Shown here: positions 1 to 57,415 of the stretch, one piece after another
Position numbering within the stretch: position 1 is the stretch's first letter
Layout: every line of letters begins with the position of its first letter
Origin: Candidatus Acidiferrales bacterium
GTDB taxonomy: Bacteria > Acidobacteriota > Terriglobia > Acidiferrales > UBA7541
NCBI GenBank assembly: GCA_030037335.1
Contig: JASHRN010000237.1
Location: forward strand, 1 to 57,415
DNA: 57,415 nucleotides
Direction of reading: 5' to 3'
Notes under the pieces: model-generated
Databases searched by the model: none
Seen by the model: only the letters and a program-made list of their open reading frames with translations
Told to the model about the DNA's origin: nothing
Made by a program: the position numbers and the translations under genes

Positions 1-75
1 GCGCTCCTTGCCTGCTACATTCCCGCCCGCCGCGCCATGCGCGTCGATCCCATGGTCGCTCTCCGCTATGAATAG
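1..75 (+). CDS. C-terminal end of FtsX/MacB-like ABC transporter permease (partial, truncated by window edge)
   Basis: Frame 1 from base 1 reads ALLACYIPARRAMRVDPMVALRYE*, the typical C-terminus of MacB/ADOP-type permeases (PARRA..VDP..ALR.E). Confidence 0.8.
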   Translation, partial: ALLACYIPARRAMRVDPMVALRYE

Positions 76-118
76 CCGCAGACCGCGCACCTGTTACGTT
101 ACTGCCTCGAAAGCAATA

Positions 119-168
119 CTGTCATTCCGAGGAGGATGCGACGAGCATCCGACGAGGAATCTGCATTT
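119..168 (+). repeat. Dispersed palindromic repeat, CTGTCATTCCGAGGAG-hairpin-CGACGAGGAATCTGCATTT
   Basis: Same ends as the inverted copy at 7232-7290; core forms hairpin GATGC-GACGA-GCATC. Confidence 0.8.
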
Positions 169-174
169 GCAGTT

Positions 175-214
175 TGTAGCGCAGAGCTTCGCAGTATTCG
201 CGAAGTTCTGCGGC
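175..214 (+). repeat. Hairpin repeat TGTAGCGCAGAGCTTCG..CGCGAAGTTCTGCGGC, copy 1
   Basis: Near-identical 40-nt copy at 429-468; arms GCAGAGCTTCGC / GCGAAGTTCTGC are self-complementary apart from a wobble. Confidence 0.8.
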
Positions 215-428
215 CCTCACCCTTCGTTATCATCCCGCCTGCCCTGATGAGTGTCGTCGCGAAGGGAACCCAGCCGCGGATTGTGCGGATGGCTGTGAGG
301 CCTGCCTGCCGCAGGAGGGTCGCCTGCACCATGAGTGATGCATGAAATTCCCATGGACTCCAAAACCGGAGAATCTGCTTTTCGTTTTCTCTGCCCAGCT
401 TCCAGCCTCTAGCTTCCAGCAACTAGAA

Positions 429-468
429 TGTAGCGCAGAGCTTCGTGCTTTCCGCGAAGTTCTGCGGC
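429..468 (+). repeat. Hairpin repeat TGTAGCGCAGAGCTTCG..CGCGAAGTTCTGCGGC, copy 2
   Basis: Second copy of the 175-214 element. Confidence 0.8.
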
Positions 469-663
469 TTCTGAATCGCAAATCTGAGTCGTTGCCTATG
501 CACCCGCGCTCTATTCCTGCAATCTATTCTTGCCCATGTGCGTTCGTCGTGCTAACGTCAATGCGAGCTTTCAACTAGCGCGAGTTTGGAGGCGGAAGTA
601 GCAAGCACGTACAGAACCGCCAGCGATAGGCCGTCCCGAAGTGCCCACAGCGACTTTCGCCTC

Positions 664-739
664 ATTTCTAACGCAACACGTCAATTATTAGAAACCGACG
701 TAAGTTACACAAAACAAAGGCTCGCCAAATTTCTAATCG
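664..739 (+). repeat. TTCTAATCG/CACAAAACAAAGG intergenic element, copy A
   Basis: TTTCTAACG..ATTAGAA(687-693)-N14-CACAAAACAAAGG(708-720)-N9-TTTCTAATCG(730-739); matches copies B and C. Confidence 0.85.
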
Positions 740-825
740 ATAACTTTTGCGCACTTTTTGCGCTCCGGTCGTTTCGGCGAATCGGCTTCGCCGCAGGCAT
801 GCACCAACATCTCAGGGGGGTATTC

Positions 826-1638
826 ATGCACAGAAAGGCAGTTCTAACTCGCCTATTTGAGGTTTCGCTCGCGGTGCTCGTCGCCTTCGCCGCGCTTGCG
901 ATTGCGGCCACTTCCGTTTCGGCGGACACACTCGAACTGCGCAACGGCGCCGTCGTCCATGGCACTTATGTCGGCGGAAGCCAGTACAACATTCGTTTCG
1001 AAGTGAACGGTCAGGTGAAGTACTACTCCACAAAGGACATTCTGACGCTCACCTTCGACCCGCCTCCTCCCCCGCCGCCTGCACCTCCAGTGACTCCGCC
1101 TTCCGCCGCGGCCGCGCAAGGCTCAATGATTACCGTCCCCGCCGGCACAGTGATTGAAGTTCGCATGATCGACAGCGTGGACTCTTCAACGAATCAAGTC
1201 GGTGATCAATTTCACGCCAGCCTGGAAAAAGATTTGGTTGTCAACAATGTCGTGGTCGCGCCAAAAGGTACCGACGCTTACGGCAAGCTCGAACAGGTGC
1301 AGTCCGCGGGAAAAATCCAGGGGCAGTCGCAATTGCAGCTCGGGCTGACCGGTATTCGCATCAACGGGATGATTGTGCCCATCGCCACCGGCGATTATGA
1401 CGTGGCCGGCACCTCGCGCGGTCAGCAAAGCGCGGCGCGCATCGGAGGCGGAGCCGTGCTTGGCGCAGTCATTGGCGCGATTGCCGGCGGCGGCAAAGGC
1501 GCTGCAGCGGGAGCGGCCATCGGAGGCGGTGCGGGTACCGCTGTTCAGGTGCTCACCAAGGGCCAGCAAGTCCGCGTGCCGAGCGAAACAGTGCTCGACT
1601 TCACTTTGCAAACGACGTTTTCGGTTCCAGCGCAATGA
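826..1638 (+). CDS. Secreted/envelope glycine-zipper protein with N-terminal signal sequence
   Basis: ORF track gives 586-1638; ATG at 826 (MHRKAVLTRLFEVSLAVLVAF...) follows a G-rich RBS-like tract. C-terminal half has GGGAVLGAVIGAIAGGGKGAAAGAAIGGGAG. Confidence 0.8.
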   Translation: MHRKAVLTRLFEVSLAVLVAFAALAIAATSVSADTLELRNGAVVHGTYVGGSQYNIRFEVNGQVKYYSTKDILTLTFDPPPPPPPAPPVTPPSAAAAQGSMITVPAGTVIEVRMIDSVDSSTNQVGDQFHASLEKDLVVNNVVVAPKGTDAYGKLEQVQSAGKIQGQSQLQLGLTGIRINGMIVPIATGDYDVAGTSRGQQSAARIGGGAVLGAVIGAIAGGGKGAAAGAAIGGGAGTAVQVLTKGQQVRVPSETVLDFTLQTTFSVPAQ

Positions 1639-1769
1639 GCTGCGCCTTGAGGCAAATTCGTTCCCGCTGGGACATTGTTATCATTTTGGTTATTTTTTGA
1701 GAATCAGCCAATAAAGCTCTTGCGTGTGATTCCTGTTGCTGCGAAGATGTCGCGCGAAGGAGCCTCCAC

Positions 1770-2198
1770 GTGCCCAAGGAAAAGCCAAAGGTAAATATCG
1801 GCGAAGTGATTCGGTCGTATCGAAATGATCGCGGGCTTTCCCAGGGTGACATCGAGCGGCGCACCGGATTGCTGCGCTGCTATCTTTCGCGCGTGGAAAA
1901 CGGCCACACTGTGCCGTCGCTCGAAACGCTCGCAAAAATCGCGGAGGCGATGGAAATCAGCCTCGCGGATTTTTTCCCTGGCGCCGATACACCTCAGGAT
2001 CGCGAAACGAAGAAAATTCTGGGCGAGCTTTCCGAAGAGGAAATCCGTTTCCTTGCGGACATCAAAAAATACAGCACAACGCTGACGGACGACGACAAGA
2101 AGCTTGTGCTGGCGATGATTCGCAAAATGGCCACCGTGGTTCCACGAGCGGTTGCCGCCGCGCCGCGCGCCCGCTCCGCTTCCCGACCCGGCTACTAA
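1770..2198 (+). CDS. XRE-family helix-turn-helix transcriptional regulator
   Basis: IGEVIRSYRNDRGLSQGDIERRTGLLRCYLSRVENGHTVPSLETLAKIAEAMEISLADFF is a classic HTH_XRE domain. Confidence 0.9.
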   Translation: MPKEKPKVNIGEVIRSYRNDRGLSQGDIERRTGLLRCYLSRVENGHTVPSLETLAKIAEAMEISLADFFPGADTPQDRETKKILGELSEEEIRFLADIKKYSTTLTDDDKKLVLAMIRKMATVVPRAVAAAPRARSASRPGY

Positions 2199-2213
2199 TC
2201 CAAGAATAAAAAG

Positions 2214-2459
2214 ATGAGTGACAGCTTACGCGTCGCGATGTGCTTGATCGCAAGCGCCGCACTCGTGGCGTGTGGTGCGTACGTTGTTCGGCAGTACGAT
2301 CGCGAGAATCCCAAACGCACAGTTCCAGTTGGGAGGCCCCTCGAAGTAGGCCACAGTTCGATTCTCACTGCAGGATGGATACTGCTCTTTGTTGGTTTAA
2401 TCTCGTTTGTTGTTTTTATTCTAATTCTCATTCTTTTGATGGGATGGCTCCGGCCATAA
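2214..2459 (+). CDS. Small membrane protein (two predicted TM helices), hypothetical
   Basis: 81-aa ORF, hydrophobic segments at both ends, just downstream of the XRE regulator in the same orientation. Confidence 0.55.
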   Translation: MSDSLRVAMCLIASAALVACGAYVVRQYDRENPKRTVPVGRPLEVGHSSILTAGWILLFVGLISFVVFILILILLMGWLRP

Positions 2460-2477
2460 GACCTGTTTTTAACGTAA

Positions 2478-2981
2478 CTATTTTCGGGTGATGGAGTCGG
2501 GAGTTTTCAGGGTGACGATGGCGCGGTAGACTTTGCCGCGGCCGATCAGCAAATCCTTCGCGTGCGCTTCCACTTCGAATTCGAGAAATCTGCCATCGTC
2601 GCCGACGAGCCTCGCATCGGCGCGCACTAACGTCCCCTGCGGCACAGCCTTGAGGTGATCGACTTCGATGCGCGTGCCCACGCTAATCGTCCCCGGCGGC
2701 AAATGTTCCTGGATGGCTTTTGCCGCGGCGACTTCCATTAGAGCAATCATCGAGGGAGTGGAAAAAATTGCGGGAAGATCGGGGTTGTACGCAGCAATCG
2801 TCCATTGAAATTCAACGATGCGTTCGATGCTGCCCGTGAGATTCCTAGGAAATCGCTGAAGATTGCTGGAAACCGCTGATTTATTCCCGTTGTGGATTTG
2901 CGAAGCGAATGCACGCTTGGATTTTGATTTCGCCTTCGCCCTTGATTTTGGCTTTACGCGGCGAGCTGATGAACGCTTCAT
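2478..2981 (-). CDS. Hotdog-fold thioesterase (FlK/fluoroacetyl-CoA thioesterase-like)
   Basis: STPSMIALMEVAAAKAIQEHLPPGTISVGTRIEVDHLKAVPQGTLVRADARLVGDDGRFLEFEVEAHAKDLLIGRGKVYRAIV; basic N-terminal extension, so the true start may be further in. Confidence 0.75.
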   Translation of the reverse strand: MKRSSARRVKPKSRAKAKSKSKRAFASQIHNGNKSAVSSNLQRFPRNLTGSIERIVEFQWTIAAYNPDLPAIFSTPSMIALMEVAAAKAIQEHLPPGTISVGTRIEVDHLKAVPQGTLVRADARLVGDDGRFLEFEVEAHAKDLLIGRGKVYRAIVTLKTPDSITRK

Positions 2982-4153
2982 TATTCCTCTTGTGGCGTAA
3001 TGGAGGAGTGCGGCGCACGGAAAAAGTCGCCGATAAATTCACCCAGCGTGACGCCGAACTGATTCCAGAGGCGCTTCCTCAGAGTTCGATAGTCCTGCGC
3101 GCCACTGAAGAGGTCGCGGAGAAGGTCGCGAAAAGTGGCGCTGCGCCGGGCGAACTGCACCATGCGCGTAGTTACTGCCCCGCCGAGAAAAGTGCCGCGA
3201 AAAACGCGCCGGACGAGGTGCGCCGCGATTTCGAGATCCACGACGAATTCAGCGCGCAGACGCGCGGGATAGCTTTCGGGCTGGCGATTTACGAGCGACT
3301 CTGCCAGCAAGTCGCCGGAACGAAGCGCGTAGAAGAGGCCTTCTCCGGTGATGGGATCGACATAGGCGGCGGCGTCTCCGGCGAGAGCCCAGTTGTGTCC
3401 GGCGATTTTTCTATGGCGCAGCGTTGTGAATTCCGGCGAAGGCAGAACGTGGCTGTAAAAACGCGCGCTGTCATTAGGAATACTTTCGTCGCGAATGAAG
3501 CCGTCGAGAAGATCGCGCAATGATTGCGTTGTGTACTCGGCCATTTTCGCGCAAATGCCCACGGAAAGATGATCGGTGCGCGGAAAAGACCAGATGTATC
3601 CCGACATGCGATTCAGAAATTTGATTTTGACGACCTCTTCCCTCGCGGGGATGAAATAGCCGAGCGTGACTTCGAGATCTTTGGGCTGAAGCGGAGTTGT
3701 GCCGGGGAGAAGCTGATTGCGTGCGCCTCCGGCGAGCACGACAAAATCGGCCGTATGGTCTTTTCCTGCGGCGGTGAGCTGCACTTTCTCCGATGAGGTA
3801 TCAACTCGCGTGACGCGGGCGTGGTGCATTTTGCAGCCCGCGCGCTCAGCGCGGTCGAGCAAAAGACCGTTCAAAACTGCGCGGGAATAAATCACCAATG
3901 GCCGCGACATTTCAAAGCGCGCGCGATGGCCGCGGCTGGAAATCAGTTCAGCGCTGCGAATTTCTTTCTTCGCCGCAGGGCTATCGAGAAGAAACGGATA
4001 TTTTTCGATGGCTTTATGCGTAAGCCCGCCACCGCAAGGCTTCTCCCACGCAAGATGCTCGTCAAAAAGTGTGACGCTGAATCCGGCGGAGCTTAGTTTT
4101 TCGCCGCAGAGAGCCCCTGCGGGCCCGCCGCCCACAATAGCGATTTCTTTCAT
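2981..4153 (-). CDS. Geranylgeranyl reductase family / FAD-dependent oxidoreductase
   Basis: MKEIAIVGGGPAGALCGEKLSSAGFSVTLFDE (Rossmann FAD motif), GDAAAYVDPITGEGLFYALRSG; start taken at internal ATG 4153. Confidence 0.85.
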   Translation of the reverse strand: MKEIAIVGGGPAGALCGEKLSSAGFSVTLFDEHLAWEKPCGGGLTHKAIEKYPFLLDSPAAKKEIRSAELISSRGHRARFEMSRPLVIYSRAVLNGLLLDRAERAGCKMHHARVTRVDTSSEKVQLTAAGKDHTADFVVLAGGARNQLLPGTTPLQPKDLEVTLGYFIPAREEVVKIKFLNRMSGYIWSFPRTDHLSVGICAKMAEYTTQSLRDLLDGFIRDESIPNDSARFYSHVLPSPEFTTLRHRKIAGHNWALAGDAAAYVDPITGEGLFYALRSGDLLAESLVNRQPESYPARLRAEFVVDLEIAAHLVRRVFRGTFLGGAVTTRMVQFARRSATFRDLLRDLFSGAQDYRTLRKRLWNQFGVTLGEFIGDFFRAPHSSITPQEE

Positions 4154-4333
4154 TCGAGTGAGAACCAGTTCCAGATGAGATGGCCGCGCGCGTTCAAACG
4201 GAAAGTATAGCATTTTCTAGTAGGTCGTAAATTCATTGAAGCGCCTGTTTCGCGAATCGCACGCTCCGGCGAGTTCGAAGAAGTCCCTACTTTGTTCTTT
4301 AGAGAAACGGCTACAGGCTGAAAAGCCCCAGGC

Positions 4334-5278
4334 TCACAAATCGAGCGATGAGGCACCGCTAGGCCCCAGTCGGGCAGCCGGGCGTGCTCCGCAGATGGTG
4401 CTTGGTAGACTAAACCGATCCACAAAGTTCTTGTACCAGCAAACATTCACATCAAGCTCGGCGATGTCGACGACTGCTCTGAGTGCGATCTGCTGCCGAT
4501 GATCGTTCGAAATGAATTCATGACAATACGGCAGGTACACAGACATGAATAGATCGTTTCGGCCTGCAAACCTCGGTGGTTGATCTGGCGTGATGGCCCG
4601 ATCGAACTGCGCGACCATTAAGGCAGCAAGTAGTGCCCGGAACGGCGGACATTCACGAACAAATATCTCGATCCGCTCATCTGCTATCGGCCGGCCCGTC
4701 GCTCTCTCGAAAAGACCCTTAGCGAAATGCCAGTAAGCGCCATGCGGACGGCGGTGCTTCAGCATTTCCGTAAGCTCCGCTGCTGACATCGGCCATGAAT
4801 CGCGGTGTTTTTTGCGAAGCTCCTGGAAAACTGACCTGGGATTAAGAAAAACACTCTCGAACTGTTGCGCCGCGTCTTTCGCCTGTATCAACTGTTCGGC
4901 AGAAACTTCGTCGATATCCGGAATCTCATTTTCAAAAATAAAGCCCGTGTACTCGGATGATCGAATATCTACCTCGGTCCAGTTGAACGGCTGTTGGCTT
5001 TCGAAGGCGAGGGCCAGTTGGATCGTAATCTCGTGGGACGGAAGTATGACGTCACCCTCGCCGTTCATAAGTAATCTTCGACAGAGCATTCGTAGCTTTT
5101 CTCGCTCGTCCGCCACGGGGTGCGCAATGATCTCGTCCAGAGTCGTTGCATTCAGACGAACGGCATAGCCTGCGTCCAGTCCGCCGAGCAAACTTTCAGC
5201 GTCCGACGCACCACTCCTATAAAGCCTATAAAGGGCGTCGATCCCGCTCGTGTCGAAACCTAATATCTTCCTGTCCAT
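4334..5278 (-). CDS. Hypothetical protein, possibly PIN-like nuclease domain
   Basis: Start taken at 5278: MDRKILGFDTSGIDALYRL...; N-terminal Asp-containing strand followed by acidic helices, but family assignment is weak. Confidence 0.45.
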   Translation of the reverse strand: MDRKILGFDTSGIDALYRLYRSGASDAESLLGGLDAGYAVRLNATTLDEIIAHPVADEREKLRMLCRRLLMNGEGDVILPSHEITIQLALAFESQQPFNWTEVDIRSSEYTGFIFENEIPDIDEVSAEQLIQAKDAAQQFESVFLNPRSVFQELRKKHRDSWPMSAAELTEMLKHRRPHGAYWHFAKGLFERATGRPIADERIEIFVRECPPFRALLAALMVAQFDRAITPDQPPRFAGRNDLFMSVYLPYCHEFISNDHRQQIALRAVVDIAELDVNVCWYKNFVDRFSLPSTICGARPAARLGPSGASSLDL

Positions 5279-5604
5279 TTTAGGCACCACGTAATCATAG
5301 CAGAGGTAAGTCGGTCCCTGCGGCCGACCTGTGCCACGAAATCGGCTGCTGAGGTTCAAAACAGGCGACCTGGCCGCAGAACGAAAACCCGCGGGCTTGT
5401 TGCGTTTTCGGACAGGAATCCCACAGACGAACAGAAGTAAATCGGCGCGCAGCGGCAGAAAAAAGCGCGAAATTTGTCCATTTTCCCTCGAACAGTGATT
5501 GCATTCGATGCGCGTTCAGTGTAGGTTCTCCGTCACCCGAAAATCGGAAAACGTTCGGAAAATTTGGTTCAGTTCCCTCTTAAAGGGAACGAATACGGAG
5601 ATGA

Positions 5605-7179
5605 ATGATGCGCAGAATGGTTCTGTCGTTTGCGGCGCTGGCAATTTTTGCGGCGCTGCCGATCGTAGCAGCGCAGGCGCAATCGAAAGATGACGCAGCG
5701 AAGAGTGACGAATTCAAAGTGGAGCAGCAGCAGACGAAAGGCTCGGTGACGGTTGAAGGCAAGGTGATCAATTACGACGCGTACGCGGGAACGCTTGTGG
5801 TGCATCCGCAAGGCTGGGATGACGTGCCGCAAGATACGCCGAAGGACGACAAGAATCCACCAGTGGAAGCCAGCATGTTCTACGTTGCGTATATGAAATC
5901 CGGTGCGGATGCGTCATCGCGTCCGATCACTTTCCTTTACAACGGCGGGCCCGGTTCCTCGACGGTCTGGCTGCACATGGGCGCGTTTGGGCCGCGGCGC
6001 GTGGTGACGGCGGATGATACGCACACGGCGCCCGCGCCTTATTCGTTGGTGAATAATGACTACAGCCTACTGGATGCGAGCGATCTGGTCTTCGTGGACG
6101 CTCCCGGCACCGGCTTCAGCCGCATCGCCGGACCGAATAAGGAAAAGTCGTTTTACGGAGTGGATCAGGACGGGCACGCGTTTGCTGAATTCATCACACA
6201 GTTCCTTGCAAAGTACGGCCGCTGGAATTCGCCGAAGTATTTGTTTGGCGAAAGCTACGGCACTACCAGATCGGCGGTGCTAAGCGCGATTCTCGAAGGC
6301 GAATACGACGTGGATTTCAACGGCGTGATGCTGCTCTCGCAAATTTTGAATTTCGACAACAGCGTTGACGGACCGGAAGGCAATCCTGGCATGGATCTGC
6401 CGTACGAGCTGGCGTTGCCGACATATGCGGCGACGGCGTGGTATCACCACAAGCTGCCGAATCAGCCGAGTAACCTGGACTCGTTCCTGAAAGAAGTGGA
6501 ACACTTTTCCATGAACGATTACGCGCTGGCGCTGCTTCAAGGAAGCGCGCTGCCTACTGATCAGCGAAATGCAATTGCCGAAAAGCTGCACGAGTACACC
6601 GGCCTGACGGTCGATTACATTTTGAAGGCGGACCTGCGCATCAGCGGCGGCGAGTTCGAAAAGATGCTGCAAGACCAGAACGGCTTGACGACGGGACGGC
6701 TGGACACGCGGTTTTCCGGGCCTTCCATGGATCCCCTGAGCAAAGAAGCCGAATACGATCCGCAGTCTGCATCAATCAGTTCGGCGTATGTGTCCGCGTT
6801 CAACGATTATGTGCGAAAGGATTTGAAATTCGGCGAGGACCGAACCTACAAGCCGGAGATAAATACGGGAAACTGGGACATGACGCATCACGGAAATCCC
6901 GGCACGCCGAACGTGATGATCGATCTGGCCGATGCAATGAAGTACAACCCGAATTTGAAGGTGCTGTTGAACGCGGGCTACTTCGATCTGGCCACGCCGT
7001 TTTTCGAGGGCGTGTATGAAATGCACCATTTGCCGATTCCCGCTTCGCTCGACAAGAACATCGAGTTCCGGTTCTACCAGTCGGGACACATGGTGTATGC
7101 GCACGAGCCGTCGCTGAAGCAGCTCCACGACAACGCGGCAGAGTTCATTTCGTCGACAGAAAACACCAAAGGGAAATAG
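5605..7179 (+). CDS. S10 family serine carboxypeptidase, secreted
   Basis: Signal peptide; ITFLYNGGPGSSTVWLHMGAFGPRR, FGESYGTTRSA (nucleophile), FYQSGHMVY. Confidence 0.9.
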   Translation: MMRRMVLSFAALAIFAALPIVAAQAQSKDDAAKSDEFKVEQQQTKGSVTVEGKVINYDAYAGTLVVHPQGWDDVPQDTPKDDKNPPVEASMFYVAYMKSGADASSRPITFLYNGGPGSSTVWLHMGAFGPRRVVTADDTHTAPAPYSLVNNDYSLLDASDLVFVDAPGTGFSRIAGPNKEKSFYGVDQDGHAFAEFITQFLAKYGRWNSPKYLFGESYGTTRSAVLSAILEGEYDVDFNGVMLLSQILNFDNSVDGPEGNPGMDLPYELALPTYAATAWYHHKLPNQPSNLDSFLKEVEHFSMNDYALALLQGSALPTDQRNAIAEKLHEYTGLTVDYILKADLRISGGEFEKMLQDQNGLTTGRLDTRFSGPSMDPLSKEAEYDPQSASISSAYVSAFNDYVRKDLKFGEDRTYKPEINTGNWDMTHHGNPGTPNVMIDLADAMKYNPNLKVLLNAGYFDLATPFFEGVYEMHHLPIPASLDKNIEFRFYQSGHMVYAHEPSLKQLHDNAAEFISSTENTKGK

Positions 7180-7231
7180 TGAGCGAAACACTGGGCAACA
7201 ACGGAATCTGCGTGTCTGTTAGACGAAACAA

Positions 7232-7290
7232 AAATGCAGATTCCTCGTCGCTTCGCCTGCCTGCGGCAGGCAGGCTCCTCGGAATGACAG
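7232..7290 (-). repeat. Dispersed palindromic repeat, inverted copy of the 119-168 element
   Basis: Reverse complement is CTGTCATTCCGAGGAG-CCTGCCTGCCGCAGGCAGGCGAAG-CGACGAGGAATCTGCATTT. Confidence 0.8.
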
Positions 7291-7312
7291 TGAAGTGGCG
7301 TTTTCTCTCTTG

Positions 7313-8386
7313 CTAGAAAATATTCAAGTGAATCTGCAAGAATTTCTTCGGATTGCGACGAAAATCTCCCATCAGGAGACGCATGTCTCCCGTTAGGCCG
7401 GTTAGGTTGTCGTAGAGCTGCGGATCGGTGAAGAATTTGCCGAAGGTGCCCTGCCCGTTGTTCATTTTGCCGGTGAGATGATTGATGTTTGCCGAAGCGT
7501 CCCGAAGATTCGTGAAAAGCGAATCGTCGGTGACGAATTTACCGAGACTTCCCTGCCCGTTGCGAATGCCGGCGAGGAGGCCATTCGTGTTGTCGAGGAG
7601 CTTGTCGGCCTTATCGTAAAAAGCGCGGTCGTAGACGAGTTTACCGAGGCTTCCCTGCTGATTTTGGATGGCCGCGGTCATGGATTCGAGGTGCGTAGCG
7701 CTGGCGTCGAATTTGTTGTAGAGGTCATCGGAAGTCAAAATTTTCCCCACGGAGCCCTTCCCCGCTTTGATATCGGAGACAAGGGATTGCGCACTCGCAG
7801 CGACGGAATCGAAATGGTCATAAAGAGACCGATCATAGATGAATGCGCCGGCCGTGCCTTTGCCGCTGTGGATGGCACCGACGATATCGCTCACTTGTTT
7901 TAGCACTGCGTTGACATTGTTCTCTAACTGAACGCCGTTGGCGACCATTTGCGTGAGGTCATTTCCGGCGACGCCCTGGATCACGCCGCCGTCGGGAATT
8001 GGGTCGCCGCTATATCCACGCGAAATGGTGACGTAACGATTGCCGAGAAGACCAGAAGTGAGAAGGCTGGCGTTCGAACTGGTACGAATGAGACTTTGAT
8101 AATCCTTCCCGATGCTCATGACGACTTCAATGCTGTCCTGCCGATTGGATGTGCTGGTGTTGACCTTCATATCTTCGACGTTGCCGACGGGCACGCCGTC
8201 GAGAGTGACCGGCGCGCCTTTCTGGAGGTCAGCGACCTCGGGCAGATAAGTCTTCAGCGTGTATTTGGCGCCCCAGGAGCTCGGCCCCGTGACGTAGAAA
8301 ATCGCGACGGCAATAATAATCAGACCGACGAGGACAAAGACTCCTACGCGAAGCTCTTCCCAGGTGATTTGCTTTCGTAGCGCCAT
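7313..8386 (-). CDS. mlaD: MCE/MlaD family ABC transporter substrate-binding protein
   Basis: Single TM then MCE domain: YLPEVADLQKGAPVTLDGVPVGNVEDMKV; coiled C-terminus; adjacent to MlaF- and MlaE-like genes. Confidence 0.85.
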   Translation of the reverse strand: MALRKQITWEELRVGVFVLVGLIIIAVAIFYVTGPSSWGAKYTLKTYLPEVADLQKGAPVTLDGVPVGNVEDMKVNTSTSNRQDSIEVVMSIGKDYQSLIRTSSNASLLTSGLLGNRYVTISRGYSGDPIPDGGVIQGVAGNDLTQMVANGVQLENNVNAVLKQVSDIVGAIHSGKGTAGAFIYDRSLYDHFDSVAASAQSLVSDIKAGKGSVGKILTSDDLYNKFDASATHLESMTAAIQNQQGSLGKLVYDRAFYDKADKLLDNTNGLLAGIRNGQGSLGKFVTDDSLFTNLRDASANINHLTGKMNNGQGTFGKFFTDPQLYDNLTGLTGDMRLLMGDFRRNPKKFLQIHLNIF

Positions 8387-8468
8387 GCTATTCTCCTCTC
8401 ATTTCTGCTGGAAAATTAAAGTGATTGCTGCCCTCATAGCCTTGAGATGTGAACTCGCGTCGAACGAT

Positions 8469-9299
8469 TCATGCCAGGAATTGTCGCAGATACGGGTCTT
8501 CGGATTTCAGAAGATCCGTGGTTTGTCCCTGAAAGTAAATCGTTGCGTCGCGGATGACCAGAACTTTCGTCGGGGCAAAATGCTTTCCGTCAGCATCCTC
8601 CCAGATGGGAACAACGCGGTTGATACCAGGCTCGAAGACAAAATTCGCCAGACCGAAAGCGTCCTGCAGGCGATGCGTGGCGAGGAGAGATGTGACTCCG
8701 TTCAGATCGCGCAGGCGAAGAATGAGGGTGATGATTGTCTGGCTGGTGACGGGGTCGAGGCCGGCAGTCGGAGAATCGTAATAGACGATCGGCGGCTGAT
8801 CGATGAGAGCGCGCGCAATGGAAACGCGGCGGCGCATTCCGCCGGAAAGTTCGGCGGGAAATTTATCGTAGGCGTGTTCCATTTCCACGAAACGCAAGGA
8901 CTGGCGGACGCGCGTTTCCACTTCGTCAGCGTTGACCGATTCCTCGTGAAGACGAAAGGAAACATTGTCGGCAACGCTGAGCGAATCAAAGAGCGCTCCT
9001 TCCTGAAAGACGAATCCGATGCGGCGGCGGAAATCGAGTAACTCAACTTCCTTCATATCGACGAGATCATGGCCCATGATGACCACGCGCCCGGAGTTTG
9101 GCCGCAAAAGGCCGGCGGCTAATTTCAAGAGAACTGTTTTGCCGGAGCCGCTTTCTCCCAAAATGGTTGTCGTTTCGCCGGCGCCGACTTCGAAGCTGAT
9201 GTCACGGAGAACGTCGACATCGTCGAACCCGATGCTGACGTTCTCGAACCGGATGAGTGGCTCGCCGGGCACGACTTCATTGGTCACGGGAACGGGCAT
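8469..9299 (-). CDS. mlaF: ABC transporter ATP-binding protein (MlaF-like)
   Basis: Walker A GESGSGKTV, signature LSGGMRRRVSIARAL, Walker B IVYYDSPTAGLDP. Confidence 0.9.
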   Translation of the reverse strand: MPVPVTNEVVPGEPLIRFENVSIGFDDVDVLRDISFEVGAGETTTILGESGSGKTVLLKLAAGLLRPNSGRVVIMGHDLVDMKEVELLDFRRRIGFVFQEGALFDSLSVADNVSFRLHEESVNADEVETRVRQSLRFVEMEHAYDKFPAELSGGMRRRVSIARALIDQPPIVYYDSPTAGLDPVTSQTIITLILRLRDLNGVTSLLATHRLQDAFGLANFVFEPGINRVVPIWEDADGKHFAPTKVLVIRDATIYFQGQTTDLLKSEDPYLRQFLA

Positions 9300-9362
9300 C
9301 GTAACGTCAGGAACGATTATAGATGCAATCTGAAATTCGCTGCAGAAAAAGCAGGCATGCCA

Positions 9363-10232
9363 TCAAGAAACGAGGTAATAGAGGAGCAGCTTGCCGATAA
9401 AGAAATCGGCAACAATGATGGAGATCGAGCCGGCGACAACGGCGGACGTGGTGGCACGGCCAACACCTTGAGTTCCGCCCCGCGTGCGCAGGCCGTAGAA
9501 ACAGCCGATCGTCGAGATAATGATAGCGAAGACGAGCGGCTTCACCAAACCCTGAACGATATCGCCGACTGCGAGCGACTGCATTGATTCATTCCAGAAT
9601 TCAACCGGGCCAATCGCCAACTGAAAATACGAAACGATGGACGCCCCAATGAGTCCAACTAAATCGGCTACGCCGGTGAGCAGTGGTAAAACAATGACGG
9701 TTGCGAGGACGCGCGGCACCACGAGCTTGCGAACCGGGTCTGTGCCGAGCGCGCGCATGGCGTCGACCTGTTCCGTGACGACCATGGAACCGAGCTCCGA
9801 AGCGATGCCGGAGCCGTTTCTTCCGGTGATCAAAAGAGACGCTATTACAGGCCCGAGCTCGCGTACCAGCGCCAGAGCCACCACTTCGCCGGTGAGGCTC
9901 GCGGAGCCGAATCGCTGGAATTGCGCGGCGGTATTTTGCACCATGACGCCGCCGATAAAGAAACCGGTAAGCAAGATGATGGGCAGCGAGCCCACCCCGA
10001 TCACGTCCATTTGCTCGAGAATATCCCGGAAGTAGAGGGGCGGCGAGCAAACCTTCACGAAAGTATCGCCCACAAGATAGGAATATTCCTGGAGTGACTG
10101 GATAGGACGCTTCAGCAGCCTGTTGACGACGGCCAGCAGAGAAGGCCCGGAAGACGGCATTTTGGAGGTGAGTGTAGCCATCGTGCGCGCGAGCGCTTCG
10201 ACAGCGTAACGTTGCATAGGAGGGAACGTCAA
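9363..10232 (-). CDS. mlaE: MlaE family ABC transporter permease
   Basis: ELGPVIASLLITGRNGSGIASELGSMVVTEQVDAMRALGTDPVRKLVVPRVLA is the MlaE/YrbE signature. Confidence 0.9.
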   Translation of the reverse strand: MTFPPMQRYAVEALARTMATLTSKMPSSGPSLLAVVNRLLKRPIQSLQEYSYLVGDTFVKVCSPPLYFRDILEQMDVIGVGSLPIILLTGFFIGGVMVQNTAAQFQRFGSASLTGEVVALALVRELGPVIASLLITGRNGSGIASELGSMVVTEQVDAMRALGTDPVRKLVVPRVLATVIVLPLLTGVADLVGLIGASIVSYFQLAIGPVEFWNESMQSLAVGDIVQGLVKPLVFAIIISTIGCFYGLRTRGGTQGVGRATTSAVVAGSISIIVADFFIGKLLLYYLVS

Positions 10233-10324
10233 GGAGGGACAACGGGTATTTTGCCTGGTGGCTGGCTTTCAGGCGGCGGCTTCGGTAAAATTTTGCGCTC
10301 GCGCAAGGAGAACAAACGACAGAG

Positions 10325-11497
10325 ATGCTGCGATTTCTCACGGCGGGCGAATCCCACGGCCAGGCGCTGGTGAGCTGGATTTCCGGCATACCGGCGGGTG
10401 TGCCTGTAGATATTGAATTTGTAAATCGTGAACTCCATCGCCGTCAACTTGGCTACGGTCGCGGCGGCCGGCAAAAAATAGAAAAGGACCAGGCGGACTT
10501 TCTGGCCGGAGTACGGCACGGGAAAACCATCGGGGCTCCGATTGCGATTCGCATCGAGAATCGCGACTGGAAGACGTGGGAGAAAGCCCTGCCAGTCGAA
10601 GACTCCGACGGAGCCGAAGATGCGCAGAGGCATCTGACATCGCCGCGACCTGGACACGCGGATCTTGCTGGTGCGCTCAAATTCAATTTTCATGATGCGC
10701 GATACGTATTGGAACGAGCGTCCGCGCGCGAAACGGCGGCTCGAACCGCCGCATGCACGCTGGCCAAGCTGCTCCTTCGCGAATTTGGCGTCGATGTGCT
10801 TAGTCACGTGATCGCCGTGGGACATGCGCAATTGGAGCGGGAAGCTACATGGGAAGAGATTGAGCGCGTGTGCGGGAATCTGGAATCGCCGCTGCGTTGC
10901 GTTGATGAAGCTGTGGAATTGCGAATGAAGGCGGAAGTGGATCAGGCGCTGAGGGCGGGAGATTCCGTCGGCGGAATTTTTGAGGTCGTGGCACGCGGCG
11001 TTCCGGCGGGACTCGGAAGCCACGCGCAATGGGATGAAAAACTCGATGGACGACTAGCGCAAGCGGTGATGTCAATCCAGGCCGTGAAAGCCGTTGAGAT
11101 TGGAACGGGCGTTCGAAATGCGACTTCATACGGATCGGAAGTGCAGGACGAAATCCGCTATGATAGTGAGCGCAAGCGATTTCAGCGCAGTTCGAATCGC
11201 GCGGGTGGCGTCGAAGGCGGTATCACAAACGGCCAGTATGTGGTTGTGCGAGGCTATCTGAAGCCGATTTCGACTTTGCGGCGCGCGCTGGGATCGGCAG
11301 ATCTGAAAACAAAGGAACAAATCAAGGCCGCGTATGAACGTTCGGACATCTGCGTAGTGCCGGCCGCGGGAGTTGTGAGCGAAGCAATGGTGGCATTTGT
11401 GGTGGCGCAGGCATTCCTCGAAAAATTTGGCGGTGACTCACTGGAAGAAACTCGGCGGAACTTCGAGAACTATCAAAAACAACTCGACGAGTTCTAG
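10325..11497 (+). CDS. aroC: Chorismate synthase
   Basis: MLRFLTAGESHGQALVSWISGIPAGVPVD; RPGHADLAGALKF; ERASARETAARTAA. Confidence 0.95.
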   Translation: MLRFLTAGESHGQALVSWISGIPAGVPVDIEFVNRELHRRQLGYGRGGRQKIEKDQADFLAGVRHGKTIGAPIAIRIENRDWKTWEKALPVEDSDGAEDAQRHLTSPRPGHADLAGALKFNFHDARYVLERASARETAARTAACTLAKLLLREFGVDVLSHVIAVGHAQLEREATWEEIERVCGNLESPLRCVDEAVELRMKAEVDQALRAGDSVGGIFEVVARGVPAGLGSHAQWDEKLDGRLAQAVMSIQAVKAVEIGTGVRNATSYGSEVQDEIRYDSERKRFQRSSNRAGGVEGGITNGQYVVVRGYLKPISTLRRALGSADLKTKEQIKAAYERSDICVVPAAGVVSEAMVAFVVAQAFLEKFGGDSLEETRRNFENYQKQLDEF

Positions 11498-11508
11498 AAT
11501 AGGAACTG

Positions 11509-12018
11509 ATGATAAAACCCATTGTGAAATTCGGCGCGGCCGTGCTGGAACAGCCCACGCGGTTTGTTGAAAAATTCGACGCGGAGCTGGCGAAGCTTAC
11601 CGAAGATATGTTCGAATCGATGTATGCAGCCCGTGGCGTGGGACTCGCGGCACCGCAGATTGGACTGAACCTCAATCTGGCGGTAATTGATGTGACCACC
11701 GGGAAAAATCCGGAGGCCAAGCTCGTGCTGGCGAATCCGACGATTACACACTCGGAGGGCGAGCAGCGGGAAGAAGAGGGCTGTCTTTCCATCCCTGGTT
11801 TTCGGGGAAACGTGCTTCGGCCCGCGTTCGTGACCGTGCGCGCGCAAGACGTTACTGGAAAAGAATTCGAAATGAAAGGCGAAGGGCTGCTAGCACGTGC
11901 TTTTTGCCACGAAATCGATCATTTGCATGGCATTTTGTTTCTGACGCATCTGAGCATGCTGAAGCGCGACCTCATCAGAAGAAAGATCCGCAAATTGAGC
12001 AAGGCCGGCGAGTGGTAG
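11509..12018 (+). CDS. def: Peptide deformylase
   Basis: GVGLAAPQIG, EEGCLSIPG, CHEIDHLHGILF. Confidence 0.95.
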   Translation: MIKPIVKFGAAVLEQPTRFVEKFDAELAKLTEDMFESMYAARGVGLAAPQIGLNLNLAVIDVTTGKNPEAKLVLANPTITHSEGEQREEEGCLSIPGFRGNVLRPAFVTVRAQDVTGKEFEMKGEGLLARAFCHEIDHLHGILFLTHLSMLKRDLIRRKIRKLSKAGEW

Positions 12019-12024
12019 AAAATC

Positions 12025-12972
12025 GTGCCGCTGAAAGTCCTTTTCTGCGGCACTCCCGCATTTGGATTGCCGACGTTGGAGCTTCTGCTTGAGAAGCCGG
12101 ATTTCTCCGTAACCGCAGTATTGACGCAGCCGGACCGTCCCAAAGGTCGCGGCCAAGGCGCCGTGCAATCGCCGATAAAACAGGCGGCACTGAAGGCAGG
12201 CGTGCCGGTTCACCAGCCGGAAACGTTGCGCTCTGCGGAAGCGATGGAACTTGTTGCTGCAATTCAGCCGGATGTGAGCGTCGTGATTGCGTATGGACAA
12301 ATTATTCCCCGCAACATGCTGGAGATTCCACGATTTGGTTGGATCAATCTTCATGGATCGCTGCTGCCGAAATATCGCGGAGCCGCACCTGTGCAGCGCG
12401 CGATTCTCGCCGGCGAGCGGCGGACTGGCCTGAGCATCATGCGCATCGATGCTGGGCTCGATACAGGACCGATTCTGGCGCAATCGGAGGTCGAAATCGG
12501 CGGTGACGAAACTGCCGCGCAATTGCTCACGCGGGTGAGCGCGCTTGGCGCTCCGCTGATGGTGGATGCACTGCGCAAGCTGGAGCGCGGCGAAATCACG
12601 CCCAAAGCGCAGAATAATGCCGAAGCCACGCCGGCTCCGCCGCTGAAAAAAGAGGAAGGCTTGATTAATTGGCAAGAGCCAGCCGACGCGATCTACAACC
12701 GCATTCGCGCATTTGATCCGTGGCCCGGCGCGTATACGCGCTTTCGCGGAAGCGTTTGCCACGTGTGGGGCAGACCAGGCAAGCATCCTACGAAGCCGCA
12801 TAGCGCAGAATGTGGAGCAATCGTGCAAGATGAAAAGAAGCTGCTCGTCGCTTGCAGCGAGCGGACCTGGCTGGAGATTGACTTCTTGCGTCTTGAAGGG
12901 CGCAAACGCGTCGCAGCCGCGGAATTTGCAAATGGCGCGCGCCTTACCAGCAATGACCGCTTCGCCTCATAA
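12025..12972 (+). CDS. fmt: Methionyl-tRNA formyltransferase (GTG start)
   Basis: LKVLFCGTPAFGLPTLELLLE; INLHGSLLPKYRGAAPVQRAI. Confidence 0.95.
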   Translation: MPLKVLFCGTPAFGLPTLELLLEKPDFSVTAVLTQPDRPKGRGQGAVQSPIKQAALKAGVPVHQPETLRSAEAMELVAAIQPDVSVVIAYGQIIPRNMLEIPRFGWINLHGSLLPKYRGAAPVQRAILAGERRTGLSIMRIDAGLDTGPILAQSEVEIGGDETAAQLLTRVSALGAPLMVDALRKLERGEITPKAQNNAEATPAPPLKKEEGLINWQEPADAIYNRIRAFDPWPGAYTRFRGSVCHVWGRPGKHPTKPHSAECGAIVQDEKKLLVACSERTWLEIDFLRLEGRKRVAAAEFANGARLTSNDRFAS

Positions 12973-14347
12973 CCCGTTGCGAGACTCTCCAAAGAAAACC
13001 TCAGCGCGAGGACTTGCGTATTCCATTCTGCTACGCGTGGAAACAGAGAGCGCGTACGCGTCAGAGCTATTGCACAACCGGCTGGACGCGACGACCAACG
13101 AACGCGATGCAGCGCTGGCGACAGAACTCGTGATGGGAACGCTGCGCTGGCAGCGTCTGATTGATTTTTTCATCGAGCGCTATACAAAGCGAAAAGTATC
13201 GGCACTGGATCGCGAAGTGCTGATCATTTTGCGGCTCGGAATCTACCAATTAAGGCATCTGACCCGAATTCCTTCGCGCGCAGCAGTGAATGAAACGGTG
13301 GAGTTGGCGCGACGGGCGCGGAAAAAGTCGGCCGCGGCGCTCGTCAACGCGGCACTCAGAAAAGCAGCCGCAGAACGAGAATCGCTGATCGCCAAATTTT
13401 TGCCGACCGAGCTGAAGACTGCGGATGCGTTGGCATTGCGTTATTCGCATCCCACGTGGCTTGCGGAAGGCTGGATTCGGAGTTTTGGCGAGCAGCAAAC
13501 TGTCGCACTCATGGAAAGCAATAATCGCCCACCGGAACAGGTATGCGTTCTGCTCAACGCAGCGCATCGCGAGGAGGCAATCGAGTCGTTGCGAAACGAT
13601 GGCGTCACGTTGGAGCCAGGGCATTTGCTTTACAAGGCGATGATTGTCCGGTGCGGAAACCTGCGGAAGGCGAGCGCGTTTCGGAATGGCTGGGTTGGGA
13701 TTCAAGATGAAGCTTCCCAGCTTGTGCCGCTGCTGCTTGATGCGCGACCCAGGGAATCCGTGCTCGATCTTTGCGCCGCGCCGGGCGGAAAAGCGATGAT
13801 TCTCGCAAATCGGGTTGGTCCTAAAGGCCGAGTCGTGGCGGCAGACTTGCGCGAGACGCGCCTGCAAAGCATGCGCACGCGCATTGCGGGAATGGATGCG
13901 CGGAATATTTCATTGGTAGCGCTGGACGGCACGCGCGAGCTGCCGTTCGGCTGCCAATTCGATCGCATCCTTGTCGATGCGCCTTGTTCCGGAACCGGAA
14001 CACTGGCGCGCAACCCGGAGATTCGCTGGCGGCTGAAGCCCGAAGACCTGACGGACTTGCATCAGCGTCAAGCGAAGCTGGTGCGTTCCGCGCTTGCTCA
14101 TCTGGAACCCGACGGCGCGCTTCTCTATTCGACGTGTTCGCTCGAGCCGGAAGAAAACGAACTTGTAGTGCGCGAAGTGCTCGATTCAGAGCCGCGGTTT
14201 CGCGGCGAAACTGTGGAGATACCGCAAGAAATCCTGGCTGCCGGAGTAAACTCGGCAACGCTCGTTGGCGAAGATGGCACGTTCCGCACGTTTCCGCCGC
14301 GGCATAGCACGGACGGGTTCTTTGCGGCGCTCATTCGGCGAAAGTAA
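12953..14347 (+). CDS. rsmB: 16S rRNA (cytosine-C5) methyltransferase RsmB
   Basis: NusB-like N-terminus; VLDLCAAPGGKAMILA, DAPCSGTGTLARNPEIRW, STCSLEPEENE. Start moved to ATG 12953, overlapping fmt by 20 nt. Confidence 0.9.
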   Translation: MTASPHNPLRDSPKKTSARGLAYSILLRVETESAYASELLHNRLDATTNERDAALATELVMGTLRWQRLIDFFIERYTKRKVSALDREVLIILRLGIYQLRHLTRIPSRAAVNETVELARRARKKSAAALVNAALRKAAAERESLIAKFLPTELKTADALALRYSHPTWLAEGWIRSFGEQQTVALMESNNRPPEQVCVLLNAAHREEAIESLRNDGVTLEPGHLLYKAMIVRCGNLRKASAFRNGWVGIQDEASQLVPLLLDARPRESVLDLCAAPGGKAMILANRVGPKGRVVAADLRETRLQSMRTRIAGMDARNISLVALDGTRELPFGCQFDRILVDAPCSGTGTLARNPEIRWRLKPEDLTDLHQRQAKLVRSALAHLEPDGALLYSTCSLEPEENELVVREVLDSEPRFRGETVEIPQEILAAGVNSATLVGEDGTFRTFPPRHSTDGFFAALIRRK

Positions 14348-14378
14348 CATACACGTAAACAATCAGTGACGACTCGCA

Positions 14379-15152
14379 TTGAAGCGGAGCAAGCGTGATG
14401 CTAGGCTCGACCACCGAGGGCCGTCTGTGAACTTTCGCGAGCGAATTGAATGGGCCGGGCGCATGACGGTGCTGGTGTTTTTTCTGGCGTCGATTGCGTT
14501 TTTGAGCGCGCTCATCACGATGCGATTTGCTATTGAGGGGCGCGAAGTAAGCACGCCTGACCTCGTAGGGCTTTCCACGACGCAAGCGGAGCGGGACGCA
14601 GGAAGCCACGGACTTCATATGAGAATCGAAGACCACATTTACAGCAGCCTGCCGAAAGATGCCGTGGTGCGCCAGAGTCCCGCGAGCGGCAGCGAGCTGA
14701 AGAAGGGTGAATTGGTGCACGTAGTTGTCAGTCTGGGTGTGCAGACGACCACCATTCCGCGGCTCAATGACCGAAGCCTTCGCGCCGCGCAAATCGAGCT
14801 GCTCAGTGAGGGCTTGCAGACGGGCGAAATTTCCAGCGTGCATCTGGCGGGATTCGCTCCGGATTTTGTGCTGCAGCAGAGTCCGCCTGCCGGGTCGACA
14901 AATGCGACAAGCCCGCACATTGACATGCTGCTCTCGATGGGCGCGCCGGAAGTTGCGTACGTCATGCCGGCGCTGGAAGGCTTGCCGGCTGCGGAAGCTG
15001 AGCAGCGGCTGGAAGCGGCGGGATTGAAATTGGACAAAATTACGCCGATGCCGCTGACAGGCAAACCGCCGGGGACCGTTACTTCGCAACTGCCTTTGCG
15101 AGGAGCGCGCGTCCAAACGGGAGAAAGTGTCGAACTGCAGGTAGCGCAATAG
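14379..15152 (+). CDS. PASTA-domain membrane protein
   Basis: One TM then repeated PASTA units (TPDLVGLSTTQAERDAGSHGL...VRQSPASGSELKKGELVHVVVSLG). True start may be GTG near 14427. Confidence 0.8.
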   Translation: MKRSKRDARLDHRGPSVNFRERIEWAGRMTVLVFFLASIAFLSALITMRFAIEGREVSTPDLVGLSTTQAERDAGSHGLHMRIEDHIYSSLPKDAVVRQSPASGSELKKGELVHVVVSLGVQTTTIPRLNDRSLRAAQIELLSEGLQTGEISSVHLAGFAPDFVLQQSPPAGSTNATSPHIDMLLSMGAPEVAYVMPALEGLPAAEAEQRLEAAGLKLDKITPMPLTGKPPGTVTSQLPLRGARVQTGESVELQVAQ

Positions 15153-15181
15153 CGGCCCTTGGGCTACAATCGCGAATATCC

Positions 15182-15874
15182 ATGAACCGCTTCCCTTTCC
15201 CTATCGAGATTACTCCGTCAATTTTGGCCGCTGATTTCACGATCCTTGGAGAGGAAATCAAGGCTGTCGAAGAAGCAGGGGCATCGGGGATCCATGTTGA
15301 CGTGATGGATGGGCACTTCGTGCCAAATATCTCCATTGGCGTGCCGGTTGTCGAGTCCCTCAGCAAGGCAACCCGCCTGCCGCTGCACGTGCATCTGATG
15401 ATTGAACGCCCGGGGGAGTTTGTGCAGGCGTTTGCGAGGGCCGGGGCTCATCGAATTTTCGTGCACCAGGAAGCCACGCCGCACCTTGACCGCGTCGTGG
15501 CGTCGATTCACGAAGAGAATTGCGAGGCGGCCGTCGTTTTGAATCCAGCTACGCCGGTTTCAACCCTGAAAGAGATTATGGACCGTGTGGAGGCAGTGCT
15601 GGTGATGACCGTGAATCCGGGATTCGGGGGACAGAAGTTCATTCCCCAGATGTATGGGAAAATTCGTGAGCTGCATGAGCTGCGCTCGCGCTATAATTAC
15701 GGCTTCCGAATTGCGGTCGATGGGGGTGTTACGCTGGAAAATGCCGGCGAACTTGCTGCTGCGGGTTGCGACAGCCTGATCGCTGGAACTTCGATTTTTC
15801 ACACGACGAGCCCCGGAGCGGCTGTGCGCCAGATGCGCCAGTTTGCAATCGAGGCGACATCGCAAAGGGTTTAA
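15182..15874 (+). CDS. rpe: Ribulose-phosphate 3-epimerase
   Basis: ITPSILAADF, IHVDVMDGHFVPNISIG, VLVMTVNPGFGGQKFI, VDGGV. Confidence 0.95.
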   Translation: MNRFPFPIEITPSILAADFTILGEEIKAVEEAGASGIHVDVMDGHFVPNISIGVPVVESLSKATRLPLHVHLMIERPGEFVQAFARAGAHRIFVHQEATPHLDRVVASIHEENCEAAVVLNPATPVSTLKEIMDRVEAVLVMTVNPGFGGQKFIPQMYGKIRELHELRSRYNYGFRIAVDGGVTLENAGELAAAGCDSLIAGTSIFHTTSPGAAVRQMRQFAIEATSQRV

Positions 15875-17316
15875 TGAACCGACTGACGCGACAAATTCCC
15901 ACTTTGCTTGCTGCTGCGGTGTTCCTGTCTTTTCTCCCGACTGGTTGCGGAAGCAAGAATGTCGTGCCCAAAGGGCCGGACGCCGGCAATGTGGAGCCGG
16001 ATAAAGTTCTCTACGACCGCGCGCTGAATGATTATGAGCATGGCCGATACACCGAATCGCGCCTCAGCTTGCAAGCCCTTATCAACAGCTATCCCGACAG
16101 CGAATATCTGGCCAAGGCAAAGCTCGCGGTGGCGGACTCCTACTATAAACAAGGGGGAATTGAAGGGCTAACTCAGGCAGTTGCCGAATACAAAGATTAC
16201 ATCACCTTCTTTCCATTCCTCGATGATGCGGCGTATGCGCAGATGCAAGTTGGGATGGCGCACTACCGCATGATGGAGAAGGCGGATCGCGATTCCACGC
16301 AGGCGGGGCTGGCGGAGCAGGAATTCCAGACATTTCTGTTGAAGTATCCGAAGAGCAATTTGGCGCCGGAGGCGGCGCAGCGGCTGCGCGAAGTGCAGGA
16401 AATTCTGGCAGCAGGCGATTTTGATGTGGCGCGGTTCTATTATTTGAAGGGAGATTATCGCGCATCGGGCGCGCGCTTGACGGAAGTAATCGGCCGCTAT
16501 CCGCTCTTCAGCGAGGCGGACCGCGCAACGTGGATGCTTGGCGATATTTACAGGCGCGCCGCTCGCGGCTCGAAAAACGAACAGGAGCGCGCTCGGTGGC
16601 GCGCGGCGTCTGACCTTGTCTACGCGAGCCTCGTGAAGAATTATCCTCTTTCCCCGTTCGCCGCGGACGCGAAGCGCCAACTGACGGAAGATGGCGTGAA
16701 AATTCCCCCTCCTGACCCTCAGGCGTTGGCGCGCGCTCAATACGAAGAGAAATTTGCTAATGACCACCCGAGCATGCTCCATCGGGCTCTTGGAATCGTG
16801 AAAAGCTCGCCGGACGTTTCGGCGGCAGCGCGAACTGGCGAGCCGGATTTGAATCCGCCGGGAGAAATGAACGGGTCACAACAAGATGTACTACAGGCAA
16901 ACGGCAGCTCCAGCGTGGCCGTCGGATCTGCGGCGAATGCGTCCTCTTCAGGCGAAACCGCTACGGCCACAGCCGAAACAGTCCCGGCCACAGAATCCTC
17001 CAGCAACTCGGGCGGGGCGACGATTTCAGAGGTTGACCCTCCCACTGCCACCACAGTAGGAGCAGCGGCATCTGGGAACACCGCAGTTTCTATACCCGAC
17101 CCGGGCGCGAAACATCCTCAAACCGAAACAGACATCAACGCGGCCGAGGAGTTGAAGATGAACCCGCCAGCCACCTCGAAGAAAGCGGTTTCCCAGCCGA
17201 AGCCCGCCAGCACATCCAAGTCCAAGTCGAAAAAGCAGAAAACTCCCAAGGCTGACAAAAAAACCGAGTCCACCAGCAAGAAAAAGAAGGGTCTTCACAA
17301 AATCCTGCCCTTCTAG
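15874..17316 (+). CDS. bamD: BamD-like outer membrane assembly lipoprotein with long low-complexity C-terminus
   Basis: Lipobox-like FLPTGCGSK; TPR region RYTESRLSLQALINSYPDSEYLAKAKLAVADSYYKQGG; ATG at 15874 overlaps the rpe stop (TAATG). Confidence 0.8.
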   Translation: MNRLTRQIPTLLAAAVFLSFLPTGCGSKNVVPKGPDAGNVEPDKVLYDRALNDYEHGRYTESRLSLQALINSYPDSEYLAKAKLAVADSYYKQGGIEGLTQAVAEYKDYITFFPFLDDAAYAQMQVGMAHYRMMEKADRDSTQAGLAEQEFQTFLLKYPKSNLAPEAAQRLREVQEILAAGDFDVARFYYLKGDYRASGARLTEVIGRYPLFSEADRATWMLGDIYRRAARGSKNEQERARWRAASDLVYASLVKNYPLSPFAADAKRQLTEDGVKIPPPDPQALARAQYEEKFANDHPSMLHRALGIVKSSPDVSAAARTGEPDLNPPGEMNGSQQDVLQANGSSSVAVGSAANASSSGETATATAETVPATESSSNSGGATISEVDPPTATTVGAAASGNTAVSIPDPGAKHPQTETDINAAEELKMNPPATSKKAVSQPKPASTSKSKSKKQKTPKADKKTESTSKKKKGLHKILPF

Positions 17317-17449
17317 GCCCCAAACCCCTGCTTACATCTGAGGCACGCGCCTCCGCCGATTTCATTGACTCGCCTCTGTGGCGATGCTCCAATAGTTTCG
17401 CGGCTGTCCCCGCTTCGGTAGCGGGCCGCAACGTCCCTGAGGGTTAACT

Positions 17450-18919
17450 GTGCCGACAATCCTAGTTGCCGACGACAACAGCAATATCCAGAAGATGGTG
17501 TCCCTTGTCTTCAAGGAAAAGGGCATCGATGTCGTGGCCGTCGGAAATGGCGAAGCTGCCTGCCGCAAAGTTCCGGAGGTGCATCCCGACGTTGTTCTGG
17601 CGGATGTTTTCATGCCGGTGCGGAACGGATATGAAGTCTGCGAGTTTGTGAAGCAGGACCCGCAGTTTGCTGAAACGCCAGTGATTCTCCTAGTAGGCGC
17701 TTTCGATCCGCTGGATGAAAAAGAGGCTCATCGCGTCGGCGCGAATGGCGTGCTGAAGAAGCCATTTGTCCCCCCAGAACCTCTGATCACCATGGTGAGC
17801 TCCCTCCTGAAAATGGAGCCGCCCGTTGAAGAAGCTCCCCCCACGCCGGTCGAGGCCGCACCGCCCGTTGTGCCTGTAATTCCCCCTCCGCCTGCCCGTG
17901 AAATGCCCATCGCTCCTCCTGCGGAGGATTACCCAGAAGCCGATGAGCTGGCTACGGGTTTCGGCGACCCGGTCGCAACTCCAGCGAAAAAAGAGCAGGA
18001 AGCTGAAGAGGAAGAGGATTCCGAACCAGCGAGCGAATGGGCGCGACGCCGCGCAACAGTGGACTATGAAATCGATGCTGCCGATTCCGCCGATATGGTG
18101 GAAAAGCTGGCGGCACAAGGCGCTGCGGAGGAACCCGAAATTAAAGCAAAGAACAAGCGGCTTCCATTTGGCGGCGCGAATATTCCAGGAATGGCAGGAG
18201 ACAATTCACCGGAGTTATCGCCATCCCCTGCCGTTTGGCCTGAGCCGGAAGCCGAACTTTCCGCTGAACCGTCGTCTTCCGTCTCACCGAGCGCCGAAAT
18301 AACAGAGGAATTCTCGCCACCCACCATAGTGGAAGAACCAAAGACCTCGACGCACGCAGACCAGGGAAACGTGCCAAAACTCGAAGATGCCGAAGTCGAG
18401 CCGCCTGCAACGCTCATGCGCGTGCCGCCTCCTAAGGACTTCGATGTCGTTCCAGAACCAGCCATAACGGATTCGCCGAATGCTTCTGGTGCGACGCATG
18501 AGACACCCTTTGATGCTTTGCCGGAGATTCACATTGCCGAGCCCGCGGCCGAGGTTGAGGCTTCGTTTGCCAGCGATCCGTTCGAACCGTTTAGCGAACT
18601 GGAGAAAATGCCATCTCGGTCGGAAGATGAGTCTCCGGCGCCCTCGTTTGCTCCGGAAGCGTTCGAGCTGGCTTCACCGGCTTACTCAGAAGCAGATGCA
18701 AGTACGGCAAACGCCGAACACGCTCAGCCGATCCTGGCCGACATTGAAGCTGGCACCAAAGAAGGCTCCTCGAAAGCTGTGGTGGACCAGGCAACGGTAG
18801 ACGATGTCGTGGCAAAGGTAATCTCGAAACTCGAGCCGCAGCTTCATCAGGCGCTCGCAAATGGCGTTCTGCGCCCCCTCGTAGAAGAACTCCTCAACCA
18901 GCAACGCGAAAAGAAGTAA
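17450..18919 (+). CDS. Response-regulator receiver-domain protein with long Pro/Glu/Ala-rich tail (GTG start)
   Basis: MPTILVADDNSNIQKMVSLVFKEKGIDVVAVGNGEAACRKVPEVHPDVVLADVFMPVRNGYEVC...VLKKPF. Confidence 0.85.
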   Translation: MPTILVADDNSNIQKMVSLVFKEKGIDVVAVGNGEAACRKVPEVHPDVVLADVFMPVRNGYEVCEFVKQDPQFAETPVILLVGAFDPLDEKEAHRVGANGVLKKPFVPPEPLITMVSSLLKMEPPVEEAPPTPVEAAPPVVPVIPPPPAREMPIAPPAEDYPEADELATGFGDPVATPAKKEQEAEEEEDSEPASEWARRRATVDYEIDAADSADMVEKLAAQGAAEEPEIKAKNKRLPFGGANIPGMAGDNSPELSPSPAVWPEPEAELSAEPSSSVSPSAEITEEFSPPTIVEEPKTSTHADQGNVPKLEDAEVEPPATLMRVPPPKDFDVVPEPAITDSPNASGATHETPFDALPEIHIAEPAAEVEASFASDPFEPFSELEKMPSRSEDESPAPSFAPEAFELASPAYSEADASTANAEHAQPILADIEAGTKEGSSKAVVDQATVDDVVAKVISKLEPQLHQALANGVLRPLVEELLNQQREKK

Positions 18920-18943
18920 TCCCACTCCGCCAGAATCCCATTT

Positions 18944-18970
18944 CGCTGTCAGTTATGCGAATTGACAGCG
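18944..18970. other. Strong hairpin CGCTGTCAGTT-ATGCG-AATTGACAGCG
   Basis: 11-bp stem including one G-T wobble, between the response-regulator gene and tRNA-Phe; no T-run follows. Confidence 0.6.
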
Positions 18971-19007
18971 CTGTGGCACGCCCGTAAAATCGCAAGGTTG
19001 TCCGCGT

Positions 19008-19082
19008 GCCGAGGTAGCTCACCGGTAGAGCGCGGCCCTGAAAAGGCCGGCGTAGGCAGTTCAACTCTGCCCCTCGGCACCA
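19008..19082 (+). tRNA. tRNA-Phe (anticodon GAA), CCA encoded
   Basis: Acceptor GCCGAGG/CCTCGGC, D stem GCTC/GAGC, anticodon stem CGGCC/GGCCG with loop CTGAAAA, T arm GGCAG-TTCAACT-CTGCC, discriminator A, CCA. Confidence 0.95.
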
Positions 19083-19095
19083 CTCCATTGCCTAC

Positions 19096-19347
19096 CGTGA
19101 GCATAGCTGGAATGAACTGGCATCGGCTGTGTTTGCGCCACTGGAGCGAGAGCCGCGGATCGAGTACATCGAAATGCCGGAAACCATCCGCACGAGATAT
19201 CAATTTTTCACACAAGCGGAAATCGGGAAATTGCGCTCGGCGGGCTATCGTTGCCAAGTGACTCCTTTGGCTGAATCTATTCGTGACTATGTTCTCAACT
19301 ACCTTGTGCCTGACCGTCCGTTAGGCGAGACTTCATCGGAGAACTAG
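19096..19347 (+). pseudogene. 3' remnant of ADP-glyceromanno-heptose 6-epimerase (hldD/rfaD)
   Basis: SWNELASAVFAPLEREPRIEYIEMPETIRTRYQFFTQAEIGKLRSAGYRCQVTPLAESIRDYVLNYL* matches the last ~80 aa of HldD; the upstream ~250 codons are missing and replaced by tRNA-Phe. Confidence 0.75.
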
Positions 19348-19361
19348 AGGAGGCTGCAAAA

Positions 19362-19892
19362 ATGCGTATCCGATGCCTATTTTCGACGGTCGTCGCTTTG
19401 TTTCTCTTGAGTGCCGGCAGCCTGGCGCAGATGAAGGGTCCTGCCAGCAGCTTGGCTTCTGCGAATCCACTCGAACAGGTTGCCTATATTCACGGCATGC
19501 CCGGTCCGTTCGCCGTGGCCGGTTATCGCATCGGGGAACGCGCCCTGAAGGAGCTAGGGGTCCCGCGAGGAACCTTCGCGTTGGAAGTGGTACACAAAAC
19601 GCCATTCAAAGTACAGTGGAGCTGTGTCGCCGATGGCGTCCAAGCGGCCACGGGCGTGAGCGTGGGAAAGTTGAACCTGAAGCTCGTCGAAGTTCCGCAG
19701 GACCGCATGGAGACAATTGTGTCTGTTCGATCTTCAGGGAAAGCTATCGTTTTCCGCCTCACGCCGGGATTCGTCCAACGATTCCTCAACCTTCCGCACG
19801 AAGAGCTTGCGGACGCCGGACGGCAGGTTTTGACGATGCCCGATGAGCAGATATTTTCGTTCGTTGTGACACGGACAGCTCAGACCAATTAA
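19362..19892 (+). CDS. Secreted FmdE-like domain protein
   Basis: Signal peptide, then YIHGMPGPFAVAGYRIGERALKELG...CVADGVQAATGVSVGKLNLK, resembling the FmdE domain pattern HGHLGP.....G.R.G..AL...G...C..DG.Q..TG...GK.N. Confidence 0.65.
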   Translation: MRIRCLFSTVVALFLLSAGSLAQMKGPASSLASANPLEQVAYIHGMPGPFAVAGYRIGERALKELGVPRGTFALEVVHKTPFKVQWSCVADGVQAATGVSVGKLNLKLVEVPQDRMETIVSVRSSGKAIVFRLTPGFVQRFLNLPHEELADAGRQVLTMPDEQIFSFVVTRTAQTN

Positions 19893-19990
19893 ATTATAGA
19901 TGTCTCTTCTTCACGGCCATCCAAAGAATAAGCCCTCTTTTGCAGAATTCTCCGCGCAAGAGTGTGTGTATACTTCGCGAGGAGAAAAGC

Positions 19991-21292
19991 ATGAACAAAG
20001 CATGTTTCCTCAGAATGGGTTTCCGCGTCGCGATTCTTGTGTGTTGGTGCGCTCTTGTGTCCGGAACCATAAAGGCACAGCAGCAACGGGCAGAAGGCCA
20101 CGAACATTGGGTAGGCACCTGGGCTGCATCGCCGCAAATGCCTCCTGAAGGCGCGGCGAACGCAAATTCCGAGGATGCGGGCTTCGATAATCAAACGGTG
20201 CGAATGATTGTGCGCGTCAGCATCGGCGGCGATGAACTGCGCGTGCGACTCTCGAACGCCTTCGGTAGCGCGCCGCTGCGAATCGGCGATGCGCACGTGG
20301 CGCTTGCGGGTTCCGGCGCTGCGATTGTGCCGGGAACAGATCGTGCGCTGACGTTCAGCGGGCGCGAGGCATTCACGATTCCGCCGGGCGCGCTGGTGCT
20401 GAGCGATCCGGTGCGGCTGAACGTACCGGCGCTGGCAAGCATCACTGTGAGCGTCTTCGTTCCTGAAGCAACGGGGCCGGCAACGTGGCACGCTCTCGGG
20501 CGCGAGACCACGTACATTTCGAGGCCGGGCGACATGTGCGCAAACGCGGACTTGCCCGACGCAAAGACGACGACTTCATGGTACTGGCTTGCTGGCGTGG
20601 ACGTGCTCGCCAACGACCGCGCCGCAGCAATTGTCACGCTCGGCGATTCGATCACCGATGGCGCGTACGCCACACTGAATGCGAATCGCCGCTGGCCCGA
20701 TGTGCTGGCCGAGCAGCTTGCCGCAAGAAGCGACGCTGCCGCAGATCCGCTGGCCGTGCTGAACGAGGGCATTTCAGGCAACCGGCTGCTGCATGATGTG
20801 GATGGACAGAATGCACTCGCGCGCCTTGACCGTGATGTTCTCTCGCAGGATGGCGTGCGCTATCTGATCGTACTCGAAGGAATCAACGACATTGGCTGGC
20901 CGCACATGAAAGGAGGCCAATACGCGGCTGACGCGGTAAGCGCAGACGAAATGATTGCTGCATTGCAGCAAATCGCGGAACGCGCGCACGCACATGGCAT
21001 TCGCGTTTTCGGCGGCACGCTCACGCCATTTGGCGGCGCATTTTACCAGACGCCTGACGGAGAAGCTGAACGCGAGAAAGTGAACCAATGGATACGCACG
21101 AGCGCCGCATTCGATGGAGTTATCGACTTCGATAAAGTAACGCGCGACCCGAAGCAGCCCGAAAGCTTTCTGCCGGCATATGATTCGGGCGACCATCTGC
21201 ACCCGGGCGCTGCAGGATACGATGCGATGGGGCGTGCGGCAGCGAAAATATTCGAAGCAAGAAGTTCTGCGAAGGCACCGCGACGACGTTAG
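19991..21292 (+). CDS. SGNH/GDSL hydrolase, secreted
   Basis: ATG 19991 preceded by GGAG; VTLGDSITDGAYAT (block I), LEGINDIG (block III), SGDHLHPGAAGYDAMG (block V). Confidence 0.9.
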   Translation: MNKACFLRMGFRVAILVCWCALVSGTIKAQQQRAEGHEHWVGTWAASPQMPPEGAANANSEDAGFDNQTVRMIVRVSIGGDELRVRLSNAFGSAPLRIGDAHVALAGSGAAIVPGTDRALTFSGREAFTIPPGALVLSDPVRLNVPALASITVSVFVPEATGPATWHALGRETTYISRPGDMCANADLPDAKTTTSWYWLAGVDVLANDRAAAIVTLGDSITDGAYATLNANRRWPDVLAEQLAARSDAAADPLAVLNEGISGNRLLHDVDGQNALARLDRDVLSQDGVRYLIVLEGINDIGWPHMKGGQYAADAVSADEMIAALQQIAERAHAHGIRVFGGTLTPFGGAFYQTPDGEAEREKVNQWIRTSAAFDGVIDFDKVTRDPKQPESFLPAYDSGDHLHPGAAGYDAMGRAAAKIFEARSSAKAPRRR

Positions 21293-21393
21293 CTCCCCTT
21301 CCGCGCGGTGAAAATTCGCCGTGTGCGAAGGCGCAAAAGACGAGACTCGCGTACCGCGAGCCGCTGGCGTAGAATCCGCAAGAGGTTCCTGCC

Positions 21394-21654
21394 ATGGCAA
21401 ATGGATGCGCGCACGTCAGCGAAATCCGCAAAGTGACGCCCAGCGGAAAAGGCTGCAAAGAATGTCTGGAAATGGGCGACACGTGGGTGCATCTGCGGCT
21501 GTGCCTCATTTGCGGGCATGTCGGCTGCTGCGATTCCTCGAAAAACAAGCATGCGACCAAGCATTTTCACGCGACGAAGCACCCAATCATCCGTTCGTTT
21601 GAGCCCGGCGAGGATTGGCGCTGGTGCTATGTTGACGAAATGATGCTTGAATAG
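21394..21654 (+). CDS. UBP-type zinc finger protein
   Basis: CAHVSEIRKVTPSGKGCKECLEMGDTWVHLRLCLICGHVGCCDSSKNKHATKHFHATKHPIIRSFEPGEDWRWCYVDE is a full ZnF-UBP Cys/His pattern. Confidence 0.85.
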   Translation: MANGCAHVSEIRKVTPSGKGCKECLEMGDTWVHLRLCLICGHVGCCDSSKNKHATKHFHATKHPIIRSFEPGEDWRWCYVDEMMLE

Positions 21655-21660
21655 ACCGCG

Positions 21661-22608
21661 ATGAACGCAAGCAAAAAAGTCACTGCCCCGAATGCGTGGC
21701 CGGCGCTTTCGCTGAAAGAATGGGAACCGACGCGCGCAACTCTGCACATGTGGACGCAAATGGCCGGCAAAGTAAAGCTCGCCCTTTGCCCAAACGAAAA
21801 CCATTGGTGGAACATCACGCTGCATGTAAACAGCCGGGGCCTAACAACACAAGCGATTCCATATGGCGACCGCGCCTTCGAGATGCAATTCGATTTTCAG
21901 AAGCACGTCCTTGAAATCCACTGCAACAATGGACAGCAGCGTGAAATCGAGCTGGCCCCGCGTTCGGTAGCCGATTTCTACCGTGAATTCATGGACGCGC
22001 TGGCATCGTTGGGTATTCACGTAAACATTTGGCCTATGCCCGTGGAAATTCCGAACCCGATCCGTTTCGACGAAGACCGCATACACGCTTCGTATGTCCC
22101 CGAATATGCGAGGCGGTTCTGGAGAGTCCTGCTTTCCGCGGAATCGGTGCTGGAGGAATTTCGGGCGCGATTCCTGGGCAAATGCAGTCCGGTGCATTTT
22201 TTCTGGGGCAGCTTCGACCTGGCCGTAACGCGATTTTCCGGCCGCCGCGCACCGGAGCGTCCGGGCGCGGACAAAATAACGCGCGAGGCTTATTCACATG
22301 AGGTGATCAGCGTGGGATTTTGGCCGGGAAATGAAGGCGCGAGCGACGCAGCGTTCTACGCATATGCCGCGCCGGAGCCTCAGGGATTCGCGCAAACTCC
22401 TGTACGTCCCGCAGCAGCATTCTACGAAAAGGGCCTCGGAGAATTCTTGCTGCGTTACGAAGACGTGCGCCGCAGCGATTCGCCTGCGCAATCCATGATG
22501 GATTTCGCGCAGAGTACGTACGAAGCGGGCGCGACACTCGGAAATTGGGACCGCGCGGCGCTAGAGCGCGCAGGCAACGAAACCGCCAGCAACGAAGCGA
22601 GCGCATGA
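21661..22608 (+). CDS. DUF5996 family protein
   Basis: WPALSLKEWEPTRATLHMWTQMAGKVKLALCPNENHWWNITLHVNSRGLTTQAIPYG...HFFWGSFDLAVTRFSGRRAPERPG. Confidence 0.8.
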   Translation: MNASKKVTAPNAWPALSLKEWEPTRATLHMWTQMAGKVKLALCPNENHWWNITLHVNSRGLTTQAIPYGDRAFEMQFDFQKHVLEIHCNNGQQREIELAPRSVADFYREFMDALASLGIHVNIWPMPVEIPNPIRFDEDRIHASYVPEYARRFWRVLLSAESVLEEFRARFLGKCSPVHFFWGSFDLAVTRFSGRRAPERPGADKITREAYSHEVISVGFWPGNEGASDAAFYAYAAPEPQGFAQTPVRPAAAFYEKGLGEFLLRYEDVRRSDSPAQSMMDFAQSTYEAGATLGNWDRAALERAGNETASNEASA

Positions 22609-24392
22609 GCGGGGAAATCACAGACGTTTTGGTGATGGGCGGAGGCGCAACGGGCCAGCTTGCTGCGGCGTATCTGCGGATGCGCTTTCCCCAACTGAAA
22701 ATTGCGATTGTGGAAGGCCCTCACAAAAACCGGCCCATCGTCGGCGAATCCTTCGTTGAAATTACCATTGATTTTCTGCTGGAACTCGGGCTCGGCTCAT
22801 ATTTGATCGAGCATCATTTTCCAAAATACGGTCTCACTTACTATTTCAAGACGGAAATCGACCGTCCAGAAGACCGCACCTACGTGGTGGATGAAACGCC
22901 CACCGTTCCGCCGCTGCTTTCGTTTCAGATTAACCGTTTCACCTTTGACCGCGAAGTGCGGCGGCGAAATGTCGAGAGCGGTGTCGAGATGATTGACGGC
23001 AGCATCGATCAGATTGATTTAGGCAGCAACCGCGCGCTGCATTCGCTGACCGTTCGCGACGCAGAGGGCCGCGAAGTCACGATGCAAGCACGATGGCTGG
23101 TTGACGCCACGGGACGCAACCGCCTGCTCGCCAAGAAGCTGCAGCTCAATGACAAAGTGACGCTACAGAAAGACGTCTTCTGGTTCCGGCTGGCGAATTT
23201 CAATCCTGAGATTCTCGGGCGCATCAGCGCTGTAAAGAAAGAGAATCGCGCCTTCGTTCCCTATTTCGCGACGCATCATTTTTTCGGAAAAGGAAATTGG
23301 ATCTGGTGCATTCCCATGCGCGCGCCGGATAATTCGCCGTTTATCAGCATTGGCATCACCTATCGCAAGGACGTTTACCCGCACGGCCAAGTGCGCACCA
23401 TCGAGCAGTTCCTCGAATGCGTGGGGCGCGAGCACGAAATGATTGTGGAGCTGGTGCGCAGCGGTACAGTTTGCGACACGAATTATTACGGCTCGTATAT
23501 GTGGGAATGTCGCCAGCATTATTCAGCGGATCGCTGGTACATCATTGGCGACGCGGGCAACACAGTGGACCCGCTCTACAGCGTGGGCATGGCGCTGTCA
23601 TCCGTGCAGATCCGGCAAATCGCGGCGATGATTCAGCATGAACTCAATGGACATGATTGCCGTGAGTTCACAAAAGATTTGGATACGGCAATCAATTCCT
23701 TCCATCACAGTTTGACGCGCGACACAACGCGTCTGTATGAGTGCATGGGCGACGCATATCAATGCCATTTGCGCGTACATTTGATCGTCACCAAGCTTTT
23801 TCATTTGGGATTGCCCGCGCTGATGAACGATTATCTGTGGGATCCGCTCGGCACGAAATTGATCAATCGATTCGCTGACCTTGCAACACTCGAGCGCGAA
23901 TCGAAGGAATTTCACGATCTGATCCGCCGGGTCGCAGCGAATCCGAAAAATCACGCCATCGAGAATTTCATCAAAGTCCAGTCGAGCGATTCGATGAATT
24001 ACGAATTCTACGAATATCACCGAGAGGAAGAACTGCCGGCATCGTTGCGGCGGATGCTGTTTGGGCTCGCTCGATTGCGCCTTGACCTCCTCGCGGCGCT
24101 CGGCTGGCGCGGATGGACAGAGTTTCGACAGCATCGTGCAGTCGTACGAGACCTCTTGCGCGGCCTGGCGTTATTGCCATTTCACAGCAGAAAATTGCGT
24201 CAAAACTGGCTCGCTCGCCGCATGTTTCCCCTGCACCAGAACATGCCCGCCCATGAAGAAGCGATGCCGAATGCCGCAAACAGCGCGCCTCATTCCACGA
24301 ACGACTGGATGCCGGCAAAGCCAATGATGCGGACTCAGGCTGCGGGAAGCGGTTCTACAGCCGCGCGCGAGCCTCTTCCGGATGATAATTAA
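22605..24392 (+). CDS. FAD-dependent oxidoreductase, tryptophan-halogenase-like
   Basis: DVLVMGGGATGQLAAAYLRMRFPQLKIAIVEG, WLVDATGRNRLLAKKL, WYIIGDAGNTVDPLYSVGMALS; ATGA overlap with the DUF5996 gene. Confidence 0.8.
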   Translation: MSGEITDVLVMGGGATGQLAAAYLRMRFPQLKIAIVEGPHKNRPIVGESFVEITIDFLLELGLGSYLIEHHFPKYGLTYYFKTEIDRPEDRTYVVDETPTVPPLLSFQINRFTFDREVRRRNVESGVEMIDGSIDQIDLGSNRALHSLTVRDAEGREVTMQARWLVDATGRNRLLAKKLQLNDKVTLQKDVFWFRLANFNPEILGRISAVKKENRAFVPYFATHHFFGKGNWIWCIPMRAPDNSPFISIGITYRKDVYPHGQVRTIEQFLECVGREHEMIVELVRSGTVCDTNYYGSYMWECRQHYSADRWYIIGDAGNTVDPLYSVGMALSSVQIRQIAAMIQHELNGHDCREFTKDLDTAINSFHHSLTRDTTRLYECMGDAYQCHLRVHLIVTKLFHLGLPALMNDYLWDPLGTKLINRFADLATLERESKEFHDLIRRVAANPKNHAIENFIKVQSSDSMNYEFYEYHREEELPASLRRMLFGLARLRLDLLAALGWRGWTEFRQHRAVVRDLLRGLALLPFHSRKLRQNWLARRMFPLHQNMPAHEEAMPNAANSAPHSTNDWMPAKPMMRTQAAGSGSTAAREPLPDDN

Positions 24393-24421
24393 ACGGGCCT
24401 AATTCCGGGATCGGCCTAGTT

Positions 24422-25759
24422 TCAGTACCGATTCGCCGGCGGCAGCAACTGGCCTTTGACAATGACCCCACGCACCCGCTCGAGCGCATGGATGTCTTCA
24501 AGTGGATTGCCTTCCACAGCCACCACGTCACCTTCTTTGCCGATGGCGATCGTCCCCACGTTATCGAGTCCGAGGAGCTCCGCGGACGCCTTTGTGCCAA
24601 AGTGAAGCGCCTGCTGTGGCGTCGCTCCGAAGCGCACGTCGGTCATGATTTCATCGCGTACAGTTCCCTTCCCCGGCTCGTAGGTCTGGTCAGAACCCGC
24701 GACGATGTTCAGTCCAGTGGCAAGCGCGATTTTGAATCCTTGCAATTCGCCCTGCCAGATCAAATTGGCTTTGCGAATCGCGTAATCCGGCATGTGCATC
24801 TTGGCGCCGTTCTCAACGATGTTGTTGGCGATGTAGAGCGTCGGCGTGAGGTAAGTTCCGCGCGCCTTCATGTAATTTGCGGCACCCTGATCGAGTCCCG
24901 CGCCGTGCTCCACTGAATCGATTCCCGCATGCAGACACGCCCAGATGGTCGGCAGATTTTCGAGGTGCGCCGCCACTTTCACGTGAGCGTTGCGAGCCTG
25001 CTCGACGATGACTTTCAGCTCCTCTTCCGAAACCTGCTCGGAGAGCGGCGAGTCAAGCGGAGAAAGCACTCCGCCCGAAGCAAGGATTTTGATCACGCGA
25101 GCGCCGTATTTCAGTTGCCAGTGAACAGCCGCCTCGGCATCTGCTGGAGAATTGATAAAGCCGTTTTCGGGAGTGTAAAAATTCTCGGGCGTCAGTTGGG
25201 GCGGAAAATCGTAGAAATCGCCGTGGCCGCCGGGAATGGAAATCGCGTGCGCGGCGGGAACAAGATGCGGCCCGGGGATGGTGCCCTCTTCAATGGCATC
25301 CTTAAGCGCGACATCGATAAATCCTTCGCCCCCAAGCACGCGTGCAGCGACAATGCCGGAATCAACCGCATACGCCATGGCTTTGGTCGCACGAATCGTA
25401 GCGAGCGGGAGAGACGGATATTTTCCGCGCGGTCCCGTCCACAGATGAATGTGCGCGTCGACTAAACCGGGAATACAAGTGTACTTCGTGAAATCCTCAC
25501 GATTCGCTCCGGCAGGCGCATTGAGGTTCCGGCCAACCGCGGTGACTTTGCCGTCGACGATCAGCACTTCGCCGCCGTCAATGGCCGGCTCGTCCGCATC
25601 GGCAATCAATTTCCCGCAGCGGACAATCGTAGTGTTGGATGTCGCGCTTGGCGCGACGGGCATTTGGTCAGTATCTTGCGCCAGCGAAACTGGAGCCGAA
25701 AACGAAACCGCAAAGGCGCACAAAATGAGCAACGCGGCAAAGGCGATTCCACGTTTCAT
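24422..25759 (-). CDS. Amidohydrolase family protein, secreted
   Basis: CIPGLVDAHIHLW, VKVAAHLENLPTIWACLHAGIDSVEHGAGLD, VAGSDQTYEPGKGT; N-terminal signal peptide. Confidence 0.85.
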   Translation of the reverse strand: MKRGIAFAALLILCAFAVSFSAPVSLAQDTDQMPVAPSATSNTTIVRCGKLIADADEPAIDGGEVLIVDGKVTAVGRNLNAPAGANREDFTKYTCIPGLVDAHIHLWTGPRGKYPSLPLATIRATKAMAYAVDSGIVAARVLGGEGFIDVALKDAIEEGTIPGPHLVPAAHAISIPGGHGDFYDFPPQLTPENFYTPENGFINSPADAEAAVHWQLKYGARVIKILASGGVLSPLDSPLSEQVSEEELKVIVEQARNAHVKVAAHLENLPTIWACLHAGIDSVEHGAGLDQGAANYMKARGTYLTPTLYIANNIVENGAKMHMPDYAIRKANLIWQGELQGFKIALATGLNIVAGSDQTYEPGKGTVRDEIMTDVRFGATPQQALHFGTKASAELLGLDNVGTIAIGKEGDVVAVEGNPLEDIHALERVRGVIVKGQLLPPANRY

Positions 25760-25884
25760 ACTTCCTCCATGGACGATAGGGATAGGGCAACAAGTTTGAG
25801 CCGCCGAAGATTATTCCCGCCGCGAATAGCTGTCAACGATGACTTCTGTCGGACGCGATCTGTCACAACAAAAGGAGCCGTTGA

Positions 25885-27078
25885 ATGATGCGCCTGCGCG
25901 TGATATGCAGTTCGCGGAGGCGAGCAATGATTCGAGTAATTGGCATGTTATCTTCCGCAATCCTTACGGGGGCGCTTTTCGTAAGCATAGCAACAGCACA
26001 AACCGCGAGCAGAACGCCCAATGCGAGCGCACCGGAGCACTGGCAAACGCAGGAGGGCGATTTCGTGGTTCACGACTTTCATTTTCATGACGGCGAAACC
26101 ATGCAGGATCTCCGCCTGCATTACACCACTCTCGGAAAACCGCAACGCGACCCGCAAGGACGCGTGACCAACGCGGTGCTGATTATGCATGGCACGGGAG
26201 GCACAGGGCATCAATTTCTGCGGCCCGTCTTTGCCGGCGTGCTCTTTGGCCCAGGACAATTACTCGACAGCTCAAAACATTTCATCATCTTGCCGGACGA
26301 CATTGGCCACGGAGGCTCGAGCAAGCCGAGCGACGGCCTCAGAATGAAATTCCCCAAATACGATTATGCCGACATGGTTCAAGGAGAATACGATCTGGTG
26401 ACCGAAGGCCTTCATCTGAATCACTTGCGGCTCGTGATGGGCACGTCCATGGGCTGCATGCACACATGGATGTGGGGCGAGGCGCATCCGAACTTCATGG
26501 ACGCGCTAATGCCGCTCGCATGTCTGCCCATAGAAATTGCCGGACGCAATCGCATGACGCGCAAAATGATCATGGATGCAATCGAAGATGATCCGGCGTG
26601 GGACCACGGCAATTACACAACCGAACCGGTAAACGGCCTGCGCGCGGCCCTCGACGTCGAACTGCTGATGGTCAGCTCGCCTCTTTATTGGCAAACGGAA
26701 TGCCCGACGCGCGAAGCTGCCGACGCTTTTTTGGCGCGTTCGCTTGAAGAATGGCTGAAAGGGCTCGACGCGAATGACATGATTTATGCCTTCAATGCCT
26801 CACGCAACTATAATCCAGAGCCGGAGTTGGGAAAGATCACCGCGCCACTGATTGCCATCAATTCCGCGGATGATTTTGTGAATCCTCCCGAACTGCACAT
26901 CGACGAAAGGCTGATCCACAAAGTCCCGCACGGCCGTTTTGTTCTGCTGCCGATTACCAGCCAGACGCGCGGTCACGGTACGCATACGCTTGCGGCTGTA
27001 TGGAAGGCCTATCTGGCGCAACTTTTGGAGGAAAGCAGCCATAAGACGCATTCCGCCTCCGCTGCATCCATCCATTGA
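25885..27078 (+). CDS. Alpha/beta-fold hydrolase (homoserine O-acetyltransferase-like), secreted
   Basis: LRLHYTTLGKPQRDPQGRVTNAVLIMHGTGGTG, LVMGTSMGCMHTWMWGE (nucleophile elbow), GHGTHTLAAVWKAYL. Start may be 25927. Confidence 0.85.
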   Translation: MMRLRVICSSRRRAMIRVIGMLSSAILTGALFVSIATAQTASRTPNASAPEHWQTQEGDFVVHDFHFHDGETMQDLRLHYTTLGKPQRDPQGRVTNAVLIMHGTGGTGHQFLRPVFAGVLFGPGQLLDSSKHFIILPDDIGHGGSSKPSDGLRMKFPKYDYADMVQGEYDLVTEGLHLNHLRLVMGTSMGCMHTWMWGEAHPNFMDALMPLACLPIEIAGRNRMTRKMIMDAIEDDPAWDHGNYTTEPVNGLRAALDVELLMVSSPLYWQTECPTREAADAFLARSLEEWLKGLDANDMIYAFNASRNYNPEPELGKITAPLIAINSADDFVNPPELHIDERLIHKVPHGRFVLLPITSQTRGHGTHTLAAVWKAYLAQLLEESSHKTHSASAASIH

Positions 27079-27183
27079 GGCGATTGCAGCGGGATAATTG
27101 GGTGTCTATAATTGATTGGAGGTGCTTGCCCTGCCCTTTTTCCCGCGCGCGTTTGTGTTGATACCGGTGTTACGGAGCAAACG

Positions 27184-28743
27184 ATGACTCCTGAGCGACG
27201 CATTCATGGGCGGCGGATTTTGTATTCGCCGGAGTATCTGGATATAGGCGCCGATAACGGCGGAGTCGTGGTGAATCTCAGCGAAGGGGGCCTTGGATTT
27301 CAGACCGTCAACCCGGTTACTCCAGATTCGCACCTGCCTATCTCTTTCTCGCTCGCCGTTGGCTACCGTATTGACGTCAAAGCGCGCGTCGTTTGGGTCA
27401 ACAACGACGGAAAAATTGGAGGCGCCGCTTTTAACAAGTTATCGAAGGATTCTCAAAGCCTGATTCGCGAATGGATGGCGAAACAGCAGTCAGAAGAAGG
27501 GATTGATCATGAGGATCTAGGGCCGGACGCGGCCGCTCAAATCGAAACCGGCATGACCGCAGACGCGCCGCAGATAAAAGTCGCGCAACCTGTGCCAGAG
27601 GGCGTAACTCAGGCGAGCAAATCCTTCGCAAACGAACCCGCGGCTTCAGGAATTGAGGAAACAGAGGTCCGCGACGGAGTTGTGCCGCCCACATACGCTC
27701 CAAAGCCCGCGGAAGCAAGGCCTACCAACCCAGTCGCAGCGGATTTTCAACGGCCAGCCGCGCCAGCTCCGCACTCGACTGAAAAAAAGCGTGAAGGGGA
27801 GAATGGCTCTTCCTTTTCGGTCATCCCATCCATTTCCGTATGGAGCAGAAAAGACCCATCACTTCCGACATCTCCCGCATCGCTTGGGCTGCAAAGGAAT
27901 GGCGCTCCATTATTTCCGCCGGGGCGAGACGAAAATATCTTTGCCCGCCCCTCCAGCGGGCTTGAGCCAGAAAGCGAACGAAAGGCTCCCGGAGCGCTGA
28001 TCGTGGTTGCGATAGTAATCGCAGTGGCGGCTCTCGGCGCATTTTACGTGCGAACGCATCGCCAGCCGATTGGGAACGCCATCGCGCGCATCGGGGACAG
28101 CATCGCCGGCAGTTCCGCCGCTAATCCCAGCGCTCCCGCCGCCGCAGCTCCCGTCAACAGTGCAAGCTCGCAGACGACGGCGCCTCTGAAGCCGAATTTG
28201 CCGCCCGTACAAAACTCTCCGGCAAAGACGCAAGGGCTTAATGCCGCACAATCAGCTTCAATCCCGGCTGCACCGAAGCAGGGCGCGAGTTCCTCGGCGA
28301 CCCCTGTGCCGCCCATTTCGGCAGGAGCCAACCACGCCTCCGCTACCGGACAATCCAGTGCGGCGAGCCCGAACAAAACCTTGGCCCAGACATCTGGCAA
28401 ACCTTCCTCAGTCCAGATTGCGCACAACGCTTCGAAAAACCAGAATGCGCCTGCAGCTCCCGCTTCGTCATTGCTCGCAGCACAATCGGAATATCAACGC
28501 GCCGAACAATACCTGAATGGCACGGGAGTGACACAGGACTACGCGCAAGCAGCGGAGTTGTTCTGGCGCTCGCTCGAAGCCGGATACACCGACGCAGCTC
28601 TTCCGCTGGCCAACCTCTACCTCGAAGGCAATGGCGTTTCCCACAGTTGCGCGCAAGCTCGTATTCTTCTGGATGCCGCCGCGCAAAAGAACAACGCGCA
28701 GGCTATACACCAGCTTGCGCAACTCCCCGACGACTGCCAATAA
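27184..28743 (+). CDS. PilZ-domain protein with one TM and C-terminal Sel1-like repeats
   Basis: RRIHGRRILYSPEYLDIGADNGGVVVNLSEGGLGFQ (PilZ RxxxR..NLSxGG), TM IVVAIVIAVAALGAFYV, YLNGTGVTQDYAQAAELFWRSLEAGYTDAALPLANLYLEGNGV (Sel1). Confidence 0.85.
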   Translation: MTPERRIHGRRILYSPEYLDIGADNGGVVVNLSEGGLGFQTVNPVTPDSHLPISFSLAVGYRIDVKARVVWVNNDGKIGGAAFNKLSKDSQSLIREWMAKQQSEEGIDHEDLGPDAAAQIETGMTADAPQIKVAQPVPEGVTQASKSFANEPAASGIEETEVRDGVVPPTYAPKPAEARPTNPVAADFQRPAAPAPHSTEKKREGENGSSFSVIPSISVWSRKDPSLPTSPASLGLQRNGAPLFPPGRDENIFARPSSGLEPESERKAPGALIVVAIVIAVAALGAFYVRTHRQPIGNAIARIGDSIAGSSAANPSAPAAAAPVNSASSQTTAPLKPNLPPVQNSPAKTQGLNAAQSASIPAAPKQGASSSATPVPPISAGANHASATGQSSAASPNKTLAQTSGKPSSVQIAHNASKNQNAPAAPASSLLAAQSEYQRAEQYLNGTGVTQDYAQAAELFWRSLEAGYTDAALPLANLYLEGNGVSHSCAQARILLDAAAQKNNAQAIHQLAQLPDDCQ

Positions 28744-28884
28744 AGGGCTCATTAGGAACTTCCTCGATGTAATTTTGGACAAACCCGAGTCATTTTCCGA
28801 TGCCGCCGCGCGCAGCGACATGAGAGTATTTTTCGGACAAGTCTCTCGCAACATTCCAGCACAACTTAGGCGGCGGGACCTGCA

Positions 28885-30756
28885 ATGAAACGTAAGAAAC
28901 TGGGCGAGGTGCTCCGGGAACGTGGAAAAATATCTCCTGAGGATTTGCTCCGCGCCATAGAAGAGCAGCAAGGCAAGGTCATTCACCTGGGCGAGCTGAT
29001 GCTCGAACGCGGTCTGGTGGCAAAAAATGATCTCGTGGATGCGCTTGCCGAAGTCAGCCGCATTCCTTACATCGATGCGATTGCCGCGCAAATCGCCCCC
29101 GAAGCGCTGAAGCTCATTCCCGCAAGTGTGGCCCTGCGATTCTGCGTTATGCCCGTGAATTTCGAAGGCAACCGCCTCGTGGTCTCGATGGCCGAACCGC
29201 AGAACCTTCACGCCATCGATGAACTTCGTTTTCTCTCCGGCACGGACATTGTTCCGCGCATTGGATTCCGCTCCGAAATTAAAGAGGCTATACGGAAGTG
29301 GTATCACCTGGAATCCGCTGAAAACGGAGAAGAGAAGCTGCCGTCGATCGAGGACGCCTCTCTGGAAGCGATGGAATTTGTTTCCACCAGCTCCCTGCAA
29401 AGAAATATCGACGCGATGAAGGAAATGCAGGCCGAGCTGATGCACAAGAGCACTCCGGCAATGCGCGTCGTGTCGCAGACGATCTCCGCAGCTGTTTCAA
29501 AGCAGGCCAGCGATATTCACATCGAGCCGCAATCGGGCGACACAGCCGTCCGCATTCGAGTGGACGGGATGCTCCGCGATTTGATTCGCGTGCCGCGTTC
29601 CCTGCAAAGCTCTGTCGTCTCTCGCATCAAGATTCTGGCGGATATGGACATTTCCGAGCGCCGCGCCCCGCAGGATGGCCGCTTCATGGTGAAGTTCGGC
29701 GGCGGCAAAATCGACTTGCGCGTTTCCACTCTGCCTACGCAGCACGGCGAAAAAGTCGTTATGCGCTTGCTGCAAACCGACGCGCCCATGCAGCAGTTCG
29801 AGAGCCTCGGACTTACGCCGGAAGTGGCCGCGGATATGCGCCGCATCATCGCCTTGCCTCAGGGAATGCTGCTGGTGACAGGCCCGACGGGCTCGGGCAA
29901 GAGCACGACTCTCTACTCGGCGCTAAGCGCATTGCGCAAACCCACTGTGAACATCATCACCGTGGAGGACCCCGTCGAGTACGCCTTGCAGGGCATCAGT
30001 CAGGTTCAGGTGAACAACAAGGCCGGTCTGACCTTCGCGAATTGTCTGCGCTCAATCCTGCGGCAAGACCCCAACGTCATCATGGTCGGCGAAATTCGCG
30101 ACAAGGAAACCGCGGAGATTGCTCTCAAGGCCACGCAGACTGGCCATTTTGTGCTTTCCACTCTGCATACCAATGACAGCATCGCCGCTGTCAGCCGCTT
30201 GCTCGATCTCGGCGTGCCGGCGTTCATGATCGCCGCTTCCGTTTCCGGAATTATCGCGCAGAGGCTGGTGCGCAGGCTCTGCGCCTGCAAGGGACAAATG
30301 GCAGCCAGTCCCGCCTATCGTGCACGGCTGCTTGAGGCGGGCATGAGCGAATTGCCGGAGTCGCAGCTTGTGCCGGTTGGCTGCGACGCATGCGACGGAA
30401 CCGGCTACAAAGGCCGCGTCGGCGTCTACGAGATGTTGCTTTTCAACGATGCCGTTCGCGCGGCGGTGCGCGATGGCGCCCGAAATGACGAAATGCGCGC
30501 CATGGCGCGCGCCGCCGGAATGAAGTTAATGCAAGAATACGCATTGGAGAGAGTGAAGGAAGGGCTCACGACAATTGAGGAAGTGTCTCGCGTGATTCCG
30601 TTCGAGCACATCCCATCCGTGCTCTGCGGGCAATGCCATCGCGAACTGCAACCCTCCTTTGTCTACTGCCCCTATTGCGGCTTTGCTCGCGATGCGCTTG
30701 AGATAGTCGGTGCAAAGAAATCGGACTCCAGAAGAGAAGGGACGGCCCGTCAATGA
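28885..30756 (+). CDS. GspE/PilB-type secretion/pilus ATPase with C-terminal zinc ribbon
   Basis: N-terminal GspE_N; GPTGSGKSTT Walker A; HIEPQSGDTAVRIRVDGML; GEIRDKETAEIAL; VGCDACDGTGYKGRVGVYE; C-terminal CGQCHRELQPSFVYCPYCGFAR. Confidence 0.9.
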   Translation: MKRKKLGEVLRERGKISPEDLLRAIEEQQGKVIHLGELMLERGLVAKNDLVDALAEVSRIPYIDAIAAQIAPEALKLIPASVALRFCVMPVNFEGNRLVVSMAEPQNLHAIDELRFLSGTDIVPRIGFRSEIKEAIRKWYHLESAENGEEKLPSIEDASLEAMEFVSTSSLQRNIDAMKEMQAELMHKSTPAMRVVSQTISAAVSKQASDIHIEPQSGDTAVRIRVDGMLRDLIRVPRSLQSSVVSRIKILADMDISERRAPQDGRFMVKFGGGKIDLRVSTLPTQHGEKVVMRLLQTDAPMQQFESLGLTPEVAADMRRIIALPQGMLLVTGPTGSGKSTTLYSALSALRKPTVNIITVEDPVEYALQGISQVQVNNKAGLTFANCLRSILRQDPNVIMVGEIRDKETAEIALKATQTGHFVLSTLHTNDSIAAVSRLLDLGVPAFMIAASVSGIIAQRLVRRLCACKGQMAASPAYRARLLEAGMSELPESQLVPVGCDACDGTGYKGRVGVYEMLLFNDAVRAAVRDGARNDEMRAMARAAGMKLMQEYALERVKEGLTTIEEVSRVIPFEHIPSVLCGQCHRELQPSFVYCPYCGFARDALEIVGAKKSDSRREGTARQ

Positions 30757-31208
30757 AGCAGCGCAAGACGAAATCTCTGAAAACGCAGCGGGAGTGGGCT
30801 GCAAACCGAAGCACCGAACGCTATTCGAGCCTTCGCGATCTTCACGTGAGCTATGAAGGCCACGGCGACACGATCATAACGCGCCTGCCGGATATTTCCA
30901 CGAAGGGCATGTTCATCAATACTGCCAGGACTTTTCCAGAGGGCGCCGTCCTTAACGTCCGTTTTCGACTGGCCCGCACGGGCGCCGACGTACAATCGCG
31001 CTGCGAAGTCCGTTACTGCTTGGAGGGCGTCGGCATTGGAGTCGAATTCATCGAGATTCCTCCCGAAGCGGCTGCTGCGATTGAGAGAGAGCTGCGCCCA
31101 GGCACGCATCGAGCTACCAACAATAGCCAACGGCACGCTTCGAGCCGCCAACGCGCCAAGAGAGCTGGGAAATCGCGGAAGACGACCCGCAAACGGCACA
31201 GACCGTAG
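30753..31208 (+). CDS. PilZ-domain protein
   Basis: RYSSLRDLHVSYEGHGDTIITRLPDISTKGMFINTARTFPEGAVLNVRFRLARTGADVQSRCEVRYCLEGVGIGVEFIEI; ATGA overlap with the upstream ATPase gene. Confidence 0.8.
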   Translation: MKQRKTKSLKTQREWAANRSTERYSSLRDLHVSYEGHGDTIITRLPDISTKGMFINTARTFPEGAVLNVRFRLARTGADVQSRCEVRYCLEGVGIGVEFIEIPPEAAAAIERELRPGTHRATNNSQRHASSRQRAKRAGKSRKTTRKRHRP

Positions 31209-31371
31209 CCCGCACTAATCGTGGCTGTCCATCCGGACAGGTCATCCTTGCGAAACGGAAAAAGAGTGCATTATTGCACCCGCCCGCGCCACGACCCACA
31301 ATCGGTTTGTAGACGTTCGTCGTACGCGCCGACCTGTGCTCCGGCGCTCACTCAAAAAACGAGGGTAGTTT

Positions 31372-31890
31372 ATGGCCCCAACGTCCAAAACTATTTTGCC
31401 TATTGAAGCAAACGCATCCAATGCCGAGCGCCGTAGTGCTGTCCGCTATCAATTGACCGTATCCGCGGAGGTCGTTGAACTCAAGTCAGGAACTCGCTTT
31501 TCGACTCGCACGACGGACTTGGGCCCCGGCGGCTGCTTCGTCGACACGCTCATGCCGCTGCCCGTCGGTTCCGACGTTAACATCCGGCTCCACAAAGACA
31601 ACATCAGCATCGAGGCCACTGGCACAGTCACTTTTTCCCAGGCCGGCCTTGGAATGGGAATCGCCTTTGGCGAAATGCCTCCTGAGCGGCAGACAGCCTT
31701 CGAGGCATGGCTGGCGGAATTGACCATGGTCCGCCCCGCGAGCTTTGAAACTCACGGTGCTGCTCCACGCGTCGCCCGTAGCAAAGAGAGAGGATCTGGT
31801 CTCACCCAGCGCCTCATCCGCCTGCTGGTGAAGCGCAATTTGATCACCGAAGCGGAAGCAGTCGCCCTCCTCGAAGATCCGCTGCTCTAG
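31372..31890 (+). CDS. PilZ-domain protein
   Basis: ERRSAVRYQLTVSAEVVELKSGTRFSTRTTDLGPGGCFVDTLMPLPVGSDVNIRLHKDNISIEATGTVTFSQAGLGMGIAF. Confidence 0.85.
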   Translation: MAPTSKTILPIEANASNAERRSAVRYQLTVSAEVVELKSGTRFSTRTTDLGPGGCFVDTLMPLPVGSDVNIRLHKDNISIEATGTVTFSQAGLGMGIAFGEMPPERQTAFEAWLAELTMVRPASFETHGAAPRVARSKERGSGLTQRLIRLLVKRNLITEAEAVALLEDPLL

Positions 31891-32012
31891 CCGCACACCT
31901 CGACAGAACTTTCATCCGGCCGCACATTCGCGCGCTGAGCGCAGTGCCTTTTGCCAGCGCGCTCCTGTTGCGCGATGATCGTGAGTGACCTGCTGTTTCT
32001 TTTTCAGCCGTT

Positions 32013-32056
32013 GCGGGTGCGCCATCCTTTGCGCCCGCGCTACTCCACGAGTCGCG
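32013..32056 (+). repeat. 44-nt double-hairpin repeat, left copy flanking the methyltransferase
   Basis: GCGGGTGCGCCATCCTTTGCGCCCGCGCTACTCCACGAGTCGCG; 3' 27 nt match 33948-33974 at 24/27 positions. Confidence 0.75.
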
Positions 32057-32066
32057 TTTCCGCCCG

Positions 32067-32094
32067 CTGTCATCCTGAGCGCAGCGAAGGATCT
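32067..32094 (+). repeat. Dispersed repeat CTGTCATCCTGAGCGCAGCGAAGGATCT
   Basis: Known-type intergenic palindromic repeat; a partial second unit (TTGTCATTCCGAGCGAG) follows near 32112. Confidence 0.7.
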
Positions 32095-32280
32095 CGCCTC
32101 GACGCCTCTGTCTTGTCATTCCGAGCGAGTCCCGATGTCCCTTCCTCTTCCGCGGCCCCCCCGCGCACGCAGTGCGCGCGCAAGGTACCCGTTTCTAACT
32201 CGTCACTCGGCACTAGCCACTCGCCACTGCTTTTTGTATGATTCCGCGCGGTATCCACTTGTGGTGCGCGACGTCGAACC

Positions 32281-33934
32281 ATGAACCAACTTTATTACGG
32301 CGACAATCTCGACGTTCTCCGCCGCTACATCAAGGACGAATCCGTCGACCTCGTCTATCTCGACCCTCCTTTCAAAAGCAATCAGGACTACAACGTCCTC
32401 TTCGCCGAAAAAGACGGCACCGGAGCCGCCGCACAATTCAAAGCCTTCGAAGACACCTGGGAATGGAACCAGCTTTCCGCCGCCATGTACGAGGAAATCG
32501 TCGAGCGCGGCGGCCGCGTCTCCGACGTAATGCAAGCCTTCCGCCGCTTCCTCGGCACCAACGACATGCTCGCCTACCTCACAATGATGGCTCCCCGCCT
32601 CGTCGAACTTCATCGCGCCCTCAAATCCACCGGCAGCATTTATCTCCATTGCGATCCCACCGCCAGCCATTACTTGAAGCTCCTTATGGACGCGGTGTTC
32701 GGTCCCGTAAATTATCGAAACGAGATATCGTGGCTGCGCTCGCAACCAAAGAGCCATACCACCGTTAATTTTCCCAACTGCCGCGACATTCTGCTTCGAT
32801 ACTCGAAGGGTGACAGACCCAAATTCTTCAAGGTCTACAGCGAGTACGACGAAGCATATTTGAAGAAATTCTATAGATTCGTCGACGAAAAAGGTCGCCG
32901 CTACAGGCTCGGAGACTTGACGAACCCTAATAAAAACAGGCCGAACCTCACATATGAGTTCCTGGGCGTTCTCCGAGTGTGGCGTTGGACGAGGGACAGG
33001 GATGGAGAAAGCTTGGCGCGACGGACTAGTCTATCAGTCGAAAATGGGGGCTGTTCCCCAACTGAAGCGGTATCTTGACAAGATGAAGGGTCAGCCACTG
33101 AGCGACAATTGGGACGACATAGAGCATTTACATGGGTCCAACTTGGAAGGCCTCGGCTATCCGACACAAAAGCCGGAAGCATTGCTGGAGCGAATTCTCA
33201 AGTCGAGCAGCGAGGAAGGAGAGACGGTCCTCGACCCGTTCTGCGGCTGTGGCACATCCATCGCTGTCGCTCAGCGCCTAAATCGCAAATGGATTGGCAT
33301 CGACATAACCCATCTTGCCATCGGCCTCATCAAGAGCCGCCTTCGCGACGCATTCGGCGAAGCCGTCAAGGAAACCTACAAAGTCATCGGCGAGCCGACC
33401 GCGCTTCCCGACGCCGAAGAACTCGCCAAAGAGGACCCCTATCAATTTCAGTGGTGGGCGCTCGGCCTTGTCGGCGCGCGCCGTGCCGAGCAGCGCAAGG
33501 GCAGCGACCAGGGGATCGACGGGCGCCTCTATTTCCACGACGAAGGCGAAGGCGGCTCAACCAAGCAAATCATCTTGTCCGTGAAATCTGGACACGTTAA
33601 CGTGGCGCAAGTCCGCGACCTGCGCGGCTTCATCGAACGCGAAAAGGCCGAAATCGGCGTCCTCATTACTCTCGAAGACGCAACGAAACCTATGCGCACC
33701 GAAGCTGCCGCCGCGGGATTCTACAAGTCCCTTTATGGGCAGGATAAATATCCAAAGCTGCAAATCCTCACCGTCGCCGAACTCCTCGGCGGCAAGAGCA
33801 TCGCCTATCCTCAGCACAGCCATAACGTCACCTTCAAACGCGCCCCTCGCGCCGAAACTCCTCAAGCCGAACAACTCACCCTCGCCCCGAGTGACGAGAC
33901 CGCCAAGCCGCGAAAACCCCGCAAGCATTCGTAG
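32281..33934 (+). pseudogene. Beta-class DNA methyltransferase with probable Mrr-like nuclease C-terminus, interrupted by a 1-nt frameshift near 33001
   Basis: Frame of 32281: LVYLDPPFKSNQDYN...LTYEFLGVLRVWRWTRDR; continues in the 32954 frame as MEKAWRDGLVYQSKMGAVPQLKRYLDKMKG...LDPFCGCGTSIAVAQ...GIDGRLYFHDEGEGGSTKQIILSVKSGHV. One extra G resolves the two ORFs. Confidence 0.85.
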
Positions 33935-33974
33935 GGGCGCTGCTTGCTGCGCCCGCGCGACTCTCCGAGTCGCG
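33931..33974 (+). repeat. 44-nt double-hairpin repeat, right copy flanking the methyltransferase
   Basis: GTAGGGGCGCTGCTTGCTGCGCCCGCGCGACTCTCCGAGTCGCG; hairpins GGGCGC..GCGCCC and GCGCGACTC-TCC-GAGTCGCGC. Confidence 0.75.
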
Positions 33975-34034
33975 CCGCCACAAGACCGCGTAAGCCTAAG
34001 AAACATCGCCAGATCGCGCCGGACCAGAAATTCC

Positions 34035-34128
34035 TTGACAATGTATTTATAAAATGGTACACATATCAGTGCGCGCCTGAAAACTTCAGGCTGCGACAAG
34101 CCGCCGCTTCGGCGGCTTTCGTATTTTA
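34035..34128 (+). ncRNA. Candidate small RNA with promoter-like box and intrinsic terminator
   Basis: TTGACA (34035-34040)-17 nt-TACACA; then hairpin CCTGAA-AAC-TTCAGG (34076-34090) and hairpin AAGCCGCC-GCTTC-GGCGGCTT (34098-34118) followed by T-rich TCGTATTTT; no ORF. Confidence 0.4.
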
Positions 34129-34143
34129 TGGGCGCGGGGGAGA

Positions 34144-34220
34144 TCCTAATCGCGGAAATATGGAAAATTAGAAATCGATGCAACTTACACAAAACAAACA
34201 CTCGAACTCATTTCTGATCG
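34144..34220 (+). repeat. TTCTAATCG/CACAAAACAAA intergenic element, copy B1
   Basis: TCCTAATCG..ATTAGAA(34167-34173)-N14-CACAAAACAAACA-N10-TTTCTGATCG(34211-34220). Confidence 0.8.
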
Positions 34221-34331
34221 CGGAAATTTCCGCTTTTAGAAAAATTAGCCGCCCACTTTCGGACGCCGACCGCAGCCTCACCGCCGCGCGGGTCTTTGCT
34301 CCTCACTCCGCACTGGCCACTCGTCACCGCA

Positions 34332-34409
34332 TTTCTAATCGACAGAGCTATGAAAAATTAGAACCTTACATAAGCCTAATGAAATCAGTAAAGCTCACCC
34401 TTCTAATCG
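34332..34409 (+). repeat. TTCTAATCG element, copy B2 (degenerate centre)
   Basis: TTTCTAATCGACAGAGCTATGAAAAATTAGAA...TTCTAATCGAC; same outer motifs as copy C but the CACAAAACAAAGG core is degraded. Confidence 0.7.
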
Positions 34410-34560
34410 ACACGAAAATGCACTTCATCCAAGGTGTTCTGTCCTCTTTCGGCACCGTTGAGCGCGCACCTGCTCACAAATGCCTGTCGCCTGCGTCTGA
34501 ACAATACGAAACGCTTTTGCGTATCATCATCGGCCCACTTTTCGAGAGAGGTGACACCGC

Positions 34561-35556
34561 ATGATAAAGAATCTGCAGTTCGCAGGGGCACTCCTCGCTC
34601 TGGCGCTGCTCGGCGCATTTGCAGTCGCGCCCGCGCAAGCCGCCATCGAAGGACATTTTGATCGTACCCTCACTGTAAACGGCCCCGTCGATTTGGACGT
34701 AACTACCGGCTCAGGAAACATTACGATTCATCCAGGCGATGCCGGCAAAGTGGAAATCCACGCAACAATTCGCGCGAACGACAACTGGCGCGAGAATGAT
34801 AAGGACGTCCAGTCTCGCGTGAATTATCTTGAACAGCATCCTCCTGTCGAGCAGGACGGCAACACCATCACCATTGGCCACGTCGAGGATCGCGATTTGC
34901 TGCGCGATATCTCCATCAGCTACGACATTGTTACGCCTGCGCAGACTCATCTCCATTCTGCCACCGGCTCCGGCAATCAAACTGTCGACGGACTCGCCGG
35001 CCCTGCCGAAACCTCCTCGGGTTCTGGCGACGTAAGGCTCAATCAGATTGGCTCGGACGTCCGCGCGACCACCGGCTCTGGCGAGATTACGATTTCCGGC
35101 GTGAAAGGCACTCTCAGGGCGAGTAGCGGCAGCGGCGATATTCGCGGCGACCAGATTTCCGGCGCAATTACCGCTTCCACCGGCTCGGGAGACGTCAGGC
35201 TCACGCAATCCGGCTCAGGCGATGTGGAAGTTTCCACCGGCTCGGGAAGCGTCGAGGCCAATGGTGTGAACGGCGCTGTGCGCATCGGAACCGGCAGCGG
35301 AAACATCAGCGCCCAGGGCACGCCTACTGGCGATTGGCGAATTCACACCGGTTCGGGAGACCTCACCGTCGAACTGCCGCAGCAAACCTCGTTTGAGCTG
35401 TACGCGCATACAAGCTCCGGCAGCATCGATTCGAAGTTCCCGATTACTGTGCAAGGAACCATCTCGCCTCGCGATCTTCACGGCCAAGTCGGAAATGGCG
35501 GGCCGCTCGTGGACCTTCGCACCAGTTCGGGCACGATTCACATCGAGTCTCGTTAG
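34561..35556 (+). CDS. DUF4097-type beta-strand-repeat secreted protein
   Basis: Signal peptide; repeated (S/T)TGSGxV units: TTGSGNITIHPG, SGSGDVRLNQIG, TTGSGEITISG, STGSGDVRLTQSG, STGSGSVEANG, GTGSGNISAQG, HTGSGDLTVEL. Confidence 0.85.
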   Translation: MIKNLQFAGALLALALLGAFAVAPAQAAIEGHFDRTLTVNGPVDLDVTTGSGNITIHPGDAGKVEIHATIRANDNWRENDKDVQSRVNYLEQHPPVEQDGNTITIGHVEDRDLLRDISISYDIVTPAQTHLHSATGSGNQTVDGLAGPAETSSGSGDVRLNQIGSDVRATTGSGEITISGVKGTLRASSGSGDIRGDQISGAITASTGSGDVRLTQSGSGDVEVSTGSGSVEANGVNGAVRIGTGSGNISAQGTPTGDWRIHTGSGDLTVELPQQTSFELYAHTSSGSIDSKFPITVQGTISPRDLHGQVGNGGPLVDLRTSSGTIHIESR

Positions 35557-35583
35557 CATCATCCCTCAAGGAAATTCCGCTCC

Positions 35584-35615
35584 AGGGCCCGGCCATCGTG
35601 CCGGCCCTTTTTTCC
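35584..35615 (+). terminator. Intrinsic terminator after the DUF4097-type gene
   Basis: AGGGCCCGGC-CATCGT-GCCGGCCCTTTTTT stem (one bulge) plus T-run. Confidence 0.85.
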
Positions 35616-35724
35616 GCCGAGCGCGTTTATCAGTTAAATACACGCTCCTTCCGTGCCCTTCCCTCCGCGATATAGTTGCACTGGTTCGCCCGGTCCCCTC
35701 GCCGGGCGGGAAAGGAATCCCACG

Positions 35725-36042
35725 ATGGCCCGCCCATGCCATGTGGCAGGATGTAACGAAGAAGTTTTGCCCTTTTTGGTGCGTGACGGTGTTTGCTTGA
35801 ATCACTTCGTCGAAATGGTGACTGAAAGAGCCGAGCTGATTCGCGGCTCTTGCATCCAGTCGCAGCCGATTGATCAAGAGACAATCGATTGGCTGCTCGG
35901 AGAGGCGCGTCACGTCGCGCAGGTGCTCTCCGCATCCGATCCAGGATGCCACGATGAGCAGGTCCTCGAACTGCTTTTGTGCCTTGCCAATTTGCAGGAC
36001 TACATCAAACATCACTCGGTAGCCGTCAAAGTCCCGAACTAA
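35725..36042 (+). CDS. Small Cys/His-containing protein, hypothetical
   Basis: MARPCHVAGCNEEVLPFLVRDGVCLNHFVEMVTERAELIRG...; ORF track start at 35653 is probably too far upstream. Confidence 0.6.
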   Translation: MARPCHVAGCNEEVLPFLVRDGVCLNHFVEMVTERAELIRGSCIQSQPIDQETIDWLLGEARHVAQVLSASDPGCHDEQVLELLLCLANLQDYIKHHSVAVKVPN

Positions 36043-36162
36043 AACGCGCGTGCCTTGAAGCGCGCTCGGCGTTCCAATCAAGCGTTAACTCTCTCGACGC
36101 TCCGTCTTGCTTTTCGAGATTTGGCGCTGCAATCTGAGCTTTCACGGATTTGACCGCCTCCC

Positions 36163-36873
36163 ATGACCGACGATCAAAAGACCAACGACCAAAACACTGA
36201 CGCCGCAAAGAAGCCACAGTTCCGGGCAGCCCAGCCTCAAATCCCTGGTGTGCCCACGCGACAACCACAGGGTACCGTCGCAACCAACGCAACTGCAAAG
36301 AGGCCCGTTCAGCCGTTTTACCTCTGGGCCGTAGGGGGCGGTGCAATCCTGGTGCTGATCATAGCGATTTTCTGGTGGGCTTACGGCGTGAACAAGACGC
36401 CACAGAGCGCGCCTGTGGCGGCTGCACCCGTCGCCGCTGCAAGACCTGCGCCGCGCAAGCCAACGGAAACGCTTCCCGTTGCGCCCGGCCCAATCGCCAC
36501 CGTTTCTCAAATGGAACAACCCTGGAGCACTCGCAAGTTTCTTTACCGCCACCCGGACGGTACAACGACTCTGGCAATGCTGGTTCATCTCCACGGCGGC
36601 ACCTACTGGGCCTTTTCTCTTCACGAACCCTTTGGAAACTGCGAATTGGAGCTGGCCAGCGTCGAAAAATTGCGGAACTATTACGAACTATATGCAAAAT
36701 ACCCCATGGTGGGCGATCCCTGCTCACGAACGGTCTACGATTTAACGCGCTACGGCAACGGCCCGAATGGGCTTGTCCGCGGAGCAATCGTTGCCGGCAC
36801 CGGTTCGCGTCCGCCCCTGGCAATTGAAGTCGACGTCGAGGGCGAAAAAATAGTCGCTTCCCGCAGCGAATAG
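36163..36873 (+). CDS. Hypothetical single-TM protein
   Basis: Hydrophilic N-terminus, TM LWAVGGGAILVLIIAIFWWAYGV, Pro/Ala-rich linker, globular C-terminus. Confidence 0.65.
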   Translation: MTDDQKTNDQNTDAAKKPQFRAAQPQIPGVPTRQPQGTVATNATAKRPVQPFYLWAVGGGAILVLIIAIFWWAYGVNKTPQSAPVAAAPVAAARPAPRKPTETLPVAPGPIATVSQMEQPWSTRKFLYRHPDGTTTLAMLVHLHGGTYWAFSLHEPFGNCELELASVEKLRNYYELYAKYPMVGDPCSRTVYDLTRYGNGPNGLVRGAIVAGTGSRPPLAIEVDVEGEKIVASRSE

Positions 36874-36971
36874 CTCGCTTAAGTCTTCCACAGCTTGAGA
36901 CCTGCTAATGGCGCATCGCCGCCAGGCCGTAACACTGGCTGCACGCAGGCTCGCTGCCAAATACAATAGAG

Positions 36972-37493
36972 TCAGAGCCAGCGGCGTACCCGAGCGCGGT
37001 ATCGCGCGTAGGATTCGCCAAACGTCTCGCCCAGCCGCGACTCTTCCAACGGAATCACGACTTTTTGCAAGTACACTATGCAGAGCACGAGGGTGACCAG
37101 CGCCGCGATTTGGGCCTGCAAACACATCGTGCCCACATACGCAAGCACGATGCCGACATACATCGGATTGCGGCTCAGGCGATAAGGGCCTTCATCCACG
37201 AACGCCCGGGAAATCTCACCCGGGGTTGTAGTGGTGTGCCGCCGACGGAAAAGCAGTTGCGCCCATCCTGCGACCACCACGGCCACAAGCCACAGTACGA
37301 TGCCTGCGACGTAGAGCACGTGCCGGACGCCAGCGGAAACCGTCGGCCGTGGAAACAAAGCGCCGATGCCCATTCCCGCCAGGTACGCAAGTACAAACAC
37401 CCAGGGTGCCGGGATGCGTAGCAGCAGCCGGAGAGGCAGCAGTGGTCTTTCGGGAACGGCCATGCGGCCGAACATTATAACGAATGAAAGCAA
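36972..37493 (-). CDS. Isoprenylcysteine carboxyl methyltransferase / phospholipid methyltransferase family membrane protein
   Basis: FVDEGPYRLSRNPMYVGIVLAYVG...IPLEESRLGETFGESYARYRARVRRWL. Confidence 0.85.
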   Translation of the reverse strand: MLSFVIMFGRMAVPERPLLPLRLLLRIPAPWVFVLAYLAGMGIGALFPRPTVSAGVRHVLYVAGIVLWLVAVVVAGWAQLLFRRRHTTTTPGEISRAFVDEGPYRLSRNPMYVGIVLAYVGTMCLQAQIAALVTLVLCIVYLQKVVIPLEESRLGETFGESYARYRARVRRWL

Positions 37494-37530
37494 AACGGCC
37501 CTCTGATATGTGCAGAGGGCCGTTCGCTTT
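37494..37530. terminator. Bidirectional intrinsic terminator
   Basis: AAAACGGCCCTCTG-ATATGTG-CAGAGGGCCGTTCGCTTTT. Confidence 0.8.
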
Positions 37531-37546
37531 TCAGCCGGGAGTCAGG

Positions 37547-38971
37547 TTACGGAGTTGTCAGCAACTCCACGCTGCGCGCCACCATTTCCTGCTGCCCGGT
37601 TTGTTGGTCCACCAATATGAAGCCGACGACTCTCAAATCGAACGGACCTGCGCCGGAGAGAGCGGACAGGCCGCTCAAATTGATGTAATTGGTGAACTGC
37701 GTTGAAATCACCGTCAGCGGCTGAGGCAAAAGAATGCCCGCCAGATAATTGTCGTTGATCTGGAAGCTGCCCGTATTTCCGCTGTCGATTTGCGTGCTTC
37801 CCACAACCCATGAGCCTTCCTGACCCTGCCGCTCAAGCGTCACGCGATGCACTGTCAGAGTTTCCGAACTCCCTGAGCCGTTAATCTTTCCGCCGATTGC
37901 CAGCCGCTGCCCCGGCGCAAGAGTTGTGTTGTTGAAGAGAAGTGCCGTCAGCGGATTGTGGAAATCGCCGATGAGATACTTCTCCGAGCCGTTCAAAACG
38001 AAGCTGTCGATCGCACCAATGGGCGCCACAGGCTGAACATCAGGCAGTTCGCTGCGAACGTACACCTGCACTTGAGTCGCCGGATTGGGCGTCGGCGGAT
38101 TCACGTAAGTGGACAAGCCTCCCGCGAAGAAATGATCCTGCGAGAGAATGCCCACTTCCGTAGCGTCGATCTGATGCGTCACGCGATCCAGTTCCCCTGA
38201 CACGTCCACAATGGAATTTGTGGTCAGCGCGTCGAATGAGGCATCTCCGTCCCATCCCGTTTGCGCGTTTGTGGCCACTGTCCACGTCCGCCCGTGAGGT
38301 CCCTCCATCGCAAACGTCGTGTCGGTGTTATCGATGTTCGTCACGCCGCCGCGAAAGCAATCGATCTGAGCGTCGGGACCATCCGCCGCAAGCGCGCGAA
38401 CATTAAACGTCGGATTCACCGTTCCTGTCACTTGCCCGTTTTGTGTTTGAATCGTCTGTGCCAGATCAAGGTCAACCAGCAATCCAACCAGATCGTTCTG
38501 ACTCACCACAAGAGGATTCGCCAGTTGGACCGTAACATTGAACGTGCCCGGCGTGCCGTTGATGGTATTCAGCGCCGGCGGCGTCTGTGTGGTATCCAGA
38601 AAACCGATGACCGGCGTATTGCCAGTGATCGTCACGCTCGTATACGTCCCCGGCTGCACCGGCTCGAGATCGATCAGACCATGCAATCCGCTCAGCCGTG
38701 CAAAATCAATATTGACCGTGTTCGCGAGAACCGGCAACGATCCTCCCGAATTGTTTACCGTAATTCCCGTAATCATCACATCAAATGAAACCACGCTCGG
38801 AAACGTCGGCTGCGCGTCAGTTCCCAGCGTAAAAACGTTGCCTGCCTGCGGCTGAATATTGCTGGTGGTTTGCTGTGAGCCGCCACCACAACCGCTCATT
38901 ACTGCCAGTAAAACGACACCACAAAACACACCAATACTCTTCCGGATTTGCATCCTCTTCTCCTGTTCCAC
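37547..38971 (-). CDS. DUF4382/DUF5666-like lipoprotein
   Basis: Lipobox LLAVMSGCGGG; VSFDVMITGITVNNSGG...LIDLEPVQPGTYTSVTITGNTPVIGFLD. Confidence 0.7.
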   Translation of the reverse strand: MEQEKRMQIRKSIGVFCGVVLLAVMSGCGGGSQQTTSNIQPQAGNVFTLGTDAQPTFPSVVSFDVMITGITVNNSGGSLPVLANTVNIDFARLSGLHGLIDLEPVQPGTYTSVTITGNTPVIGFLDTTQTPPALNTINGTPGTFNVTVQLANPLVVSQNDLVGLLVDLDLAQTIQTQNGQVTGTVNPTFNVRALAADGPDAQIDCFRGGVTNIDNTDTTFAMEGPHGRTWTVATNAQTGWDGDASFDALTTNSIVDVSGELDRVTHQIDATEVGILSQDHFFAGGLSTYVNPPTPNPATQVQVYVRSELPDVQPVAPIGAIDSFVLNGSEKYLIGDFHNPLTALLFNNTTLAPGQRLAIGGKINGSGSSETLTVHRVTLERQGQEGSWVVGSTQIDSGNTGSFQINDNYLAGILLPQPLTVISTQFTNYINLSGLSALSGAGPFDLRVVGFILVDQQTGQQEMVARSVELLTTP

Positions 38972-39189
38972 CCCAGAACGGACAAGAAAAATGGCCGACA
39001 GCGAGGGTCAATTTTGGTCTTGCCTGAGGACCACCACCCTCTTCTTGTTGAACACTGGCCCCGCGGAGAAGTTGCGGCAGCCCGCGCCATTCGTCACGGA
39101 GCACGGGCTGTCAGTTGCCGAGGAAACATGCAGGTGAACGCGAGGTTTAGCGATTTCCTGCGGGCACGCGCTTGAAGGACAACAACCGA

Positions 39190-39435
39190 TCACTTTTCCG
39201 GCCGTTTGTTGCTGTGCGCACGGAATGCTTCGAGCGTCCATCGATCGTTCGCTTGGTCGTGTCGCAATACGTAAACATTGCCATCACTCGCCGTAACCCG
39301 AAAAAACGTCGCATCAGGCGAATACCATTTATCGTCTACGCTGTCGACGCCGTACGTATTTCCGCCCGCAAAAAAACGCACTGGCCGCTCATCCGCTTTA
39401 TAGCCTGCATAGCATTCGACGCGAATCTCGTGCAT
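39190..39435 (-). CDS. Small hypothetical protein
   Basis: 81-aa ORF MHEIRVECYAGYKADERPVRFFAGGNTYGVDSVDDKWYSPDATFFRVTASDGNVYVLRHDQANDRWTLEAF, well-formed domain-like sequence. Confidence 0.65.
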   Translation of the reverse strand: MHEIRVECYAGYKADERPVRFFAGGNTYGVDSVDDKWYSPDATFFRVTASDGNVYVLRHDQANDRWTLEAFRAHSNKRPEK

Positions 39436-39451
39436 TGGCCGTTACACCGCA

Positions 39452-40309
39452 TCATGCCGCGCGCACACGCACGCGTCCTTCCGCTTTTCGTTGAATACGC
39501 TCCGCGTTGTACGCTTCGCCTAACAAAACAACAATCGTTGTCAGATACATCCAAATCAACAAGCCTATCGCTGCCGCCACTCCGCCGTAGACTACGTCAT
39601 ACGGCATATGCCGCACATATGTGCCAAAAATCAGGTCCACTGCCCACCAAAGAATTGTGGACAACACTGCTCCCGGCAAGACTTCTTTCCAAGTCTGATG
39701 CTTTGGCCTTCCAATTCTGTAAACCGCCATCAGCACCGCCACGCCCAGAACAAAAACAATCGTGAGGTAGACCGCTACCAGCAAAAAATGCAGCCCAGTC
39801 GAGGAACGTCCGCCGTTATCCATCCACTTTTCTGTCTCGGCTCCGAGGATGGTCAGAATGACCAGCGTCATCCACGGAAATATCGTCAGACACAGCAGCA
39901 CGAGCGACCTCCATTGTCGGCTCCCAAATGTTGGCATGGTCGTATCGTGGCAGACCCGATGAAAACCCTCCATCAATGCATTCATCAGCCGCATTCCCAC
40001 CAGCATCGTTCCAAAAAGGCCTACGGCGATCCAATGCCACGCGCTAGCTTCGTGCCGCCCTAAATAAGCGCCCACCAGCCTCGCGCTCTCCGGCGGCAGA
40101 ATGATTTGCAGCCGGAACCACATCTGCAACACTGCTGCCGAACCCGATTTCGTTCCGTGCAGGATTCCCAGCCCCAACAGCAGAATCGGGAAAAATGCCA
40201 GGAACATATTAAAAGCGACCGCTTCTGTAACGGTTTGGCTCTGGGGATACACGCGCCGCCCCGCTCGCCACAAATCGATTGCCGCGCCGGTAAAACTCCG
40301 CCTCCGCAT
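39452..40309 (-). CDS. YihY/BrkB family inner membrane protein
   Basis: Start moved to ATG 40309; SQTVTEAVAFNMFLAFFPILLLGLGIL, YVRHMPYDVVYGGVAAAIGLLIWMYLTTIVVLLGEAYNAE. Confidence 0.85.
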   Translation of the reverse strand: MRRRSFTGAAIDLWRAGRRVYPQSQTVTEAVAFNMFLAFFPILLLGLGILHGTKSGSAAVLQMWFRLQIILPPESARLVGAYLGRHEASAWHWIAVGLFGTMLVGMRLMNALMEGFHRVCHDTTMPTFGSRQWRSLVLLCLTIFPWMTLVILTILGAETEKWMDNGGRSSTGLHFLLVAVYLTIVFVLGVAVLMAVYRIGRPKHQTWKEVLPGAVLSTILWWAVDLIFGTYVRHMPYDVVYGGVAAAIGLLIWMYLTTIVVLLGEAYNAERIQRKAEGRVRVRAA

Positions 40310-40384
40310 AGCTTCTCTTTGACTGCTAGACCATCCTCGAAGTGACGCGGCATGCCTTCCACGCCGCGTTCCCGCACCGCCGAG

Positions 40385-40483
40385 TGGGTCAGTTTGAATT
40401 TTCTTGCAAACGGGGCCCCCAGGCCCCCGGATAGGGTAGCTTGGGGGATCGTCACACAAGGAGTCAAAATTCAAACTGACCCA
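40385..40483. mobile_element. MITE-like element with 18-bp perfect terminal inverted repeats
   Basis: TGGGTCAGTTTGAATTTT (40385-40402) and AAAATTCAAACTGACCCA (40466-40483). Confidence 0.6.
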
Positions 40484-40652
40484 TCACCGGCCCCGCGAAC
40501 CCTACCATCCGTTCGCAAAATGTGCTAAGCTCGCACTGATCGGTATGTAACTCGTACGAGGACATTCGGGTGGCCAGCCCGGCAAACGAAAAGGCCAGTC
40601 GTAAGGGCCAAAATCAAGTCTCCCCACAAAAATCTAGCCTCCTCATTCAAAC

Positions 40653-40730
40653 TTCTAATCGCCAGACCCTACAAAAATTAGAAGTTGCGCTAAGTCGCAC
40701 AAAACAAAGGATCGGACGCATTTCTAATCG
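40653..40730 (+). repeat. TTCTAATCG/CACAAAACAAAGG intergenic element, copy C
   Basis: TTCTAATCGCCAGACCCTACAAAAATTAGAA(..40683)-N14-CACAAAACAAAGG(40698-40710)-N10-TTTCTAATCG(40721-40730). Confidence 0.85.
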
Positions 40731-40802
40731 CCAGAGAAAACGCATTTTTCACTTCGCGAATGGATCCGTTTTCGATGCTAAATTCACCTCCGGGAACTGC
40801 CC

Positions 40803-42149
40803 ATGACCAGCGCAACGACTAGCGCGACGACCAGTCCTGCCAATACCCTTTCCGGAGCCGCGCGCGCCGACGAAATCGTCCGCAAGCACCGCGAATATCT
40901 CTGGCCGTCGGTCACAAACTATTACCAGCGGCCGCTCGTCGCCGACCACGCCTCCATGCAATATCTGTGGGACATCGAAGGGCGCAAGTACCTCGATTTT
41001 TTTGGCGGCATCGTCACCATCGGCGTCGGCCACTGCAATCCGAAAGTCACCTCAAAACTCATCGCGCAGACAGAAAAACTTCAGCACACCTCCACGCTTT
41101 TCCCCAACGAAGCCATCGTCAATCTCGCGGAAAAACTCGCGCAAATCACGCCGGGCAAACTGCAAAAATCTTTTTTCACCAATTCCGGCACGGAAGCCAA
41201 CGAAGCTGCCATTCTTCTCGCGCGCATGGCCAGCGACAGCTTCGACGTCGTTGCGCTTCGCCATGCCTATTCCGGCGGGTCAACTCTCGCCAAGGGTGTC
41301 ACCGCGCAGGCCGCATGGCGCAAAGCCGGAGTCATCAGTGTTGGAATCGCGCACGCCGTCAACGCGTACTGCTACCGCTGCCCGCTGCATCTCACCTATC
41401 CGGATTGCGGCGTCGCCTGCGCCAATGACGTCGAGAACGTGATTCAAACCGCTACCAGCGGCCGCATCGCAGCATTCATCGCCGAGCCAATTCAGGGCGT
41501 CGGCGGCTTCATCACTCCCCCTCCCGAATACTTCAAAATCGTCTATCGCATCGTCAAAAATTACGGCGGCGTGTTTATTTCCGACGAAGTGCAAACTGGC
41601 TTCGGCCGCACCGGCAAAAAATGGTTCGGCATCGAGCAATGGGAAGTCACGCCCGACATGATTACCTGCGCGAAAAGCATGGGAAACGGCGTGCCCATTG
41701 GCGCGACTATCACCACGGCTGAACTCGCCGGCAAATTCCAGGGCCTGAACATTTCCACTTTCGGCGGCAATCCGGTCACTTCCGTCGCCGCTCGCGCCGT
41801 GATCGAAGTGATCGAAGAAGAAAATCTTCGCGAAAACACGCATGTCGTCGGCGGCTACTTCCGCCAGCATCTTGAAGAGCTGAAAGAGAAGCACGCGCTC
41901 ATCGGCGACGTTCGCGGCATGGGCATGATGCAGGCGCTCGAACTCGTGAAAGATCGCAAGACTAAAGAGCCTGCGCCCGAAGCAACCGGCCAGCTTCTCG
42001 AACGCGCACGCGACAATGGTCTGCTCATCGGCAAAGGCGGCCTCTACGGCAACGTCATTCGCATGGCCCCGCCCATGAACATCTCCAAATCCGACGTCGA
42101 CGAAGCCATCCGCCTCCTCGACAAATCTTTCACCGAGGTCCGTTCTTAA
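40803..42149 (+). CDS. Class III pyridoxal-phosphate aminotransferase (AGXT2-like)
   Basis: YLWDIEGRKYLDFFGGIVTIGVGH, FFTNSGTEANEAAILLAR, VFISDEVQTGFGRTGKKWFG, MITCAKSMGNGVPIGA. Confidence 0.9.
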   Translation: MTSATTSATTSPANTLSGAARADEIVRKHREYLWPSVTNYYQRPLVADHASMQYLWDIEGRKYLDFFGGIVTIGVGHCNPKVTSKLIAQTEKLQHTSTLFPNEAIVNLAEKLAQITPGKLQKSFFTNSGTEANEAAILLARMASDSFDVVALRHAYSGGSTLAKGVTAQAAWRKAGVISVGIAHAVNAYCYRCPLHLTYPDCGVACANDVENVIQTATSGRIAAFIAEPIQGVGGFITPPPEYFKIVYRIVKNYGGVFISDEVQTGFGRTGKKWFGIEQWEVTPDMITCAKSMGNGVPIGATITTAELAGKFQGLNISTFGGNPVTSVAARAVIEVIEEENLRENTHVVGGYFRQHLEELKEKHALIGDVRGMGMMQALELVKDRKTKEPAPEATGQLLERARDNGLLIGKGGLYGNVIRMAPPMNISKSDVDEAIRLLDKSFTEVRS

Positions 42150-42155
42150 AACATC

Positions 42156-43652
42156 ATGGCGACAGCGGCGACAACAACGGCGGCGTGCAGGAATTTCATC
42201 GGCGGGAAATGGGTCGAATCCAAAGCGACGCAATTCTTCGAGCGCCGCAATCCAGCCAGCACCGACGAAATCGTTGCGCGCATTCCGCTCTCGACGCGCG
42301 AGGAAATGCGCGCGGCCATCGCCGCCGCCAAAGCCGCGTTTCCCGCGTGGCACGATACGCCTGCGCCTGACCGCGGCAAACTTCTCTTCCGCACAGCGCA
42401 AATCATGGAGGGCGAAATTGACTCGCTCGCGCGATTGCTGACGCGCGAAGAAGGCAAAGCGCTTGCCGATTCGATTGTCGAGGCGCAGCGCAGCGTCAAC
42501 ATTTTACAATTCGTCGCCGGCGAGGCGCGACGCCTGAACGGCGAAAGTTTTCCCAGCGAAGCGCGGAAGAACTTCTCCTATACGATAAAAATGCCGCTCG
42601 GAGTTGTGGGCGCAATTACTCCGTGGAATTTTCCGCTGGCCATTCCGGTATGGAAAATTGCTCCCGCGCTGATCGCCGGAAACACGTGCGTGCTCAAGCC
42701 CGCGGAATTCACTCCTCTATGCGCGATTCGCGTGGCGGAAATCCTTGCGGAAGCCGGCCTTCCCGCTGGCGTCCTCAATGTCGTGTTCGGAGCAGGAGAA
42801 GAAGTGGGCGACGAACTCGTGCAGCATCCCGACGTTCGTGCCATTTCTTTTACCGGCTCAACCGAAATTGGCAGCCAGATTTATGCCGCCGGCGCGCGAG
42901 GCATGAAAAAAGTGCAGTGCGAGATGGGCGGGAAAAATCCCGTGGTCATTCTCGCCGACGCCGATCTCCCTGTTGCCTCCGCATCCGTCGCCACGGGCGC
43001 TTTCGGTTCCACGGGACAGCGCTGCACGGCAACAAGCCGCGTCATCATCGAAGAAAAGATCGCCGATGAATTCGTCAAAATGCTTGCGGAGCGTGCCGGG
43101 AATTTCAGAATCGGAAACGGCCTCGATGCGAACATCGAAATGGGCCCTTCTGTCGATGAGGGCCAGATGAATACGGTCTTGAAGTACATCGAAATCGGAA
43201 AACAGGATGGCAAGCTCATCTGCGGCGGTCATCGTCTCACGGGCGGCGCATTCGATAAAGGCTATTTCATTGCACCCGCGATTTTCGACCACGTGCCGAT
43301 TCAAAGCCGCATCGCACAGGAAGAAATCTTTGGCCCAGTAGTCAGCGTCATCCGCGTGAAACACTTCGAAGAAGCGCTCGAAGCCGCGAATTTCTGTCGT
43401 TACGGGCTTTCCAGCTCAATTTATACGAACGATCCGGCGCGCATGTTTGAATTTATCGACCGCATTGAGACAGGAATTACGCACGTCAATGCTTCAACGA
43501 TCCGCAGCGAAGCGCATCTGCCTTTTGGCGGTATCAAAGATACGGGAGTAGGAGCGCGCGAAATCGGCCATGCTGGGCTGGATTTTTATACGGAACTAAA
43601 AGCCGTGTACATCGACTATACTGGCCGCAAGAGAGAATCGAGCGTCCAATGA
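42156..43652 (+). CDS. Aldehyde dehydrogenase family protein
   Basis: GVVGAITPWNFPLAIPVWKIAPALIAGNTCVLKPAE, QCEMGGKNPVVILADAD, FGSTGQRCTATSR. Confidence 0.95.
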   Translation: MATAATTTAACRNFIGGKWVESKATQFFERRNPASTDEIVARIPLSTREEMRAAIAAAKAAFPAWHDTPAPDRGKLLFRTAQIMEGEIDSLARLLTREEGKALADSIVEAQRSVNILQFVAGEARRLNGESFPSEARKNFSYTIKMPLGVVGAITPWNFPLAIPVWKIAPALIAGNTCVLKPAEFTPLCAIRVAEILAEAGLPAGVLNVVFGAGEEVGDELVQHPDVRAISFTGSTEIGSQIYAAGARGMKKVQCEMGGKNPVVILADADLPVASASVATGAFGSTGQRCTATSRVIIEEKIADEFVKMLAERAGNFRIGNGLDANIEMGPSVDEGQMNTVLKYIEIGKQDGKLICGGHRLTGGAFDKGYFIAPAIFDHVPIQSRIAQEEIFGPVVSVIRVKHFEEALEAANFCRYGLSSSIYTNDPARMFEFIDRIETGITHVNASTIRSEAHLPFGGIKDTGVGAREIGHAGLDFYTELKAVYIDYTGRKRESSVQ

Positions 43653-44113
43653 CACTGCGACTCAAAGCACCGATCTGCATGGCTTCCGTCATTTTCGTGC
43701 TGGCCTCTCTCTCAATGGGGCTATCGGTGCGCGCTGCGAGCAAAGACATTATCTGGAAGCCGATCGAACGCGCAATTCTCCAAGTGACTGGACGCAAACC
43801 GCCGAAAACGTGGAGCGTTTTGCAGGACGAGAAAAAAAAGGCACGCGTGCTCGTGCAGCTCGACGATCGCTATCTGGTGCTGGACGCGAAGACCAAACAA
43901 GTGTTTGAGATTTCCGCTTCGCAATTGCAGTCGCATGGAAAGGATTTCCAGAGCGCCGATCCTTCGACGAGCGAACGGGCGCTGCCCAGCGCGGACTGGG
44001 ACATGCGTGATTTAGGCCCGGCGGAACGAATTGAAGTTCGCCTGCTCACCGATAACGTTATGCTGGATGTGCAGCTTCCGCATCCGCTCGACCTGCGCGT
44101 TCCGCTCCACTAG
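43649..44113 (+). CDS. Hypothetical secreted protein
   Basis: ATGA overlap with the aldehyde dehydrogenase gene; signal-like N-terminus, no family recognised. Confidence 0.6.
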   Translation: MTLRLKAPICMASVIFVLASLSMGLSVRAASKDIIWKPIERAILQVTGRKPPKTWSVLQDEKKKARVLVQLDDRYLVLDAKTKQVFEISASQLQSHGKDFQSADPSTSERALPSADWDMRDLGPAERIEVRLLTDNVMLDVQLPHPLDLRVPLH

Positions 44114-45055
44114 TCAGTTCGAAATATTTTCCGAAACCGGCCCCGGCGAATCCGCGCTCGCTTGAGCCGGCCCTTTCAGTTCCGCCAGCAAAATTCCGAT
44201 GAAAATCAAAATTGCTCCGGAGAGGACGCGCGCGCCCAGGCGCTCGTGGGCCACAATCAGCGAAGTCAGCGCAGCGAAAACCGGTTCCAGGCTGAAAAGA
44301 ATTGCCGCGTGCGTTGGTGAAGTGTATTGCTGACCCCAAACCTGAAGCGAGAAGCATAAAGCTGTTGCGCCAACAGCAGTAATGAGAATTGCGCCGATGA
44401 GTTCAGGAGACCAGCGCACAAATGGCGGCTCCCAGCGCGTCGCCGCGAGCACGGGCAAACAGAGCGCTGTAAGAACGGCCGTCATCGCGACTTGAAGGAA
44501 ACTGAGAGCCGCAACGGAATGATGCGGGCTGTACCGCGCCACGAAAATAATCTGAAATGCGAACATCACTGCGCATCCAAGAACGAGGAGATCGCCCGTG
44601 TTCAATGCCGAAAATCCGGAGTGCGGCACGGTGAGAAAATACAAACCAAAAAGCGCTACGACCGCTCCCATCCACACCCATCGGTTCACTTTCCGCCGCC
44701 ACAGTATGGCCAGCAGCACAGGAACCATGACGACGCCGGCGCCGGTGATGAACGCAGCCTTGGATGGAGTTGTGTATTTCAGCCCCAGCGTTTGAAACGC
44801 GTAACCTCCAAACGTGAAAACGCCAATGAGCGCGCCGGCAAAAAGAGTTGCGGAATCCAGTTTGCGCAGAGCGCGCGCGTAGACAATTCCCATCACAATC
44901 GCGGCAAGCAAAAAGCGAATTGCGTTGAAGGAAAAAACAGAAGCAAAGGCCAGCGCGTCCTTGACGACGACAAACGTCGCGCCCCAGATGAGCGCACATA
45001 CGGCCAGCGCGATGTCAGCCTGGAGGCGGCGGGACATTTTCAACCGGCGGAACAC
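44114..45055 (-). CDS. EamA/DMT superfamily transporter
   Basis: ADIALAVCALIWGATFVVVKDAL, multiple TM helices, FSLEPVFAALTSLIVAHERLG. Confidence 0.9.
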   Translation of the reverse strand: MFRRLKMSRRLQADIALAVCALIWGATFVVVKDALAFASVFSFNAIRFLLAAIVMGIVYARALRKLDSATLFAGALIGVFTFGGYAFQTLGLKYTTPSKAAFITGAGVVMVPVLLAILWRRKVNRWVWMGAVVALFGLYFLTVPHSGFSALNTGDLLVLGCAVMFAFQIIFVARYSPHHSVAALSFLQVAMTAVLTALCLPVLAATRWEPPFVRWSPELIGAILITAVGATALCFSLQVWGQQYTSPTHAAILFSLEPVFAALTSLIVAHERLGARVLSGAILIFIGILLAELKGPAQASADSPGPVSENISN

Positions 45056-45106
45056 GAGTGATATGCAGAACGGCGATCACGACGGAGGCAATCAGAGTTG
45101 GTTTCT

Positions 45107-46354
45107 TCAGGATGAGACTCCCGCGATTGCGAGGATTGTCAGCAAAGCACGCTTCAAACCCAGTTCCCTGCCCGCGGGATCATACCATTCGTGGAGAGAA
45201 TGTGCGCCGCCGCCGTTCCCGCCACCGCCGATTGCGATGGCCGGAATGCCCAGCGAGAGAGGAAGATTTGCGTCAGTGGAGGAACGCTCGAGACGCGAAC
45301 GATTGCCGAGGTAGCGGTCGGCATTTTCGATGGCGGCGAGCAATGGAGAATCGTCGGGAAGCTTCCCTGCCGGGCGAACTCCGATGACATTGATTTTCAG
45401 CTTCAGAGGTGTTCCAGTGGAGGCAGAGGCCATCTCTTCGCCGACAGCAGTCGCGAATGCCTTGCGAAGCTCGCTTTCCAAGCGCGAAAGCTCGGTTTCG
45501 TCCTCCGAGCGCAAATCAACTTTCACTTCCGCTGCCATGGGAATGGAATTAACGGAGTTGCCGCCGGAAATCATGCCGAAATTAAATGTGGTTCGAGGAT
45601 CCTCTGGAATCCGAATGCGCGAGAATTCCACAATGCCGCGCGCCAGCGCAGTGATGGGATTGGGCGCGCCGAAATCAGACCAACTGTGGCCGCCCGGCCC
45701 CTCCACGCTGATTTCCAGACGGCGCGAGCCGAGGCCGAGCGTAGTCACATAATCGGTGGCCGCTCCATCGATGGCGATAACAGCGCGCAGGCGATCCTTG
45801 TACGTATTCACCAACTCGCGAATCCCGCGCAAATTCCCCTCGCCTTCCTCGCCCACGTCCGCGCAGAAAATCACCGTCGTTTTCGTCTTCAATTTTGCTT
45901 CGTTCATTGCGCGCGCGAGGCCAATGATCGTTGCGAGGCCGGTGCCATCATCGGAAATTCCGGGCGCCTCAAGGCGGCCCTGTACGTGTTTCACGCTGAC
46001 TGGAGTTCCCGCAGGAAAAACGGTATCGAGATGCGCGACAATGAGAACTACGTCTTTGCCCAAACTGCCCGCGCGCTCGCCAATCACATTGCCGACCGAA
46101 TCGGTGCGCACACTCAGGCCAGTTGCCGAAAGTATCTTCGCCATGTACGCGCCGCGCGCCTGCTCCGAAAATTCCGGCGCAGGAATTTCCGTGATGGCGA
46201 TCTGCTGATCGGTGATCCAGGCGGTGTTGTTATCAAGCCAGGAGAGAGCCTTCGCGACTCTTTTGTCCTGCGCGACCGAATCGACCGGATTCGCAGCGCG
46301 AGCGGTGAACGTGGCCATCAATATGAGCATACCGAACCACAAAAAAACTTTCAT
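45107..46354 (-). CDS. M20 family metallopeptidase, secreted
   Basis: Start moved to ATG 46354; VVLIVAHLDTVFPAGTPV, SDDGTGLATIIGLARAM, CADVGEEGEGNLRG, VEGPGGHSWSDFG. Confidence 0.9.
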   Translation of the reverse strand: MKVFLWFGMLILMATFTARAANPVDSVAQDKRVAKALSWLDNNTAWITDQQIAITEIPAPEFSEQARGAYMAKILSATGLSVRTDSVGNVIGERAGSLGKDVVLIVAHLDTVFPAGTPVSVKHVQGRLEAPGISDDGTGLATIIGLARAMNEAKLKTKTTVIFCADVGEEGEGNLRGIRELVNTYKDRLRAVIAIDGAATDYVTTLGLGSRRLEISVEGPGGHSWSDFGAPNPITALARGIVEFSRIRIPEDPRTTFNFGMISGGNSVNSIPMAAEVKVDLRSEDETELSRLESELRKAFATAVGEEMASASTGTPLKLKINVIGVRPAGKLPDDSPLLAAIENADRYLGNRSRLERSSTDANLPLSLGIPAIAIGGGGNGGGAHSLHEWYDPAGRELGLKRALLTILAIAGVSS

Positions 46355-46453
46355 CGATTTTGTGAAGGTGCGTTCGCGTGAAGATGCGGCGACGGAGTGG
46401 GCATAAAGCAACGTCGATAAGAAATGGCGGAGCCGGATGGGCGTCACGTTACG

Positions 46454-47704
46454 TCAGCGTTTCGCGGGCGTGCTCGGCGCGTTTTCGCGACACAGTTGCA
46501 GAATTTCCTCGTCGCTCATCACGTGCTCGGCGCGCTTCGCCGCATCGAAGATACGGGTTACCAATTCTTCGGCCGGTGCGATGTTGTGCTTTTCGAGCCA
46601 ATAAATCACGTTGGAGCGTCCGCTCAGCGGGCCGACTTCGATGATCTGCTCGAGACCAAAAAGATTTGAAGGTACACCGCTGTAGACGGAATTTGCGAGA
46701 GAAGCATCGCCTTTGCGATAGGCCTTGATGATGGCCGCAGCGTGAACGCCGGTTGCGGTTCGAAACGCGTCGCGGCCAACGACGGGATAATTTGGCGGGA
46801 CGGTGGTGTGCGTGGCGCGCGCGACCGCATCGGAATATTCTTTCAATTTCGACAAATCGCGATCAATCAGCCCCATCAGACGCAAATTGACGAGCATCAG
46901 TTCCATTGGCGTGTTGCCCACGCGCTCGCCGAGCGAATTCGCGGCTCCGTGCACCTGGTCAGCACCTGCTGCAAATGCTGCCAGTGAATTGGCGACTGAA
47001 AGGCCGCGATCGTTGTGGCCGTGCCAATCCACGCGAATTTTTTCTCCTGAAGGTTTCACGATTTCTTCGATGGCGAAATGTACCAGGTTGTACGCGCCGC
47101 GCGGCTCGGCATGGCCAACTGTATCGCACAGCACGATGGCGCGCGCGCCGCAGCGAATGGCAGTCAAATAGAGAGTTTTTACGGTTTGAGGATCGGCGCG
47201 CGTAGTGTCCTCGGTCACATACATCACGGGCAGGCCTTCCGAAGCCGCGAACTGCACTGCTTCTTCCGTGGTGCGTTGCAGATGCTCGACCGTCCAGTCC
47301 TCTACTAAACGGCGAATCGGGCTCGAGCCAAGAAAAGTAGCGGCTTCGATAGCGATGCCCGCCTTTTGAGAAATTTCAGCGATAGGCCGAATATCGTTTT
47401 TGTGAGTTCGGGCCGCGCAATTCGGACGAATCTTCATGCGGCATTGAACGATTTCCCGCGCCAGCGCTTCCACATCAGCGCACGCACGCGGCCCAGCACC
47501 CGGCAAGCCGATGTTGACCGTGTCGATGCCGAGATCTTCCATCAGGTGAAGGATCTGGATTTTTTCTTCAATGCTGGGATCGCGCACCGAAGGATTTTGC
47601 AGGCCGTCGCGCAGCGTCTCATCATTCAACATGAGCTTGCGCCCGGGCGCGATTTCGCGGCCCTTTGCAGTGTTCCAGTCGTAAATCAAATCGTCGTGAG
47701 TCAC
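46454..47704 (-). CDS. 2-isopropylmalate synthase / homocitrate synthase family protein
   Basis: LMLNDETLRDGLQNPSV, VDWHGHNDRGLSVANSLAAFAAGADQVHGAANSLGERVGNTPMELMLVNL. Confidence 0.85.
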   Translation of the reverse strand: MTHDDLIYDWNTAKGREIAPGRKLMLNDETLRDGLQNPSVRDPSIEEKIQILHLMEDLGIDTVNIGLPGAGPRACADVEALAREIVQCRMKIRPNCAARTHKNDIRPIAEISQKAGIAIEAATFLGSSPIRRLVEDWTVEHLQRTTEEAVQFAASEGLPVMYVTEDTTRADPQTVKTLYLTAIRCGARAIVLCDTVGHAEPRGAYNLVHFAIEEIVKPSGEKIRVDWHGHNDRGLSVANSLAAFAAGADQVHGAANSLGERVGNTPMELMLVNLRLMGLIDRDLSKLKEYSDAVARATHTTVPPNYPVVGRDAFRTATGVHAAAIIKAYRKGDASLANSVYSGVPSNLFGLEQIIEVGPLSGRSNVIYWLEKHNIAPAEELVTRIFDAAKRAEHVMSDEEILQLCRENAPSTPAKR

Positions 47705-47714
47705 TGGATTGTGG

Positions 47715-48836
47715 TCACTTCAGCCACCCGCCGCCGAGGACCAAGTCGCCGGAATAAAAAACCGCTGCCTGGCCCGGAGTGATGGCGCGCTGCGGTTCGT
47801 CGAAATGAATTCGCGCGGTGGTCGCATCGAGCGGCTCGATGCGAGCAGCCGCGGCTTCATGACGATGCCGCACTTTGACTTGCGCGCGCAATGGCTCCGC
47901 TGGTTGAGCAATGGAAATCCAGTTCACGTCGCGCACTTCGCACACCTGAGTGAACAATTCATTGTCTTCGCCGACGACCACGCGATTCGCGGCGCGATCG
48001 AGCGCCACAACGTACATCGGGCGGCCGACAGCGAGGCCGAGCCCGCGACGCTGCCCTACCGTGTATTGATGCAGGCCTTCGTGACGGCCAATGACTGTGC
48101 CGTCGGCGGTGATGATCTCGCCCGGAGTGGCTGGCAATTCCTCGCCTTTTTCGCGCAAATAGCTGCCGATGAAGCGAACGTAGTTGCCGGTCGGCACGAA
48201 GCAGATTTCCTGGCTTTCCGGCTTCTCGGCAACAGGAAGCTGACTGCGCCGCGCAATCTCGCGCACTTCCGCCTTGCTCAGCTCGCCGAGGGGGAAGCGT
48301 GAGCGCGAAAGCTGCTCTTGCGTCAGACCAAAAAGGAAATACGACTGATCCTTTGTTTCATCGGCCGCGCGCAGAAGGTCGTATCTGCCGGAATCCGCAT
48401 TCCAACGCACGCGCGCGTAATGGCCTGTGGCGACGCGGCTCGCGCCGATTTGGCGCGCGGTGACGAGCAATTGCTCGAACTTGACATGATTGTTGCAAAG
48501 CGTGCACGGAATCGGCGTGCGTCCGCCGAGGTAATCCGCGACGAAAGGCTGAATCACGCGTTCTTCGAAGACCTGTTCGAAGTTCACAACATAAAAAGGA
48601 AATCCCAGATGCTGCGCCACGCGGCGCGCATCGTAAACGTCATCGAGCGAACAGCAGCGATGCGGAGCCGGACCATCTGTCGCGGCAAGTTCCGGCAAAC
48701 GGCGCTGATTCCAGAGCTGCATCGTCAAACCGACGATTGGCTCGCCCGACTGGTGGAGAAGCGCCGCGACGGTAGAACTATCTACGCCGCCGCTCATAGC
48801 GACAGCCGTCAATTCGTTTTGTACCGACGCAGACAT
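47715..48836 (-). CDS. mnmA: tRNA-specific 2-thiouridylase
   Basis: [17 protein letters not shown] (PP-loop), [36 protein letters not shown]. Confidence 0.95.
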
Positions 48837-48898
48837 GGGTTAGTTCACTTAGAATAGCAAGGAAGGAGAATCTTCGCAGCAATCACTGCGCCCGACTT

Positions 48899-50074
48899 TT
48901 ACTGTGCTGGAACGGCGCGGGAATAGGAAGGGGAAATCGAGCGCAAGCGCCCCACCGCCCGAGGAATCACTTGGAGGGCATAATCAACATCCTCGCGCGT
49001 CGTCAAGCGGCCCAAGCTGAAGCGCAGCGTCGCTTTCGCTTCGTCTTTTGGCAATCCAATCGCGCGCAGCACATGTGAAGGTAAGATCGCGCCGGAGGAG
49101 CAAGCCGCGCCGGTGGAGCACTGGACTCCCTGCAAATCGAGCGCGATGACGAGGGATTCGCCCTCCGCGTGAGCGAAGGTGACATTCGTGGTATTGGAGA
49201 TGCGCCGCGCGCGGTCGCCATTCACGCGTGCGCCGGCAACTGTGCTCAGGATTCCCTCTTCCAGCCGGTCTCGCAGGCCGCCGAGCCGCGCTGAATCTTC
49301 CGCAAGGCGCGCGCGCGCCAGTTCCGCCGCCTTGCCAATTCCAACAATTCCGGCGACGTTTTCGGTGCCCGGGCGGCGGTCGCGTTCGTGCGTGCCGCCA
49401 AAAAATATGGGCTCGAGCGGCGTATTTTCGCGAACGTAAAGCGCGCCGACCCCCTTCGGGCCATAAATTTTGTGCGCCGAGAGCGCGAGAAAATCGACTT
49501 TCATTTGGTTCACATCAATCGGAATTTTGCCTGCCGACTGCACCGCGTCGCAGTGAAAATACACATCTGCCTCAGCAGCGATGCTGCCAATCTCCACAAT
49601 CGGCTGAATCGTGCCGAGCTCGTTATTCGCATGCATCACGCAAATCAAAATCGTCTCAGGACGCAAGGCGCGGCGAACATCATCCGGGTCGATAACTCCA
49701 TCGCTCGAAATGGGCAGCCAGGTTACATCGATGCCCTGCTTTTCGAGCGCCTCGACGGCATTCAACACGGCGTGATGCTCAATGGGCGATGCAATGATAT
49801 GTTTCCGCTCGCGACGATACGCCGCGATAAATCCAAAAACGGCCAGATTGTCAGCCTCTGTCCCGCCGCTGGTGAAAACAATCTCTGCAGGTTTGGCGCC
49901 AATGAGAGATGCGACGGAAGCACGGCCCAATTCCACCGCCGCGCGCGCCTCCTGTCCCGCAGAATGAATTGAGCTGGCGTTGCCATAGCTCTTCGCAAAA
50001 AACGGCATCATCGCGGAGAGCACTTCCGGATCAACGGGAGTTGTGGCGTTGTAATCGAGATAGACGCGCTTCAT
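48899..50074 (-). CDS. Cysteine desulfurase
   Basis: MKRVYLDYNATTPVDPEVLSAM, FTSGGTEADNLAV, LSAHKIYGPKGVGALYVR, GVQCSTGAACSSGAILPSHVL. Confidence 0.9.
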   Translation of the reverse strand: MKRVYLDYNATTPVDPEVLSAMMPFFAKSYGNASSIHSAGQEARAAVELGRASVASLIGAKPAEIVFTSGGTEADNLAVFGFIAAYRRERKHIIASPIEHHAVLNAVEALEKQGIDVTWLPISSDGVIDPDDVRRALRPETILICVMHANNELGTIQPIVEIGSIAAEADVYFHCDAVQSAGKIPIDVNQMKVDFLALSAHKIYGPKGVGALYVRENTPLEPIFFGGTHERDRRPGTENVAGIVGIGKAAELARARLAEDSARLGGLRDRLEEGILSTVAGARVNGDRARRISNTTNVTFAHAEGESLVIALDLQGVQCSTGAACSSGAILPSHVLRAIGLPKDEAKATLRFSLGRLTTREDVDYALQVIPRAVGRLRSISPSYSRAVPAQ

Positions 50075-50241
50075 TTATGTTCTGGTAATTCAGAATAGCG
50101 CCGCGTATCACTACCGGTCAACTGTGGCACGCTTTTGGGATCAGGGTCAGTTCAAATTGGCCGCGAGCCCGCGGCGACTCCTCCCGTGCCTGCCGAAATT
50201 ATCAGGAGCGCGTAAATCGCGCGCGGCCCCTCGCGTATCGC

Positions 50242-52098
50242 TCATCGATTCAAGTTCATCCCCGTCCACGCGTTGGCTTCTTGAATCACTTGCGCCATCA
50301 CGTCGCGGTATTTGTCGAAGGTACCATCGACCACGGTGATGGTCGGGATCACGGGCTGGTCCTTTCGCACGTTTGGCCGGAAATGGCCGAAGCCGGATTC
50401 GTGCACACCGGAACTTCCGCGGCCCGGCGCGGGAAAGCTCAAATGTTCAAATGAGCGCGCGTATTTTTGGAATGCGGCCGGATATCCGCGCGAAGGGAAA
50501 ATCTGATAGACAGGCAAGATCGACATCAGCGCGTCGTAGGAAAATTCGCCAACGGCCAGCACGTGCGGAAACTTCCGCCGCAAATCTTCGACGAGGCGGC
50601 GCGTTCCCTCGTGCATGTCGGCCTTGGTGTTGTTCACCCAGCCGCCGGAAATGTCGAGAAAGTAGCCGTCCGCGTGGAAGCGCTCGACGATATCGGCGAT
50701 GCGGGCGAAGAGCCAATCGTGCCAGGATTGAACGCCCAGGTTCATGTATTTGCCGGTCCCTTCATTGTGGCGATCGTTGTCCCAATCAACCCAGTTCAAA
50801 TCAAAATCATCGCCATCGATTTGCTGCGTGGTTGCATCGGCGAATTTGGAAAAAACCTCAAGGTGAGTGTCAGCCGCATTCATGCCAAACATGGGAAGGA
50901 AATGAAAGCCTTGCCGGTGACTTCGCTCGATAAGCGCGCGAAATCCGGCTTCGCCTCCCAATCGCGGCTCGGGCTGGTAAACGGGATAATCCCAGTAATA
51001 ACGGCCATCCCAGGCAGGCAGAAACACCATCACTTTTCGCGGCGAAATCTGCGTCGCAACCCAATCGAGAATCCGCGAGGCTTTCGCAAAATCGTTGAAA
51101 ACATACCCCGTCCAGTGCATTCCGTGAATGGAAACGACGAGCGAAATATCTCGAAACCATGAGGGCACGTCCTGCCGATGCTCCCACGAGGGAATGGAAA
51201 ATGCTTGCGCTACATGATCGAAATGAGGTCGATAAGCGGCCTCGGCGCTTGTCGTGTGCCCTGCGCGCCAAGTTGGACTTTGCACGCGATTGCTTTTTTG
51301 CCAGCCTTCCTGCTCGTAAACAAGCTCTGTCCGGTAACCGTTTTCACCTGGCTGCATATAAATGCGGCAAGCGCGCACACGGTCGAGCAGCGTGGAAAGA
51401 AAAAAGAAATCATTCTCTCCTGACTGAATTACGGCCAAGGGCGAATCGATGCCGCGCGCCACGTGATGGTCGCCGGCACCGAACGGATACCCGAACAGCA
51501 GCTCGTTATCCTGAGGATCAAAAAATCCTCCGCTTCCGCCAGCGACTTTGCCTCGCGGCACGCTACGCACAATTGCGGCGATGGATTTTATCGGACGATT
51601 CATTTCGGCAGATGCACTCCATTCCACGAAATCGCCGCTCTTGCGAAACCGTGCAACCAAGCTGCCCGGCGATTTCTGCTGACCACCGGCCCAGACGAGC
51701 TGCGAGCATTGCATCTCGATGCCATCGGAAGTCTCGGTCACGATCATGCTCTCGCGATCAAGCCCATAGGCATTTTCGAAGGTGTACAGGCGAAACGAAA
51801 ATTGCATTTCCTGAAAGGCGACCGAAGGATCGGGAAAGTCGTAGCTGAATTTGAAGAAGCTGTCGCCGCGCGGCGGAATATAAACGCCGCTCGTGCAGTT
51901 TAGATCGAGGATGCCACTGGCAGTTGCGGACGAATCGCCTTCTTTGGCGGGCGGCGAAGCAACGCTGCCGTCGCCATTCAGTGTGTGTGGCTCCTGCGCT
52001 GCACCGAGCGGAACCAGCGACGATACTCCAGCTGCCAACCCGCTCTTTAGCAGGTCTCTGCGTGAAATCCGTTTACTCACGGTTAGACTCCCTCGCAT
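50242..52098 (-). CDS. Tat-exported glycoside-hydrolase-like protein
   Basis: Twin-arginine signal SKRISRRDLLKSGLAAGVSSLVPLG; TIM-barrel-like WLFARIADIVERFHADGYFLDISGGWVNNTKADMHEGTRRLVEDLRRKFPHVLAVGEFSYDAL. Confidence 0.65.
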   Translation of the reverse strand: MRGSLTVSKRISRRDLLKSGLAAGVSSLVPLGAAQEPHTLNGDGSVASPPAKEGDSSATASGILDLNCTSGVYIPPRGDSFFKFSYDFPDPSVAFQEMQFSFRLYTFENAYGLDRESMIVTETSDGIEMQCSQLVWAGGQQKSPGSLVARFRKSGDFVEWSASAEMNRPIKSIAAIVRSVPRGKVAGGSGGFFDPQDNELLFGYPFGAGDHHVARGIDSPLAVIQSGENDFFFLSTLLDRVRACRIYMQPGENGYRTELVYEQEGWQKSNRVQSPTWRAGHTTSAEAAYRPHFDHVAQAFSIPSWEHRQDVPSWFRDISLVVSIHGMHWTGYVFNDFAKASRILDWVATQISPRKVMVFLPAWDGRYYWDYPVYQPEPRLGGEAGFRALIERSHRQGFHFLPMFGMNAADTHLEVFSKFADATTQQIDGDDFDLNWVDWDNDRHNEGTGKYMNLGVQSWHDWLFARIADIVERFHADGYFLDISGGWVNNTKADMHEGTRRLVEDLRRKFPHVLAVGEFSYDALMSILPVYQIFPSRGYPAAFQKYARSFEHLSFPAPGRGSSGVHESGFGHFRPNVRKDQPVIPTITVVDGTFDKYRDVMAQVIQEANAWTGMNLNR

Positions 52099-52211
52099 TC
52101 CGCGAATGTTGTGCGATCCTGCACCTTAGCGAATCGATTGACGATACGCGCACATCTTCGCCCTTCGCATTATTTCGCGTTTTGATTGGGTGTCAATCGG
52201 CAGCGGCAGGC

Positions 52212-52260
52212 CAGAGAAAAAGGAAGACCCCGGGCCTGTTGGGGTGGACAAGCCCGGGGT
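52212..52260 (-). terminator. Intrinsic terminator for the minus-strand small-ORF pair
   Basis: Minus strand: ACCCCGGGC-loop-GCCCGGGGTCTTCCTTTTTCTC. Confidence 0.7.
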
Positions 52261-52308
52261 GGGGGATACACTGAGGACTGGGCCGAAGCTCTTCGTAACA
52301 GGCGCGAA

Positions 52309-52494
52309 CTACCAGTTCATCGAACGCGCCCAGAACATAAGCCGAAAAAATTCTCGATAAATGAACGGAATCATCACTGCATAAAATCCAGCGATCCACG
52401 GAAGCGCATTTTCCGCAAAACCGAGAGCCGACTCCTCATAAGAAGCGCTGGCACGCGCTGGCTGCAATCCGGGTTTTGCTGAGTGGTTCATCAA
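52309..52494 (-). CDS. Small TM protein, hypothetical
   Basis: 61-aa ORF with TM ALPWIAGFYAVMIPFIYREFFRLMFWA, directly upstream of an intrinsic terminator. Confidence 0.55.
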   Translation of the reverse strand: MMNHSAKPGLQPARASASYEESALGFAENALPWIAGFYAVMIPFIYREFFRLMFWARSMNW

Positions 52495-52502
52495 TTCATC
52501 TT

Positions 52503-52709
52503 TTACTGCACCATCACGGTCGGGGTATCTTGCTCAATGGCTACAACCATGGATTTGAAGATATCGACGTCCCAGTTGTCTGCGATCCGCAAACGGAGGA
52601 CGCTGCCTGTTTCACTAACCAAACGGCCCCGCACCGGCACGCGCAGGTTGCCTGCTACGACTCGCAGAATCACCGGCTGGCCCATCCATACGGTGTAGCT
52701 GCCTTCCAT
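52503..52709 (-). CDS. Small beta-rich protein, hypothetical
   Basis: 68-aa ORF MEGSYTVWMGQPVILRVVAGNLRVPVRGRLVSETGSVLRLRIADNWDVDIFKSMVVAIEQD; same strand and adjacent to 52309-52494. Confidence 0.5.
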   Translation of the reverse strand: MEGSYTVWMGQPVILRVVAGNLRVPVRGRLVSETGSVLRLRIADNWDVDIFKSMVVAIEQDTPTVMVQ

Positions 52710-52940
52710 GGCCTTCCTCCCGAACCCGAGGTTTGTGTGACATGCCTAGTCTCGCTGGGGCGGCTGCGCACGGAAATGGTACGGGGGACTAATTTCGCTA
52801 GGAGCAAAGTACTAAGAAGGCTCCAACCGCGCCTGGCGGCGTTGCAAGTCCTGTTTTTCTGGTATGTTAGTCAGGCAAGGTGACTCCAAATCTCGCACCC
52901 CGAAGGGCAAGCGTGCTAAATCCCGAGCCTGCGGTCATCA

Positions 52941-53591
52941 ATGTTGGTTAGTCTGGCGGCGATTCCGTGGCATGATCTGATTCACAGGATCTACGACGTC
53001 CAGGGCATCGTAAAGACAGGCGGACCGCTTCTGGTTTGCACGATCGTTTTCATTGAAACGGGGCTTTTTGTGGGATTTTTCCTGCCAGGGGATTCGCTGC
53101 TGGTTACGGCCGGGGTTCTAGCTGGCGCAGGGCAAATCAATATCGGCTGGCTGCTCGCACCGGCCATCCTGTGCGCCATCGCCGGCGACCAGTTGGGATA
53201 TCTGATTGGACGCAAAGCTGGCGCGAGCCTCTATCGCCGCGACGACTCGCGATTTTTCAAGAAAAAACATTTGCAGCGGGCGCACGAGTTTTACGAGAAG
53301 CACGGCCCTAAAGCGATTGTCATCGCCCGGTTCGTTCCGATTATCCGAACGTTCTGTCCGCCAGTGGCCGGGGCCGCACAAATGCGCTATTCGCGGTATT
53401 TCACATTCGACATCTTCGGTGGCTGCCTCTGGGTATGCAGCATGGTTATAGGCGGGTACACACTGGGCAGGAAAATCCCAAATATCCAACAGCAACTTCA
53501 CTGGGTCATTGCAGTCGTAATTGTGCTGTCGTTGATTCCAGCGGGAATCGAAGCGCTGAGAGAATTCAGGAAAAGAAGTGAGTCCGCATAG
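52941..53591 (+). CDS. DedA family membrane protein
   Basis: IVFIETGLFVGFFLPGDSLLVTAGVLAGAG, FYEKHGPKAIVIARFVPIIRTFCPPVAGAAQM. Confidence 0.9.
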   Translation: MLVSLAAIPWHDLIHRIYDVQGIVKTGGPLLVCTIVFIETGLFVGFFLPGDSLLVTAGVLAGAGQINIGWLLAPAILCAIAGDQLGYLIGRKAGASLYRRDDSRFFKKKHLQRAHEFYEKHGPKAIVIARFVPIIRTFCPPVAGAAQMRYSRYFTFDIFGGCLWVCSMVIGGYTLGRKIPNIQQQLHWVIAVVIVLSLIPAGIEALREFRKRSESA

Positions 53592-53922
53592 GCAAGCGAG
53601 TGCTTTCAGTGTGAACCGGAAATAGAAGATTCGCAAAATGCAAACGGGGAACCTTGCGGCTCCCCGTTGTGCTATTTCCTGAGGCCCGGCAGGTGACATG
53701 AGCGCCTGAGGGGCGCGCACCGCAAGAGCGGTGTGAATTTCTCGTTCAGGATTCTTGGTCCGGCGGATTCATATCACAGCTTCCTCCGTTTCCAAGACTT
53801 CCCTCTTCATACGCCCGAGCGCTGCTGCATGCAAGAGGGTCTTTTCCCTGCAACGGTTACCTTCAGTGGACACTGTGGAAAACTAGTGAAGTAAGAGATA
53901 GATTGGAAGCCGGTACGTAACA

Positions 53923-54501
53923 ATGAGAGGCGTGGATTTTGGAACGTATCATCACACGACGCCAGCAGAGTCAAGGCAGATTCGGGAGTGGGCCGAAAGA
54001 GCGTTCTGCAGGTTGTTGCGGCCTCTCTACCCTTCCCGTGCTCCGCTCAAGATTCTGGATGCCGGATGTGGATTGGGCTTTCTGATTTATGTAACTGCGA
54101 AGCGTTTCCCGGAAGCCAGCATCACGGGCGTTGACGTGTTCCGGCGCGGCAGCATGCGCGAGCTATCGATCAGGCAGGCTGTAAAAAACATGAAGTCTTT
54201 GGGGATAGACACCAGAACTTCCTTCCTCAAACGCGACCTGACAAAACCAATAAAAGCCGACGCACAGTTTGATCTCGCGGTCTCAAATCTTGTCTTCCAC
54301 AATCTGGGAAAAAAGAGATTCAAGGCATACGGGAATATTTTCGACGCGCTCAAACCAAAAGGGCATTTCGTCATTGGGAACCTCTTCCAACAGGATAAGG
54401 CCGACATGAACTACTTCCGCAAAAGGTCAACGCTGATAGATGAGTTGCGGGAGAGCGAGTTAGGCTCGAATTACAAAATCAGGGTCTTCAGAAAAAGGTG
54501 A
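53923..54501 (+). CDS. Class I SAM-dependent methyltransferase
   Basis: LKILDAGCGLGFLIYVTAKRFPEASITGVDVF, FDLAVSNLVFHNLGKKRFKAYGNIFDALKPKGHFVIGN. Confidence 0.85.
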   Translation: MRGVDFGTYHHTTPAESRQIREWAERAFCRLLRPLYPSRAPLKILDAGCGLGFLIYVTAKRFPEASITGVDVFRRGSMRELSIRQAVKNMKSLGIDTRTSFLKRDLTKPIKADAQFDLAVSNLVFHNLGKKRFKAYGNIFDALKPKGHFVIGNLFQQDKADMNYFRKRSTLIDELRESELGSNYKIRVFRKR

Positions 54502-54524
54502 GGTGAGCCGCGCCAGGAAATGTC

Positions 54525-55232
54525 CTATCGGACGAAAAGCCCTTCGCGGAGCTGATCTCGCCCCACGAATGTTTTCGCGGAACGAAAGCGGCTGAAGAGA
54601 TTCAGGATTTCGCGATTCTGAAAAGGGTGATCCTTTGGAGTCGCGGGGCCCACTGGAATCGTCTCAATCGTTTGATTGTCGACGATACGATAGCGGTATA
54701 ACCTCTCCGGCTTGCTGTGAAAGATCGCCAGGACCGCGCCGCCGGGCTTCATAATGTCATAGAGGCGGTCGGCAATCTTCGGAAGCAGCTCCGGGCTGAG
54801 ATGGTCAAAAATGTCCCACAGCAGGACCGCATTGAATTCTTCCTCTGCATATTGCAGTGATTGGTCCAGAAAACGCTGTGCGACTTGCTCCGGCGAGGGC
54901 GGCTCGTAGAAATCGCTCTGCTCTTCTATGCGCTGGCGCTCCAGTTCCTCGACGCGAAACTGTTTCCACGAGCGAACGAAATCGTCGGTGGTTACGCGGA
55001 AGCCGCGCTCAATGAAGAAATTCAGCGTGGCTTGGGAAACAGCGCCCAAATCGAGCAGGCGTCCGTCTTCGATGTCACTGAGAAGCCACAGGAAATCTTT
55101 TAATCCATTGGAAACGCGGAAATTCGGTGAACTGTGGCTTGCTGCCGCGGCAACCGCAGGTGCGTCGTGGGGCTTTCGCGACGGCATCGTTGCCGTCAAA
55201 TTCCCGAGACGCGTTTTCCCCATGAAATTCAT
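54525..55232 (-). CDS. Class I SAM-dependent methyltransferase-like protein
   Basis: GRLLDLGAVSQATLNFFIERGFRVTTDDF, FNAVLLWDIFDHLSPELLPKIADRLYDIMKPGGAVLAIFH. Confidence 0.8.
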   Translation of the reverse strand: MNFMGKTRLGNLTATMPSRKPHDAPAVAAAASHSSPNFRVSNGLKDFLWLLSDIEDGRLLDLGAVSQATLNFFIERGFRVTTDDFVRSWKQFRVEELERQRIEEQSDFYEPPSPEQVAQRFLDQSLQYAEEEFNAVLLWDIFDHLSPELLPKIADRLYDIMKPGGAVLAIFHSKPERLYRYRIVDNQTIETIPVGPATPKDHPFQNREILNLFSRFRSAKTFVGRDQLREGLFVR

Positions 55233-55236
55233 TGGT

Positions 55237-55836
55237 CTAGTGCGGAGTGCGCTCCACTCCTACCGCGACCGGCGATTCCGCATCCGAATTCGAAGCGTAG
55301 CTTTGCCGCGAAGGCGCAGGCTGGTCACTTCGTTTGTTCTGGCGCTCACGCGCGTCAGCGGCAGGCCCCATTTCGACACGCCCCTTGAATTTTGCTCCGT
55401 CTTCAATGGCTACGCGAGGCGCTTCCAAATCGCCCAGCACGTTGCACGAGCTACCGAGCACAACGCGCTCGCGTCCGCGAAGATTGCCTTGCACTTGCCC
55501 GCGCACGACAATCTCGGAAGCCTCGATATTGGCGCGAATGTTGCCTAATTGCCCCACCGTCAGCCGTGAATCGCCAAGTCGGATGCTGCCCTGTACATCC
55601 CCGTCAATCACAAGATCGGCCTTGCCCGTCAGTTCGCCTTTGATACAGATTCCGCGTGTCAGAATGGCCGCATCTGATCGGGGAGCTTGCGTGAACGCAG
55701 GCGCTGCGGGCGAGGCGGGAGAGCTTGCGACGCTGGGCTGCGGCGCGGGTCGTTGGGCCGCCGGCGCGTAGCCGCTGTCGCGGACACCCGGACTTGCCGG
55801 AGAAGATGGCTTCGCTTCAGGCTGTTTCCGCCACAT
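55237..55836 (-). CDS. Bactofilin (polymer-forming cytoskeletal protein)
   Basis: Start moved to ATG 55836; ILTRGICIKGELTGKADLVIDGDVQGSIRLGDSRLTVGQLGNIRANIEASEIVVRGQVQGNLRGRERVVLGSSCNVLGDLEAPRVAIEDGAKFKGRVEM. Confidence 0.9.
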   Translation of the reverse strand: MWRKQPEAKPSSPASPGVRDSGYAPAAQRPAPQPSVASSPASPAAPAFTQAPRSDAAILTRGICIKGELTGKADLVIDGDVQGSIRLGDSRLTVGQLGNIRANIEASEIVVRGQVQGNLRGRERVVLGSSCNVLGDLEAPRVAIEDGAKFKGRVEMGPAADARERQNKRSDQPAPSRQSYASNSDAESPVAVGVERTPH

Positions 55837-56010
55837 GGAGACCTCCAACGCGGTGAGATGGTCGTATTTCGAACCAATGCCCCACTGACGATGCAAGCGG
55901 TTCGAGAACTATAGTACAGAGCCGTGGCCTTGTAAACCAAGCAGAAATCCTTGTAGTGGTGTCATATTACACCACTGTCCAAGTTGACGGGGATTACGAG
56001 AAAGGAACGT

Positions 56011-56709
56011 TTAGCCCGGGCGAAACGCCAGGGATAGCATGACCTCCGAATTACTCTGGTGATGCACTTCCCAAATCGCAACGAACATACCGACAAATTC
56101 GTGAAAATATATTTTCAACCCCTTGCGAGTCTTCCACCACGAATCGGGATCGTAATCATGGTCGGGCGCCGCGACGACCAGCACATGCACGTCCGCAGGA
56201 AAAACGTGTTCGCATAAATAGCGCGTGCGCCGGGTGTGATAATTTGAAGTGACAATCATTATGCGTTTCCAGCCATGCTGCTGTACGAATGCGCGAATGC
56301 CTCTCAATTCCTCCAGTGTGTTTGTCGCGTCATGCGCGAAGGGAATCACCGCTTGCTTCGGGACACCCCTCGACTCCAAATCGTGCTGCATCAAGTCCGC
56401 GATGCTTATGTAAGGGCGCAGGCGACGGCCGCTGCCCACGACGCGCGGCGCCCATCCATCATGGTAAAGATCCGCGGCGCGCGTGGCGCGATCGGCGTTG
56501 AAATTGTCGTCGCTCAAAATCACAATGGCGTCTGCGTTCGCGGGCGCATCGGACTTTATCCAATAGTTCCCGGCTACACGGAGAAGCGGCGCGCGCGCCA
56601 GGTAAACCAGTCCGATCAGAATGACGATGATAATGAGCGCGATGAGCTTGGCGATGATCCCGCCGCGCTCGGCGCTTTGCAGAAAATCGCCAGCCGCCGA
56701 CCTCTTCAT
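56011..56709 (-). CDS. YdcF family (DUF218) membrane protein
   Basis: DAIVILSDDNFNADRATRAADLYHDGWAPRVVGSG, NTLEELRGIRAFVQQHGWKRIMIVTSNYHTRRTRYL. Confidence 0.85.
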   Translation of the reverse strand: MKRSAAGDFLQSAERGGIIAKLIALIIIVILIGLVYLARAPLLRVAGNYWIKSDAPANADAIVILSDDNFNADRATRAADLYHDGWAPRVVGSGRRLRPYISIADLMQHDLESRGVPKQAVIPFAHDATNTLEELRGIRAFVQQHGWKRIMIVTSNYHTRRTRYLCEHVFPADVHVLVVAAPDHDYDPDSWWKTRKGLKIYFHEFVGMFVAIWEVHHQSNSEVMLSLAFRPG

Positions 56710-57415
56710 GAACCGGCGTTTACCTGGCGCAATTGCTCCGCCGCCTGCTCAGGCCGAAGCCCATTGAAATAGACTTCCTTGATGACATAGGACTTTTCGC
56801 TGGTGGGGACCATTGGAAGAATTTCGATATGCCAGTGATAATCGTCCGCTATCGTCCGCCAAAATTCGCTCAGTTCACCCGTGGTCTGCAATGAATTCGG
56901 CGAGGTATGCACGACCATGTGATACCCATCGGAAATGGAGGGGAGCTTGCGCAGGAATCGCGCCAGGAGCGCGCCGAGGGAGCGAAAATCTTCCGCGCCG
57001 GCCACCTCGAATTCGTGGCTGTGATGCCGGGGCATAATCCAAGTCTCGAATGGCACACGCGAAGCGTAAGGACAGAAGGCCACATATTGCCCCTGCGAAT
57101 CCACCACTCGTTTCTCCTGTTTCTCTTCCTGCCGCAGAATGTCGCAGAAAACACAGCGCTCGCGTTCGTGAAACCATTCGCGGGCCGCACGCAATTCATA
57201 GAGCACGCGCCGGGGCACAAATGTCGTCGCGGTAATTTCAGAATGCGAATGCGGCCATTCCTGGCCGGAATTTGAGCCGGAATTTTTGAAAACGGTGATG
57301 TATTTGAACCGCGGGTCGCGCTTCAGATCGGTTATCCGTCGCGCGCATGCTTCAAGGAACAGGGCGACGTTCTCCGGCGATTCACAAGCAATGCCACGCT
57401 CATGATTCGGCGTAT
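56706..57415 (-). CDS. galT: Galactose-1-phosphate uridylyltransferase, partial (N-terminus beyond window)
   Basis: Minus strand open to the edge: TPNHERGIACESPENVALFLEACARRITDLKRDPRFKYITVFKNSGSNSGQEWPHSHSEITATTFVPRRVLYEL...; HIT-like GQEWPHSHSE. Confidence 0.9.
   Translation of the reverse strand, partial: TPNHERGIACESPENVALFLEACARRITDLKRDPRFKYITVFKNSGSNSGQEWPHSHSEITATTFVPRRVLYELRAAREWFHERERCVFCDILRQEEKQEKRVVDSQGQYVAFCPYASRVPFETWIMPRHHSHEFEVAGAEDFRSLGALLARFLRKLPSISDGYHMVVHTSPNSLQTTGELSEFWRTIADDYHWHIEILPMVPTSEKSYVIKEVYFNGLRPEQAAEQLRQVNAGS

Follow-up and report, generated by a model that had tools for sequence, protein, structure and literature searches.

The window, by which we mean the whole stretch of 57,415 nt that was analysed, carries three clear copies and one decayed copy of a short element, and the neighbouring genes encode a class-III aminotransferase, a DUF4097 protein and a protein with a weak glycine-zipper match that does not reach the Pfam cut-off. 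The original prediction had placed one ordered motif set at 664-739, 34144-34220 and 40653-40730, and it was found there both by a motif search and by a family sequence model built from 80 copies, which matched the three clear copies on the + strand with E values from 9e-19 to 1e-23. A degenerate partner predicted near 34332-34409 was recovered as a model match at 34329-34431. The window copies all lie on the + strand, and start codons follow about 87, 152 and 73 nt downstream, about as claimed. The full unit consists, in order, of TTCTAATCG and a tag, 10–15 nt, ATTAGAA, exactly 14 nt, CACAAAACAAA, 11–12 nt, and TTTCTAATCG and a tag. We denote the first TTCTAATCG, in direct orientation, as S1, the inverted site ATTAGAA as S2 and the second direct site as S3, with the A-rich core CACAAAACAAA lying between S2 and S3. 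The features in the window are as follows.

662-761, + strand: copy 1, whole element (model match)
665-673, + strand: copy 1, S1 TTTCTAACG, the consensus minus one base (direct reading, model match)
687-693, + strand: copy 1, inverted S2 ATTAGAA (direct reading, motif search)
708-718, + strand: copy 1, core CACAAAACAAA (motif search)
730-739, + strand: copy 1, S3 TTTCTAATCG
34035-34063, + strand: copy 2, promoter of the upstream RNA module, TTGAC...TGGTACACA (matrix scan, sequence)
34075-34091, + strand: copy 2, first hairpin of the short RNA, GCCTGAAAACTTCAGGC
34098-34119, + strand: copy 2, terminator-like hairpin and T-run ending the short RNA
34144-34152, + strand: copy 2, S1 TCCTAATCG, followed by the tag CGGAA
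34167-34173, + strand: copy 2, inverted S2 ATTAGAA (direct reading, motif search)
34188-34198, + strand: copy 2, core CACAAAACAAA (motif search)
34211-34220, + strand: copy 2, S3 TTTCTGATCG, followed by the tag CGGAA
34226-34241, + strand: copy 2, imperfect 3' terminal inverted repeat ATTTCCGCTTTTAGAA of the CGGAA subfamily (alignment of 14 subfamily copies)
34329-34431, + strand: copy 3, degenerate and in tandem with copy 2, core decayed (model match, E 2.5e-10)
34332-34341, 34357-34363 and 34400-34409, + strand: copy 3, S1, S2 and S3, respectively
40652-40661, + strand: copy 4, S1 CTTCTAATCG, followed by the tag CCAGA
40677-40683, + strand: copy 4, inverted S2 ATTAGAA (direct reading, motif search)
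40698-40708, + strand: copy 4, core CACAAAACAAA (motif search)
40721-40730, + strand: copy 4, S3 TTTCTAATCG, followed by the tag CCAGA

Just 5' of copy 2, the gene at 33002-33934 encodes the C-terminal part of an N6/N4 DNA methylase together with restriction-endonuclease-like domains (PF22722, PF04471). Another dispersed GC-rich intergenic repeat, which resembles CTTCCAGCCTCTAGCTTCCAG, is present at about 400-430 of the window and in the flanks of many copies.

When the window was searched for TTAGAA-N(12-16)-CACAAAACAAA, exactly three hits were obtained (688-718, 34168-34198 and 40678-40708), each with N14, against an expected count of 0 from dinucleotide shuffles. The exact 14-nt gap claimed for the window copies holds for all three and, with 12-16 nt allowed, for 172 of 174 parsed copies, the gap sequence itself being variable. 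Among the same 174 copies, the core and the TTCTAATCG of S3 are 12 or 13 nt apart, and the spacing between S1 and S2 ranges from 10 to 24 nt. The predicted spacing profile was thus right in its N14 part, while the gap after the core, given there as 9-12 nt, is 11-12 nt. The predicted site list likewise held for ATTAGAA, the core and the right site and was incomplete, since the third conserved site, TTCTAATCG at 10-15 nt 5' of ATTAGAA, had been overlooked, as had the agreement of the tags, the RNA module that precedes many copies and the inverted repeats found in some subfamilies. The core lies ~21-23 bp, centre to centre, from both S2 and S3, spacings that would be close to two helical turns. 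A third inverted arm was seen in only 30/174 copies, and S3 mostly stands without one. We considered the 12-nt spacer as a guide sequence. It differs among near-identical copies, but it is unconserved between distant orthologs and was therefore rejected as a guide and treated as free spacer. At L192, L193, L082 and L045, a GGACA-tagged subtype carries CTCAGTGAG in place of S2 and the core GCAAAACCAA, and it stands in tandem with copies of the normal type. Many elements of different subfamilies are followed, 20-50 nt further 3', by the short conserved motif TTTCGGACACC (G000, G004).

In the genome to which the window belongs, there are 15 exact cores, 29 copies at up to 3 mismatches to a 53-bp motif (0 in the reversed control) and 53 model matches at E <= 0.01, the weakest of which are marginal. 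Genus mates hold 25-60 copies each, and family-wide, 28/89 genomes match at E <= 0.001, almost all of them in genera g1, g3 and g8. Two other genera of the family gave single weak matches only, and in most other genera the element was not detected by the model search of the 89 genomes. In a named genome collection, 44 stretches were found, every one from Acidobacteria or Ca. Acidiferrales MAGs. A literature search of open-licence papers found no description of the element family. We read this dispersed, non-coding intergenic repeat of ~100 bases in uncultured soil Acidobacteria of the Ca. Acidiferrales type as a new interspersed, MITE/BIME-like family.

The copies in the own genome and in the relative G004 are intergenic. 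Because genes were called with a purpose-written simple codon-usage caller, the placement counts are approximate: a same-strand gene lies downstream of 30/41 copies in the own genome and of 33/39 copies in the searched part of G004, where our comparisons cover ~58% of the genome. Same-strand facing therefore accounts for 73–85% of the copies with a clear neighbour, and 15-27% do not face a gene in this way. Within tandem gene pairs, the copies that run along the gene direction outnumber those against it by 21 vs 4 in the own genome and 17 vs 3 in G004, and the median distance from element to downstream gene is ~135 nt. Some copies lie between convergent genes. The downstream neighbours, identified by eye, include leuC, alaS, argS, ligA, ribBA and glyA. 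At argS and alaS, a promoter-like sequence that is conserved between species lies between element and gene, so that the element there is upstream of the promoter. At one leuC locus, S3 is only ~35 nt from the start codon, and the element may therefore be transcribed there.

These data bear on the two functions originally proposed. A small regulon element is not supported, since the genes next to the copies are housekeeping genes unrelated to one another, no same-strand gene lies ahead of up to a quarter of the copies, and copies amplify and turn over. A classical operator serving the regulon of one pathway would account for the upstream position, the orientation and the conserved spacing, but given the unrelated neighbours and the turnover of copies we regard it as very improbable. 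In contrast, a repeat family under selection for its position ahead of genes is supported by the ~53 copies, the orientation bias in each genome tested, the fixed N14 and the site selection at orthologs. The results named in advance as contradicting the prediction, namely no orientation or upstream bias, copies in coding sequence at a like density, or loss of N14 in other copies, were none of them observed.

Orthologous loci share the element at leuC (in four species), alaS, argS, ligA, ribBA and others, as identified by eye. Between close orthologs, S1, S2 and S3 together are identical at 262/264 positions versus 1563/1837 for spacers and flanks (Fisher p 1e-14). Between more distant orthologs, the sites remain 95–98% identical and the core 88%, while the spacers are 36–51% identical. 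Considering this difference between sites and spacers at orthologous positions, the established copies are under selection. Gene conversion toward the consensus could add to the conservation of the sites; yet the intervening spacers diverge. Among own-genome copies whose downstream gene has an ortholog in the searched part of G004, 8 have the element there and most have none, which indicates both retention and turnover.

The family also amplifies, in some subfamilies recently, and turns over. The alignment of 14 copies of the CGGAA subfamily extends over ~103 bp, its edges are sharp, and the copies carry 16-bp imperfect terminal inverted repeats; such repeats occur in this and a few other subfamilies, and most copies are without them. 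At unrelated loci of G004, several copies are ~93% identical over a length of 170 bp. A larger composite of an upstream module and two elements recurs at several loci in two species. Orthologous positions without the element exist, with flanks too diverged for a clean join, and a clean empty site showing a target duplication was not obtained from the orthologous loci compared. In the loci examined, the element was not found on both sides of any transposase gene. Y1_Tnp had no match in the carriers G002 and G023, both of which are incomplete genomes, and many non-carriers have Y1_Tnp. A RAYT/REP partner was rejected, as the Y1 transposase and the element differ in their distribution and the transposase gene does not have the element on its two sides. 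Y1 tyrosine transposase genes do lie ~1 kb or less from some copies, on one side only (G000:C35 1915-2289, G000:C174 15069-15371 and G003:C157 1559-1930).

The element could be a plain non-autonomous MITE, in which the conserved sites would be transposase sites and gene proximity would reflect tolerance rather than function. The terminal inverted repeats and sharp edges of the CGGAA subfamily, the ~93% identical copies at unrelated loci of one genome and the lack of a copy at the orthologous place in the relative for most own-genome positions tested are all in keeping with this. However, a dead insertion would not be expected to conserve its sites above its spacers at fixed orthologous copies, and the orientation bias is strong. 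Nor was an element-flanked transposase gene or a clean target duplication seen in the loci examined, and the Y1 family, which two carriers lack, is common among non-carriers. On balance, we consider the plain MITE rather unlikely.

Many copies are preceded by a second conserved segment. In 51-57/165 copies, the 350 nt upstream contain a promoter-like 29-mer (TTGAC...GTTAACT...TGGTAYACA) on the strand of the element, a count that includes tandem copies sharing one module. Around the same 165 copies, it was found 0 times upstream on the reverse strand, 0 times downstream on the same strand and once downstream on the reverse strand, and 9/9 close matches to the 29-mer in the genome are upstream of an element. 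In most cases, the ~60-100 nt 3' of it form a first hairpin, whose sequence varies, and then a terminator; GTTAAC lies in the promoter spacer, and the example in the window spans 34035-34119. That similar stems are formed from different sequences suggests a real RNA, and the module, which had no Rfam match, may be an undescribed RNA family. Upstream of CCAGA/CTTGT-class copies at L188, L189, L194 and L005, we observed a second promoter type (GTTAAC or GTCAAC) with a different hairpin (CGGTGGC...GCCGCC), which is probably a related RNA module.

The element may itself act as RNA, as a leader or attenuator read from the upstream module in which two TTCTAAT copies would compete for ATTAGAA. Such a role would suit the promoter and terminator module, which is on the same strand upstream of ~50/165 copies and essentially never on the other side, and alternative hairpins can be drawn because S1/S2 and S2/S3 are complementary. 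Against this, RNAalifold gave no consensus fold of the element, and single-copy folds were inconsistent between copies, with z from 0.7 to -3.6 versus shuffles, so that some fold better; we rejected the element as a folded RNA on these grounds. The complementary sites are moreover almost invariant and show no compensatory changes, the module terminator precedes the element, and at argS and alaS the promoter is downstream of it. An RNA role for the element therefore seems to us decidedly unlikely. A known structured RNA was also rejected, as no covariance model of Rfam 15 matched the element: only tRNA was matched in the window, and nothing relevant was found in nine loci at a lax threshold.

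The five bases that follow S1 and S3, the left and right tags, agree at 75% within copies, whereas shuffling them among copies gives ~36%. When each distinct left tag is represented by a single copy, the agreement is 64% versus 34%, and 0/5000 shuffles reached the observed value. Between species, the tags at orthologous loci are only 43-44% identical, while left and right tags within a copy are 87% identical. At leuC, the pairs in three species are GTACA/GTACA, CCAAT/CCAAT and CCACA/CCACA, and the own-genome copy has the unmatched pair ACACA/TAAAC. When the element was scanned for partners of the tag, the direct copy after S3 stood out (z 12.5), with a weaker direct signal in the S1-S2 loop; there was no other strong match, direct or inverted, and no base-pairing partner within the element. 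Binding of one protein does not explain the matched tags.

If the element were a site-specific recombination site, the 5-bp tag would be the crossover region and would have to match in S1 and S3. The agreement of tags within copies, which persists with one copy per tag class, their joint change at orthologous loci and the lack of another strong partner in the element are what such a site predicts. On the other hand, S1 and S2 are separated by anything between 10 and 24 nt, an inverted arm is usually lacking at S3 and we saw no recombinase gene that accompanies the element, which makes a recombination site very unlikely. Replacement of the whole element by another copy would also move both tags, and it leaves the origin of new matched pairs unexplained. 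More broadly, the element might work or persist only if its outer sites share an arbitrary 5-bp tag, that is, through a self-check of sequence identity. The tag could then be the crossover region of a site-specific recombination or a copying process by which one site is restored from the other, or it could be read by a diverging family of binding proteins; we regard the idea as doubtful.

Taken together, we favor, with a probability of roughly 50%, the reading that the element is a multi-site protein-binding array of double-stranded DNA upstream of genes, which has spread as a MITE/BIME-like repeat. A putative sequence-specific protein would bind TTCTAATCG at three sites, S1 direct, S2 inverted and S3 direct, with about two helical turns from S2 to the A-rich core and again from the core to S3. 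With such spacing, the bound proteins would share one face of the helix, and they could loop or bend the DNA immediately before the promoter of the gene. The family would amplify as a MITE/BIME-like repeat, often with the promoter-hairpin-terminator module upstream, and many copies would be retained by selection after insertion. The fixed spacing, the selection on the sites, the orientation bias, the amplification and the turnover were observed, whereas we infer the protein binding, an effect on the downstream gene, same-face geometry as the cause of the spacing, and a mobiliser.

Among known systems, MITEs such as Correia/NEMIS, ERIC and RUP (PMC2229807) are alike in being non-coding, <200 bp, dispersed, mostly intergenic, present in tens of copies and without their own transposase, and terminal inverted repeats occur in one subfamily of our element. 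With ~53 intergenic copies of ~100 bp, the element is short, dispersed and non-coding and has no transposase gene, as is expected of a MITE. Unlike the described MITEs (PMC2229807), most copies lack terminal inverted repeats, sites are selected at fixed loci and the orientation toward genes is strong, and no TA ends, clean target duplication or related insertion sequence were found.

REP elements are 20-40 bp palindromes tagged GTAG or CGTC, and TIR-associated tyrosine transposases (TIRYT) have been described in acidobacteria (PMC3733652). Our element resembles the REP/BIME systems with RAYT or TIRYT in being intergenic, clustered or paired and mosaic, with Y1 transposases near a few copies, whereas it has no such tag or palindrome, the transposase genes are unflanked, and there are carriers without a Y1 transposase match. 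Since the consensus contains no GTAG/CGTC-tagged palindrome of 20-40 bp, an identity as REP was rejected.

Interspersed bacterial repeats are usually regarded as mobile junk or hairpins. Here, binding-like sites are selected at orthologous loci in several species, and a private tag turns over in matched pairs, which raises testable questions: which protein is bound to the array in a poorly studied soil phylum, and which force keeps direct repeats 60 bp apart identical? Multi-site operators with DNA looping are a known class. The element differs from them in its tens of copies before unrelated genes, its amplification and its copy-specific matched tags, but it shares with them the direct and inverted sites, the fixed and helically compatible spacing, the A-rich centre and the position upstream of promoters, and, as in an operator, its conserved sites at fixed spacing are under purifying selection upstream of genes.
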